Below, piece after piece: positions 1-50,184 of a DNA stretch of 50,184 nucleotides. Position 1 is the first letter of the stretch. Each line of letters starts with the position of its first letter. Origin of the DNA: a bacterium (lineage in GTDB: Bacteria; Armatimonadota; JACIXR01); contig JACIXQ010000007.1 in NCBI GenBank assembly GCA_014360465.1, forward strand, positions 1 to 50,184, read 5' to 3'. The position numbers and the translations under genes are program-made. The notes beneath the pieces are model-generated. The model was given only the letters and a program-made list of their open reading frames with translations. It was not told the DNA's origin and ran no database searches.

Positions 1-265
1 GTTTATCCCAGCCACTGAAATCAAAGGGTTTTTCTTTTGAGGTGAGAACGAGATAGGGATTTTCGTCAGAGAGTTCAACTTCCAAACAATTTTTCCCCTC
101 CGAGGAGTGCTGGGAGACGATTCTTTGAGGAGCTCCACTGAAGAAATGGCTCTCCATAGGGTCTTCAAAGGAAAAGAGTAGCTTGCTCTCAATACTTCGT
201 CCCTTCCCAAGCCCTAACAAAAAAATGGCTGAAATAATAAGTATAAGGAATCGCTTGAGCCTCAT
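1..265 (-). CDS. Secreted protein, C-terminus beyond window edge (partial)
   Basis: Not in the ORF track. Reverse-strand ATG at 265 reads MRLKRFLILIISAIFLLGLGKGRSIESKLLFSFEDPMESHFFSGAPQRIVSQHSSEGKNCLEVELSDENPYLVLTSKEKPFDFSGWDK, open to the edge; signal peptide then a CBM-like beta-sandwich start. Confidence 0.7.
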   Translation of the reverse strand, partial: MRLKRFLILIISAIFLLGLGKGRSIESKLLFSFEDPMESHFFSGAPQRIVSQHSSEGKNCLEVELSDENPYLVLTSKEKPFDFSGWDK

Positions 266-355
266 TTTCGCTTCTCCTTGTTTAATTTTAAAAAGTCTTG
301 TTAAACGATTATGAAGACAAGTTATTCAACTCGTTTTTGTTACTGTTTGCCCTAT

Positions 356-401
356 AAAAAAAACTTGAAGATTCCCTGAATCAGGGGTAAGTTTCCCTTC
401 A
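356..401 (-). terminator. Candidate rho-independent terminator after GH51 gene
   Basis: Minus strand: TGAAGGGAAACTTACCCCTGATTCAGGGAATCTTCAAGTTTTTTTT; interrupted stem (TGAAG/CTTCA, CCCTGA/TCAGGG) followed by T8. Confidence 0.5.
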
Positions 402-1844
402 GAGCGATATTTTAGCTTCCATAACCGTTAAGGAATGAGCTGGTGCGGTGTATTTAAAGGAGGGAGATATGGTTACCTTTCCCTTTTCTTTCACTTCAAC
501 CTCGTTGCTTTCAACATCTTTGCCGTTCAATTCCCAGACATTCGCCTCCGACTTGCCCTGAAAGTCCCTGATGTTTATCTCGCATTCTCTATCCTTGTCC
601 TTATCTCTATTCACTATGAAAATAGCGAGTTTGCCGCTGGATTTGTCAAGCGTTGCTGAGACATCAACATATGGGACGACTAATTCCCCTCCCCAGGCGC
701 GGGATATATATGTATCGCCCTCAATATCCACTTTAAGGGCAAGTGGACCAGCGTGTTGACGATAGAGCTGGAAGACGAAATAGGAAGGGGTGGGACGAAC
801 CCCCTTTTCATCAGCAATGATTAAGGGAAGGACATTGACCAGCTGGGCGTAATTCGCCATATGAACATCCAGACATAGCCTGTGGAGAACATTGAAGATG
901 CCTGCGGAGAAGAGGGCGGAGACAAGACCAGTGGGTTGCCAGAGGTTCCATTCATCAAAGGCAATCTTTATCCGATTATCGCCGGTTGCAGCGAGAATCG
1001 TAGCAGCAAGTCGTTTTAAGCTTCGCTCTGCGGCTAAGGGAGAAGCGACACGTTCGTAATAATCGGGATGATGGTAGTATTCATGGAGGGAAATGTAATC
1101 AATATGGGGACCGGCGATTCGCAGAACCTCCCAGTTCCATTCTGGGTCATCGCAACCCACAGCAATCGTCTTTATTGAAGGGTCAACCCATTTCATCCTC
1201 TTTGAGAATTCCCTGGCGTTGAGGGCGTAAGTGTGGGCATCTGTATGACCTATCTGCCAATCGCCATAAATTTCATTTCCCAACCCCCAATATTTGACGC
1301 CAAATGGCTGTTCGTTGCCATTCTTGACGCGCAGGTCAGCGTAGTAGGAAGCGCCAGCAGGCAAATTGCAGTATTCAACCCAATTCGCTGCTTCCTCCGC
1401 TGTGCCCGAGCCCATATTAACGCAAATATATGGTTCGGTGTTAACCAGCCTACATAGCCTTATGAACTCGTCCGTGCCGAATGTGTTGGGGTCAGTCGCT
1501 CGCCAAGCAAGGTCAAATTTAGCCGGTCTTTGCTCCCTCGGACCTATCCCATCCATCCAATGATAGCCCGAGGCGAAGTTTCCACCTGGCCAGCGCATAA
1601 TCGGCGGATTGAGCCTCTTTATCAGGTCAACTACTTTATAGTTGAAATCGTTGCCATCCCATATGCCACCGTAGATGCATTTATCCAGATGCTCTATGAA
1701 GTGTCCGTAGATATGGGGGTTTATCTCTCCTATTATGTTTTTCAAGTCAATAGTCACTTTCGTTCCTCCTCCTTTCTCCCCATATGATATCACAAAAAAT
1801 TGTAAAAGGATAAGAAAGACTATACAAACGCGATTTCTTAACAT
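399..1844 (-). CDS. Alpha-L-arabinofuranosidase, GH51 family, secreted
   Basis: GEINPHIYGHFIEHLDKCIYGGIWDG, MRWPGGNFASGYHW, YWGLGNEIYG and FDEWN motifs typical of GH51. Start set at MLRNRVCIVFLILLQFF (1844), preceded by GAGGTGA, rather than the 1913 ORF start. Confidence 0.9.
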   Translation of the reverse strand: MLRNRVCIVFLILLQFFVISYGEKGGGTKVTIDLKNIIGEINPHIYGHFIEHLDKCIYGGIWDGNDFNYKVVDLIKRLNPPIMRWPGGNFASGYHWMDGIGPREQRPAKFDLAWRATDPNTFGTDEFIRLCRLVNTEPYICVNMGSGTAEEAANWVEYCNLPAGASYYADLRVKNGNEQPFGVKYWGLGNEIYGDWQIGHTDAHTYALNAREFSKRMKWVDPSIKTIAVGCDDPEWNWEVLRIAGPHIDYISLHEYYHHPDYYERVASPLAAERSLKRLAATILAATGDNRIKIAFDEWNLWQPTGLVSALFSAGIFNVLHRLCLDVHMANYAQLVNVLPLIIADEKGVRPTPSYFVFQLYRQHAGPLALKVDIEGDTYISRAWGGELVVPYVDVSATLDKSSGKLAIFIVNRDKDKDRECEINIRDFQGKSEANVWELNGKDVESNEVEVKEKGKVTISPSFKYTAPAHSLTVMEAKISL

Positions 1845-1863
1845 AACTCGCTCACCTCGCAGG

Positions 1864-2412
1864 CTATTTTCTCTTTTTCCTCTCAAGTCGCTGGCGAAGG
1901 GCTTCTTCCTCACTATAGATACAACCGCAGTATTTCTGCCGATAAAGTCCTAACTCTTTCGATAACCTAATTGATTCATAATATCCGGGACGAAAGTCCC
2001 TGAAGAGGAATTGAACACCTGTTTCTTTTTCCAATTGTTTGCCCAATTCCATTATCGTCTCCTGCTTCTGGTAGGGGCTGAGAAGGAGGGTCGTGGTGAA
2101 AAACTGAAAACCGTTTTCCTTTGCATATTGGGCGGTTCGGGATAAGCGGAGATAGTAGCATATTGTGCAGCGGTTGCCTTCCCTGAAAACCACTTCCCTC
2201 AAAAATTGGACCAGTCCATATTCTCCATAAATTACTTCCAAATTTTCCTTTTCAGCAAATAGCTTTACAGCTTCTTCTCTGAGAAGATACTCGGATAGGG
2301 GATGGATATTGGGATTGTAGAAGAAGAGAACGGGTTCAAATCCTTCTTCCCGCAGGCTTTTGACGACAAATGTAGCACAAGGAGCGCAGCAGGTATGTAG
2401 GAGTATTTTCAT
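1864..2412 (-). CDS. queH: Epoxyqueuosine reductase QueH (DUF208)
   Basis: LLHTCCAPCAT, FYNPNIHPLSEYLLREE, RCTICYYLRL and YCGCIYSEEEA cysteine motifs. Confidence 0.92.
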   Translation of the reverse strand: MKILLHTCCAPCATFVVKSLREEGFEPVLFFYNPNIHPLSEYLLREEAVKLFAEKENLEVIYGEYGLVQFLREVVFREGNRCTICYYLRLSRTAQYAKENGFQFFTTTLLLSPYQKQETIMELGKQLEKETGVQFLFRDFRPGYYESIRLSKELGLYRQKYCGCIYSEEEALRQRLERKKRK

Positions 2413-3959
2413 CGTCCTTCAAGGAATTTCGCTAAAGCGAGGTCTCGCTTGGCGCTATCAATAAGTACATCAGCCAACTGGAGCTTCTCATCGCCCAATC
2501 CCTCTATGTAGGAATTGAGTGCTACGAAGGCGCTTCGCAGGGTGGTAAGCCCGTAGCGGCGGGTGGAATAGGATTTCTTGAAGTCAGAAGGTGGTATTAT
2601 ATTCTCAAGCAAGCTCTTGAGGTGGTCTATATCTTTGAGCTCGTTTTCTATCGTGTCAACGGCTACTTCCTTGGATATCTTTTGGGAGAGGATACCATTT
2701 CTTATATTCGTCCAGTTGGTCAGCTTATTACTTATAAGCTCATCAACTATGTTCATTACATTTATGTAATCACTACTCGTCATCTTGTCCTTTATAAGTG
2801 CCACCCATTTATCCATTATGGAGAAGAGCTCCTGATAACGTCCAAGGGAAAGAGCGAGCTTGGCGAGGCTATTTGCCTTCTCCGGACTTGGCTTATTAGA
2901 GAAGGACGCTTTGAAATAAGCGTAGGCGCTCGCTAATTGCCTTCTGTTTAGGTAGCTCTCGCCTACCTCCCATTGTATGTCTGGGTCATCGGGAAAATCC
3001 CTTGCGAGGTCTTGAAGGATTTGGCTTGCTTCTTCATTGTTGCCAGTCTTGCGCAGATACTGGGCAAGAAGCAGTTTGCCTTCTTTGCTTTTGGGGAAGA
3101 AATAGAGGAGAACCCTGAGCTGGGCGATTGCAGAGTTGATTTGGTTCCTTCCTTTAAGAGCTTTTGCCAGTCCGATAAAAGCTTGCTCGTCGGTTTTGCT
3201 TAGGCTTAGCGCCATTCTGAACTGTCTTTCAGCTTTGCGGAAATCCCCCAGCTTTAGATAGCAGTTTCCCAAAGCTATGTAAATTGTGTGGTTGCTCGGG
3301 TCAACAAGGGAAGCCTCTTCCAGCTTGGCAATTGCCTCTCTTTCTTTGCCTTCTGAAAGAAGCTTATCCGCTTCCTGTTTCATTGTTTCAGCCTGTTCCC
3401 TTCTGACATCGGTGATATTGGACAATTCTCGCGTTATCAATTTATCCTGAATAGCGTAGCAGGCGCTATAGAGGGCTCGTTCCAATACAACCTGCTTTGA
3501 TGTGGTTGCCTCGCCTTTTGCTTCTCCCTTTACTTTGAATGTTTCTTTCTCCTTGGTTTTGACTTCCATCAAGTTGATTTCCAACTCAACCATTGCTTGG
3601 GGAGGGTCTTCCTTCTCCAAAACATTGGCAATCTTTCCCCATATGACGATATCCACCTCAAAAAGCTCTCCTATCTTGAGGGGATTTCTCTCCGGCTTAC
3701 TCGCTTCCAAATCGCTCAGCACACCATTATCCCGCGCCTGTGCTACTTCCGGTGAATGCTCGTTATATAATTGAACCTGAAACCAACCCGAGGATATCAG
3801 CACCTGTCTCAAGTATTGTGTTGATAAATAAGCGGTTTCCAATCCTCCCGCCCTTTCCCAGGGAGATAATGGAATGAGAAGTAAGGAAACAGGTTCTTTA
3901 GCAAGTATTGAGGAAGCGATAAGGAAAATTAGGTAGAGGAGTTTACATCTTTTCTTCAC
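2409..3959 (-). CDS. Secreted TPR-repeat protein with an N-terminal CsgG/LpoB-like region
   Basis: Signal peptide; repeated TPR helices (AIAKLEEASLVDPSNHTIYIALGNCYLKLGDFRKAERQFRMAL); N-terminal alpha/beta region. Confidence 0.7.
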   Translation of the reverse strand: MKKRCKLLYLIFLIASSILAKEPVSLLLIPLSPWERAGGLETAYLSTQYLRQVLISSGWFQVQLYNEHSPEVAQARDNGVLSDLEASKPERNPLKIGELFEVDIVIWGKIANVLEKEDPPQAMVELEINLMEVKTKEKETFKVKGEAKGEATTSKQVVLERALYSACYAIQDKLITRELSNITDVRREQAETMKQEADKLLSEGKEREAIAKLEEASLVDPSNHTIYIALGNCYLKLGDFRKAERQFRMALSLSKTDEQAFIGLAKALKGRNQINSAIAQLRVLLYFFPKSKEGKLLLAQYLRKTGNNEEASQILQDLARDFPDDPDIQWEVGESYLNRRQLASAYAYFKASFSNKPSPEKANSLAKLALSLGRYQELFSIMDKWVALIKDKMTSSDYINVMNIVDELISNKLTNWTNIRNGILSQKISKEVAVDTIENELKDIDHLKSLLENIIPPSDFKKSYSTRRYGLTTLRSAFVALNSYIEGLGDEKLQLADVLIDSAKRDLALAKFLEGR

Positions 3960-5010
3960 AGTAAGCTTTGCCCTCCTTCGCCTGCTGAAGGAGTTGCTGA
4001 GATAATGGGTCGCTCCTTCCTGCTAAATATTGTTCAGCTTGGGAGAAGTGGTATATTGCTTCCTGCCATTTCGCTTGTTCCTTCAGAGCGAGGGCGAGTG
4101 AGAAGTGAACTTCTCCCTTCTTATTATCGGGGGCAAGTGAAAGAGCTAACTTGAGAAGCCTTTCGCTCTCCGCAAAATCCTTGGCGTGGAATTTTTCCAT
4201 AGCACGTGAATATAAATCGTCGAAAGATGGTGAGGCTCTTTTCACTTCGATGAATATTCTTCCCTTTTTCTCCTTTGGCTGGCTTGATTGAGGGGTTGTT
4301 GGCTGGATAATTATGTTAGTGTAAGGGACAGGTGTCTGAGGCTGTGGAGCGGGCGTGGTCGCTGCGAGGGGAGGAAGGGAAACCTTCTCATTTTGCGATG
4401 GAGGTTTCTGATTCGTTCGTGCTGAAGGGAGGGTGGTCGGAGAAGGTTGGTTAGAGGGAAATACGGAGGGAGCGGGAATATTTTCCGCGCTATATGGTTG
4501 ATTTGTGTAGTAATAGGGCATCTGCCACTGGTTATAGGGAGGATATTCCCAAATATTGGTGAGCGAGTTCGTCATAGTGGAAGACGGCTTTCTTTGGGGA
4601 ATGGAGTACACTACCAGAATGACGAATAATATACCTAAAAGCGCGAGAGCGGGAGGCAAAAGGGGGAAACGACGGAGGGAGTATTTCTCTCCGGTTAAAA
4701 GTTCAAGTTTCCTTCTCTCGGCGGTGCTTTCGGGGTTTAGTTCAACTGCGACGCGATAATGATGGATTGCAGAAGGGTAGTCATGTGCTTCTTCATATAG
4801 GGAGGCGAGAAGGGAATGAGCGGAGGCATTTTGGGGATAGCGATTAACGACTTCCTTCAGGTATTCCATTGCTTCATCTTTTCTATCCTCATCCATAAGG
4901 GTTATAACCCTCTCCAGGCAATCCTCAATGGGAGGGTTCAGCTCTCCCTGACAGTGAGGGCATATTAATAGTCCTTTTTCTATTTCCCTATTGCAATTTG
5001 GGCAAGGCAT
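3943..5010 (-). CDS. Zinc-ribbon, single-TM, TPR protein
   Basis: N-terminal MPCPNCNREIEKGLLICPHCQGEL; TM segment LPPALALLGILFVILVVYSI; Pro/Gln/Thr-rich linker; C-terminal TPRs. Confidence 0.75.
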   Translation of the reverse strand: MPCPNCNREIEKGLLICPHCQGELNPPIEDCLERVITLMDEDRKDEAMEYLKEVVNRYPQNASAHSLLASLYEEAHDYPSAIHHYRVAVELNPESTAERRKLELLTGEKYSLRRFPLLPPALALLGILFVILVVYSIPQRKPSSTMTNSLTNIWEYPPYNQWQMPYYYTNQPYSAENIPAPSVFPSNQPSPTTLPSARTNQKPPSQNEKVSLPPLAATTPAPQPQTPVPYTNIIIQPTTPQSSQPKEKKGRIFIEVKRASPSFDDLYSRAMEKFHAKDFAESERLLKLALSLAPDNKKGEVHFSLALALKEQAKWQEAIYHFSQAEQYLAGRSDPLSQQLLQQAKEGKAYCEEKM

Positions 5011-5498
5011 TTTTCTTTAAAATGTTGAAAAAGTAAGTCCACTCGCCAGATATATCTACCCTTTTCCGTTTTCTCCCGTGGCACCTGATAACCGGAGAGA
5101 AGCATATCCTTAGGGATGGATGCCTTTCCATTTTGTAAAAGAGCTTCAATTTCTGCGAAATCAAAGGCAAAGGCTTTTATAACTCTTGGATTTCTTTTTC
5201 TTATGTTAATGACGACTATTGCGAGTCCGCCATTTCGTTTTGCCCCTCTTAATCCCTCTATCTGATAGGGAGGGAATTTGGAGAGGGGATAGGCGGCTTC
5301 TTTATTTGTATATTTCAATTCAAGGGCGCAGAAGACACCATCCTTGACGAGGATAAAATCGTAGGGACGCGGTGTATAGAAACGAGTCAGACGACTGCGA
5401 GGTGGCGGGGATGGCACCTTGTAATAGTGGCAAAAATCAAGCACCTTTAACGAATAGAGGAATTCCTCCTCAAATGCGTTCTTCATCGTTAATATCAA
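4980..5498 (-). CDS. RecU-like Holliday junction resolvase / PD-(D/E)XK nuclease
   Basis: RPYDFILVKDGVFCALELKYTNKEAAYPLSKFPPYQIEGL resembles the RecU core ([37 protein letters not shown], from memory), followed by the I(P/R)KDxL helix and a terminal strand. Confidence 0.6.
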   Translation of the reverse strand: MILTMKNAFEEEFLYSLKVLDFCHYYKVPSPPPRSRLTRFYTPRPYDFILVKDGVFCALELKYTNKEAAYPLSKFPPYQIEGLRGAKRNGGLAIVVINIRKRNPRVIKAFAFDFAEIEALLQNGKASIPKDMLLSGYQVPREKTEKGRYIWRVDLLFQHFKEKCLAQIAIGK

Positions 5499-6246
5499 AT
5501 TATATGGTTGAGATTAATGCCTGTCAAAGAGTGGAGATTCCCCTGGTGTATTGGACTTTTTCAAAATACATCAAATCTACGAAATATTGCCATAGCCAAT
5601 CTGCTAACATTACTATATTCTTCTTCAAGGAAATCTGACCTTTTTCTTCTAAGACAAGCATATACTCTTTTCTGGTCTGTTATATAAGTTTCTGGTGAAC
5701 TTCCCGGGATGTTGAACGGTTTTGATTTTAAGGCTTGGCTAAAAAGATAAAACTATTGATAAAGAACGAAGATTAAAGTGTGGCGTTTCAAAAAAATAGA
5801 ATTTGCTCTCCGCGGCATAGGGAAGTGCTATAAAATAGAATTCAATACTGCGGAGGCTTCTCTGAAACAGTTATAAATAATAAACGAGAAGGAAGAGAAA
5901 CTCCCAAACTGGGAGGGATAAAGAATTCCTATTACTTATGAGTAAAGATGAGGAATCTTAAGCGACAAGGGATTGACTGGGTAGAGGGGAATAATGGCTA
6001 CAGCGAGCTAGATATAAAAAATGGGATGACGAATTTTAAGCAAATGGAATGCTACCAAAATTTTCGCTCTATTCTAAGAATCTCGTTGGTAGAAGGGCTA
6101 TACTCACTTTTCTCATACCTTCTTTCCTCTCTTGCTCCTTACCTCGGTAGCCTATTAGTGGTTTCTAACATTTTTCTATTATTATGACTTACCCACTTTG
6201 CTGGCTATATCGTAAATCGTCTGGGGAGAATGAGCGAGCAACATGG

Positions 6247-7404
6247 CTATTCATATAAAAGATAGGGTTTTATTTTCTCCTCAAACCTCTTCAAATCCTC
6301 TTCCCATTGAAGGAGGGTGGAGAGACCGTTAATCCCATCTATTATTCCCCTTAATATATCATCCCCAACCAGATAATCTATTACATATCCATCATCCCTC
6401 TTTAACCACTGAAATTCCTTGGGATAGAGGACTTTCAACATTTGAATGATGAATAGATAGAGCATAACTACATCAACATCGGGATTAAGGAGGTGAACTG
6501 CAACACCTTCGCACAATTCACCTTTATATTTCGAAAAACTTGGAACAAATCTAACGCTTCTGAAGAAGACTCCTTCGCTGTGGTGGTTTAGCTCTTTCGC
6601 TAATCTAAAACCATCTATCCAGGGAGCTCCGAGAACTTGAAAAGGAAAATTTGTCCCCCTTCCCTCCGATATATTCGTCCCTTCAAGAAGGCAAGCTCCG
6701 GGATAAAGCAAAACATTTTCCAGATTGGGGAGGTTAGGAGAGGGGTTTATCCAGAGAAGACCCGTATCATCATAGAACATATCTCTTTTCCATCCCAGCA
6801 TAGGGATTATTTTCAGGTCCAGTTGCAAGCCGAGAAAATCCTTTGCGAAGAGTGCGATTTCAGCTGGAGTAAGACCATGCCTCATAGGTATGGGAAGAAA
6901 ACCAACGAAGGAACGAAATTCATCTCTCAAGATGTTGCCTTCTCTTTTTCCACTTATTGGATTTGGTCTATCCAGAACGATAAAGGTTATACCTCTTTCA
7001 GCAGCCGCTTCCATCGCAAGAACCATAGTGGCAATGTATGTTGAATATCTCGCCCCTATCTCGGGAATGTCCCAAACGAGCATATCTATATCCTCAAGCA
7101 TTTCGGGCGTTGGCTTTCTTGTTTCGCCATATAAACTATAGACAGGCAAGCCTAAGTTTTTATCAATATAAGTTATAACTTCCTCGCCAGCCTGCTTCTC
7201 CCCGTGAAGACCATGTTCTGGAGCGAAGAGGGATGCTATATATAAGCCTTTCTCATAGAAAGCCTCAACTGTTGGGGTAAGCCCGCTTGTGAGGCTACCC
7301 TGGTTCACTATCAGCCCGATGTTTTTCCCCTGGAATATCTCAAAATAATCGCTGAGTGCTCTATCAACTCCCAGTTTGACCTTTGGACTATAAGCTTTTG
7401 GCAT
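6247..7404 (-). CDS. DUF1343 / NamZ-type exo-beta-N-acetylmuramidase family protein
   Basis: GLIVNQGSLTSGLTPTVEAF, LFAPEHGLHGEKQAGE, YSLYGETRKPTPEML, DIPEIGARYSTYIATM, VLDRPNPISG. Confidence 0.9.
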   Translation of the reverse strand: MPKAYSPKVKLGVDRALSDYFEIFQGKNIGLIVNQGSLTSGLTPTVEAFYEKGLYIASLFAPEHGLHGEKQAGEEVITYIDKNLGLPVYSLYGETRKPTPEMLEDIDMLVWDIPEIGARYSTYIATMVLAMEAAAERGITFIVLDRPNPISGKREGNILRDEFRSFVGFLPIPMRHGLTPAEIALFAKDFLGLQLDLKIIPMLGWKRDMFYDDTGLLWINPSPNLPNLENVLLYPGACLLEGTNISEGRGTNFPFQVLGAPWIDGFRLAKELNHHSEGVFFRSVRFVPSFSKYKGELCEGVAVHLLNPDVDVVMLYLFIIQMLKVLYPKEFQWLKRDDGYVIDYLVGDDILRGIIDGINGLSTLLQWEEDLKRFEEKIKPYLLYE

Positions 7405-7412
7405 CCTTGTCC

Positions 7413-10400
7413 TTATTTTCTTTCCAAAAGTAGCAACTTCGTTTCAAGCGGTGAGAGGACGATTGCATCAGTCCCTATCCTTTTCCCGCTCACGAGGTCA
7501 AGAGCGGTTTTCCCTGCTTTTCTCAATTTTATCTCAACTTTCTCGTTGCGATAATTGCAAAGGTTGACCAGTATTCCTTTTTCTGTCTCACGGCTGAGCC
7601 AGACAACTCCCCAGATAGGTTTCCCGCTCCTATCGGTTACTTCAACAGGTTGCTTTATTCCCCACCCTACTAATTTCGTCGTTAGCTTTAACCAGAGGTC
7701 CTGCCAAGTCGTTTCTCCGTAGCGATATTCAAGCCTCTCTCCCTCTATTCTTTCTTCCCTTGGCTTGTCGTATTCGTTGAAATTGAGTAGCTCTCCTTCT
7801 CCCACGAGCACTATTCTGCCTTTATAATTTCTCAATCCCTCAAATGCTTTATCAGATAAGTGGTGGATATTCGTGACGAATAGAAGGGGAGTGGGAGGGA
7901 CCTCACCCCTTTCAAGCTGTCTCTCGCTGACGAAAGAGATTCTAATCCCGCAGAACGAGAGGGCAGTATAGAGCTTCCCCAAGCAGTCGGAGTAGCTTCC
8001 TGTATCCCACACTTTGGCAGAATTGCTCATAATGAGGGCGACCTGCGGCTTTGTGTTCTGGATAGCTGTGATGTATTCTGCTAAGCGATTGAGGTCGTAG
8101 TTCACGATTCCAACAGCCTCAGCACAAAGGGGACGATGCATTATGCTTCCCGCAAAATCGCTCTTTGGGTCAAATGTCCTTTCCCATACCCATATTGTAG
8201 AAGCTCCCTGTCCATAAATAGCTTGTTGCCAGAGAGCGCAACGGATGTGCTCAGGCGGGATGTAGCGTGTTTCTCTATCGGGAATTATGTGGTTCTCGCT
8301 ATTGTAAATTGGAATATTCTTCATTGAGCGCTGCAAATCATAGGGTATGAGATTCCCTTGCCAGCCTTGGGCGAATTCCCCCTGATTATGGGAATAGAAG
8401 TTGACACTATCGTTGCCATTAATCTGGCTGAAATCGGCAAAGAGCTCCGCGTCAACTCCATACTTCACATCCCCATCGTTAACAAGCGTCCAGGTCATCG
8501 CCTTGGCGTGAACGGGTAAATCAGGGGCTATCTCGTGGATGGCATCGGCGAGCATCTTGTGCCATCCAGCGAACCATTCCTGATTGAAGAGCACCCAATC
8601 CATTCCTATGGGTGTCCGAAGGTTAAAATCAGGAGCGAAGGGATTTAGAAGGGGGATTTCCTCAAATGAGGAATAATTTGCTCTCCAGCGGTTATTCAGA
8701 GTGGCGATATCTCCGTGCTTCTTCCTCAGCCAATCGTGCCAATCCCTTAAAGCATACTCGCAAGGTTCCTCAAGGTTCACAGGCTCGTTCGATAAGCAGA
8801 TGCTGTGGAGGGCTGGATGGTCCTTAATAGGAGGGATGATTTCCTTGATATAGCGAAGGAGCAATTCCTTGCTTTCCGGGGCGTGAAGGCAATATTGAAG
8901 GAAGCCATCCCTTTTCTTCCGGAGATGGGGATACTTCTCAAGCATCCATTCGGGGAAATAGTGGGGACTGATGAGAAGGTTTACGGCAACCCCCGCCTTC
9001 TCCGCCCTATCAAGAACCTTTATAAATTCCTTTACTGCTGTATCCGAGATAAGCCCTTCTTTAGGGAAGATGTCTACTGGACCGAACTCTATTTGGATGA
9101 TGTTCGCCCCATAGCTGGGCAGCTTTTCAATGTCTTCTCTAACCTGCCCGAACGCTCCATAACCATTGAAGAAGAAGGGACGCCTGCGGGGCGAGGAACC
9201 AGGAGTGATAGTGGGAGCGATGAAGGAGGAGCCGACTATTTGAGGTCTCTCCTTTCCCGTCCAGCGAGGGACCTTTGGGAAATGTAGTTTTCCTGCTTTC
9301 GCCATTTGCAGCTGGTTACTCAACCTTTTGAGCATCTCCTCCATATCGTCCAGGGCGAAGAGAGCTCGCTTCAGAACCCATTCCTCTTTCTTCTCTTCAT
9401 AATAGGAAATGTCTTCCTGGCAGTATTTAGTGAAGTTTTCCAGAACAGTGTAAGTGACCATAGGGTAGGAGATGTCCTCACCTTTCTTCTTCAGTTCCTC
9501 AAGGATTTTCTTTAAATCTGGGAGAGCATCTGTTATCTTTTTGAGGCGCTCTTCGGCGCCGGCAGAAGATAGGAAACTTATCTCATAATCGGAATTGAAG
9601 AGCATTTTTCCTCCTTCTTTTACAAGCAATATTATTTTGTGGACACCGGTCAATTTGCTCGCTTTCCCTTTCAGGGTCAAACGGGATATACCGCTGGGAA
9701 TTCTGACTTCTTTAGAAAAGATATCCAAATCGTCCAATTTGAGGGATATTGAAGGAACAATCGCATTCGGGGAATAAACGAGGAAGGAAAGGGAGATTTC
9801 TCCATCTCCCCTGAAATCTCTTTTCTCATCCCAGAGCTTCTCCATCTCAAATTTGGAGATTTTGTATGAGCAAGGAGTTGGTTCGGTTCCCTCTTCTAAT
9901 TTGACATCATCCACCCAGAAGCCAGGGGTTGGGCTATCCGTGTTTATGCGTAGGACAAAATCGGCATCATCCTCTCCGGGAGTGAATGTGAGCCATATTC
10001 TTTTCCATTTTCCTTTCGTGGGAGGAATGGTCAAACGAATTTGCCATTCGCTTCCTCCACCTATCCAGGCGACACCGGGATTCTCCGAGAGGACATAGGC
10101 GCTTAGGGTATAGGGTATACCGGGTTTGATTTTGATTGGCTGGGCTGTCCAAATTGTGCCGTAGATATGGGCTCCGAAGGGAGTTCCATTGGTTAATTTG
10201 AGGGAATATTTACCACTATGCGCCCTGCTTTCGTCAATTTCGCAAGTCGCATTGGTATTTCGTTTATCCCAAATCCATCCCTGAGGGAGATTCGTTCCCG
10301 GTGATTTTTCCTCAAAACTGAAATTTGGAACGAGGTTTTCCTTGATCGGCAAAGTTTCAACTGAGCAAGATTGCAAGTTTAAAGTCTTTCCATACCCAGC

Positions 10401-10463
10401 TTGCAAAAAGCAAAGGAAAGCTAAAATGCTCGAGAAGAGAAAGCTTTTAATTTTTCTATCCAT
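7413..10463 (-). CDS. Secreted beta-galactosidase-like glycoside hydrolase (GH42-like) with N-terminal CBM-like domain
   Basis: Signal peptide; FSFEEKSPGTNLPQGW...VDDVKLEEG carbohydrate-binding-like module; GYGAFGQVREDIEKLPSYGANIIQIEF..., ICLSNEP and the GxxSFxEIPLLNPF region. Confidence 0.75.
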   Translation of the reverse strand: MDRKIKSFLFSSILAFLCFLQAGYGKTLNLQSCSVETLPIKENLVPNFSFEEKSPGTNLPQGWIWDKRNTNATCEIDESRAHSGKYSLKLTNGTPFGAHIYGTIWTAQPIKIKPGIPYTLSAYVLSENPGVAWIGGGSEWQIRLTIPPTKGKWKRIWLTFTPGEDDADFVLRINTDSPTPGFWVDDVKLEEGTEPTPCSYKISKFEMEKLWDEKRDFRGDGEISLSFLVYSPNAIVPSISLKLDDLDIFSKEVRIPSGISRLTLKGKASKLTGVHKIILLVKEGGKMLFNSDYEISFLSSAGAEERLKKITDALPDLKKILEELKKKGEDISYPMVTYTVLENFTKYCQEDISYYEEKKEEWVLKRALFALDDMEEMLKRLSNQLQMAKAGKLHFPKVPRWTGKERPQIVGSSFIAPTITPGSSPRRRPFFFNGYGAFGQVREDIEKLPSYGANIIQIEFGPVDIFPKEGLISDTAVKEFIKVLDRAEKAGVAVNLLISPHYFPEWMLEKYPHLRKKRDGFLQYCLHAPESKELLLRYIKEIIPPIKDHPALHSICLSNEPVNLEEPCEYALRDWHDWLRKKHGDIATLNNRWRANYSSFEEIPLLNPFAPDFNLRTPIGMDWVLFNQEWFAGWHKMLADAIHEIAPDLPVHAKAMTWTLVNDGDVKYGVDAELFADFSQINGNDSVNFYSHNQGEFAQGWQGNLIPYDLQRSMKNIPIYNSENHIIPDRETRYIPPEHIRCALWQQAIYGQGASTIWVWERTFDPKSDFAGSIMHRPLCAEAVGIVNYDLNRLAEYITAIQNTKPQVALIMSNSAKVWDTGSYSDCLGKLYTALSFCGIRISFVSERQLERGEVPPTPLLFVTNIHHLSDKAFEGLRNYKGRIVLVGEGELLNFNEYDKPREERIEGERLEYRYGETTWQDLWLKLTTKLVGWGIKQPVEVTDRSGKPIWGVVWLSRETEKGILVNLCNYRNEKVEIKLRKAGKTALDLVSGKRIGTDAIVLSPLETKLLLLERK

Positions 10464-10481
10464 AATTTTTCAAATTTATCC

Positions 10482-13400
10482 TCATCTCAAAGTTAAATCA
10501 TAGAACTCGGCGGGGTTTTTGGTCCAGCCGATACCTCCGCCCCACTCCATCCAGCCCTTCCGTCCAGCGCCATCGTTGTCGTTTACAAGAAATGAGAAAC
10601 CATAGCTATCTCCACTCTTGGGCTTTATCCCCAGTTCCTTCCAGGGAATGGCAATAAGATAAACTACCCTGTTCCCCTCTACCTTTATCCCACCCTTGAA
10701 CTCTATAATCCCTTCCTTTAACTGCATTCCAAATGCTCTTCTGTAAACTGTGTCCTGCCCTTTTGCCTTGGCGATGTCTATCTGAACGAATGGCTCGTTC
10801 TGCTTGTGCCTATCTTGTGGAGCTATTGCGAACTGAATGCTATCCCCTTGCCATATCCCATCTGCTGGGTAATCGTTGGAGAAAATATCGTCAATTACCT
10901 TTGTATGGATGTATAGGTAATCTTTGTCCCAGACGAATTTCGCCTCAACCCAGAGGTCACTCGTCCCTTTCCAATCCCCACTTATCCGCTGATAGAAATC
11001 CCTCTTGTCAAGGATTATACCGGGTAAATCCTGCCACTGCGGGTTAGATGTCTCAAGGGGATTTCCTTCAGCCTGGGGAATCGTGAAAAAGGATACCTTT
11101 CGCTGATAACTTACTCTCACGCCGTTCTTATCTTCCAGATTAGCCGTTACAAGATAGGCGCTTGGCACTTCGCTTAAATCAAGGAAAAGGGAAGAAGTTC
11201 CGCTTACCTCCTCGCCAGGCTTGAATATGGGCAGATAAATTGATGGCTCGCGGAAAAGTGCATTCGGTGTTTCAAGCCTGACGACAACCCCCTCTGCTTT
11301 CAGCTGGCTGTAAAGATTCTTTACCGATACTTTAAGCTGTTGGGAAAGCGGTTGGGGTTTCAGGGTTATCTCATAAGGAGGAACTACCTCTATATTTTTC
11401 TTTATGGTGAAGCTCTGCGTGCCGATTTTTACCCTCGCTTCCACCTCATAGTTCCTAAAGGGGATGTTCTTCGCTTCAAAATAAAATGTCTTTACCGATT
11501 CACCCCTGCTTAGTTTTCCCGTCCAGGTGGATGGGGTGATGGTTATACCTTGTGGAATTGAGAATGAGACCCCCACGGTGGTGGGCGAGGGTACCCTTAT
11601 TATTAGGGAATTGGCTTTTTTCTCGAAGGGCATAAGCTTTAGGGATGTCTCTTTCCAGCGAAGAGCGACGCTTGGGAGTGAATCACCCTTGCAGAGAAGG
11701 AAGATGGGGCTGGGAGAAAGTTTCAGTTTGAGAAGCCCATTGGAGGATATTTGCTTCTTATTGCCCATCAAATCCATCAGTTCGCCCTTTCCCTTCCAAT
11801 TAAAGACGACATCCTTTTCCTTCATCGCCCAGAGAACTATCGCTTCTTCCTTTCTATCGTTCTGGAAGACATAAGCGTAGCATTCCTCAGGCATATCCAG
11901 CTTCTTCAGGAATTTCTTGCCTGCTAAAGCGTGAGTCATCGTTAAAAGAGAAGTGTAGCAGGGCTTAGGGATATCGCCCATATACACTATACCGAAGTTA
12001 TGTTCGTTATAGCTGGGGTCGGGACCGTTCTGATAATCGTACCAGAATATCTTCTCAACTCCTGCTCCCAGAGCGATGACATAAGCTCTTACTATGTAAT
12101 TCGCTTGGGTAATTATGTCCACTCCATTTGGTCCTATATGATTTGGCCAGCCATATTCGGTTATCCAGAGGGGTTTTTTCTCATCTCCATATTTCTTCAT
12201 AAGTTCCTTACAGGCATTTATTTGAGCCTCAAGGTAGCTTTCGGGAGGAGCAGGATAACCGTAGGGATGGATGTTCACAATGTCAAAAGGCACATTTCTC
12301 TTGTATAGTTCCTCAATATAGCGGAGGTCTGTTCCAGCTGTTCCACCCATCGCTACCTTCGCGGATGGGTCAGTTTGTTTTATAGCGTTATAGGTTTCCC
12401 TCAGAAGCTCAGCATATTCATCTATTGTCCCCGTCCAGAAACCTATATTGGGCTCATTCCATACTTCCCAAAACTTGACGAAATCCTTGTATCTCTTAAC
12501 GGATTCCTTTACATATGGAATCCAATTTCGCAGGTCGGGAACCCGGCCTGTGCCGTTCTCCGATTTTCTACTTCCCCAAGGGGAATTGTAGCAGAGGATA
12601 GGAAGGGGATAGATGGCGTGCTTCTTTGAATTGGCGAAAACCTCATCAAATGTCTTCCAGTTGAACTTATCCTTTTCTGGCTCGTTAATCTCCCATAGAA
12701 AGTCCATTCTGCACCATCTTATACCTGCCCTTTCCATCATCGTTAGCTCGTGTTCGTTGGGAATGTGTCCATTTATTCCAAAGGGGGAGGCAAGGTCAAG
12801 TTTGCCTTTTTGATAGGGCGGGAGGGCGGTAAGGACTATCTCCTTCTTAACTCTTCCATCTCCGTTTGATAAATTCACGATGTAGGCTCCAAGTTTGGGA
12901 AGGGAAACTTTCAGGGTTGTGTTTCTGCCCGTTTGGGCTGGAAGCGAAATGTTAAGCTCCTTATTTAGAATGGGGGTATTGAAGAAATCCCTGACCTTAA
13001 GGATGATTTTCACCTCTTTTGGTATGTCGTCCCTATTAAAAGTCACGACATAGAGGGTTGCAGTTTCGCCAGGTCGGTAAATCATCCCTTCCCTATCCGC
13101 TTTGACATCCACTGTGAATAGCTCGCTTTCGGAAACATCGGTAGTTTCAAGCCTTATATCGCCTATATAGACTTCTCCTTTGCGTGGAAGGGAATTAGAA
13201 TTTTTATCAATTATCAGTTGAGAAAGCGATATTGGATAATCTATTTTATGGTCGCCATTTCCACCCCAAGAAAATGTGGATTGCTCACTTAGAGGCAATC
13301 TGACCTCCTTCCATCCCTTCCAATTAATTGGACCAATGCTACCTTGGAAAACCTCGCCGGTTTTGTCAACGAAGCGATAGGTGAAGGTATGTTGAGAATT

Positions 13401-13712
13401 ATCTCCATAAAGGGAAAGGATAAGCGCGGATGGATGACCTGGCAGGGGGAGATTGCAATTAATGGGCGCGTAGATGTAGCCGATTTCCTCCCCTGTGTCG
13501 CTGAAATCATAGGAGAATTTGCCGGAGTGCTTGCCTCTATAGGTGGGTTGGGAGACGATGGAAAAGCTACCTTTCCCACCTCTGTCGCCAGTTCCATTGG
13601 AAAAGGTTGTGAACAAATAATCGAAGTCAACAAGGAGGATGGTCTTTTCCTCCTGAGCAAAAAGAACGAGGGGAAGGATAAAAAGAGCGATGAAAAATCT
13701 CAATCTCCTCAT
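10482..13712 (-). CDS. Secreted GH39/GH5-like clan GH-A hydrolase with C-terminal CBM9/DOMON-like domain
   Basis: WCRMDFLWEINEPEKDKFNW, FWEVWNEPNIGFW, PLWITEYGWPNH (acid/base and nucleophile motifs); C-terminal WVEAKFVWDKDYLYIHTKVIDDIF...WQGDSIQFAI. Confidence 0.75.
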   Translation of the reverse strand: MRRLRFFIALFILPLVLFAQEEKTILLVDFDYLFTTFSNGTGDRGGKGSFSIVSQPTYRGKHSGKFSYDFSDTGEEIGYIYAPINCNLPLPGHPSALILSLYGDNSQHTFTYRFVDKTGEVFQGSIGPINWKGWKEVRLPLSEQSTFSWGGNGDHKIDYPISLSQLIIDKNSNSLPRKGEVYIGDIRLETTDVSESELFTVDVKADREGMIYRPGETATLYVVTFNRDDIPKEVKIILKVRDFFNTPILNKELNISLPAQTGRNTTLKVSLPKLGAYIVNLSNGDGRVKKEIVLTALPPYQKGKLDLASPFGINGHIPNEHELTMMERAGIRWCRMDFLWEINEPEKDKFNWKTFDEVFANSKKHAIYPLPILCYNSPWGSRKSENGTGRVPDLRNWIPYVKESVKRYKDFVKFWEVWNEPNIGFWTGTIDEYAELLRETYNAIKQTDPSAKVAMGGTAGTDLRYIEELYKRNVPFDIVNIHPYGYPAPPESYLEAQINACKELMKKYGDEKKPLWITEYGWPNHIGPNGVDIITQANYIVRAYVIALGAGVEKIFWYDYQNGPDPSYNEHNFGIVYMGDIPKPCYTSLLTMTHALAGKKFLKKLDMPEECYAYVFQNDRKEEAIVLWAMKEKDVVFNWKGKGELMDLMGNKKQISSNGLLKLKLSPSPIFLLCKGDSLPSVALRWKETSLKLMPFEKKANSLIIRVPSPTTVGVSFSIPQGITITPSTWTGKLSRGESVKTFYFEAKNIPFRNYEVEARVKIGTQSFTIKKNIEVVPPYEITLKPQPLSQQLKVSVKNLYSQLKAEGVVVRLETPNALFREPSIYLPIFKPGEEVSGTSSLFLDLSEVPSAYLVTANLEDKNGVRVSYQRKVSFFTIPQAEGNPLETSNPQWQDLPGIILDKRDFYQRISGDWKGTSDLWVEAKFVWDKDYLYIHTKVIDDIFSNDYPADGIWQGDSIQFAIAPQDRHKQNEPFVQIDIAKAKGQDTVYRRAFGMQLKEGIIEFKGGIKVEGNRVVYLIAIPWKELGIKPKSGDSYGFSFLVNDNDGAGRKGWMEWGGGIGWTKNPAEFYDLTLR

Positions 13713-13746
13713 TTTAAAACCTCCCTATTATTTATTATAAAATTCA

Positions 13747-15057
13747 TCACTGAAAAGTCGGTAAGAGGTCTCTATGCGCTTCAAGAAGGGCGTCAAAAAC
13801 CTGCTCGGCAGTGCGAGAATCGGGGACAACAGGGTCGATCAGCATAGCCTGAATCGCCAACTCCCTTGAACCTTTAACAGCTGATTCAACAACGAGTTCT
13901 TGGATATCCATCTGCCGATGACAGAGGCTTGCTATGGCGATTGGCAATTTTCCGATTTTCAGCCCCTGGGGACCATCTTTCCCTACAGTTGCCGGCACCT
14001 CCACTATACCATCGGGCAGATTTTCTATATAGCCTTTATTGGGGATGTTCACTGCTATCTCGAGTTCTTTCTTATCCTCCAACATAGCCTCAATGATATC
14101 TATCGCCCTCTCGCCCGAGCGGTGCTGAAGAAGCACCTGTGGGTTTTCTTCCCCTTCAACTATTCTGTTTATAAGGGAAGATAGCCTCTTTCTCCCTTCC
14201 TCGTCTGCTTCAAAGTTGAACCGCCAAAATGTATCTCTCGTTGTCTCCCAGGGATAACACTCCTCAACGAGGCTATTGGGAAGATACTCACCGATATGAT
14301 TATCACCGGGTGAAGGATAGAGACCGAGTTTCTGGAAAAGGAGATAGGAAAGCGGTTGGGGAGGTTCTGGGAGAGAGGCTAATCTCTCTTTCAAGAGCGG
14401 ATATGCATCTTTGCCATTTTCCTTGAAGGTGAGTTCCTTTATCCAGGTGAAGTGGTTGAAGCCTCCAGCTGTTGCCGAAAGCGAGTCAAATGGCACACCC
14501 ATAACATCGGCGAGCTGGTGGAGGACACCTCTTAGTCCATGGCACAATCCAATCGCTTTTATCTTGCTATAGCGGTATATCGCGAGCATATTACAGTGAA
14601 GGGGATTGGAGAAGTTTATAAGCCAGGCATTGGGGCATTTCTCCTCCATAGATTTTGCGATATCAAGAAGTATTGGGATTGTCCGGAAGGCATGGAACAT
14701 CCCTCCCGGTCCTCCGTTTTCGCCAAGGACCTGCTTTACACCGAATCTTTGAGGAATCTCCCAATCAAGTTTCCAGGAAGTCATTCTCTTCCTTTCCACC
14801 GAGGTTATGACGAAGTCAGCACCATCAAGGTCCTCTCCATAATTGGTAGTTGCCCTCACTTTTGCTCCCAATCCACTCGCTTCGTTCAGTCGCAGGGCTA
14901 ACTTCGTCATCAGCTGGAGTTTCACTTCGTCTATATCGCAGAGGATGAGCTCTGCTCCCTTCATAAGGGGTGATTGGAAGAAATCGGAGAGCGTGCTCAA
15001 TCCGAAGGAGGCGCTCCCTGCGCCAATGACCATAATTTTCAAATTCTTTTCTCTCAT
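13747..15057 (-). CDS. GH4 family NAD/Mn-dependent glycosidase (alpha-glucosidase/alpha-galacturonidase-like)
   Basis: [10 protein letters not shown]...[47 protein letters not shown]. Confidence 0.88.
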
Positions 15058-15075
15058 ATATCTCTCTCCCTTTCT

Positions 15076-15744
15076 TTATAATGGTAATAAGTCACAGAAA
15101 TAAAAGCGATTTTCCCGCAGGACGACCTCGCCCTTGCGGAAATTGACCTTCTTTTTGAATAAAGGTCCATCGTAGACGAAGGTGTGGAACTCGCCGTTTT
15201 CCCCGCTGGGGTCAACGGCTGGAGGCAAGGTATTGAGGAAATTTTCCTCAAATTCCCTTCCCACGAAATCAGCTGATAGGACTTTACCGTCAACACAGGT
15301 AGTAATTGCCCTGAAGCCAAGAGCGATGAATTCCCTTGCCAACTTTTTGCTTTCCTTTCCCCAGAGAGGGAAAACCGCTTCCATCCCTACCTGGTATAGG
15401 TTCCGCTCCCTATATTCCCGGACATCTTGAAGGAATATGTCACCGAAAGCAACCGATTTTATGCCCTTTTCTTTATAGTGCAACATCTTCTCTTTCATCC
15501 GCATTTCATATTCTTCGTTTGAGCAGTTTTTGGGAATGAAGACGATGTCAAGTGGGAAGCCGAGTGCTTCTGCCTGCTGCAGGAGCAATTCCTTCCTTAC
15601 CCCATGCATGCTTATCCTGTCGTAATCCTCTGTAACAGTTGCGAGGAGAGCAACGATTTCATATTGGTCATTTTTAATTAGTTCATTCAGGGCGAGGGTG
15701 CTATCCTTACCTCCGCTCCAAGCTAAGAGAATTTTACCTATCAT
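15076..15744 (-). CDS. Dph6-related ATP pyrophosphatase (diphthine-ammonia ligase-like)
   Basis: LLAWSGGKDSTLAL PP-loop; VAFGDIFLQDVREYRERNL; FPLWGKESKKLAREFIALGFRAITTCVD. Confidence 0.85.
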   Translation of the reverse strand: MIGKILLAWSGGKDSTLALNELIKNDQYEIVALLATVTEDYDRISMHGVRKELLLQQAEALGFPLDIVFIPKNCSNEEYEMRMKEKMLHYKEKGIKSVAFGDIFLQDVREYRERNLYQVGMEAVFPLWGKESKKLAREFIALGFRAITTCVDGKVLSADFVGREFEENFLNTLPPAVDPSGENGEFHTFVYDGPLFKKKVNFRKGEVVLRENRFYFCDLLPL

Positions 15745-17216
15745 TGGACGGATTCCATTATCTTCAGAAAGCGCTCATAGGCGTCATCCCATTCAGCCGT
15801 GTGGGCGGGTTCGTAAGGAATGACTTCAAAGGAGTTGCGAATGATTTCTCTCATCTCCTCGTGGGATTTGATGTAGCCGAGTGCCAGGGCTTGGACAAGG
15901 GCGTTCCCGGTTGCGGTAGCCTCAACTGGTCCTGCCATCACTATTCTATCGGTAGCATCGGCTATGAATTGGCAAAGGAGGGTGTTCTGGGAGCCACCAC
16001 CGAATATGTGGATGCGGGAGAGCTGGCGTCCAAGCATCTCCTCCAACCTATCAAGAACCCACTTGCATTTGAGGGCAAGGCTCTCCAGAGCGCATCGGAC
16101 AAATTCACCTTTCGTTTGAGGCGGTTCCTGACCGGTTTTTCGGCAGAAATCGGCTATACGGGCAGGCATATCGCCAGGGGGTAAGAAGGAGGTATGGTCA
16201 GGTTCTAATATGGCGCAAAATGGGCGAGCGTTCTCTGCCATCTTCGTTAGCTCGCTGTAGGAGTATTCCTCACCTCTATTTGCCCATGTCCTTCTGGATT
16301 CCTGAATAAGCCAGAGCCCCATTATGTTCTTCAGAAAGCGGAAGGTTCCACCAACACCGCCCTCGTTAGTGAAGTTGAGCTCAAAGCTGCGTTGATTTAT
16401 TATCGGTTCTTTTATTTCTACTCCCATCAGCATCCAGGTCCCAGCACTGATGTAAGCCCAATCATCGCCTTCAGCTGGTGCAGCCGCAACAGCTGAACCC
16501 GTATCGTGGCAGGAGACGGCGATTACAGGAATTCCTTGCTGACCAACCTCTTCACCCACAGAAGGGAGAATCTCGCCCAGTATGGTGCCAGAGGAAACTA
16601 TCCTCTGGAGAAAATGATGAGGTATGTCCATCTCCTCAAGAAGTTCCCTATCCCAATCGCCAATAAGAGGATTGTAGAACTGGGAAGTCGTCGCTATGCT
16701 GAATTCGTTCGCTTTTATACCCGTAAGCCAGAAATTGAATAGGTCTGGCATCATAAGGAATGTCTCGGCTATATCAAGAAGGGGAGAATTTTCCACTCTC
16801 ATAGCAAGGAGCTGGTAGAGAGTGTTGAGTTGGATGAACTGTATGCCGGTGCGGAAATAGATTTTCTCCTTTGGAACACGGCGAAATGCTTCCTCCAACA
16901 TACCATTCGTCCGCTTATCTCTATAGTGGTAGGGATTGCCGAGTAGGATATCCCCCCTTCCCAATAGGGCGAAATCGACGCCCCAGGTATCAACCCCGAT
17001 TCCCTGTAGACCGCCATATTTCTGGATAGCGAGCCTTATGCTCGCTTTTATCTCGCTCCACATCCTTAGAACATCCCAGAACAGGCTATCCCCTACCTTT
17101 ACTGGACCATTTATGAAGCGATGGATTTCCTCTAACCTGAACTTGCCATCCTCAAGAAAGCCCAGCATACCTCTTCCACTTTCAGCTCCAAGGTCAAGGG
17201 CGAGAAATGGATGCAC
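15741..17216 (-). CDS. rhaB: Rhamnulokinase (FGGY family), GTG start
   Basis: LALDLGAESGRGM, GIGVDTWGVDFALL, PYHYRDKRTNGM, IHIFGGGSQNTLLCQFIADAT; GTG preceded by GGAGGTGATGAATC. Confidence 0.88.
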   Translation of the reverse strand: MHPFLALDLGAESGRGMLGFLEDGKFRLEEIHRFINGPVKVGDSLFWDVLRMWSEIKASIRLAIQKYGGLQGIGVDTWGVDFALLGRGDILLGNPYHYRDKRTNGMLEEAFRRVPKEKIYFRTGIQFIQLNTLYQLLAMRVENSPLLDIAETFLMMPDLFNFWLTGIKANEFSIATTSQFYNPLIGDWDRELLEEMDIPHHFLQRIVSSGTILGEILPSVGEEVGQQGIPVIAVSCHDTGSAVAAAPAEGDDWAYISAGTWMLMGVEIKEPIINQRSFELNFTNEGGVGGTFRFLKNIMGLWLIQESRRTWANRGEEYSYSELTKMAENARPFCAILEPDHTSFLPPGDMPARIADFCRKTGQEPPQTKGEFVRCALESLALKCKWVLDRLEEMLGRQLSRIHIFGGGSQNTLLCQFIADATDRIVMAGPVEATATGNALVQALALGYIKSHEEMREIIRNSFEVIPYEPAHTAEWDDAYERFLKIMESVQ

Positions 17217-17647
17217 GATTCATCACCTCCATTTTGAAATTTCCGATACATCCAGATAACATAATGCTCTGCATCATCTCTCAATTGATCTTGCTGGCAA
17301 ACATAAAAATATCGTCTTTCATTTTCTCAAATCAATATAATGAACGCTTGATTACAAGTCAAGGAAGAGGCTGTATGGAGGCTTTAAAAGGTGCTGTTCT
17401 TCTTTCCTCAAAAATAAATTGCTTTGAAAGCTTGTTTTGCTTATTCGCTTTCCAAAATCTCAATTCATTCCATAGCTTTATTTTTTAAATGAAGTAACTT
17501 TGTTCAATCCGTAGTCACCTCGTTTGGAGAGATGTATCCTGCTACACCCTATATCTTCAAATGATAAAAGAGCAGTGCGATATAAGAGGGTGACAATGAT
17601 AGAATTGCAGATAACTATCAAATTATTTTTGAGGGAGAGCGCCCGTC

Positions 17648-17675
17648 TTGACAAATTCGGTCTTCCCTTTATAAT
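17648..17675 (+). promoter_or_regulatory. Sigma70-type promoter of ffh operon
   Basis: TTGACA (17648-17653), 16-nt spacer, TATAAT (17670-17675). Confidence 0.7.
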
Positions 17676-17688
17676 TCATAAAGAGGCT

Positions 17689-18978
17689 ATGTTTGAATCG
17701 CTGACAGCAAGGCTACAGTCCATCTTTAATAAGTTGAGAGGTAAGGCTCGCCTCAGTCCGCAGGATATAGATTCTGCCCTGCGGGAGGTGAGGCTTTCCC
17801 TGCTTGAAGCGGATGTTCATTACAAGGTCGTCAAGGAATTTCTCGATAGGGTGAGGCAAAGGGCGTTGGGAGAGGAGGTTATGTCCTCCTTCACTCCTGC
17901 CCAACAGGTGATAAAGATAGTGAGGGACGAGATGATAAACATATTGGGGGATGGGGGTGAATTGCGATATGCTTCTTCTCCTCCTACAACCATTATGCTT
18001 TTCGGGCTTCAGGGTGGTGGAAAAACGACTACCGCTGGTAAGCTTGCCATTCTGTTGAAGAAGCAGGGGAAGAAGCCACTTCTCATTGCTACCGATGTAA
18101 GGAGACCCGCAGCAATCCAGCAATTGCAAAAGGTGGGGAAGGCTGTTGGTTGCGATGTATATGCCGATGCAGGGCAGAAGGACCCTTTGGGGATAGCCAA
18201 GGCGGGCATAGATTTCGCAAAGCGGAAAGGTTACGATGTGGTTATCGTTGATACCCAGGGACGTCTCCATCTGGATGATGAGTTGCTTGGTGAATTGGAA
18301 GAGATGGAGAAGGCGCTAAACCCTCACAACGCTATCCTGGTGCTTGATGGAATGACTGGTCAAGATGCCGTCAACATCGCTATGGGCTTTTCCAAATTGA
18401 GGATAGATGGTTATATCTTGACGAAGATGGATGGGGATGCCAGAGGTGGAGCGGCTCTATCCATATCCTTCATAACCCAGAAGCCCATTATGTTCCTCGG
18501 TGTAGGAGAGAGATACGATGCCATTGAGCCGTTCCATCCCGAAAGATTGGTTTCCCGCATACTGGGTATGGGGGATGTGTTAACGCTAATAGAGAAGATA
18601 GAATCGGCTATGGAGGAAACCGAGGAGGAGCTTCCCACCTCCTTTGAGAACTTCACCTTGAACGATTTCCTCAGGGAATTGAGGAGAATGCATAAATTGG
18701 GACCGCTTGAGCATATATTATCGCTCATACCGGGAGCGAGTAATGTGCGTGTTGGCCCGCAGGAAGAGAAGATGTTGAAGAAATTTGAGGCAATCGTGCT
18801 ATCAATGACCAAGGAGGAGAGGGAGAATCCATCCATCATAGATGGTAGCAGGAAAAGGAGGATTGCCAAAGGTTCTGGGACGACAGTTCAAGAAGTCAAT
18901 CTTTTACTTAAACGATTTGAAGAAGCGAAACAATTAGCTAAGACTCTATCAGCAAGGAGGATAAGGAGATGGCCGTAA
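17689..18978 (+). CDS. ffh: Signal recognition particle protein Ffh
   Basis: MFESLTARLQSIFNKLRGK start; GLQGGGKTTTAGKLA; DTQGRLHLD; DGMTGQDAVNIA; TKMDGDARGGAALS; M-domain. Start after AAGAGG at 17689, not 17524. Confidence 0.96.
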   Translation: MFESLTARLQSIFNKLRGKARLSPQDIDSALREVRLSLLEADVHYKVVKEFLDRVRQRALGEEVMSSFTPAQQVIKIVRDEMINILGDGGELRYASSPPTTIMLFGLQGGGKTTTAGKLAILLKKQGKKPLLIATDVRRPAAIQQLQKVGKAVGCDVYADAGQKDPLGIAKAGIDFAKRKGYDVVIVDTQGRLHLDDELLGELEEMEKALNPHNAILVLDGMTGQDAVNIAMGFSKLRIDGYILTKMDGDARGGAALSISFITQKPIMFLGVGERYDAIEPFHPERLVSRILGMGDVLTLIEKIESAMEETEEELPTSFENFTLNDFLRELRRMHKLGPLEHILSLIPGASNVRVGPQEEKMLKKFEAIVLSMTKEERENPSIIDGSRKRRIAKGSGTTVQEVNLLLKRFEEAKQLAKTLSARRIRRWP

Positions 18979-19253
18979 GGATCAGATTGCTTAGGATGGG
19001 TTCTAACAAGAGACCATCCTACCGACTTGTTGCCGTGGATGCGAAAAGCAAGCCACAGGGACCGTATCTGGAGATGCTGGGTTATTATAATCCCCTCAGG
19101 GAACCACCGGAGATTAAGCTGGACGAGGAGAAGATAATGAAGTGGCTCCTCAATGGAGCGCAACCCAGTGAAACCGCTCTATCCCTTCTTAAAAAAGAGG
19201 GGATTTGGGACAAATTCCTGCAGATAAAGCAAGCTCAAAGAGGAGGTGGCTGA
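18969..19253 (+). CDS. rpsP: 30S ribosomal protein S16
   Basis: [42 protein letters not shown]. Confidence 0.96.
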
Positions 19254-19254
19254 G

Positions 19255-19485
19255 ATGAGAGAATTGGTAGAGAAGCTTGTGCAGGCTCTCGTTGACAATC
19301 CTGAAGCCGTCCAGGTAACGGAAATCAAAGGAGAGCGAACAATAGTCTACGAGGTTAGAGTAGCGGAGGAAGACCTTGGCAAGGTTATAGGCAAAGAGGG
19401 ACGCATAGCGAATGCCCTCAGGACCATCCTCAAGGCTGCCGCTACGAAGTTGGGCAAGAAAGTTTCATTGGAGATACTGCAATGA
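19255..19485 (+). CDS. khpA: KH-domain RNA-binding protein KhpA
   Basis: [55 protein letters not shown]; downstream of rpsP. Confidence 0.93.
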
Positions 19486-19886
19486 GTACGCTGGTAAAGT
19501 GCAATGTTTTGGTGAAGGTGATTATGACCGAGGAGTTCCGCCAACGGACCTTGAAGGAGATGGAGGAACTCCTCGAGAAAGTCAAGGAAGCCCAGCAGAG
19601 GATAGATTTCCAATCTCGGATTTACCTCTCTGACCTTCAGAAGGTGGATTTGCAGAAGGCAGCTGCCTTCCGCCGTCAGTGGGAGGAAGAGAGGGAAGAA
19701 AGGGAAAACTTCCGAAGGGAAATCGAGGAAAGGATAGAGAAGCTGAAGAGCATCCCGGAAGGCGAGGAGTTCCTCCTCACCACCCTGGAAGCTTATGTTG
19801 AGGCTAAGGAGAACGAACCTCTGCCCATTTTCGCACCTCCTCAGATAATCGTTAAGGACGATAAGGTAGTGGAAATAAGGAGATAA
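19482..19886 (+). CDS. YlqD-family protein
   Basis: Coiled-coil protein with C-terminal [12 protein letters not shown], in the ylqD position between khpA and rimM as in Bacillus. Confidence 0.75.
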
Positions 19887-19896
19887 TCACTTTCCA

Positions 19897-20358
19897 ATGC
19901 CGATAATCGGCAAGATTCTCTCAACCTTCGGAAGAAGAGGGGAAGTCAAATTTTTGCCCTTCAGAGGTGGAGATTTCAAGCGCCTGGAAGGGCAGAGGGG
20001 TATCGTTTCCTCCAGGTATAGGACGAGAGAGGTAGAGATAGAGAGGGTCTGGCCTCATAAAGGGATGTGGATTCTCAAAATCAAGGGCATAGATACTATG
20101 AAGGAAGCTTGGCGTTTAAGAGATAGCTTTTTAGAAGTCGAGATCGACATCTTTCCCGAGGAGGATAGACCCCTCGGCTACGATGTCTACAGCGATAAGG
20201 AGAAATATCTCGGGAAGGTCATTGATGTCATCCCTACTCCTGCACACGATGTTCTCCTCACTGATAAGGATGTACTCATTCCCTTTGTTGAGGAATGGAT
20301 CATCGCGCTATTGCCACAAGAAAAGAAGATAAAGGTGAAGGAGCCAAAAGCGGTATGA
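19897..20358 (+). CDS. rimM: Ribosome maturation factor RimM
   Basis: GKILSTFGRRGEVKFLPF...; PLGYDVYSDKEKYLGKVIDVIPTPAHDVLLT...LIPFVEEWI. Confidence 0.9.
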   Translation: MPIIGKILSTFGRRGEVKFLPFRGGDFKRLEGQRGIVSSRYRTREVEIERVWPHKGMWILKIKGIDTMKEAWRLRDSFLEVEIDIFPEEDRPLGYDVYSDKEKYLGKVIDVIPTPAHDVLLTDKDVLIPFVEEWIIALLPQEKKIKVKEPKAV

Positions 20359-21152
20359 GGATAGACATCATCAGCCTTTTCCCTCAAGTTTTCCTCCCTT
20401 ATATCCAGACAAGTATGATGCGCAAAGCACAGGAGCGGGGAATAGCGCATATATTCCTTCATAATTTGAGAGATTTTGCAATGGACAAACATCGCACGAC
20501 CGACGATTACCCCTATGGTGGTGGGGCTGGTATGCTTCTTAAGCCTGAGCCAATTTACAACGCCCTTGAAGATGTAAAGAGACAATGTGGGGAGGAAGGG
20601 TGTGTGAAGCACAGGATAATCCTCACATCGCCCCAAGGGATGCGCTTCAACCAATCTTTGGCTGAGGAGTTGGCGAAAGAGTCTCATCTTGTTATAATAT
20701 GTGGACACTACGAGGGCGTAGATGATAGAGTTCTTGATTGGGTTGATGATGAGATATCGTTGGGCGATTTCATTCTCACAGGAGGCGAGATACCAGCGAT
20801 GGCGATAGTGGATGCTGTCGTTCGTCTTCAGCCGGATGTCCTCTCGGAGGAGGAAGCGCTGAGGGAAGAATCCGTTTCTTCGGGGATACTTGAGTATCCC
20901 CAGTTTACACGACCTGCAGTGTTTGAAGGTGAGGAAGTCCCGTCCATATTGAGGTCGGGAAACCATCAAGAAGTGGCGAGGTGGCGAAGAAGAAGGGCTC
21001 TGGAAAGGACACTTTTTCGCCGACCTGACTTGTTGATATCAGCCAATTTATCTATGGAAGATCTGCAAATTTTGAAAGATATTATGCGAGATTTACAAAT
21101 AATTCTGGAAAAACAAACCGAAAAACTCAAGGAAAGGGAGATGCCGAGATGA
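20355..21152 (+). CDS. trmD: tRNA (guanine37-N1)-methyltransferase
   Basis: [71 protein letters not shown]. Start set at 20355. Confidence 0.96.
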
Positions 21153-21502
21153 AAGGAGAAGCGCTTACTCGTTCGCTTGAGGAAAAGATGTTGAGAAAGG
21201 ATTTGCCCGACTTCGCTCCTGGTGATACTGTGCGGGTACACCAGATACTGCGACAAGCTGACAGAGAGAGGATACAAGTATTTGAGGGCGTGGTAATAAG
21301 AAAGAGGGGTGGAGGCACTTCCGCTACTTTCACCGTGCGAAAGATATCCCATCACGGTATAGGGGTGGAGAAGACATTCCCCCTGCACTCTCCCCTAATA
21401 GCCAAGATAGAAGTGGTGAGGAGAGGTAAAGTAAGGCGTGCCCGCCTCTATTACTTGAGGGAGCGGAAAGGTAAGGCGGCAAGAATAGAGGAGAAGAAAT
21501 AG
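21149..21502 (+). CDS. rplS: 50S ribosomal protein L19
   Basis: [48 protein letters not shown]. Confidence 0.96.
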
Positions 21503-21512
21503 CCCTAATTTT

Positions 21513-22229
21513 ATGGATGGTATTTTCCAAACCATCCTACGCGAGATAAGGGAAAGCTGGAAACTTTATGCGATAGGCGGAGGAGCTCTTTTCCTCCGTC
21601 TATTGTTGATGATTCCTCTCGCTTGGTGGCGTAATTTCGTCCATAAATTCTATTATGGGCTTGCTGTAGCCTTTGCGCGTAAGGAAATAGCAAAGGAGAA
21701 GGCGCAGGAGTGGTTGAAGGGAAGCGGGGATTTCCTTGAATCCATCGCACTGGCGGTGGGCGTCGTTGTGGCGGTTGTGAATCCCTTCGTTATTCAGGCG
21801 TTTCTCATCCCATCCAGTTCAATGATTCCCACACTTCAGGTTGGAGACAGGATTATGGCTGACAAATTCGTCTATTATATCCGTGACCCTCAAAGGGGAG
21901 AGGTTATCGTCTTCCGCGCTCCACCGCAGGCGGATACATTGCAGAGAAACTTCGTGAAGAGGGTTATAGGATTGCCAGGAGATGTGATTGAGGTCAAGGA
22001 TGGGCGCGTTTATGTCAACGGTAAACCGCTAAAGGAGCCCTATATTTACGAACCACCTTATTATCAATTCGGACCTTATAAGGTGCCGAAGGGCTATTAT
22101 TTCGTTATGGGTGATAACAGAAACGACTCAAGTGATAGTCATATCTGGGGACCGCTTTCCCGGAAGCGTATCACGGGTAGGGCGCTGTTCATCTGGTGGC
22201 CGGTGAGAAGATGGGGGATAGTAAGGTAA
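21513..22229 (+). CDS. lepB: Signal peptidase I
   Basis: QAFLIPSSSMIPTLQVGDRI; GEVIVFRAP; FVKRVIGLPGD; YFVMGDNRNDSSDSHIWGPL. Confidence 0.93.
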   Translation: MDGIFQTILREIRESWKLYAIGGGALFLRLLLMIPLAWWRNFVHKFYYGLAVAFARKEIAKEKAQEWLKGSGDFLESIALAVGVVVAVVNPFVIQAFLIPSSSMIPTLQVGDRIMADKFVYYIRDPQRGEVIVFRAPPQADTLQRNFVKRVIGLPGDVIEVKDGRVYVNGKPLKEPYIYEPPYYQFGPYKVPKGYYFVMGDNRNDSSDSHIWGPLSRKRITGRALFIWWPVRRWGIVR

Positions 22230-22564
22230 GGAAGGGGAAATTCGGGGAGGAAATAGCTCGGCAGTTTCTCCTTTCCCTCGGCTACGAGATAATAACCTCC
22301 AATTTCAGAACAAGGATAGGCGAGATAGACATAATAGCTAAGGATAAAGGGGATTTTGTTTTCGTAGAGGTGAAGATGAGGGAGGATGTTGACAAATGGG
22401 GGCTTCCCGCTGAAGCTGTTACAAGCAAGAAGCGAGAGAAAATGAAGGAGGTAGCCCTTCTCTATCTCCAAAAGCAGGGAGTAGGGGAAGCGGGAATGCG
22501 ATTTGAGGTCGTTGAAGTTCTTCCCAAACTACGCAAAGCCCGTTTGATAAGGGATTTATTTTAA
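22211..22564 (+). CDS. YraN/UPF0102 family endonuclease-fold protein
   Basis: GKFGEEIARQFLLSLGYEIITSNFRTRIGEIDIIAKDKGDFVFVEVKMR. Confidence 0.9.
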   Translation: MGDSKVRKGKFGEEIARQFLLSLGYEIITSNFRTRIGEIDIIAKDKGDFVFVEVKMREDVDKWGLPAEAVTSKKREKMKEVALLYLQKQGVGEAGMRFEVVEVLPKLRKARLIRDLF

Positions 22565-22876
22565 GATTTTCCCTCTTTTATAATGGCTATTCACATAACT
22601 GATGGATTGAGATAAATAAAAAGGTGGCGTTTCATTTGTTTAGGATTTGTCATCTTATTGTTAAAACCATTATAGCTATTCATACCCAGTCATCATCCAC
22701 CCTTTTTAATTGTAGAACTAATAAATAAATTTCCTTGTTAAGTTCTATTTCCTCGTCTTCGCCAAAGATTTTTTATTCAGCTCGCTATTGCGATTATCCC
22801 CTCTACCTATTCAAATTCCTATGTCAGAGAGCAAATCCTAATTATTTGGAACGCTATCAATAAAAAATGTAAAAAC

Positions 22877-24736
22877 TCACCAGCCACTGTAGAGCGCCCA
22901 GCCAATCCAGCCATGCTCCCCAGGCTTCAGGCGATATTCCCTCGTTTCCTTTCCTCTTCTTTCCCTAACCTTAACTGGATAAGTGCCATCAAAGGAAATC
23001 TCCCTCAACGCCATTATGCACATCTTCGCATTATCAATGTCGAACATCGGGCGATTATCATCCGGAGGTATGCCCGGACCATAGTTGAACACGCCGAAAA
23101 TTTCTGTTTTGCCGCCCTCCGCCGTGCGAACCCTTATACCCTTCCCCTCAAATTTCATCCCTAAAATCCAAAGATTTCCTCCCAAATTCTCCACAAGACC
23201 TGTATCGCTATCTCCTTCAGGGTTTAATTGCCTCGCCCATAGGCTCTGTCCTTTGCCCAAAAGCTGGATATGGGAGGGACAATTAGTCAAGAATATATCT
23301 CCCTTGCCTGTTCCAACAACCTTCAAATCGCAGTTTTCCAACCAGAGCACACGATCTTTGGAGCGATTTTCCACGATGGGTGGATGTCCTCCAAACGCCT
23401 GGATGTTCTCAAATTTCACAACTGCCGCGCTGTCCTCATCTATGATGAACTTGCCTCCCCCGATTATCCTACCGAATCCCATTCCTATGAAGAGGCGCAC
23501 GGAACCATATATTTTCACCGTTCCATCAAGAGTATACCAGTTGGGGTCGGGTCCACCGATGCCTCTCAAATAAACGACTGTCTTCTTATGAGTAGCTGCG
23601 TAATCTATTGCCTTCTGAATTGCTTCTGTATCATCTTTATTATCTCCTGGAACAGCACCGAAGTCATTTGCGCAAACCCAGTTGCTGGGATTCCTTTCCC
23701 AGGGAATATCGGGCTCAAGCTTTATGGGTAATCTCATAGCCCTTGAGGGTGCTTCATCATAGAGCCTCTTTACTTCGTGAGATGTATACTCCGCTATTTT
23801 TAAGCCGGGAGCATTTCCCATTGGGCTATTGCTCTCTATAGCCATTTTGAAGCCATTGGCTTCTATATCGCGTGCATAAAGGACGCTGCGATTCAATATT
23901 GCCGGACCTTCTGGATTACCACCCCTGAATTTTCCTCCTACTATTGCCAGTACTCCTCCCCACCAGAACCAGTCTTGGGGGATATCGTTCAGTACTGGAA
24001 GAGGCGTGTTTTCAACGAGCAAATTTTCCACTCCTACTGCGCTCGCCCTGATTTCCAATCCTATCTTTTTACAATTTCTAATCCTTATCCTTGACAAAGT
24101 GTTGCCCCATATAGCTGGTCCCTCTATAACAATCCCCTTCTCAAAGCCCTCAATAAGGACATCCTGAACCATATTGGGACCGTTAAGTTCCATAAATCCC
24201 ATATTAATACCCACTTTCCCTGAGCCTTTAATAATTACATCCTTCACCTCGCCAGAGTTGTTAGAGAAGAAGCGTATTCCATCGGTACTGGGGTTATTGC
24301 CAACATCTATCGTCAGGTTGCGGATAGTTCGCATAAACCAGTCGGCGGAGCCAGGGTCTCTATCGCGAGGGTGGGTTCGTAGGACCGCTTCTATATTCAG
24401 ACCATCTTCAAGCTTTATTATCGTCTTATCCTTTGATTGTCCATATATCCAGGGACCTATTCCGGATTTTACAACGAGAGTTCTGGTTATTCTGTATTTG
24501 CCATTTGGGATGTAGAGGATTTTCGTTTGGTTGGTCCCGATTCCGCAGGAGAGGTCTATTCCTTTCTGTAGGGCATCGGTATCGTCGTGGACGCCATCTC
24601 CCTTTGCTCCCAAATCACGCTTAACATCTATTACCGCCGCCGGGTCATAGGGAAAGACGATGTTCTGGGCGAGTGATGAAGCCGAAAAAGCCATTAAGAA
24701 GAAAATGCCTAAAACACAAAGAAACCTCATAGCCAT
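22877..24736 (-). CDS. Secreted right-handed beta-helix (pectate-lyase-3 / GH55-like) protein
   Basis: Two domain starts: VKRDLGAKGDGVHDDTDALQKGID and ANDFGAVPGDNKDDTEAIQKAIDYA; signal peptide. Confidence 0.85.
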   Translation of the reverse strand: MAMRFLCVLGIFFLMAFSASSLAQNIVFPYDPAAVIDVKRDLGAKGDGVHDDTDALQKGIDLSCGIGTNQTKILYIPNGKYRITRTLVVKSGIGPWIYGQSKDKTIIKLEDGLNIEAVLRTHPRDRDPGSADWFMRTIRNLTIDVGNNPSTDGIRFFSNNSGEVKDVIIKGSGKVGINMGFMELNGPNMVQDVLIEGFEKGIVIEGPAIWGNTLSRIRIRNCKKIGLEIRASAVGVENLLVENTPLPVLNDIPQDWFWWGGVLAIVGGKFRGGNPEGPAILNRSVLYARDIEANGFKMAIESNSPMGNAPGLKIAEYTSHEVKRLYDEAPSRAMRLPIKLEPDIPWERNPSNWVCANDFGAVPGDNKDDTEAIQKAIDYAATHKKTVVYLRGIGGPDPNWYTLDGTVKIYGSVRLFIGMGFGRIIGGGKFIIDEDSAAVVKFENIQAFGGHPPIVENRSKDRVLWLENCDLKVVGTGKGDIFLTNCPSHIQLLGKGQSLWARQLNPEGDSDTGLVENLGGNLWILGMKFEGKGIRVRTAEGGKTEIFGVFNYGPGIPPDDNRPMFDIDNAKMCIMALREISFDGTYPVKVRERRGKETREYRLKPGEHGWIGWALYSGW

Positions 24737-24849
24737 CTCCTGCTAATTTTATACTATATTTAAACCCCAAAAAGCAACCTTTCTTTTCTAAAAATCTGCT
24801 GGCTGAAACGATATGCTTTAAAGTCGGGATGCCATAAGAAAAATCTATC

Positions 24850-26226
24850 TCAAATTAGCTCCCTTCTTGCCCTTTTGAGGATTTTATCAAGTTCCTTTAG
24901 CTTTGAAACTTCCAATTCATAGCTATTTTCCTCAATCCTTTTCCTCGCCTTCTCCCATGCTTCAGCTAAGATATCCTCTCGCTTTGCTAACCTCTGGGGT
25001 AGCTTTAGCTGATGGAAAAGCTGTGGAAGCCAATAATACTTTCGCCAATGGGATGATGTCCAAGGTGTTGCCAAGAAGTGTCCATCTTTTATTCCTTCAA
25101 GAATTAATTCCAAAGAATTGCTCTCCTCTACTATCTCGAAACCCTCAAGAATTCTATCAATGTATCCTTTTATCTCTACATCTATCATAAACTGTTGGGG
25201 ACTGAATATCTCATCTATACCCAGTGTTCCTGCTCCTTCTATGACCCTACATCCTGCGAGGGCGGCGATAGCTGTGAGGGCGGATTTCTCAGCGCTCGCT
25301 TGGGGACCCGGTAGAATGGCAGTAGTGAGCATCGTTTCAGCTGGATTCCAGGAAAGTCCATAAAATTCCCTTACTTTAGCCCTTGTAAGAATACAGAAAA
25401 GATGTTCGGGTGAGCCGAAGGCAACTGCTCCCGATTCCATGCTTCCAGGATATATACTGATATCGTATACAACATTATCAAAACCCAAGAGCCTGAGCAG
25501 AATATAACCGCCAATACTTTCGGCAACAGCTTGTCCCCAAGCGGTGTTCCACTCCAAGGGAGCAGAGATGCCAAGTATTGGCATCGATGCTATGCCCACG
25601 GTTTGAAATAATTCATTGAATTTCAAGGCGACATTCAGGGAGTTGCCATAGAAGGTTAATGGACTGAAAACAAATACACTTGTGTAAAGCTCGTGTCCCA
25701 TTACCTCGGCAATTCTTCTCATCCAATCAAAGATATTCTCATCCCCCACGAGGGGGAAACGCGCCGAGCGGCTATATCTGCAAAGGATGTAATAGGTTTC
25801 TATCTCCCTTAAAAGGGGCGGAACATCCTGCAACCTACCGGGGCAAGTTCCACCGATATCGGTCCCGAAATAGGAATCCAAAAGCTTGGTATAGGCGATG
25901 AGATGTTCCCTATCAAAGGGACGGATTTCTAAACTCTCCGGGTCGAGGAAAAAGAGAGGCCATTCAGAAGCATAAATGTAAAGATTTTTCCTTTCTGGGG
26001 TTGATTTCCTCTTTTGGGGTTGTGGCCAAAATTCGCCTAATGTCCCCTCGGGTATGAGCACCCTTTCTCCCTCAATTTTTACCTTTCCTGTGCTGCTTAG
26101 TTTTTCCCGGATATCTTCCCTCGGCACTTTTAGCCCCACCTTTTCCAAAATCATTTGTGCTATCCCATCGATCTTTTTTACATCAAATCCCGCTATTAAT
26201 TTCCAAGGAGAAAGAAGGTTATCCAT
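24850..26226 (-). CDS. MttB-superfamily (trimethylamine methyltransferase-like) protein, non-pyrrolysine
   Basis: N-terminal LEKVGLKVP...VKIEGERVLIPE; C-terminal GAGTLGIDEIFSPQQFMIDVEIKGYIDRILEGFEI, like MttB homologs; no in-frame amber codon. Confidence 0.7.
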   Translation of the reverse strand: MDNLLSPWKLIAGFDVKKIDGIAQMILEKVGLKVPREDIREKLSSTGKVKIEGERVLIPEGTLGEFWPQPQKRKSTPERKNLYIYASEWPLFFLDPESLEIRPFDREHLIAYTKLLDSYFGTDIGGTCPGRLQDVPPLLREIETYYILCRYSRSARFPLVGDENIFDWMRRIAEVMGHELYTSVFVFSPLTFYGNSLNVALKFNELFQTVGIASMPILGISAPLEWNTAWGQAVAESIGGYILLRLLGFDNVVYDISIYPGSMESGAVAFGSPEHLFCILTRAKVREFYGLSWNPAETMLTTAILPGPQASAEKSALTAIAALAGCRVIEGAGTLGIDEIFSPQQFMIDVEIKGYIDRILEGFEIVEESNSLELILEGIKDGHFLATPWTSSHWRKYYWLPQLFHQLKLPQRLAKREDILAEAWEKARKRIEENSYELEVSKLKELDKILKRARRELI

Positions 26227-26230
26227 AAGG

Positions 26231-28801
26231 TTAATCCTGTATATTAAATCCCCTCTTTTTGGTCTTGTCCAAAGCTATTGATAGCTTGGCTATGTAATAT
26301 AGGTCGGCTTGGCAAAAGGGTATATCTATTTTATCAACGAGCTCTTCAAATGGTTCATCATTTAGCCAAGCGTTTGCTCTAAAGGCATCATAGGCAAAAT
26401 CGGGTGGGTCCAGGAAATTTTCCCCGAAATGCACCTGCCTTTCCTCCCCCACCAAATGCCAAGTTGGGCATAATAGTTCAAAGCTTTGCCAGATGCTTTG
26501 AATTGCTCCCTGGGCTTTATCCCTTAAAATCGCCGCTACCTCGGGGGTTAAATCGTGAAATAAAGCAATCTTTGCCTTGTGGGGGCGAATGCAATAAAAT
26601 AGGGCATCGCCCTTGCCTATGAAATCATCCCATTCTTGAATATTCCTAAAGATGGGAAGACTTAGCGTGTTTGCGGCGCTTTTCCACCAGATTAATAAAG
26701 TAGAGCTCGTTTCATCAAGAATTGGTTTTACTTTCATTTGAGATTCTATGTCGCCCATCCTCTCCGCCATTTTCTGGAAGGCAATTAATGAGGCGAGATA
26801 GCGATTTGCCCTTAAATCACCTTTTTCTTCTAATCGCCATTTTCTTTTTAGAAAATCATCAAAACATCTCTTTATTTCTTCCCATCTATTCTTCACTTTC
26901 TCCCACTCTCCACATCGCTCCGCATATAGCCAAATAGAATAGATATTCCCAAAGGGAAGGGGTTCTTCCTCTCTTAACTCCCTAAGCTGGGAGGGAATAT
27001 ATGCCCATTCTCTTGCCTTTCCCTTTCTTAAATCGTGTTGACAAGTAGAGGAATAAGGGGGATGTTTTTCCCATTCCCTCGCTAAGAAATCCTTGACTTT
27101 AGTTCTTAATTTTGGCGGCAGATGTGGATAAGCATAGGAAAGAGCCTCAAAAATGTCGCCGCTTTGGCTAAAAAAGAACTCCTTCCCTCCAAGCCCTGGT
27201 TCAACATAAAGGGGCATCCAAGAAGTGGAAAGGAACTTTTCCACTTCCGAAGCGAGCTCCCTTTTCAAAGCGGATGGTTGTAGCTTGGCGGGCTTTGGGG
27301 CGAAATTCGTGGCGACTTTACTGCCATCTACCTCTTCCTCTTCCAATGGCTTTTCCACATTTTCACCCATAGTTAAACAAAGGAGCCTACTGCCAACCTG
27401 CAAATAAATGCGATTGCCAACTATTGCTGCACTCCCCCTTGCCGGACCGTGCCATTCGTTTCTCGCCCAAGGGAGATTACGAAATCCTCCCCAGCTATCC
27501 CTTTCTCCCCAGATTGGAAAAAGCTGCTGGGAATTCAAATCGAAACCGCTCAAAGTCCCTTGGTGGATGATCAGAAGGGTATTCCCGACGAGTAAGAAAT
27601 TTTGGCTCTCGTCTGCTGTGCCCCAAAATGTGTTCCAGGGCGGTTGGCTACCTTGAGAATGAAATAAGGGGGTTATAAAATTTCTGGAGATTTCATAAAT
27701 GCCAAGCGAAACCAAGGGAGCAACGCCCAGATTCCAGTTTCCATATGCGGTGCGATACATAAGGAGAAGCCTTCCATCAGGAAGCACCACGGGAAGGTTC
27801 CCAACACCCTGACAACCCCCTGTCCATAAGATTGGTGCTATTTGCACTTCCTTGCCGGTATCAAGGTCGAGGAGGAAGAATGTGCGAGCCTCGGGATGTT
27901 CTTTCAGGTAACCGAGTATCGCTTGGCTCTCCTTTTTCCATAACTGGGGATTGCCTTTGGCTCTATTGCTTTTCGTCCAGGCGTCTATATTTCGCCAATC
28001 GCTATCATCTATCCCAGCACTCCGACAGATGATTCCTCTGTCCTGTGCGAGCAACTGTGCCATATTCAAAACGGGATTGGTACGAATGAGGACGAACCTC
28101 TTATCTCCGGATTTAACGATTATTGGATAATAATCTCTGGCGGTTTGACCCATAAGGGGATTTGATATCCATAATAACTTGCCAGATTTAGCATCAAAAC
28201 AGCGAACTCGCATATCCTCCCCAGTCAGGATAATTTTCCCCTCAAAGTAGCTCGCAGTTTGTCTTATAGGGACACCTATTTTTTTCTCCCAGATGAGCTT
28301 GCCTGAGAAGAGGTCCACTGCCTGGACTCTCCCTTCTCTTGAACCAATGAAAACGATTCGCTCTGCTATCGTGGGGGATGCGGAGAATCCTCCTCTACCT
28401 CCGTAAACTCGCCAGAGCAGCTTTCCATTGCGAGCATCAACCGCATACAGATAGCCATCAGCGTTTCCTGCCACGACCAATCCATCGGAAAAAGCGGGTG
28501 AATGAAGGAAAGAGTTATTTGCTTTGAATCGCCAGATGGGATTTCCCGTTTGGGCGTCAAGGGCGTAAAGATTGCCATTGTGAGTGGTGATAAAGAGCTT
28601 TCCCTCAGCGACTATCGGCTCAACAGAGGTTCCCATTCTCTCATTTGCAAAGTGCCTCGCCCAAAGCAGGCGAAAGGGAGGAACAATCCTTTCGGGTATA
28701 TACCCGTTCCTATCGACGCTTCCCCTAAGGGTTCTCCAGTCGGTTGGGAAGGCGAAGGAAGTGGTGAGAACGAAGAGAACAAATAGGCTTTTTAACCCCA
28801 T
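26231..28801 (-). CDS. PQQ-like beta-propeller repeat protein with long alpha-helical C-terminal region
   Basis: Repeats such as GNLYALDAQTGNPIWRFKANNSF, GYLYAVDARNGKLLWRVYGG, GRVQAVDLFSGKLIWEKKIG, VRCFDAKSGKLLWISN; C-terminal ~350 aa helical, no propeller repeats. Confidence 0.8.
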   Translation of the reverse strand: MGLKSLFVLFVLTTSFAFPTDWRTLRGSVDRNGYIPERIVPPFRLLWARHFANERMGTSVEPIVAEGKLFITTHNGNLYALDAQTGNPIWRFKANNSFLHSPAFSDGLVVAGNADGYLYAVDARNGKLLWRVYGGRGGFSASPTIAERIVFIGSREGRVQAVDLFSGKLIWEKKIGVPIRQTASYFEGKIILTGEDMRVRCFDAKSGKLLWISNPLMGQTARDYYPIIVKSGDKRFVLIRTNPVLNMAQLLAQDRGIICRSAGIDDSDWRNIDAWTKSNRAKGNPQLWKKESQAILGYLKEHPEARTFFLLDLDTGKEVQIAPILWTGGCQGVGNLPVVLPDGRLLLMYRTAYGNWNLGVAPLVSLGIYEISRNFITPLFHSQGSQPPWNTFWGTADESQNFLLVGNTLLIIHQGTLSGFDLNSQQLFPIWGERDSWGGFRNLPWARNEWHGPARGSAAIVGNRIYLQVGSRLLCLTMGENVEKPLEEEEVDGSKVATNFAPKPAKLQPSALKRELASEVEKFLSTSWMPLYVEPGLGGKEFFFSQSGDIFEALSYAYPHLPPKLRTKVKDFLAREWEKHPPYSSTCQHDLRKGKAREWAYIPSQLRELREEEPLPFGNIYSIWLYAERCGEWEKVKNRWEEIKRCFDDFLKRKWRLEEKGDLRANRYLASLIAFQKMAERMGDIESQMKVKPILDETSSTLLIWWKSAANTLSLPIFRNIQEWDDFIGKGDALFYCIRPHKAKIALFHDLTPEVAAILRDKAQGAIQSIWQSFELLCPTWHLVGEERQVHFGENFLDPPDFAYDAFRANAWLNDEPFEELVDKIDIPFCQADLYYIAKLSIALDKTKKRGFNIQD

Positions 28802-28971
28802 ATCTCAATGTATTCTAACTCTTCAAATTCCTCCTTGACAAGGAATTGTTCATATAGAACGCTGTTGATTATGTAGATTTGTCGCTCAATAAGCTCGCCA
28901 TAGGGAAAACCTATGGCAAGACAATTTTTAGCATAATAATAAACGCCTTTTACTTGAGCTTTTCTCTTCAT
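28792..28971 (-). CDS. Small 59-aa protein overlapping the PQQ-repeat gene start
   Basis: Below the 60-aa track cutoff. Translation MKRKAQVKGVYYYAKNCLAIGFPYGELIERQIYIINSVLYEQFLVKEEFEELEYIEIWG*; overlaps the next start by 10 nt. Confidence 0.55.
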   Translation of the reverse strand: MKRKAQVKGVYYYAKNCLAIGFPYGELIERQIYIINSVLYEQFLVKEEFEELEYIEIWG

Positions 28972-29073
28972 TTTATTGACACTTTATCTTACCCCCAGCA
29001 GGGGGAATAAGGACGACTACAAAGCAATAAAAGTAATAGAAATTGTCTGTGGGTTTTGGAACCACAATAAATC

Positions 29074-29832
29074 TTAAGGGATATTATATAGAATTTTCGG
29101 CAAGGGTGGGTACTCATCAGAAGATAGAATTTCGCGGTTAATTTCCTTGCCGTCTTTTAAAAACACCCTGTAAATATTCACCCGGTATCCGCTTTTGGGC
29201 TTGGGGGTTGCTCCCAATTCCCCAATCAGTGTATATTTAGCTGGCTTTATCTCTTCTTCCTCGCTAAGTATCTCAACTTGATAGGGTGGTCTATATCTGC
29301 TGAGAATTTGGACGAGGAATTTATCACCGATTATTCTCGCTCTTATCCTAATGGGTTGAGGAAAATTGTTTCTAAACTTCAAATCCAATTCTCCATAAGC
29401 TACCGCTGCATCCCTTCCTGGGGAGATATAGTTTGGAGCCCAATAATGGGGACCCCTTTCTATTATCTCAAGACCTGCGAGAAGGACTGCATTGTACAGT
29501 GTTGTGGAAGCTTGGCAGACGCCACCTCCCCAAGCTGGGACCATCAAACCGGTGTAGCTTACAGGTGCCTTTCTGTAGCCTTTCTCCCTGCTCCATGGAC
29601 CGACCGCTTTATTGAAAGAAAAAATATCCCCTGGCTTAATTATAATCCCATTGAGCGTTTTGCCTGCGAGGTCAAGATTGTGTATCTGGTTTGGTGTTCT
29701 GCCCTTCAAAGATGTGGCAAAGCTTGCTATGACTTTTTCACGGCGATATATAATCGCCCCTACCAGGAGAAAGAAAAGAAGAATAAGCCAGGGGAGTACA
29801 AATAAGCAGTTCTTCAATCTGCCGGTCATCAT
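29074..29832 (-). CDS. VanW family protein
   Basis: NQIHNLDLAGKTLNGIIIKPGDIFSFNKAVGPWSREKGYRKAPV...GGGVCQASTTLYNAVLLAGLEIIERGPHYW...AAVAYGELDLKFRNN. Confidence 0.92.
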   Translation of the reverse strand: MMTGRLKNCLFVLPWLILLFFLLVGAIIYRREKVIASFATSLKGRTPNQIHNLDLAGKTLNGIIIKPGDIFSFNKAVGPWSREKGYRKAPVSYTGLMVPAWGGGVCQASTTLYNAVLLAGLEIIERGPHYWAPNYISPGRDAAVAYGELDLKFRNNFPQPIRIRARIIGDKFLVQILSRYRPPYQVEILSEEEEIKPAKYTLIGELGATPKPKSGYRVNIYRVFLKDGKEINREILSSDEYPPLPKILYNIP

Positions 29833-32800
29833 TTTAACTTCACCTTATTGCTGTTCCCGATGCTCCAGTATTGAGGGAAATACATATTGTAGAGGAAAGT
29901 CGGCATAACCCTGTAAACTCCTTCCGTTTCCGTTCGCAGGCGATAACGGAGGGTGATTTCTTCATTTTTTGTGATATAGGGCAGGTAAAAGGCTACCTTG
30001 TCTCCCAGCTCATCGTAATCGTATAATTCTGAATCATCCGATATTCCATTGAACTCACAGCCGGGTGGAAGAGGTTCTTCAATGATGAAATAATCTCGTG
30101 GAATATCACTTTTCCTGAATTTTAGCCTAACTTCAACCTCAATAAACCTGCCTTTCCTGAACTCCTCGGAAGGGCGTCCTGCTTTCCAGATAAGTCCCTC
30201 CTTAGCCGATACGCTGAGGGGGCGATAAACTCTTTTTATCTCAACACCTCCAAGCCCCCTATTTGGTTTTATCTCGTTTCTTTTTAGAATCTCTTCCAAT
30301 TTGAGGGAATAAAAAAGCTTTCCTCTACCCTGCTTGATGAGTTTGATTTCGTTCTCTCCTGGCTTCAGATGCTTCATATCAAGGTTAATTTCCAGCGGTG
30401 GGTTGAATACATCGTTAGAAGAGAAAGAGAATTGTTTAACAGTTCTGCCATTGACCTGAAGATAAACCCTGAAGCTGGGGTTGAGGTCTTCCCAGATTTT
30501 ACTGAATTCCAGTAAGCAGAGAATGACCTGAGCTGTGTCCTTTGTGGAGAGCCATTTATCACCCCTTTTGAGGGTAAGTATGTAATTGACAGCTTTGACG
30601 CAGGCGAAGTTTTGGGGTTGAAGCTTCAACATAGCCCGCAGTGCCAGGGCTGTTTCTTCCACTCCTCCATATTCTCCTTCCCAGAAGCATATGTTTCCGT
30701 TCTCCTGCCTGTCAGTCCAAAGGCTCTGGAAAACCTCTTTTGCTTTGTCCCTTTTTCCAAGGTTTAGATATGAGAGGGTTAAAAGAGCTTTGCCCTTGGG
30801 AGAAAGCTTTGGGAAAATCTGGAAAAAGTAGTCTAAGAAGGGCGATATATCTTCTCCCATTCCTGTCAAAACATAGAAGGCAAGTAGCCACTGGTCTTTT
30901 TCTCTATGCCCTAATTTGGGCACGACTTCTACCTTCACTTGCTCTTCCATCATCCTTAGGAGGGCATTCTTGCCCTGTTCAAGCGTAGCTAATTTGACGG
31001 GAAATCCCATTTTATTCGCTTCCCAGAGCCCCCACAGGGCGTAGGCCGATGTCCAGGGGAGGGTGTCATCGCTCTTAACCCAGCCCCAACCTCCGTCTGT
31101 ATGCTGGAGATAATAGAGGCGGAAGATACCATTGCTTATCATATCGGGTAGCTCTTTCTCCAGCTTCTCGCTCTTTATTCCTTTTTCCTTAAGAAAACGA
31201 TAGAGTGCTATATCAGGGAGGAATGCATCCACGGTTTGCTCTGTGCAACCATAGGGATATCGGGCGAGATAATCAAGCGCGTTGAAAAGGGAGGATGTGA
31301 TTGACGGGGATAGATTGATTTTTAGTTTCACCGTTGAGGGAATGGCATTTTTATCAATCCTAATTTTTTGAAGGACGGTTCCATCTGTTTGTCCGCTTTT
31401 GCTCTCCTCTTTATGAAGTCCAAATGGAAGAATGGGTATCGTTAGCTTCATAGCATCCTTGAGTCCGCTCTTGGCAAGAGCATAAAGTTGTATAGTCGCT
31501 GACTCTTCGTTCTCCACCTCAATATTCCATTCAACCTTACCTTCTTTTTTTGCTTCAATTACCAGTTCTTTTTGCTTATCTCCCTTAATCCTGACATTTT
31601 CCGCCGAGAGCTCCAGTTTCACCGTTTGTTTCTCATCTGTCCGATTGTGAACGATGCCGGTGATGGTCGTCGTATCGCCTTGCCTAACAAATACAGGCAT
31701 AACAAGGCGCAGGAAGAGGGGTTTCTGGGTGATTATGTTAAGTTTGTTTGCTCCGAATATGCTGCTGAAAGTGTTAGCGATAGCCGTTATTCGCCAGCTG
31801 GTTATTGTATCAGGTAGTCTGAAGCTAAATGAGGCGACGCCGTTTTCATCAGTTAAAAGGGATGGAAGCCAGAAGGCTGTATCGGGAAAGTATTGACGGA
31901 CTTCCTCAGGAGAAAAAGCCTTGTTGACAGGACCGAGATAAATCATCTCTCCCGACCAGCGGGTGATTACCTCCAGCGTATCCCTTAGTGCGAAAAATGA
32001 GGTTATATCCTCATCGGCTTTCTCTTCCATTATCTTAAAGATTGCCTCATCTACTACAGCGATGGAGAGCTCACCCTTAAGTGGTTGCCCCTTTTCATCT
32101 TCTATTTTAACCTTGCAGAAAACCTTGCTCCGCGGTTCGTAAACCTTCTTATCGGTTTCAAGCGATAACTTTAATTTAAATCGGGGTGGGTTAATTGATA
32201 GTGTAGCGCTTTCGCTTAGCAGTTTTCCCTTCCTCACTATCGTCGCCTGAACGAGGAGAAAATAACCATAATCTTTTAGATTAGTTATCCTTATAAGATG
32301 TCTTCCCTTCTCCAGGTTTTTGAACTCGTATTTGTAAAGTTTTCTTCCCTCATAAGTGAGAAGGACAACTGCTTTGTAAGGCAGGTCAAGTAGGAGGAGC
32401 GCTTCATCACCCATTTGATAGCTTCTTCTGTCTGAGAGGAGGCGGGGGTGTTTCAAGGGGCGGGTTAGAGAATAGCGACCCTCCACAAGGGAAGGAAGGG
32501 CAACGAGGGAGATAGTATCAAGGATAGCATCCTTTTCCTTTGCTACCAGTTCATATTCTCCTTCTTCCCCTATCATCAGCTGGATTTTCCTTTTTTCTCC
32601 ATCTTTCATATGCAAGCGCCAGAGCGATTGTTCCTTCTTCTTAGCTTTTTTCCCCGCCCAGTAAATCTTATACAGGATTACTTTTATCTCTCTCCTATCT
32701 TTGAATGGCGAGGAGTAGGAAAGCTCGGCATCCATCTTCTCCCCCACTTTCAAGATTGTCCTATGTAGGGATAGTTTGAGGGTTGAAGGGCTTCTCGTTA

Positions 32801-34451
32801 CTAAAAAATTAGTGCTGGCTTGAGCGGTGCGATTGGCAGTATCGGTTACTGTGACATTCACAGAATAGATGTAATCTCGCATCCTGCCGGGCTCCCTTTC
32901 TAAGCGAAGTGAAATAGTTGCCTTCCCCATATTGTCCGTTTTCGTCGTTGCCATCCGCACCATCTCTCCATTTTCTTCCTCGCCAATAACGGACCCTTCT
33001 TCAAAATATGGTGAGTATGGCGAACGATAAACCTCGTAATCAACCGTTGCTCCAGACACGGGCACGCCGAACAAATAATTCGCCTCCACCTCCACCTTGG
33101 CAGTTTCGCCTACAAGATAGCGTTCCTTATTCGGTTTCAGCTTCACCTCCATTTCCGGTTTTCTGTAAACCGAGACATTAAAATAGCAAATATCGTATGC
33201 TCCAACATCTTTACAGGAAACATTTATACTATAAATTCCCGGCTTGGCAGTGGAGGGGATTTTGAATGAACCCCAGCAACTGCCGAGCCGATTCGTTCTT
33301 AGCTCGGAGATATGGAGGATGTTTTCCTCCTCATCTGTGACCACATATTTAAGTCTGAGCTGGTGGGGAAGTCTGTATTCCTCATTTCTCAGTGCCCTCA
33401 CGATGCTCTTGAAATAGACCGTTTGACCGGGACGATAGATGGGTCTTTCTGTGTAAGTATATATTCTGTAGCTGGTTTCTCCCCTTCGTGGGTATTCATA
33501 TTCCCAGATGGCAAGAAAGGCATAGGAGGGTCCAATTTTACCAACAATTTTACAAGGTCCGGTATACTTTCCTTCCCATAATCCCATGCTACTCGTTTTG
33601 CCTGTTATGATTTCGTTTCTTCTCTGAACCATTATATCCACACCCTCCAGGGGGAAGCCTTTCTCAAGGTCTGTTGCCCAGAGTAGGATTTTTTCTCCAT
33701 CCTGCTTAAGGATTAGGGCGAGTGATGTTACGAGGAAGATGAGACTTGATTTCACTATGCCCGAGCTGGCGTCCAGAATATAAAGACCAGGTGGTAAGTA
33801 AGGGATTTTGCCGCCCCAGTTGAAGGTGTCCTCAGGGTCCCTCTTTATATTTTCCTCCCAGCTTTTAACCAGTTCCCGGGGCAGGGAAAGCTCTGCGGGT
33901 GTTCCTGGCTGACGCCAGGGATAAATGTATTTCCCTAATTCAAACAATTTTGCTACTGGCAATTCTTCCAATTTGAAACGGTAGAGAGTAAGGTGTAGTT
34001 TTTCCTCCGGAGCGTATCCGCTTGCCCAGACCCTAACGGATTCTCCCGTGTGGAATACGGACTTATCCGCCCAGATGGATATGCTCGTCTCCGAACGGCT
34101 CAACTTAAGAACGATTTTCTTCCTTTCGCCTTCTTTTATCTGGACATATCTTTCCCTTTCGTCGGCGAGATAGTGGGCGGAGGATTGGCAGTAGAGGAAA
34201 TATTTACTTGCCGGAATGCCAGCGAGTAGGAAGTGTCCCTCTTCATCGGTCTTTGCTTTATAAGCTCTCTTAAAATCCCACGCCTCGGGGGAGAGGGAAA
34301 CCTCGGCTCCTTGGATTGGTTTTCCGTTCTCTCCCGCAAGCACTATTCCTTCAATAGAGCCCAACGGTGTCTCCATCTTTATGAAGAAGGCGAAAAGAGT
34401 ACCTATCCAGACGAGCGCTATTAAGGATAAAAAGAGCTCATTTCTCTTCAT
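29829..34451 (-). CDS. Bacterial alpha-2-macroglobulin family protein with thioester motif
   Basis: TYTERPIYRPGQTVYFKSIVR; SLLTDENGVASFSFRLPDTITSWRITAIA; YPYGCTEQTVDAFLPD (CxEQ thioester); GGWGWVKSDDTLPWTSAYALWGL. Start set at MKRNELFLSLIALVW. Confidence 0.92.
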   Translation of the reverse strand: MKRNELFLSLIALVWIGTLFAFFIKMETPLGSIEGIVLAGENGKPIQGAEVSLSPEAWDFKRAYKAKTDEEGHFLLAGIPASKYFLYCQSSAHYLADERERYVQIKEGERKKIVLKLSRSETSISIWADKSVFHTGESVRVWASGYAPEEKLHLTLYRFKLEELPVAKLFELGKYIYPWRQPGTPAELSLPRELVKSWEENIKRDPEDTFNWGGKIPYLPPGLYILDASSGIVKSSLIFLVTSLALILKQDGEKILLWATDLEKGFPLEGVDIMVQRRNEIITGKTSSMGLWEGKYTGPCKIVGKIGPSYAFLAIWEYEYPRRGETSYRIYTYTERPIYRPGQTVYFKSIVRALRNEEYRLPHQLRLKYVVTDEEENILHISELRTNRLGSCWGSFKIPSTAKPGIYSINVSCKDVGAYDICYFNVSVYRKPEMEVKLKPNKERYLVGETAKVEVEANYLFGVPVSGATVDYEVYRSPYSPYFEEGSVIGEEENGEMVRMATTKTDNMGKATISLRLEREPGRMRDYIYSVNVTVTDTANRTAQASTNFLVTRSPSTLKLSLHRTILKVGEKMDAELSYSSPFKDRREIKVILYKIYWAGKKAKKKEQSLWRLHMKDGEKRKIQLMIGEEGEYELVAKEKDAILDTISLVALPSLVEGRYSLTRPLKHPRLLSDRRSYQMGDEALLLLDLPYKAVVLLTYEGRKLYKYEFKNLEKGRHLIRITNLKDYGYFLLVQATIVRKGKLLSESATLSINPPRFKLKLSLETDKKVYEPRSKVFCKVKIEDEKGQPLKGELSIAVVDEAIFKIMEEKADEDITSFFALRDTLEVITRWSGEMIYLGPVNKAFSPEEVRQYFPDTAFWLPSLLTDENGVASFSFRLPDTITSWRITAIANTFSSIFGANKLNIITQKPLFLRLVMPVFVRQGDTTTITGIVHNRTDEKQTVKLELSAENVRIKGDKQKELVIEAKKEGKVEWNIEVENEESATIQLYALAKSGLKDAMKLTIPILPFGLHKEESKSGQTDGTVLQKIRIDKNAIPSTVKLKINLSPSITSSLFNALDYLARYPYGCTEQTVDAFLPDIALYRFLKEKGIKSEKLEKELPDMISNGIFRLYYLQHTDGGWGWVKSDDTLPWTSAYALWGLWEANKMGFPVKLATLEQGKNALLRMMEEQVKVEVVPKLGHREKDQWLLAFYVLTGMGEDISPFLDYFFQIFPKLSPKGKALLTLSYLNLGKRDKAKEVFQSLWTDRQENGNICFWEGEYGGVEETALALRAMLKLQPQNFACVKAVNYILTLKRGDKWLSTKDTAQVILCLLEFSKIWEDLNPSFRVYLQVNGRTVKQFSFSSNDVFNPPLEINLDMKHLKPGENEIKLIKQGRGKLFYSLKLEEILKRNEIKPNRGLGGVEIKRVYRPLSVSAKEGLIWKAGRPSEEFRKGRFIEVEVRLKFRKSDIPRDYFIIEEPLPPGCEFNGISDDSELYDYDELGDKVAFYLPYITKNEEITLRYRLRTETEGVYRVMPTFLYNMYFPQYWSIGNSNKVKLK

Positions 34452-35881
34452 TTTTCTTTCTCCTTCCCGCGTGCGAGAAGATAGACGAGGAAGCAAGCGA
34501 GGGGCACAGTGCCCAGTGTGATGTAGAATTTGTGCACCCTCTTCAGCTCAGCTGATAGAGGGGATAGCAGAGGTGTGAGAAGGATAGCCAATAGGAGGAG
34601 AAAGATAGCAAAGGATGGGAAAGCGAATTCCTCTCCTCTCAAGTAGAGAAAGAGAAGGATTATGGAACCGATAAGAGCACCGGCGAAGATACCTACCGAA
34701 GCGTTTAAGCCGTAAATAGCGACGAGAAAGGAGAAAATGATGAGTGATAATAAGGAGATGAGTAATTTGTTAAGTGGGGTGCGTTTTTCTTCCATAGGTA
34801 GGATTAGAAGTAGAATGACGCCGGTGAGCAGACCAAGGAAAGGGAAGAAATCGTAAAAGCTGGGAATGGCAACAAATGGCGCTGTAGAGAAGAGCTGATA
34901 AAAGATGCGAAAAATGGCGAGGATCGCGATTGAGAGAAGAAAGAGATTGAAAGTTCTCTTCGCTTTCGGATTGTCTTCTGAAAAGATGAGGGCGGAGAAA
35001 GGAATGAGGGAAAGACCAGCGAGGCAGACGCCATAGGCGCGTAAGAGACGAAAGGATATGGCGAATAGACCGAGAAGAAGGAGGACCACGACTATTGATA
35101 TTCTCCTTTCATCTTTCGTCTCCAAAAGAAGCAGGGTGACAATTGCTCCTGTTACTGACCCTGCCGAGCTCACAAAGAAGAAGGGCAAATGATGAAAATA
35201 GAAATAGGAAAGGGCAAAGATGAAGGTTAAAAAGAAAAGGGTAACGAGGAGTAGCCTTATCATTTTGCTTCCTCGTAAAGAAGCGAAGAAGGAAAGAAGA
35301 GCGATGGCGGATAGCGAGAGGGGTAAGAGATACCATAGTTCTTCCGGAAGCTTCTTTTCGCTCATTGCGGAGTGAAAGACGCCGAAGGTAAGGGCGAGGG
35401 CAAGAAGGAGGGCAACATTCTGTGCCCATCCAATCTCGTCGGGGCGTTCTTTGAGGAAGGCGCTACTTAAGAAGGTGATTAGCGAGAAGGCGATGAGGAA
35501 ACCGAAGAGAAAGATTGGCAGGTCATAGGGAAGGAAATAGGCGATGACGATGAGAAGGAGGGGAAGGCTGGTGGATGAGAGAAGAGAGGGAGGTGGATAG
35601 GAAGAAGCTGGAAGGCGGAGGGAGAAAAGGAGAAGGGTGCCGCTTAACCCACCGAGAAGGATGCCTATCCCAAAACCTCGTGAGGAGAAGCCTTGCCAGG
35701 CGGGGAATGGCGGTTTGAGATAATAGAAAACAAAAAAGAGTAAAGGGATGGACCATAGCAGGATTTTAAGAACGAAGAAAGGGGGTATCTTTAACCGGGC
35801 TTCTTTTTTCCTGCTCGCGAATAGAGCGAACAGAATACCAAAAAAACTAACTGCAATCACTGGAACGAATTGCCAATCCAT
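34448..35881 (-). CDS. Polytopic integral membrane protein of unknown function
   Basis: Many consecutive hydrophobic segments; stop overlaps the A2M start. Start at MDWQFVPVIAVSFFG (35881) or 35968. Confidence 0.75.
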   Translation of the reverse strand: MDWQFVPVIAVSFFGILFALFASRKKEARLKIPPFFVLKILLWSIPLLFFVFYYLKPPFPAWQGFSSRGFGIGILLGGLSGTLLLFSLRLPASSYPPPSLLSSTSLPLLLIVIAYFLPYDLPIFLFGFLIAFSLITFLSSAFLKERPDEIGWAQNVALLLALALTFGVFHSAMSEKKLPEELWYLLPLSLSAIALLSFFASLRGSKMIRLLLVTLFFLTFIFALSYFYFHHLPFFFVSSAGSVTGAIVTLLLLETKDERRISIVVVLLLLGLFAISFRLLRAYGVCLAGLSLIPFSALIFSEDNPKAKRTFNLFLLSIAILAIFRIFYQLFSTAPFVAIPSFYDFFPFLGLLTGVILLLILPMEEKRTPLNKLLISLLSLIIFSFLVAIYGLNASVGIFAGALIGSIILLFLYLRGEEFAFPSFAIFLLLLAILLTPLLSPLSAELKRVHKFYITLGTVPLACFLVYLLARGKEKEK

Positions 35882-36030
35882 ATTCTTTTTCCCCTTTCTT
35901 AAAAAAGATGGTAGTGCCTTTATGCTTTCCACTTTGTCTTCCCTCAATATAGCAGAGGGAAAAATCACGATAATTTAGCGCTATCCAAAGTTTGCTAAAT
36001 ATTAGATACATCAGGTGAGTTAAAAGTTTC

Positions 36031-37908
36031 TCAACGGTATTTCTCCTCTGCTAAGAGGCTTTTGGCAGTTTCTCTTATCTTCGCCTGCTTATCTTCTCTT
36101 GCCAGTTTTTTAATTAAGCCGATTATTTCTGGGAACGATTCCCTACCATTCCAAAGGTTCTTAAGAAGTTGTATTCTCAATAGCTCATCGTCGCTTTTCA
36201 GTAATACCTTTTTATGGATTTGATATGAGGAACTGCTCATCTTTCTGAAACTCAAAGAGAGTGCCGCCTGAAGCCTTACCGAAGGTTGGGGGTCTGAGAG
36301 GATTGCTTTGAGCAGAACATCCTCTGCTTCTTTGGTCCAAATGAACCTCATAGCCCATAAGGCAGTAGCCCTTATCTCCGGCGATTCTTCCTCAGAGAAT
36401 TTCAGAAGAATGGGAAAAGAGCGGTTCAAGCCGGCATTCCCTAAGCAGAGAAGCAGGAGGGTTGTTTCCCTTATGGAGGATGACGAATTCAATCGGTCAA
36501 TGAATTTATCCACTATCTTCTCCGATATTTCATTTGAGGAGTCCCTAAGTCTATTAGCCATAATGCCGAGAACGAGCTGGGCGGTAGAGGGGATTTCAAA
36601 ATCTTCCTCATTGAAAGCCAATTGCGAGAGTTCATCTACTATGGCAGGGATGGGTCTTTTGATATCAGCAAGGGAGTAAATAACGGGAAGGAGAATAGAA
36701 GGGTTTTTTCTGTTGGTCCTGACGAAGCGGAGAAGAATTTCCTGTGCCTGGGAATTTCCCACCGCGCTGAGAGCTTCAAGAATAAGCTTTTGTGAAGGTT
36801 TTAGCTCCTTGCTGTTCAGAAGAATTTCCTCTATTTTTTCACAATCATCTGGATGGAGGTAGATAAATGCTTTCAGCTTAAGATAAAGTGATAACGAATC
36901 TTTGGTCTCACCTTGCTCTATTTCGCTTAACTCTCCGAGAAGGTTATCCAACTTAGTATCGCCGAGGATTTTCCTGTAGATGGTTTCCTCTCCACCGGAA
37001 AGTTTTTGATAAAGGGGAAGTTTTCTCAACAGTGTTTTTCTCTCTATATAAACATTCTGTAGAGCCGAAGTTTCGGCTTCACTTATATTCTCTATTGAAA
37101 TAAGATTTAGGATTACATCGGTTTTGATATTCCCTACCTTTCTATCTACGATGAAAATTTCCAGCTCGTCATTTCCTTTCAAAGAGATTGGTTTTCCTAC
37201 CCTGAAAGCGTATTCAATGCGAATCTCTCCCTTGGGAACGATTTTGGGGTTTAATTTTGGTTCTTCATCAGCTTTTTCAGCGGATTTATAGCTTATTTTG
37301 CTTTTGATAAATGAGATGGTGTCCTTCCCTCCCACGAGCTTTTTGTAAGTAGCCTTATATATGCCCGATGGGTCTGTTTCTTCGGTTTGCCAACACTCCT
37401 CCCTGAAACTTTCTGGAGAGACGATTTGGAAAAAGGAGAGGAGTGTTCTGATATAGCCATCAGCAACCCCACAAACGCTATCTTCAATCTCAAGATAAAG
37501 TATTTTTCCGGATTTAGCAAAGGCAATGTAAAAAGGCTTTTCCATATCTCTTTTGATTGTCAATTCGTCTTCGTGGGGATGCAAATGGTTGAGTTCAAAA
37601 TAAAAGTAGTTTAGCTTTAACTTGCAATATAAAATGACAGCGTCTTCTTTATCTATGAAAGGAAGGAAAAAGACCTCTCCCGATACGATTGTGCGAAGAT
37701 CCCCAATGGCCCCAGGGATAATCAATGGGTTTCCCTCGCTTGTTTTAAAAATCCTTCCGAAATCATAAGATGACTCACACCGATAGCGAAAGCTATAGAT
37801 AAGCTTTTCCCCACTTTTAAAATCATAAAAAGAATTTGCCCTTGCGGGTGTCTCAAGGTTTGTAATTAGTAAAAGTAGCGAAAAAAGGTAAAAGGTTTTC
37901 AGTTTCAA
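36031..37908 (-). CDS. Secreted vitellogenin-N/MTP-like (large lipid transfer protein module) and HEAT-repeat protein
   Basis: Signal peptide; GEKLIYSFRYRCESSYDF..., SGKILYLEIEDSVCGVADGYIRTLLSFFQ, WQTEETDPSGIYKATYKKL, then helical repeats with LLLLCLGNAGLNRSFPILLKFSEEESPEIRATALWAMRFI...VRLQAALSL. Confidence 0.65.
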   Translation of the reverse strand: MKLKTFYLFSLLLLITNLETPARANSFYDFKSGEKLIYSFRYRCESSYDFGRIFKTSEGNPLIIPGAIGDLRTIVSGEVFFLPFIDKEDAVILYCKLKLNYFYFELNHLHPHEDELTIKRDMEKPFYIAFAKSGKILYLEIEDSVCGVADGYIRTLLSFFQIVSPESFREECWQTEETDPSGIYKATYKKLVGGKDTISFIKSKISYKSAEKADEEPKLNPKIVPKGEIRIEYAFRVGKPISLKGNDELEIFIVDRKVGNIKTDVILNLISIENISEAETSALQNVYIERKTLLRKLPLYQKLSGGEETIYRKILGDTKLDNLLGELSEIEQGETKDSLSLYLKLKAFIYLHPDDCEKIEEILLNSKELKPSQKLILEALSAVGNSQAQEILLRFVRTNRKNPSILLPVIYSLADIKRPIPAIVDELSQLAFNEEDFEIPSTAQLVLGIMANRLRDSSNEISEKIVDKFIDRLNSSSSIRETTLLLLCLGNAGLNRSFPILLKFSEEESPEIRATALWAMRFIWTKEAEDVLLKAILSDPQPSVRLQAALSLSFRKMSSSSYQIHKKVLLKSDDELLRIQLLKNLWNGRESFPEIIGLIKKLAREDKQAKIRETAKSLLAEEKYR

Positions 37909-37920
37909 TCTTTAACCACC

Positions 37921-39810
37921 CTATTTTGCCTTTGCTGGCGCTCCTTTTAACTTCAGTGGCAGATAGAATTCTATCTCACCGTCCTCACCCTTGAGTGTTA
38001 TTCTATCCCCTCTTTTGCCAACAGCATCCCCAGTGAAGGTGCCTTTCTCAAGGTCGTAGATAAGCACGATGTCCTCTCCAGTCGGGTCTAAATTGAGGCG
38101 ATGGTTCACCTCCATAATACCCTTCTCCCTATCTGCCTTTCTCGGTCCCCACACTTCCATAACTATGACAACCTTCTTATCAGAGGGAGGAATTATCTCC
38201 TTTTGCCATTTTATCTCCTTTCCGAACCAGATGAACTCATCAGTTGGAGAAGCAGGTTCATCAAGAGCGCTATAGGCGGATGTGCCGAAGAGAATGGTGC
38301 AGAAACCAGCCGGATAAGGTGTCTTCAAACGAGTGACAACGACAGATACGGTCTCCTTAGAGAATTGCTGCCCTGTTATCAAGCTTTGAACATATTCCCT
38401 AGGTCCTATTATGTAACCGTTCGTTTTGACTCCATCCCAATTGAATATGTCCCAAGTGAATTTCTTTGAACCTATTAGATAATCAATTTTGGTATATGCA
38501 TAAATACTACCATTTAGCGCTTCCAACTCGTTTAGAGCACCATAACGGACAACGAAGAAAGGTTCATCTCCTGCGAGCTCTATGCCAAGGTCGGTCTGAA
38601 GATTAAGCCGGTCCTTGAGGAAGGTGAGTTCAGCGCCAGCCCCGGCGCTGGCGACGACAACATCCACTCCTGCTTCTGCATATCCCCTCGTGTCAATATA
38701 AGGGGAGAGGATTCCCGAGATATGGGAGGGTGTGAGACAGAAGCCGTAATCAATGCCAACTACTCCCTTAAAACCCAAGGTGACGCTTACCGGGATTGGT
38801 CCTATCATAAAGTTTCCGGTATATGCCTGGTCTATTCCTTTGGATTGGCTATCCTGGTAGGAGATAAAAGTGTCCCGCTCGTCATACCAAAGGTCGTAGC
38901 CTAATGCTCTTATGACTATGGAGGAATTTGCCTTATCTTTGGAAGAGTTCAGCCTTGCTTCACCATAGACTATCTCCGTAGATTCACCAAAAAGGTAGCC
39001 AGTGCCTTTGCCACTTGCTTTTAGCTCTAATTTGTCCTTTTCTCCTTTCATACCAATGTAGGCATCTACTTCAACTGCTAATATATTCTCATCACCCAAA
39101 CTTTTTGAATATGAATTTTCCAATTTCAGCTTTTTAATCCCTTGAGGCTTTGCTTTTGCTGTTTTATTCTCCACCATTTCTGCAATGCGCTTGGCTGTTT
39201 CCATCTGTTTCTCCATTGCCTCTGGGCTGAGGGCGACAGGGCTTATAAGCGGTTTAGGCGTGAGGAGCGTGAAGTTGGGAGTCATCAACGCTTTCTGGCT
39301 TAGGCTTGGAACGAAGAAGTTGGGCTTTTGGCTGACGCTTCCCAAAAGGACCTGGCGGGTGCGGTCAAAGACATCCTTGTTCAACTTGCATATTTGAATT
39401 GTGACATCACCAGGCTCTCTTAATGAATAGCCAAGCTCGTTGAATTTTCTTTCCAGCTCGTTCATTTGGGCGATGAAATCTTCCGCTTTTAGCTTTGCTC
39501 CATTTTCCAAAATAACCTCGCTCTGTGGTGCAAGCTTGAGCTCCTCAAGAGTGAAGGGTTTGAAGGGAATGGGATTTCTTTTTATGATATTCACCAGATT
39601 GGGATTAAACTGAATAGGGGTTCTTCTAATTATTAGTTGAGGAGTGATTTTTAGCCCTTCTGCTGGAAGGTTCAGCTGGGGCTGGGCAGGAAGATAAAAG
39701 GGAAGCGTGAGCAGAAAAGCTATTAGGAAAAAGCGAAGTATCCATAGCCTATCAGCTTTTCCCAGCACCTCCATATTTACCGTCTTGACAGTTTTCTTTA
39801 TTAGCCTCAT
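37921..39810 (-). CDS. Secreted beta-rich protein of unknown function
   Basis: Signal-like TM segment ILRFFLIAFLLTLPFYLPA; beta-rich middle (IPVSVTLGFKGVVGIDYGFCLTPSHISGILSPYIDTRGYAEAGVDVVVASAGAGAELTFLKDRLNLQTDLGIEL). 13 nt upstream of the next gene. An internal start is possible. Confidence 0.7.
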   Translation of the reverse strand: MRLIKKTVKTVNMEVLGKADRLWILRFFLIAFLLTLPFYLPAQPQLNLPAEGLKITPQLIIRRTPIQFNPNLVNIIKRNPIPFKPFTLEELKLAPQSEVILENGAKLKAEDFIAQMNELERKFNELGYSLREPGDVTIQICKLNKDVFDRTRQVLLGSVSQKPNFFVPSLSQKALMTPNFTLLTPKPLISPVALSPEAMEKQMETAKRIAEMVENKTAKAKPQGIKKLKLENSYSKSLGDENILAVEVDAYIGMKGEKDKLELKASGKGTGYLFGESTEIVYGEARLNSSKDKANSSIVIRALGYDLWYDERDTFISYQDSQSKGIDQAYTGNFMIGPIPVSVTLGFKGVVGIDYGFCLTPSHISGILSPYIDTRGYAEAGVDVVVASAGAGAELTFLKDRLNLQTDLGIELAGDEPFFVVRYGALNELEALNGSIYAYTKIDYLIGSKKFTWDIFNWDGVKTNGYIIGPREYVQSLITGQQFSKETVSVVVTRLKTPYPAGFCTILFGTSAYSALDEPASPTDEFIWFGKEIKWQKEIIPPSDKKVVIVMEVWGPRKADREKGIMEVNHRLNLDPTGEDIVLIYDLEKGTFTGDAVGKRGDRITLKGEDGEIEFYLPLKLKGAPAKAK

Positions 39811-40137
39811 TCTTGCTTCTCTCCTTTCCTCTCTCGGATTTTGGAAGGAATTCCCCCTGCTTATTGAGAAGTCTCCCTTCCAAGTGGGAAAGAATTATTT
39901 TAATTCATTGTAAATTATGCGATTATAATTGCCAATGCAGAATTCCTTTGAACCCCCAGCATCAATAGCGAAGAGATATAAAATCGCTAACTATTTGCAA
40001 AAATATCGCATTCCTCTCCAGCTAACAGTTAGCTATAAATTTAATATTGGTGTCTTTTTAGTCCTCGTTATGGCTATTGCGAAAGGTGGTTTAACCCCTT
40101 TCAGCTCACCAAGTTTCCCTCCCGTAGAAATATTTGT

Positions 40138-40959
40138 TTAGAGCTCTATTAGCATCCCGGTGAAGAGTGGGAAGAATTTCACATTTTGAGATAGGAAGAG
40201 GGAGGCTTTCCAACCTGTGCAATGCCCACCAATGACTTGATTTACTCCAAATTCCTTAAGGGCATCGGCAGTTGCTTTCAGGCGCTCCGGGGAGGCTGAG
40301 CCGAGATGAAATCCTCCGATGACAGCTTCTATAGGGCGGGAGGGGAAAAGTTCCCGAACTTTCAAGAGCGTGTTCACTAACCCTGAATGTCCGCACCCGA
40401 GGAGGACCATTAAACCCTGAGGAGCATCTATCACCAAACTCTGGTCATCCCAAATGGGGTCTTTATCTCCATTTGCCAAACGGAAATCATCGCCCACATC
40501 CTCAAATGGCGTTTTCCTTTCTATTTCTCCAGTGAGGAATATGCCCGAAACGATCTCTTTGCCATAACTTTGCAGGACGATTTCTTCGCATAATGGTTCT
40601 ACATCGCTAAGGGAATAGGGGTTGCCAACATCCCTTGGCGAAGTATTGGGAGAGAAAATGTAGCGAGGGCGAAGAAAAGCATCAGGATGAGCAAATAACT
40701 TTGGCTTTTTATCCAGGTATTTTAGCAAGGGCAAAAGACCACCTGTGTGGTCGTAATGGTTATGGCTCAAAGCGATCCAACTTAATCCCTCCAAATTAAT
40801 ACCCAAGCTTTGGGCATTCCTCAATATAACGCCACTTTGTCCTACATCAAAAAGAAGTTTATTGTTATCAAACTCGATGTAAAAGGAAATTCCGTGCTCC
40901 GCTAATAACCCCCTATGTCTGACGCTGTTTTCCAAAAGCGTGAGGATTTTCCCTTTCAT
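40138..40959 (-). CDS. MBL-fold metallohydrolase
   Basis: ISFYIEFDNNKLLFDVGQSGVILRNAQSLGINLEGLSWIALSHNHYDHTGGL; LVVLLGCGHSGLVNTL-type motif; VIGGFHLGSAS; VIGGHCTGWKA. Confidence 0.9.
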   Translation of the reverse strand: MKGKILTLLENSVRHRGLLAEHGISFYIEFDNNKLLFDVGQSGVILRNAQSLGINLEGLSWIALSHNHYDHTGGLLPLLKYLDKKPKLFAHPDAFLRPRYIFSPNTSPRDVGNPYSLSDVEPLCEEIVLQSYGKEIVSGIFLTGEIERKTPFEDVGDDFRLANGDKDPIWDDQSLVIDAPQGLMVLLGCGHSGLVNTLLKVRELFPSRPIEAVIGGFHLGSASPERLKATADALKEFGVNQVIGGHCTGWKASLFLSQNVKFFPLFTGMLIEL

Positions 40960-41816
40960 TCCTGGGAATTTTCCGTGAGGCTGACCGCTATTTTCTCAAA
41001 TATATCCCTTATTTGGCTATGGGAACCCGAATTCCAAAGGAGCTGACCGGCATCGCTTATTTCTACCAGGTGCGGGTCTATCGGTATCCTCCCAAGGAAG
41101 GGGATTTTCATCTCCTCTGCCATCTTTTCCGCACCGCCTTTGCTGAAAATATCTATCCTTGCCCCGCAATAAGGGCAGATAAAACCGCTCATATTTTCCA
41201 CAACACCGAGTATGGGGACATTTAGTTTCCTACAGAAAGTGATACTTTTCCTCACGGAGGAGACGGCTACTTGCTGGGGTGTGGCTACTATTATCGCCCC
41301 CTCTAATTTCCCTAACAGCTGAACGATAGACAAGGGTTCGTCTCCCGTGCCGGGAGGCGAATCTATGAGAAGGTAATCCAGTTCACCCCATTCAACATCT
41401 TCAAGGAATTGCTGGATTGCTCTGTATTTCATTGGTCCCCTCCAGATGACTGATGAGTCTTCATCTGGCAGGAGAAAACCTATAGACATTACTTTTAGAT
41501 TATCCCCCAATTGCACCGGCGTCAGCTTACCGTTTTCGTTTACTTCTATTTCCTTTCCCTTCCAACCAATCATCTTTGGTATCGTGGGACCGTGAATATC
41601 TATATCTAAGAGCCCTACCTTTTTATTCTGTAGGGAGAGGGCAACCGCCAAATTAAGGGCAACGGTGCTCTTGCCTACACCCCCTTTGCCCGAAAGAACG
41701 ATTATCCTATGCTTTATCTTTTCCAACTGTTTTTCTAATTCCTCGCTAACCAAGCCTTGCGGAATCTTTTGCCTTTCCAAGTGTTCATACCTCCTTTTGT
41801 AGGTGGAAGAACCCAT
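40956..41816 (-). CDS. Mrp/NBP35-family Fe-S carrier ATPase
   Basis: VLSGKGGVGKSTVALNLAVAL; LLDIDIHGPTIPKM; SIGFLLPDEDSSVIWRGPMK; DYLLIDSPPGTGDEPLSI; NMSGFICPYCGARIDIF (CxxC). Confidence 0.95.
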   Translation of the reverse strand: MGSSTYKRRYEHLERQKIPQGLVSEELEKQLEKIKHRIIVLSGKGGVGKSTVALNLAVALSLQNKKVGLLDIDIHGPTIPKMIGWKGKEIEVNENGKLTPVQLGDNLKVMSIGFLLPDEDSSVIWRGPMKYRAIQQFLEDVEWGELDYLLIDSPPGTGDEPLSIVQLLGKLEGAIIVATPQQVAVSSVRKSITFCRKLNVPILGVVENMSGFICPYCGARIDIFSKGGAEKMAEEMKIPFLGRIPIDPHLVEISDAGQLLWNSGSHSQIRDIFEKIAVSLTENSQE

Positions 41817-41843
41817 ACGGGCTCTTCCACCGGAATGTTATTA

Positions 41844-42149
41844 CTATTTCTTTTCCAGTTCTTTCAGGCGATTCTCTATTGCCTCCAAAGCTTGGCGTAG
41901 AGCATCTGTTTCTTGTCTAAGTTGTTCTACCTCGGAAGGTGGCTCTTCAGCTGGTTCGCTGGAATAGGGAGGGGAATTGAAGCCTGCGGCGGCACCACGG
42001 GTCATTCCTCGCCTCACACCCAAACCCTGGCATCCCCATCTTTTTCCATAATTCATAAAGCCGGGAACTGTGAAGCCAGAGCAAAAACCAGCTCTTCTTC
42101 CTTTTCCCGGACCGAGTCCCAAAGGACCAGTTCTGTCTCCTCTTGGCAT
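41844..42149 (-). CDS. DUF5320 domain-containing protein
   Basis: MPRGDRTGPLGLGPGKGRRAGFCSGFTVPGFMN N-terminus and C-terminal coiled coil; AAGGAGGT SD. Confidence 0.88.
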   Translation of the reverse strand: MPRGDRTGPLGLGPGKGRRAGFCSGFTVPGFMNYGKRWGCQGLGVRRGMTRGAAAGFNSPPYSSEPAEEPPSEVEQLRQETDALRQALEAIENRLKELEKK

Positions 42150-42175
42150 TTAAAAGACCTCCTTATAAATATGAT

Positions 42176-42198
42176 TTATTGAAAATAATTCTCAATAA
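42176..42198. promoter_or_regulatory. Fur-family-like operator dyad
   Basis: TTATTGAAAATAATTCTCAATAA: 11-1-11 inverted repeat with one mismatched pair; core TGAAAATAATTCTCA resembles 7-1-7 TGATAATNATTATCA. Confidence 0.55.
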
Positions 42199-42199
42199 C

Positions 42200-42227
42200 A
42201 TTATATCGTGTCTTGGAGAAAAGTCAA
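42200..42227 (-). promoter_or_regulatory. Sigma70-type promoter of DUF5320-mrp-MBL operon
   Basis: Minus strand TTGACT (42227-42222), 16-nt spacer, TATAAT (42205-42200). Confidence 0.65.
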
Positions 42228-42437
42228 ATTTTTTATAAAATTCCATAACCTGTCGGAACATATAAATAGAAGTGTGGTATATTTACAAAGAGGGAGTAAG
42301 AGATTCCATAGAGAAGCATTTCCGTAGGGTAATAAAAAGTCGGGATTATTTCCTGCTTATTTCAAATTCCATTTTCCCATAATAATTACTAAAGATTCCA
42401 AAATCTTTCCGAAGTTTTCAAAGATTTTGTTAATTCT

Positions 42438-45035
42438 TCAATCAGCAATTTTTATCTTCAATGTAACTACACCATAAGGTTCTATCCTAACTCTTAGAGG
42501 TTCCAAAGAAAGAGGTTTATCGCCTTTCTCCCTTTCTAATAAATCGCAGAGCGCCGCTTCCTTAACCTTGGCTGGAATCCCTATCGTAGCGATTGTCTGT
42601 TTTCCTGCCTTCTCCAGTAATCTGATGACGAATTCGTTTTCCTCCCCATATTCAGCTCTCTTAATGGTGAGAAGCCTCACATTTTCTGGCTCAACGCTTA
42701 TAAACGATTCCTCTGCTTCTGCCCGCAAGGCTTGATATCCTGGTAGCGGTCTTGTGTTGTAAAGGGAAGGCAGGCAGAATTCGCTGGCGAATTTTTCCTG
42801 CCCCACCGGGTCAAAAGAATCGTTTGTGGTTATCGCATATTCAAACTGGAAACGGTCAGGCATCGGATAAGGACTTCTCATAAAGGAAGGCGGTTCTTCC
42901 TCTACTTCCGGGGCATTTAAAAGGATAGAGAAGAGAACTGGATCTCTATCGAGCTGATGCTCAGCCCAGCGTGGTTTTCCAGCAAGCCAAAGATAAGCTT
43001 GGCGGGAAGATATTACCACCCCATAACTGTCCCCTTCTCTTAGCTCTATCCATCTGTTCGCCGGCAAGGTGCTTATGGTCTGGGGAGGAAGGTAATCATC
43101 TGGCACGAGCCTCGCATGCAATGGACCATCAACTCTCAGGACCATCTTCTCCCTGTCAATGTTAAAGGGGAAGGAAAGGAGGAAGGAGTCTCCATTAGAG
43201 AATCGCCCGCTCTTTAAATCAAGGGTATCGGCTATCTCTATTCTTTTTATTCCTTTATACAGCCTTATCTCCGTTTTCGCGAGAGGACAATCCTCACGCT
43301 CAACGATTATCCTTTCCATTAATTCTCCCTTCTCGCATTTTATCCTACATTTCTCCCCACCAGAAATCGCTTTCCTCACTGCTCCGATATAGGTCTCGCT
43401 TGTCTTGCCTTTCAAGAGCTCATTGAACCTGTAATCGCCATTTAAATTTAGCAGTTCCCTGTTAGCTGTTTTATCGTAGATGGAGCTGATGATTCCATCT
43501 GGATTTACATAAACTTTATAAAATTCATTCTCAATCGTTAAATCCTCGCTTCGCTTTGGTTTGGAGGTGCCTTCCTTTTTCTCAATTTTAAGGAATTTAT
43601 ATCCAAAAGAAGGCAATTTCAATTTCAGAAGAAAGGTGCTTTCATCAACCATCTCGGAAGGTATTTGCTCCCCTGTTTTGTCATCCATAAAGATTAATTG
43701 ATTGCCCTTAAACTGTTGAGGGAGATTAAACCAAAGTATTTCTTCCCTTTCCCAGGGTAGAGGATTGAAGATTATCGGCTTCTCATTGCTGACAGGCATA
43801 ATGCGAAGTGCGAAATCAAGGATATTGCTAGCGGAGGCATAAGCCTCTTCAGCAACAAATAGGGATTCCCACTCCCCCTGCTTCACCTGTTCCCTTGTTG
43901 CCCCATAATCCTGTGCTACTCCTCCACCAGCGGTATGCTCATCGTATTGCCATATAGCGTTCCAGCCCTTTTCTAAATCCTCGCCAGGATATGGAAGGCG
44001 ATATTTCATTTTGAAAATGCTGGAAAGCGTCTCGGCTACTGGTAGGTATTCTTTCGCCCAGCGGGAGAGGATATTGCCATAACCAAGGGAAGCTCTCACT
44101 ACCTCCCATAATCCCGACCAGTCTCCCCTATAACGGGGAAGTGTTTCTGTTTTTATGCTTTTCTCTATATGGGAGAAGAATTCTTGAGGATTTGATAGGA
44201 TAATTCTTGGCTTTTTCCCTTGGGAATTCCAATGTCTTATGCAGGTGAGAACGCCCGCTGCTCCGGTTGAATCAAGATTATCAAGAATGGAGGCAAGGAC
44301 GATTACGGCATTATGTCTATAGCCAAGATTTTCCAATTCCTCAAGTTTTTTCTTCATTTTCTCATCCTGTTCCGTTAGTTTCCCCGCATCAAAGTGGCTC
44401 AATCCCCAGTCCATAGCCTCAATATAGGAGGGGCTTATCCAGGTAAGCACCTTTGCTCCCCCATCACCTTCCCACCAGAAGGGGATATCCTTAAGGGGAA
44501 TATCTGCTCCCTTGCCGATGAAGGAGTTTATTCCCGTCAGGAAGTACTTTATTCCACTCTCCTTCATTATCAGTGGGTAAGCTATGGTGTATCCAGGAAC
44601 ATCGTTTTGAATAGCTACAGCGGGCATATCAATTCCGAGCTTTCTACAAATCTTGTAAGTGGGATAGAACAAGCGGCAAGCTTCTTCAGAGGAGAGAACA
44701 CCGGAATGGAATGTTGCAGGAGCAGCAGCGAGGTATATTCTTCCTTCTAAAATCAACTTCTTAAGTTCATCTAATTTCTTCTTGTCATTTGTTCTTTTGA
44801 GCCATTCTCCCAATTGCCAACTTGTTTCTATGGTCCATTTGAAGTCGGGAAACTGCTTACAAAGCTCAATGGCGTGGTCAATGCAGTGTTTGTAGCCGAT
44901 GCCAACCTCGTTTTTTGGCCAGTTGAAACCGATATCAAGGTGGGTGAAGGTGATGACATAGATATCGTTGATTTTTGAATAGGCAGGGATGGAGAGGAAA
45001 AGAACAAGGATAAGAAAGATTGGGAAGATATCCAT
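42438..45035 (-). CDS. Secreted GH38-like alpha-mannosidase family protein
   Basis: ITFTHLDIGFNWPKNEV; FKWTIETSWQLGEWLK; AIQNDVPGYTIAYPLIMKESGIKYFLTGIN; FWWEGDGGAKVLTW; QYDEHTAGG. Confidence 0.8.
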   Translation of the reverse strand: MDIFPIFLILVLFLSIPAYSKINDIYVITFTHLDIGFNWPKNEVGIGYKHCIDHAIELCKQFPDFKWTIETSWQLGEWLKRTNDKKKLDELKKLILEGRIYLAAAPATFHSGVLSSEEACRLFYPTYKICRKLGIDMPAVAIQNDVPGYTIAYPLIMKESGIKYFLTGINSFIGKGADIPLKDIPFWWEGDGGAKVLTWISPSYIEAMDWGLSHFDAGKLTEQDEKMKKKLEELENLGYRHNAVIVLASILDNLDSTGAAGVLTCIRHWNSQGKKPRIILSNPQEFFSHIEKSIKTETLPRYRGDWSGLWEVVRASLGYGNILSRWAKEYLPVAETLSSIFKMKYRLPYPGEDLEKGWNAIWQYDEHTAGGGVAQDYGATREQVKQGEWESLFVAEEAYASASNILDFALRIMPVSNEKPIIFNPLPWEREEILWFNLPQQFKGNQLIFMDDKTGEQIPSEMVDESTFLLKLKLPSFGYKFLKIEKKEGTSKPKRSEDLTIENEFYKVYVNPDGIISSIYDKTANRELLNLNGDYRFNELLKGKTSETYIGAVRKAISGGEKCRIKCEKGELMERIIVEREDCPLAKTEIRLYKGIKRIEIADTLDLKSGRFSNGDSFLLSFPFNIDREKMVLRVDGPLHARLVPDDYLPPQTISTLPANRWIELREGDSYGVVISSRQAYLWLAGKPRWAEHQLDRDPVLFSILLNAPEVEEEPPSFMRSPYPMPDRFQFEYAITTNDSFDPVGQEKFASEFCLPSLYNTRPLPGYQALRAEAEESFISVEPENVRLLTIKRAEYGEENEFVIRLLEKAGKQTIATIGIPAKVKEAALCDLLEREKGDKPLSLEPLRVRIEPYGVVTLKIKIAD

Positions 45036-45064
45036 TTAGGCGCAAACCCCCTTTTATAAGATTT

Positions 45065-45094
45065 TTGGGCGAGCCCCTTTAGGGGCTCGCCCAA
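45065..45094 (-). promoter_or_regulatory. Perfect intercistronic hairpin between pseudopilin and GH38 genes
   Basis: TTGGGCGAGCCCC-TTTA-GGGGCTCGCCCAA: 13-bp perfect stem, 4-nt loop, not followed by a T-run on either strand. Confidence 0.7.
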
Positions 45095-45101
45095 TATTAA
45101 C

Positions 45102-45866
45102 TCACGGGGACTGCGGATTGAAGAACCTATCACAATCCTGGTTTATGCTTCTCCAGTGCATCCATTTAGCGTGTCCATCGGCGAAAACGAGGTTTGAACC
45201 TCCGCTGTGCCTGGCGCTTTCGTCAGTTTGGTTGCCGGGATTACAGGAAGCGGCACAGGAATTAGCCCAGATAATCTGGGAAGCACAGCCGTTGGGCATA
45301 ACGGAATCGCCCGCTACGACCAACTCTGAGGGATGAGATATGGAGGAAAGGGAAACGCCGCCCAAAGGAGGGATGCCTCCTCCCCCTCGCTTTATGTATG
45401 AGAAATCCCAGTAGGAGACAACCCAGTAATTGAAACCAACATCTATCCAGTGACCTGCCCACTCCACAGGGCAGGGTCTTCCCTTGCCGCCCAACGAGCG
45501 GGTAAGGGGGTCCCTCATTCTACCTATATTCCCTTCCGCAACTACATCGGTCATATCTGCCGAGGGGCAATCGTAAACAGCTATGTTCTTCACATATGGT
45601 TGTATCTTAGCATGGACTGAGAACAGCGGGTCGTCCGCCTGAGCGCCACTCCCACAACCCCAGCAGCCGAGGAGAGGGAACTTCTCATCCCAATCCTGCA
45701 CATACATAGCAAGCGCCTGCCCTAACTGTTTCATATTGGAAAGGCAGGCAGTCTTGCGGGCTTGTTCGCGTGCCCTTGAAAAGACGGGGAAGAGGATAGC
45801 AGCAAGTATGGCGATAATCGCTATCACAACTAACAATTCAATCAATGTAAAACCTTTCCTGCGCAT
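45102..45866 (-). CDS. Type II secretion-like pseudopilin (prepilin N-methylation motif; DUF1559/H-X9-DG type)
   Basis: [65 protein letters not shown]-terminal [18 protein letters not shown]. Confidence 0.93.
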
Positions 45867-45932
45867 TCGTTTTACCTCCTTTTTTAAAATTTTTTGTACT
45901 TCCTGGTTCTAAAAAATAAAAACCTTCCTTTG

Positions 45933-45947
45933 TTAAAATAGCTTCAT
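45933..45947 (-). CDS. Candidate 4-codon leader ORF (MKLF) upstream of pseudopilin gene
   Basis: Minus strand AGGAGGTGATGCG-ATG AAG CTA TTT TAA, with near-perfect SD at 45960-45951. Confidence 0.35.
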   Translation of the reverse strand: MKLF

Positions 45948-46004
45948 CGCATCACCTCCTGTTAAATTTTATCAACAGCAGGGACCTTCTCTTTTCTTAT
46001 TGAA

Positions 46005-46033
46005 ATTATACAAAATTAAGATAATTAAAGCAA
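46005..46033 (-). promoter_or_regulatory. Candidate pseudopilin promoter
   Basis: Minus strand TTGCTT (46033-46028), 17-nt spacer, TATAAT (46010-46005). Confidence 0.45.
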
Positions 46034-46041
46034 GCGTTTGC
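46030..46041. promoter_or_regulatory. LacI/GalR-type operator candidate
   Basis: GCAAGCGTTTGC (other strand GCAAACGCTTGC): CG-centred imperfect palindrome overlapping the candidate -35. Confidence 0.4.
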
Positions 46042-46258
46042 GATTAAAACAAATCTAATTTTACGATTCTTAATTGCCCTAAATAAGTATGGAGCTCAAG
46101 CGCCAAGAGAAGTTAGGTGTGGCTAAAAAAGCAAAGTGTATTAAAGGTCAGATTACCTTGGAGAAGAATTTAGAAATGGATTCTACAGGCAATTGCCATA
46201 ACACCCAAATTTATGATAGAATTAAATTAAACGAAAAGAACAGGGAGGCAAGGCTCTT

Positions 46259-46705
46259 ATGAAAGTTCTTCTGCTAAAAGAAGTGCCCGGTCTTGGTAAG
46301 CAGGGCGACATCAAGGATGTCTCTGATGGATATGCCCGTAACTACCTGATTCCAAGAGGATTAGCTGAAGAGTTGACAGAAGGAACAATGAAATCACTCC
46401 AACAGCGACTGGAACAGCTTAAAAAGAAAGAGGAACGGCTGAAAAAAGAAGTGGAAGCGGCGATTGAAAAACTCAAGAACGAAAGACTGGTTGTTCCTGT
46501 GGCTGTCGGAAAGGATGGAAAACTCTTTGGTTCTATTGGCAACAAGGACATCGCCCAACTCCTTGCAGAGAGGGGGATAAAGGTGGATAAGAGGGATATA
46601 GAGATGGATTCTCCTCTCAAACACATCGGTGTTTTCCAGATTCCCATTAGAATGCCGACGGGTCAGCGGGTGGAGATAACTGTGGAGCTCGTTCCCAAGG
46701 AGTGA
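46259..46705 (+). CDS. rplI: 50S ribosomal protein L9
   Basis: MKVLLLKEVPGLGKQGDIKDVSDGYARNYLIPRGLA; GKLFGSIGNKDIAQLL. Confidence 0.96.
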   Translation: MKVLLLKEVPGLGKQGDIKDVSDGYARNYLIPRGLAEELTEGTMKSLQQRLEQLKKKEERLKKEVEAAIEKLKNERLVVPVAVGKDGKLFGSIGNKDIAQLLAERGIKVDKRDIEMDSPLKHIGVFQIPIRMPTGQRVEITVELVPKE

Positions 46706-46709
46706 AAAG

Positions 46710-48131
46710 ATGAAAGAAGATACATTGCTGGGGAAAGTTCCACCTCAAAGTTTGGAAGCGGAGCGAGGTGTTCTCGGCTCCATACTTTTGGACCCTGCGA
46801 GCTTACCACGCGCTTTGGAGATTCTCCAACCGACGGATTTCTATTGGGACATCCATCAGATAATTTATAAGGCAATTCTCTCCCTTGAGGCGAAATCTCA
46901 GCCGATTGACCTCGTAACAGTTGCTGAAGAACTTCGCCGCCTCGGACAGCTTGATAGGATTGGCGGCACGGAATATCTTCGCCTCCTTCTTGATTCCGTC
47001 CCTACCTCTGCCTACATAGAACACTATGCTCGCATCGTCCAGCAAAAGGCAACTCTTCGCAACCTTATAACTACCTCCCAAGAAATAGCAGCAATGGCTT
47101 TTGAAGAAAAGGAAGAAGTTGATACCATTTTAGACAGGGCGGAAGGATTGATTTTTCAGGTGGGGCAAAGACGCATTTCTCGTCCTTTTGAGCCAATCAA
47201 AAACATCCTTGAGGCTGAGTTTGAGAGGATAGACGAGCTTTATCATAAGAAGAGGCTCACTACAGGATTGCCAACAGGCTTTTATAATCTTGACCTCGTA
47301 ACAGCTGGCTTCCAGAAATCCGACCTCATCATACTGGCAGGAAGACCCAGCACAGGGAAAACCGCCCTTGCCCTTAATTTCGCCGAGCATGCCGCACTTA
47401 ACGAGGAAGTGCCGGTGGGTATTTTCAGCTTGGAAATGTCTAAATCTCAAATAGCCCAGCGATTGCTATGCAGTGTAGCCCAGGTGAACCATCATCTCGT
47501 CCGCACGGGCATGCTTAAACCCCCCGATTGGGAGAAAATAATAGAGGCAATCTCAAGGCTATCAAATGCTCCAATCTATATAGATGATACTCCCGCAATC
47601 ACAGTGCTTGAGATGCGGGCTAAAGCGCGAAGATTGATGTCGGAGGTAAATTTGGGGTTGATAATAATAGACTATCTCCAATTGATCAGGTTTGAAGGGA
47701 AAGCGGAGAACCGCAATCAAGAAATCTCCGCCATAGCTCGTTCGCTAAAGGCTTTGGCGAGGGAGCTCAATGTCCCCATAATTGTCCTCTCCCAGCTATC
47801 CCGTAGAGTGGAAATGAGGGAGGATAAGCGACCTATGCTTTCTGATCTGAGAGACTCTGGTTCCATTGAGGCAGAAGCCGATGTTGTTATGCTAATCTAC
47901 CGCCCAAGCATCTATGAGAAAAAGGAGAAATCGGGAAAGGAGGACCTTGAGAAAGAATTGGAGGAATCACGCGAAAGTATCGAGCCGGAGACGGTGGAGC
48001 TCATTATAGCCAAGCAAAGGAGCGGACCTACAAAGACAATCCAGCTCCTTTTCGTTCCTAATTTTACTCGCTTTGAGGAAATAGAAACCCGTTATTCAGA
48101 AGAGGATTTCGTCTCTGACGATGATTATTAA
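46710..48131 (+). CDS. dnaB: Replicative DNA helicase DnaB
   Basis: PPQSLEAERGVLGSILLD; GLPTGFYNLDLVTAGFQKSDLIILAGRPSTGKTALALNFA; SLEMSKSQIAQRLLC; LSDLRDSGSIEAEADVVMLIYR. Confidence 0.97.
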   Translation: MKEDTLLGKVPPQSLEAERGVLGSILLDPASLPRALEILQPTDFYWDIHQIIYKAILSLEAKSQPIDLVTVAEELRRLGQLDRIGGTEYLRLLLDSVPTSAYIEHYARIVQQKATLRNLITTSQEIAAMAFEEKEEVDTILDRAEGLIFQVGQRRISRPFEPIKNILEAEFERIDELYHKKRLTTGLPTGFYNLDLVTAGFQKSDLIILAGRPSTGKTALALNFAEHAALNEEVPVGIFSLEMSKSQIAQRLLCSVAQVNHHLVRTGMLKPPDWEKIIEAISRLSNAPIYIDDTPAITVLEMRAKARRLMSEVNLGLIIIDYLQLIRFEGKAENRNQEISAIARSLKALARELNVPIIVLSQLSRRVEMREDKRPMLSDLRDSGSIEAEADVVMLIYRPSIYEKKEKSGKEDLEKELEESRESIEPETVELIIAKQRSGPTKTIQLLFVPNFTRFEEIETRYSEEDFVSDDDY

Positions 48132-48153
48132 TGATGAGGAGGTACGAGGAGCC

Positions 48154-49428
48154 GTGAAGCTACTGATAGTTGGCGGAGGCGGAAGAGAACACGCTCTTCT
48201 CTGGAAGCTCGCCCAGGATAATCCCAAGGGAGAACACTTTTCAGCCCCGGGAAATGCGGGAATGTCCAAACTTTCCCAATGCCTGCCCCTTAAAGCCGAG
48301 GATGTGCTGGACATCGCTGAGTTCGCTTCAAAAGAAAAAATAGATTTCACGATCGTTGGTCCCGAAGCTCCCCTTGTCGGTGGAATAGTTGATGAGTTCA
48401 AAAAGAGACGGTTGAAGATATTTGGTCCCGATTCACAAGCTGCACTGCTTGAGGGAAGCAAGGTCTTCGCCAAATTCCTTATGCGCGATTTTGGCATCCC
48501 CACAGCATCGTTCGAAGTATTTGATGACCCCCGAAAGGCGAGGGCTTACATAGATAAGGTTGGCGCACCAATCGTCGTTAAGGCGGATGGTCTCTGCGCC
48601 GGTAAGGGTTCCTATGTCTGCAAGACCAAGGAAGAAGCTTATCAGGCGATAGAGGAGATTATGGAGCAGAGGATGTTCGGTTCAGCGGGAGATAAGGTGG
48701 TTATAGAGGAGATGCTTTCGGGTGAGGAAGCCTCTTTTATGCTTCTCTCCGATGGTGATTACCTTCTTCCCCTCCAACCTGCCCAAGATTACAAGAGAGC
48801 ATATGATAACGATGAAGGTCCCAACACGGGAGGTATGGGTTCCTATAGTCCTGTTCCCGTCTTCCCTCCATCCCTCCAGGAAGAGGTGTTGGAGAGGATA
48901 GCCTATCCTACTATCAGAGCTATGCAGGAGCGAGGAACCCCTTTTGTCGGAGTGCTTTATCTGGGGCTCATGCTAACGACTGAAGGACCGAAGGTGCTGG
49001 AATACAATGTCCGTTTTGGAGACCCTGAGACACAATCGGTCCTGCCCCGAATGGAAGGTAGTCTCTTGGATGCGCTCATAGCAGCGGAGGAAGGTAGGTT
49101 GAGGGAGATTGAGATACGGTGGCGAGAGGAAAAATGTCTCTGCGTTGTCATTGCTTCTGGAGGGTATCCTGGCAAATACGAGATTGGAAAGGAAATAAGC
49201 GGTCTTGATGAGGTAGAGAAGTTGGAGAATATCATCGTTTTCCACGCTGGAACAAAGAATGTTGATGGAAAGGTTGTTACAGCAGGTGGTAGGGTTTTGG
49301 GAGTTGTCGGTCTGGGCAGGACTTTCAGGGAGGCAAGAAAGCGAACTTATGAAGCCATTCAGATGATAAAGTTTGACAATATTTTCTACAGAAGGGATAT
49401 AGCTCAAAGAGTTGAGGAAAAGGAATAG
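48154..49428 (+). CDS. purD: Phosphoribosylamine-glycine ligase
   Basis: VKLLIVGGGGREHALLWKLAQ; PIVVKADGLCAGKG; NDEGPNTGGMGSYSPVP; EYNVRFGDPETQ. Start GTG at 48154 (after GAGGAGGT) or ATG 48121. Confidence 0.96.
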   Translation: MKLLIVGGGGREHALLWKLAQDNPKGEHFSAPGNAGMSKLSQCLPLKAEDVLDIAEFASKEKIDFTIVGPEAPLVGGIVDEFKKRRLKIFGPDSQAALLEGSKVFAKFLMRDFGIPTASFEVFDDPRKARAYIDKVGAPIVVKADGLCAGKGSYVCKTKEEAYQAIEEIMEQRMFGSAGDKVVIEEMLSGEEASFMLLSDGDYLLPLQPAQDYKRAYDNDEGPNTGGMGSYSPVPVFPPSLQEEVLERIAYPTIRAMQERGTPFVGVLYLGLMLTTEGPKVLEYNVRFGDPETQSVLPRMEGSLLDALIAAEEGRLREIEIRWREEKCLCVVIASGGYPGKYEIGKEISGLDEVEKLENIIVFHAGTKNVDGKVVTAGGRVLGVVGLGRTFREARKRTYEAIQMIKFDNIFYRRDIAQRVEEKE

Positions 49429-49439
49429 GATATATAGCT

Positions 49440-50184
49440 ATGTGTTCCTTTGAGATTGGTTCTATAACAGCTAAAGGTGGTTTCGCTAACGAGCGAGCTA
49501 TCTGTCAGAAATTTAACAACTGGAGAACAGACCCCGAAGCCCAGACCTGGCTGAGAATTATGGGGTACAAACTGGAGTGGATAGACACTCTTGAAGCAGT
49601 TCAGATACCTACGAGAATGAAGAGGGAGGTAGTAGAAAGATTGGGACTTTCGGAACCGTATGAGGACTTAATGAGGTTTAAGAAAGCCGATGCCCAGGTA
49701 CGATTGGTGATAAAGATGGGGAGCATAACGAGGGTCGAGAACCTTTCTTTAAAGAAAGCAAGCGCCGATTCCGACTATAATCAGGTTGATAAAAGATGGG
49801 TGGATGCTTACAAGGAAATGTGGGGTTTTTCTGAAGAGGTAGCATTTGGTTTGAAGCTTTTTACTGGAGAATTGAACCCTGCCCATTACCCGGATATCAT
49901 CAAAGTAGAGCATCTAAGAGATAGCAGGAGGGTCTTTTTGGACGAATTGCCGATTGACTTAAGGGAGAAAATCATAGAGTTTTTCCGAAATAATAAAATC
50001 CTCGTTGTTTCCGATATCATTAAGGGCAGGGGTGGACTTTCTGTTGATTGGATGCTGGTCACTCGTTATGACAAGGAACGAGATACAACAACCTGGACTT
50101 TGAAAGATATCAATACAGCTATGAACTTCTTTGGCTCTGGAGAAGTAGGATTGTCTCCCAAGGGAAGTTTATATATTGGGCGCA
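49440..50184 (+). CDS. HinP1I-like type II restriction endonuclease (3' end beyond window)
   Basis: Missing from the track because it runs off the edge. MCSFEIGSITAKGGFANERAICQKFNNWRTDPEAQTWLRIMGYKLEWIDTLEAVQ...YNQVDKRWVDAYKEMWGFSEEV...LFTGELNP...RRVFLDELPIDLREKIIEFFRNNKILVVSDIIKGRGGLSVDWMLV...FFGSGEVGLSPKGSLYIGR parallels R.HinP1I as remembered. Confidence 0.72.
   Translation, partial: MCSFEIGSITAKGGFANERAICQKFNNWRTDPEAQTWLRIMGYKLEWIDTLEAVQIPTRMKREVVERLGLSEPYEDLMRFKKADAQVRLVIKMGSITRVENLSLKKASADSDYNQVDKRWVDAYKEMWGFSEEVAFGLKLFTGELNPAHYPDIIKVEHLRDSRRVFLDELPIDLREKIIEFFRNNKILVVSDIIKGRGGLSVDWMLVTRYDKERDTTTWTLKDINTAMNFFGSGEVGLSPKGSLYIGR

Follow-up and report, generated by a model that had tools for sequence, protein, structure and literature searches.

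Background

In animals, large lipid transfer proteins (LLTs) serve as fat carriers, as in lipoprotein assembly and egg yolk, and we know of no clear account of how the family originated before animals. In MTP, an N-terminal barrel (residues 18-297) is followed by a helical domain that extends to residue 603, a C-sheet (604-717) and an A-sheet (722-886) (PMC10907164), and residue N479 contacts the lipid-binding C-sheet (PMC7444587). Other LLTs include vitellogenin and lipovitellin (PDB 1LSH, 9ENS; PF01347) and apoB-100 (beta/alpha1 region, PDB 9BD1), the latter being a single chain of 4536 residues that makes lipoprotein particles. No earlier description of a bacterial LLT was found in the open-access literature, and PF01347 entries from bacteria may exist in databases.

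The window analysed here is a stretch of 50,184 nucleotides (contig JACIXQ010000007.1) from a 2.69 Mb genome of the phylum Armatimonadota, and it contains two adjacent genes, P0001 and P0002, that are best called a split LLT-like system. The best fold match of both proteins was the large subunit of MTP (PDB 6I7S/8EOJ), to which the pair is similar in having a colinear beta-barrel and superhelix, a conserved asparagine and a partner core of approximately the length of the MTP sandwich. MTP is, however, one chain as opposed to two bacterial genes, the identity is approximately 17%, and the partner is unrecognisable when compared with PF19444. MTP forms a complex with protein disulfide isomerase (PDI), whereas the bacterial pair has no known PDI partner. 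P0001 shares with vitellogenin and lipovitellin a PF01347 match above the cut-off, an LGNAG motif and a fold match, but the bacterial barrel/helix module is free-standing and neither a DUF1943 nor a von Willebrand D domain was found in its chain. The apoB-100 region was likewise among the fold matches of P0001, whereas the bacterial locus does not encode a protein of apoB length. Bacterial HEAT-repeat proteins (PF13646, alphaRep designs) are related in the sense that the C-terminal repeats of P0001 match HEAT_2, but these proteins do not align with MTP and have neither the N-terminal barrel nor the partner gene.

Position and layout of P0001

The 625-residue open reading frame on which the original prediction was made is real and all of the peptides quoted from it are present (Table 1). 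Its TTG start codon has a GGTGG site 7 nt upstream and lies 12 nt behind the stop codon of the upstream gene. The N-terminus is a hydrophobic, signal-like segment that ends, from reading the sequence, in ARA ahead of NS, and this predicted start indicates that P0001 is probably exported past the inner membrane. An AF2 model built from a 15-member alignment (pLDDT 87) consisted of the beta domain, with a helix at residues 147-158 inside it, and then helices to residue 624. Positions conserved within the P0001 family were G134, Q161, W173, E177, G182 and Y188. The C-terminus falls near the end of the MTP helical domain, leaving a chain without the lipid-binding beta sandwich.

Table 1. Features of the P0001-P0002 locus and its downstream genes, in window coordinates
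Feature	Position	Strand	Basis
P0001 (625 aa), LLT N-terminal module gene: signal-like segment, beta domain and helical superhelix	36031..37908	-	ORF; PF01347 (4e-16); fold search
P0001 residues 1-25, signal-peptide-like segment, TTG start, LKLKTFYLFSLLLLITNLETPARA	37834..37908	-	Read from sequence
P0001 residues 34-274, beta domain, counterpart of the LLT N-terminal beta-barrel	37087..37809	-	AF2 secondary structure; L037 beta domain alone matches PF01347
P0001 residues 134-161, GK-x-L...R-x-LLSFFQ strand-helix motif, aligned with a 28-letter MTP segment	37426..37509	-	hhalign; family conservation
P0001 residues 277-624, alpha-helical superhelix, counterpart of MTP 298-603	36037..37080	-	Pfam; PDB-sequence profile search; AF2; Foldseek; HEAT controls
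P0001 N491 in the LGNAG motif, equivalent of MTP N479	36436..36438	-	Alignment; role of N479 from PMC7444587
P0002 (629 aa), conserved partner gene, proposed lipid-binding beta-sheet half	37921..39810	-	Adjacency in 21 loci; fold search
P0002 residues 228-476, beta core with 13 predicted strands of 8-29 residues each; pLDDT mostly 67-90	38383..39129	-	AF2 model
P0002 residues 80-130, conserved motif RxPIxFxPF..DPxTG..P...I.L.NG.K..A..YY..LN..E...N..GYSLR	39421..39573	-	Alignment A6
P0002 residues 479-629, C-terminal extension	37924..38376	-	
Multi-spanning membrane protein (506 aa)	34448..35968	-	
Bacterial alpha-2-macroglobulin	29829..34496	-	

Sequence similarity to Vitellogenin_N and MTP

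A Pfam search matched PF01347 (Vitellogenin_N) to residues 316-552 of P0001 at 59 bits (E = 4e-16; cut-off 24), in a region that overlapped with a match to HEAT_2 (E = 3e-14). PF01347 was not relied on alone because it can match plain HEAT proteins, and such proteins, from the window's own genome as well as from that of a congener, exceeded its cut-off. Searching PDB sequences with a 15-member profile (A1) found human MTP at 1.7e-10 over residues 342-556 of P0001 (about 215 residues), while the remaining matches were mostly designed repeat or HEAT/armadillo proteins, some of which outscored MTP via multiple repeats. A 23-member profile was aligned to human MTP by hhalign with a probability of 93% and a score of 63-64 over 460 colinear columns, in which residues 120-620 of P0001 corresponded to 100-585 of mature MTP. 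Decoys consisting of reversed and shuffled MTP scored 16.3 or less with the same profile, at probabilities near zero, and generic HEAT controls (14 proteins and a HEAT profile) reached a score of no more than 22.4 against MTP, as compared with 63-64 for the P0001 family. The MTP letters used in these comparisons were verified against PDB chains 8eoj_B and 6i7s_G.

The sequence signal between P0001 and MTP was located mainly in residues 300-625. The beta domain of P0001 taken alone was below the PF01347 cut-off in Pfam and was not significant by hhalign against the single MTP sequence, and the beta domain of the relative at locus L037, which contains no HEAT repeats, passed PF01347 by itself (24.9 bits, E = 9.7e-6). 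Two pairings proposed in the original prediction, those of SGKILYLEIEDSVCGVADGYIRTLLSFFQ with the 28-letter MTP segment and of EETDPSGIYKATY with EVDISGNCKVTY, were returned by hhalign in the same register. The resemblance of the helical half to vitellogenin, also part of that prediction, was confirmed by the PF01347 and human MTP matches, with generic HEAT controls behaving differently.

Predicted fold of P0001

In a Foldseek search of the P0001 model against the PDB, the top seven of 1543 matches were LLTs (E = 6.7e-21 to 2.9e-8) including MTP (6.7e-21 and 4.6e-20, and 2.3e-14 for 8eoj), lipovitellin (4.9e-15), honey bee vitellogenin (5.2e-14) and apoB-100 (3.6e-11 and 2.9e-8). A generic HEAT alphaRep was the best match outside the LLTs (4.1e-7). 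The alignments covered about the whole chain, with 629 columns for MTP and 662 for lipovitellin; TM-scores against LLTs were approximately 0.5, as for a two-domain hinged chain, and the barrel match was scored only within the whole chain. A viral fold library searched as a negative control gave no LLT-like match.

The features that define an LLT were found in part. An N-terminal beta-barrel with the strand-helix-EE..G..Y signature was indicated by the AF2 model, the whole-chain fold, the register with MTP and the L037 beta domain, the P0001 beta domain alone not being significant by sequence, and the alpha-superhelix of Vitellogenin_N type was indicated by the PF01347 and MTP matches together with the negative HEAT controls. 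The C-/A-sheet lipid-binding sandwich was absent from P0001, which stops after the helices, and no bacterial gene with a fused barrel/helix and sheet was found among the family members. Homology of the barrel/helical module to LLTs is well supported, and P0001 is a homologue of the LLT N-terminal module but, having no lipid-binding domain in its chain, is not a complete LLT by itself. The original prediction had described a region ahead of the helices with an LLT layout and a prokaryotic relative of an animal lipid-carrier fold, and both descriptions hold, as PF01347 and LLT folds were recovered and not merely generic HEAT matches and an unrelated fold. The present finding is larger in that P0001 ends before the sandwich and the conserved gene beside it appears to provide that part.

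The partner gene P0002

P0002 was without a Pfam or NCBIfam match, and neither PF19444 (MTP_lip_bd) nor PF09172 (Vit_open_b-sht) was matched when the partner loci of 15 genomes were searched. No similarity between the P0002 and MTP sequences was detectable by hhalign, and when the partner was aligned globally with the C or the N segment of MTP, hhalign yielded no result better than shuffled sequences did. The P0002 model was moderate overall (mean pLDDT 57) and many of its strands were long and amphipathic. Only four PDB matches reached E ≤ 1e-3 in the fold search, all of them LLTs with a probability of 1.00 (MTP at 2.3e-5 and 9.8e-5, lipovitellin at 2.3e-5 and bee vitellogenin at 4.0e-4), although the model was a moderate one, TM-scores were 0.14-0.23 and the matched MTP region was not reported. 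The next match was to a pore protein (6.7e-3, probability 0.21). The beta core of the partner is 249 residues long compared with 283 for the C-terminal sandwich of MTP. Because of complementarity, size and strand lengths, P0002 appears to be the lipid-sheet half of an LLT, an identity judged from the modelled fold and not from a sequence match to PF19444 or PF09172.

The partner was also considered as a second LLT barrel and this was rejected, as it did not resemble the barrel family of P0001; the position of the fold match was not readable. The motif at residues 80-130 of P0002 is, as a guess, a candidate docking element. The C-terminal extension of P0002 was absent in most relatives and poorly modelled.

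A possible link between the two halves was seen in the LGNAG motif of the P0001 family, which aligned with LKN of MTP (477-479) such that N491 corresponded to N479. N491 was retained in 17 of 20 family members. Its retention in a chain without sheets is consistent with docking on sheets that belong to another subunit, and is supportive of such docking but not proof because the asparagine is present in vitellogenin too.

Distribution and conservation of the gene pair

The survey covered the three phyla Armatimonadota, Cyanobacteriota and Acidobacteriota, and the two genes were adjacent at 21 loci, distributed over 20 genomes (16 Armatimonadota, 3 Acidobacteriota and 1 cyanobacterial MAG). The partner was upstream and on the same strand at all but one of these loci (20/21), the pair at the remaining locus being tail-to-tail. 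That arrangement belonged to an Acidobacteriota locus (L092, 6611-10212). The partner was present in 17 of the 291 Armatimonadota genomes searched. Profile searches of Cyanobacteriota and Acidobacteriota gave low counts of at least 1 of 244 and at least 3 of 247 genomes, which are lower bounds because scoring was limited to five candidates in each genome and HEAT proteins can occupy some of these places. Two congeners (G206 and G207) were without the pair, making its presence patchy inside the genus. Clustering of the flanking genes identified no third conserved gene near the pair, leaving the partner as the sole conserved neighbour.

The partner gene at locus L039 (11105-14887, minus strand) was fused to PD40 propeller repeats, and the partners at three further loci (L040, L041 and L044) had weak matches to the Ig-like Big_1 domain that were below the Pfam cut-off. 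As judged from sequence, both proteins of the pair are probably exported, with several of the partners carrying such surface-type domains (PD40; sub-threshold Big_1).

A proposed split LLT model and alternative explanations

The computed results were the open reading frame, the homology of the helical domain to MTP and Vitellogenin_N, the LLT-like fold of the whole P0001 chain, the conserved gene pair and the LLT-like fold matches of the partner, and from these we infer a physical complex, a cavity, secretion, lipid binding and a direction of transfer. We give a probability of roughly two in three to the reading that the locus is a split, two-gene bacterial counterpart of LLTs, with an exported pair in which the superhelix cradles the partner sheets around a lipid-carrying cavity. 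P0002 and P0001, encoded side by side, would both be exported across the inner membrane, with P0001 folding as the LLT beta-barrel and alpha-superhelix and P0002 supplying a core of amphipathic beta-sheet that corresponds to the C-/A-sheet sandwich. The superhelix would then wrap the P0002 sheets, Asn491 would dock on the C-sheet in the manner of MTP Asn479, and the assembled pair would form a hydrophobic cavity and carry envelope lipid, either across the periplasm or in the extracellular space. On the broader proposal, that a two-subunit prokaryotic LLT system assembles in the envelope and that such a split pair is ancestral to the animal single-chain LLTs (MTP, vitellogenin, apoB) or has a common ancestor with them, we consider the odds to be even.

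It is conceivable, though unlikely, that P0001 is genuinely related to the LLT module but works without a lipid cavity, for instance as a periplasmic scaffold or receptor platform, and that the neighbour is an unrelated client of surface or adhesin-like type that is exported or assembled with its help. The LLT barrel has receptor-binding and other non-lipid roles (PMC12496180), the PD40 repeats or sub-cut-off Big_1 matches of several partners are like those of surface proteins, and the partner sequence matched none of the LLT lipid-binding families. A client of this kind would nevertheless have as its best and only significant folds the same LLTs, a core close in size to the missing domain (249 versus 283 residues) and a P0001 in which the helix-to-sheet docking residue is retained. 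A pore-like nature of the partner is quite improbable, in which it would be an outer-membrane beta-barrel or pore-like protein and P0001 a periplasmic plug or lipid feeder comparable to LptDE or pore systems. The long, amphipathic strands of the partner are consistent with this and its second-tier fold matches include MAC/perforin pores and porins, but those matches had E values of 6.7e-3 or greater and mostly low probabilities (0.21 at best versus 1.00 for LLTs), and the strand pattern of the core and the N-terminal helical region are unlike a closed porin.

We regard it as very improbable that P0001 is an ordinary secreted HEAT protein with an unrelated beta domain and that its vitellogenin signal is HEAT cross-talk. 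The concern arises from the PF01347 matches above the cut-off on plain HEAT proteins of the same genome and a congener, and from the HEAT_2 match in P0001 itself. Cross-talk was largely refuted by the decoys and by the HEAT controls, the latter not aligning with MTP, and in the whole-chain fold search LLTs outranked every HEAT structure. The HEAT-free L037 beta domain matched PF01347, and the partner independently retrieved LLTs. The fold search, the L037 beta domain and the HEAT controls together argue that P0001 does not consist of HEAT repeats only.

The split LLT reading suggests that bacteria may possess a two-gene version of a family regarded as animal, and a bacterial homologue with a whole-chain LLT fold makes a pre-animal origin of LLTs testable. 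If the reading is true, an LLT can be divided into a cradle subunit and a lipid-sheet subunit that assemble together, and the few known lipid transporters of the bacterial envelope would be joined by a new type of carrier. Expression and dissection may also be simpler with two-gene LLTs than with MTP.

Neighbouring genes and additional observations

Contamination by eukaryotic DNA was rejected as P0001 is located among bacterial genes (Mrp/NUBPL-type ATPase, VanW and bacterial A2M), and it is also contradicted by relatives of P0001 in three bacterial phyla. The A2M gene downstream of P0001 encodes MG2, A2M and bMG domains and a CTEQ thioester-like motif, and the very hydrophobic membrane protein between it and P0001 had no family match. 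Neither of these two genes had relatives at the other pair loci. Rfam and tRNA scans gave no matches, neither promoters nor terminators were more numerous than expected by chance, and a contig scan of the genome with one protein as the query found nothing.

Contig C89 of the same genome (L051) carried four consecutive long HEAT-repeat ORFs, one of which was above the PF01347 cut-off while being HEAT-only by the control, indicating that a PF01347 label on bacterial HEAT proteins can mislead. In genome G174, a 1299-aa protein (L090, 1761-5657, minus strand) contained the C-terminal region of the partner and had no LLT-like gene nearby. The L039 partner contained a dockerin-like stretch, GDVNGDGIVDDRD, that was seen by eye.
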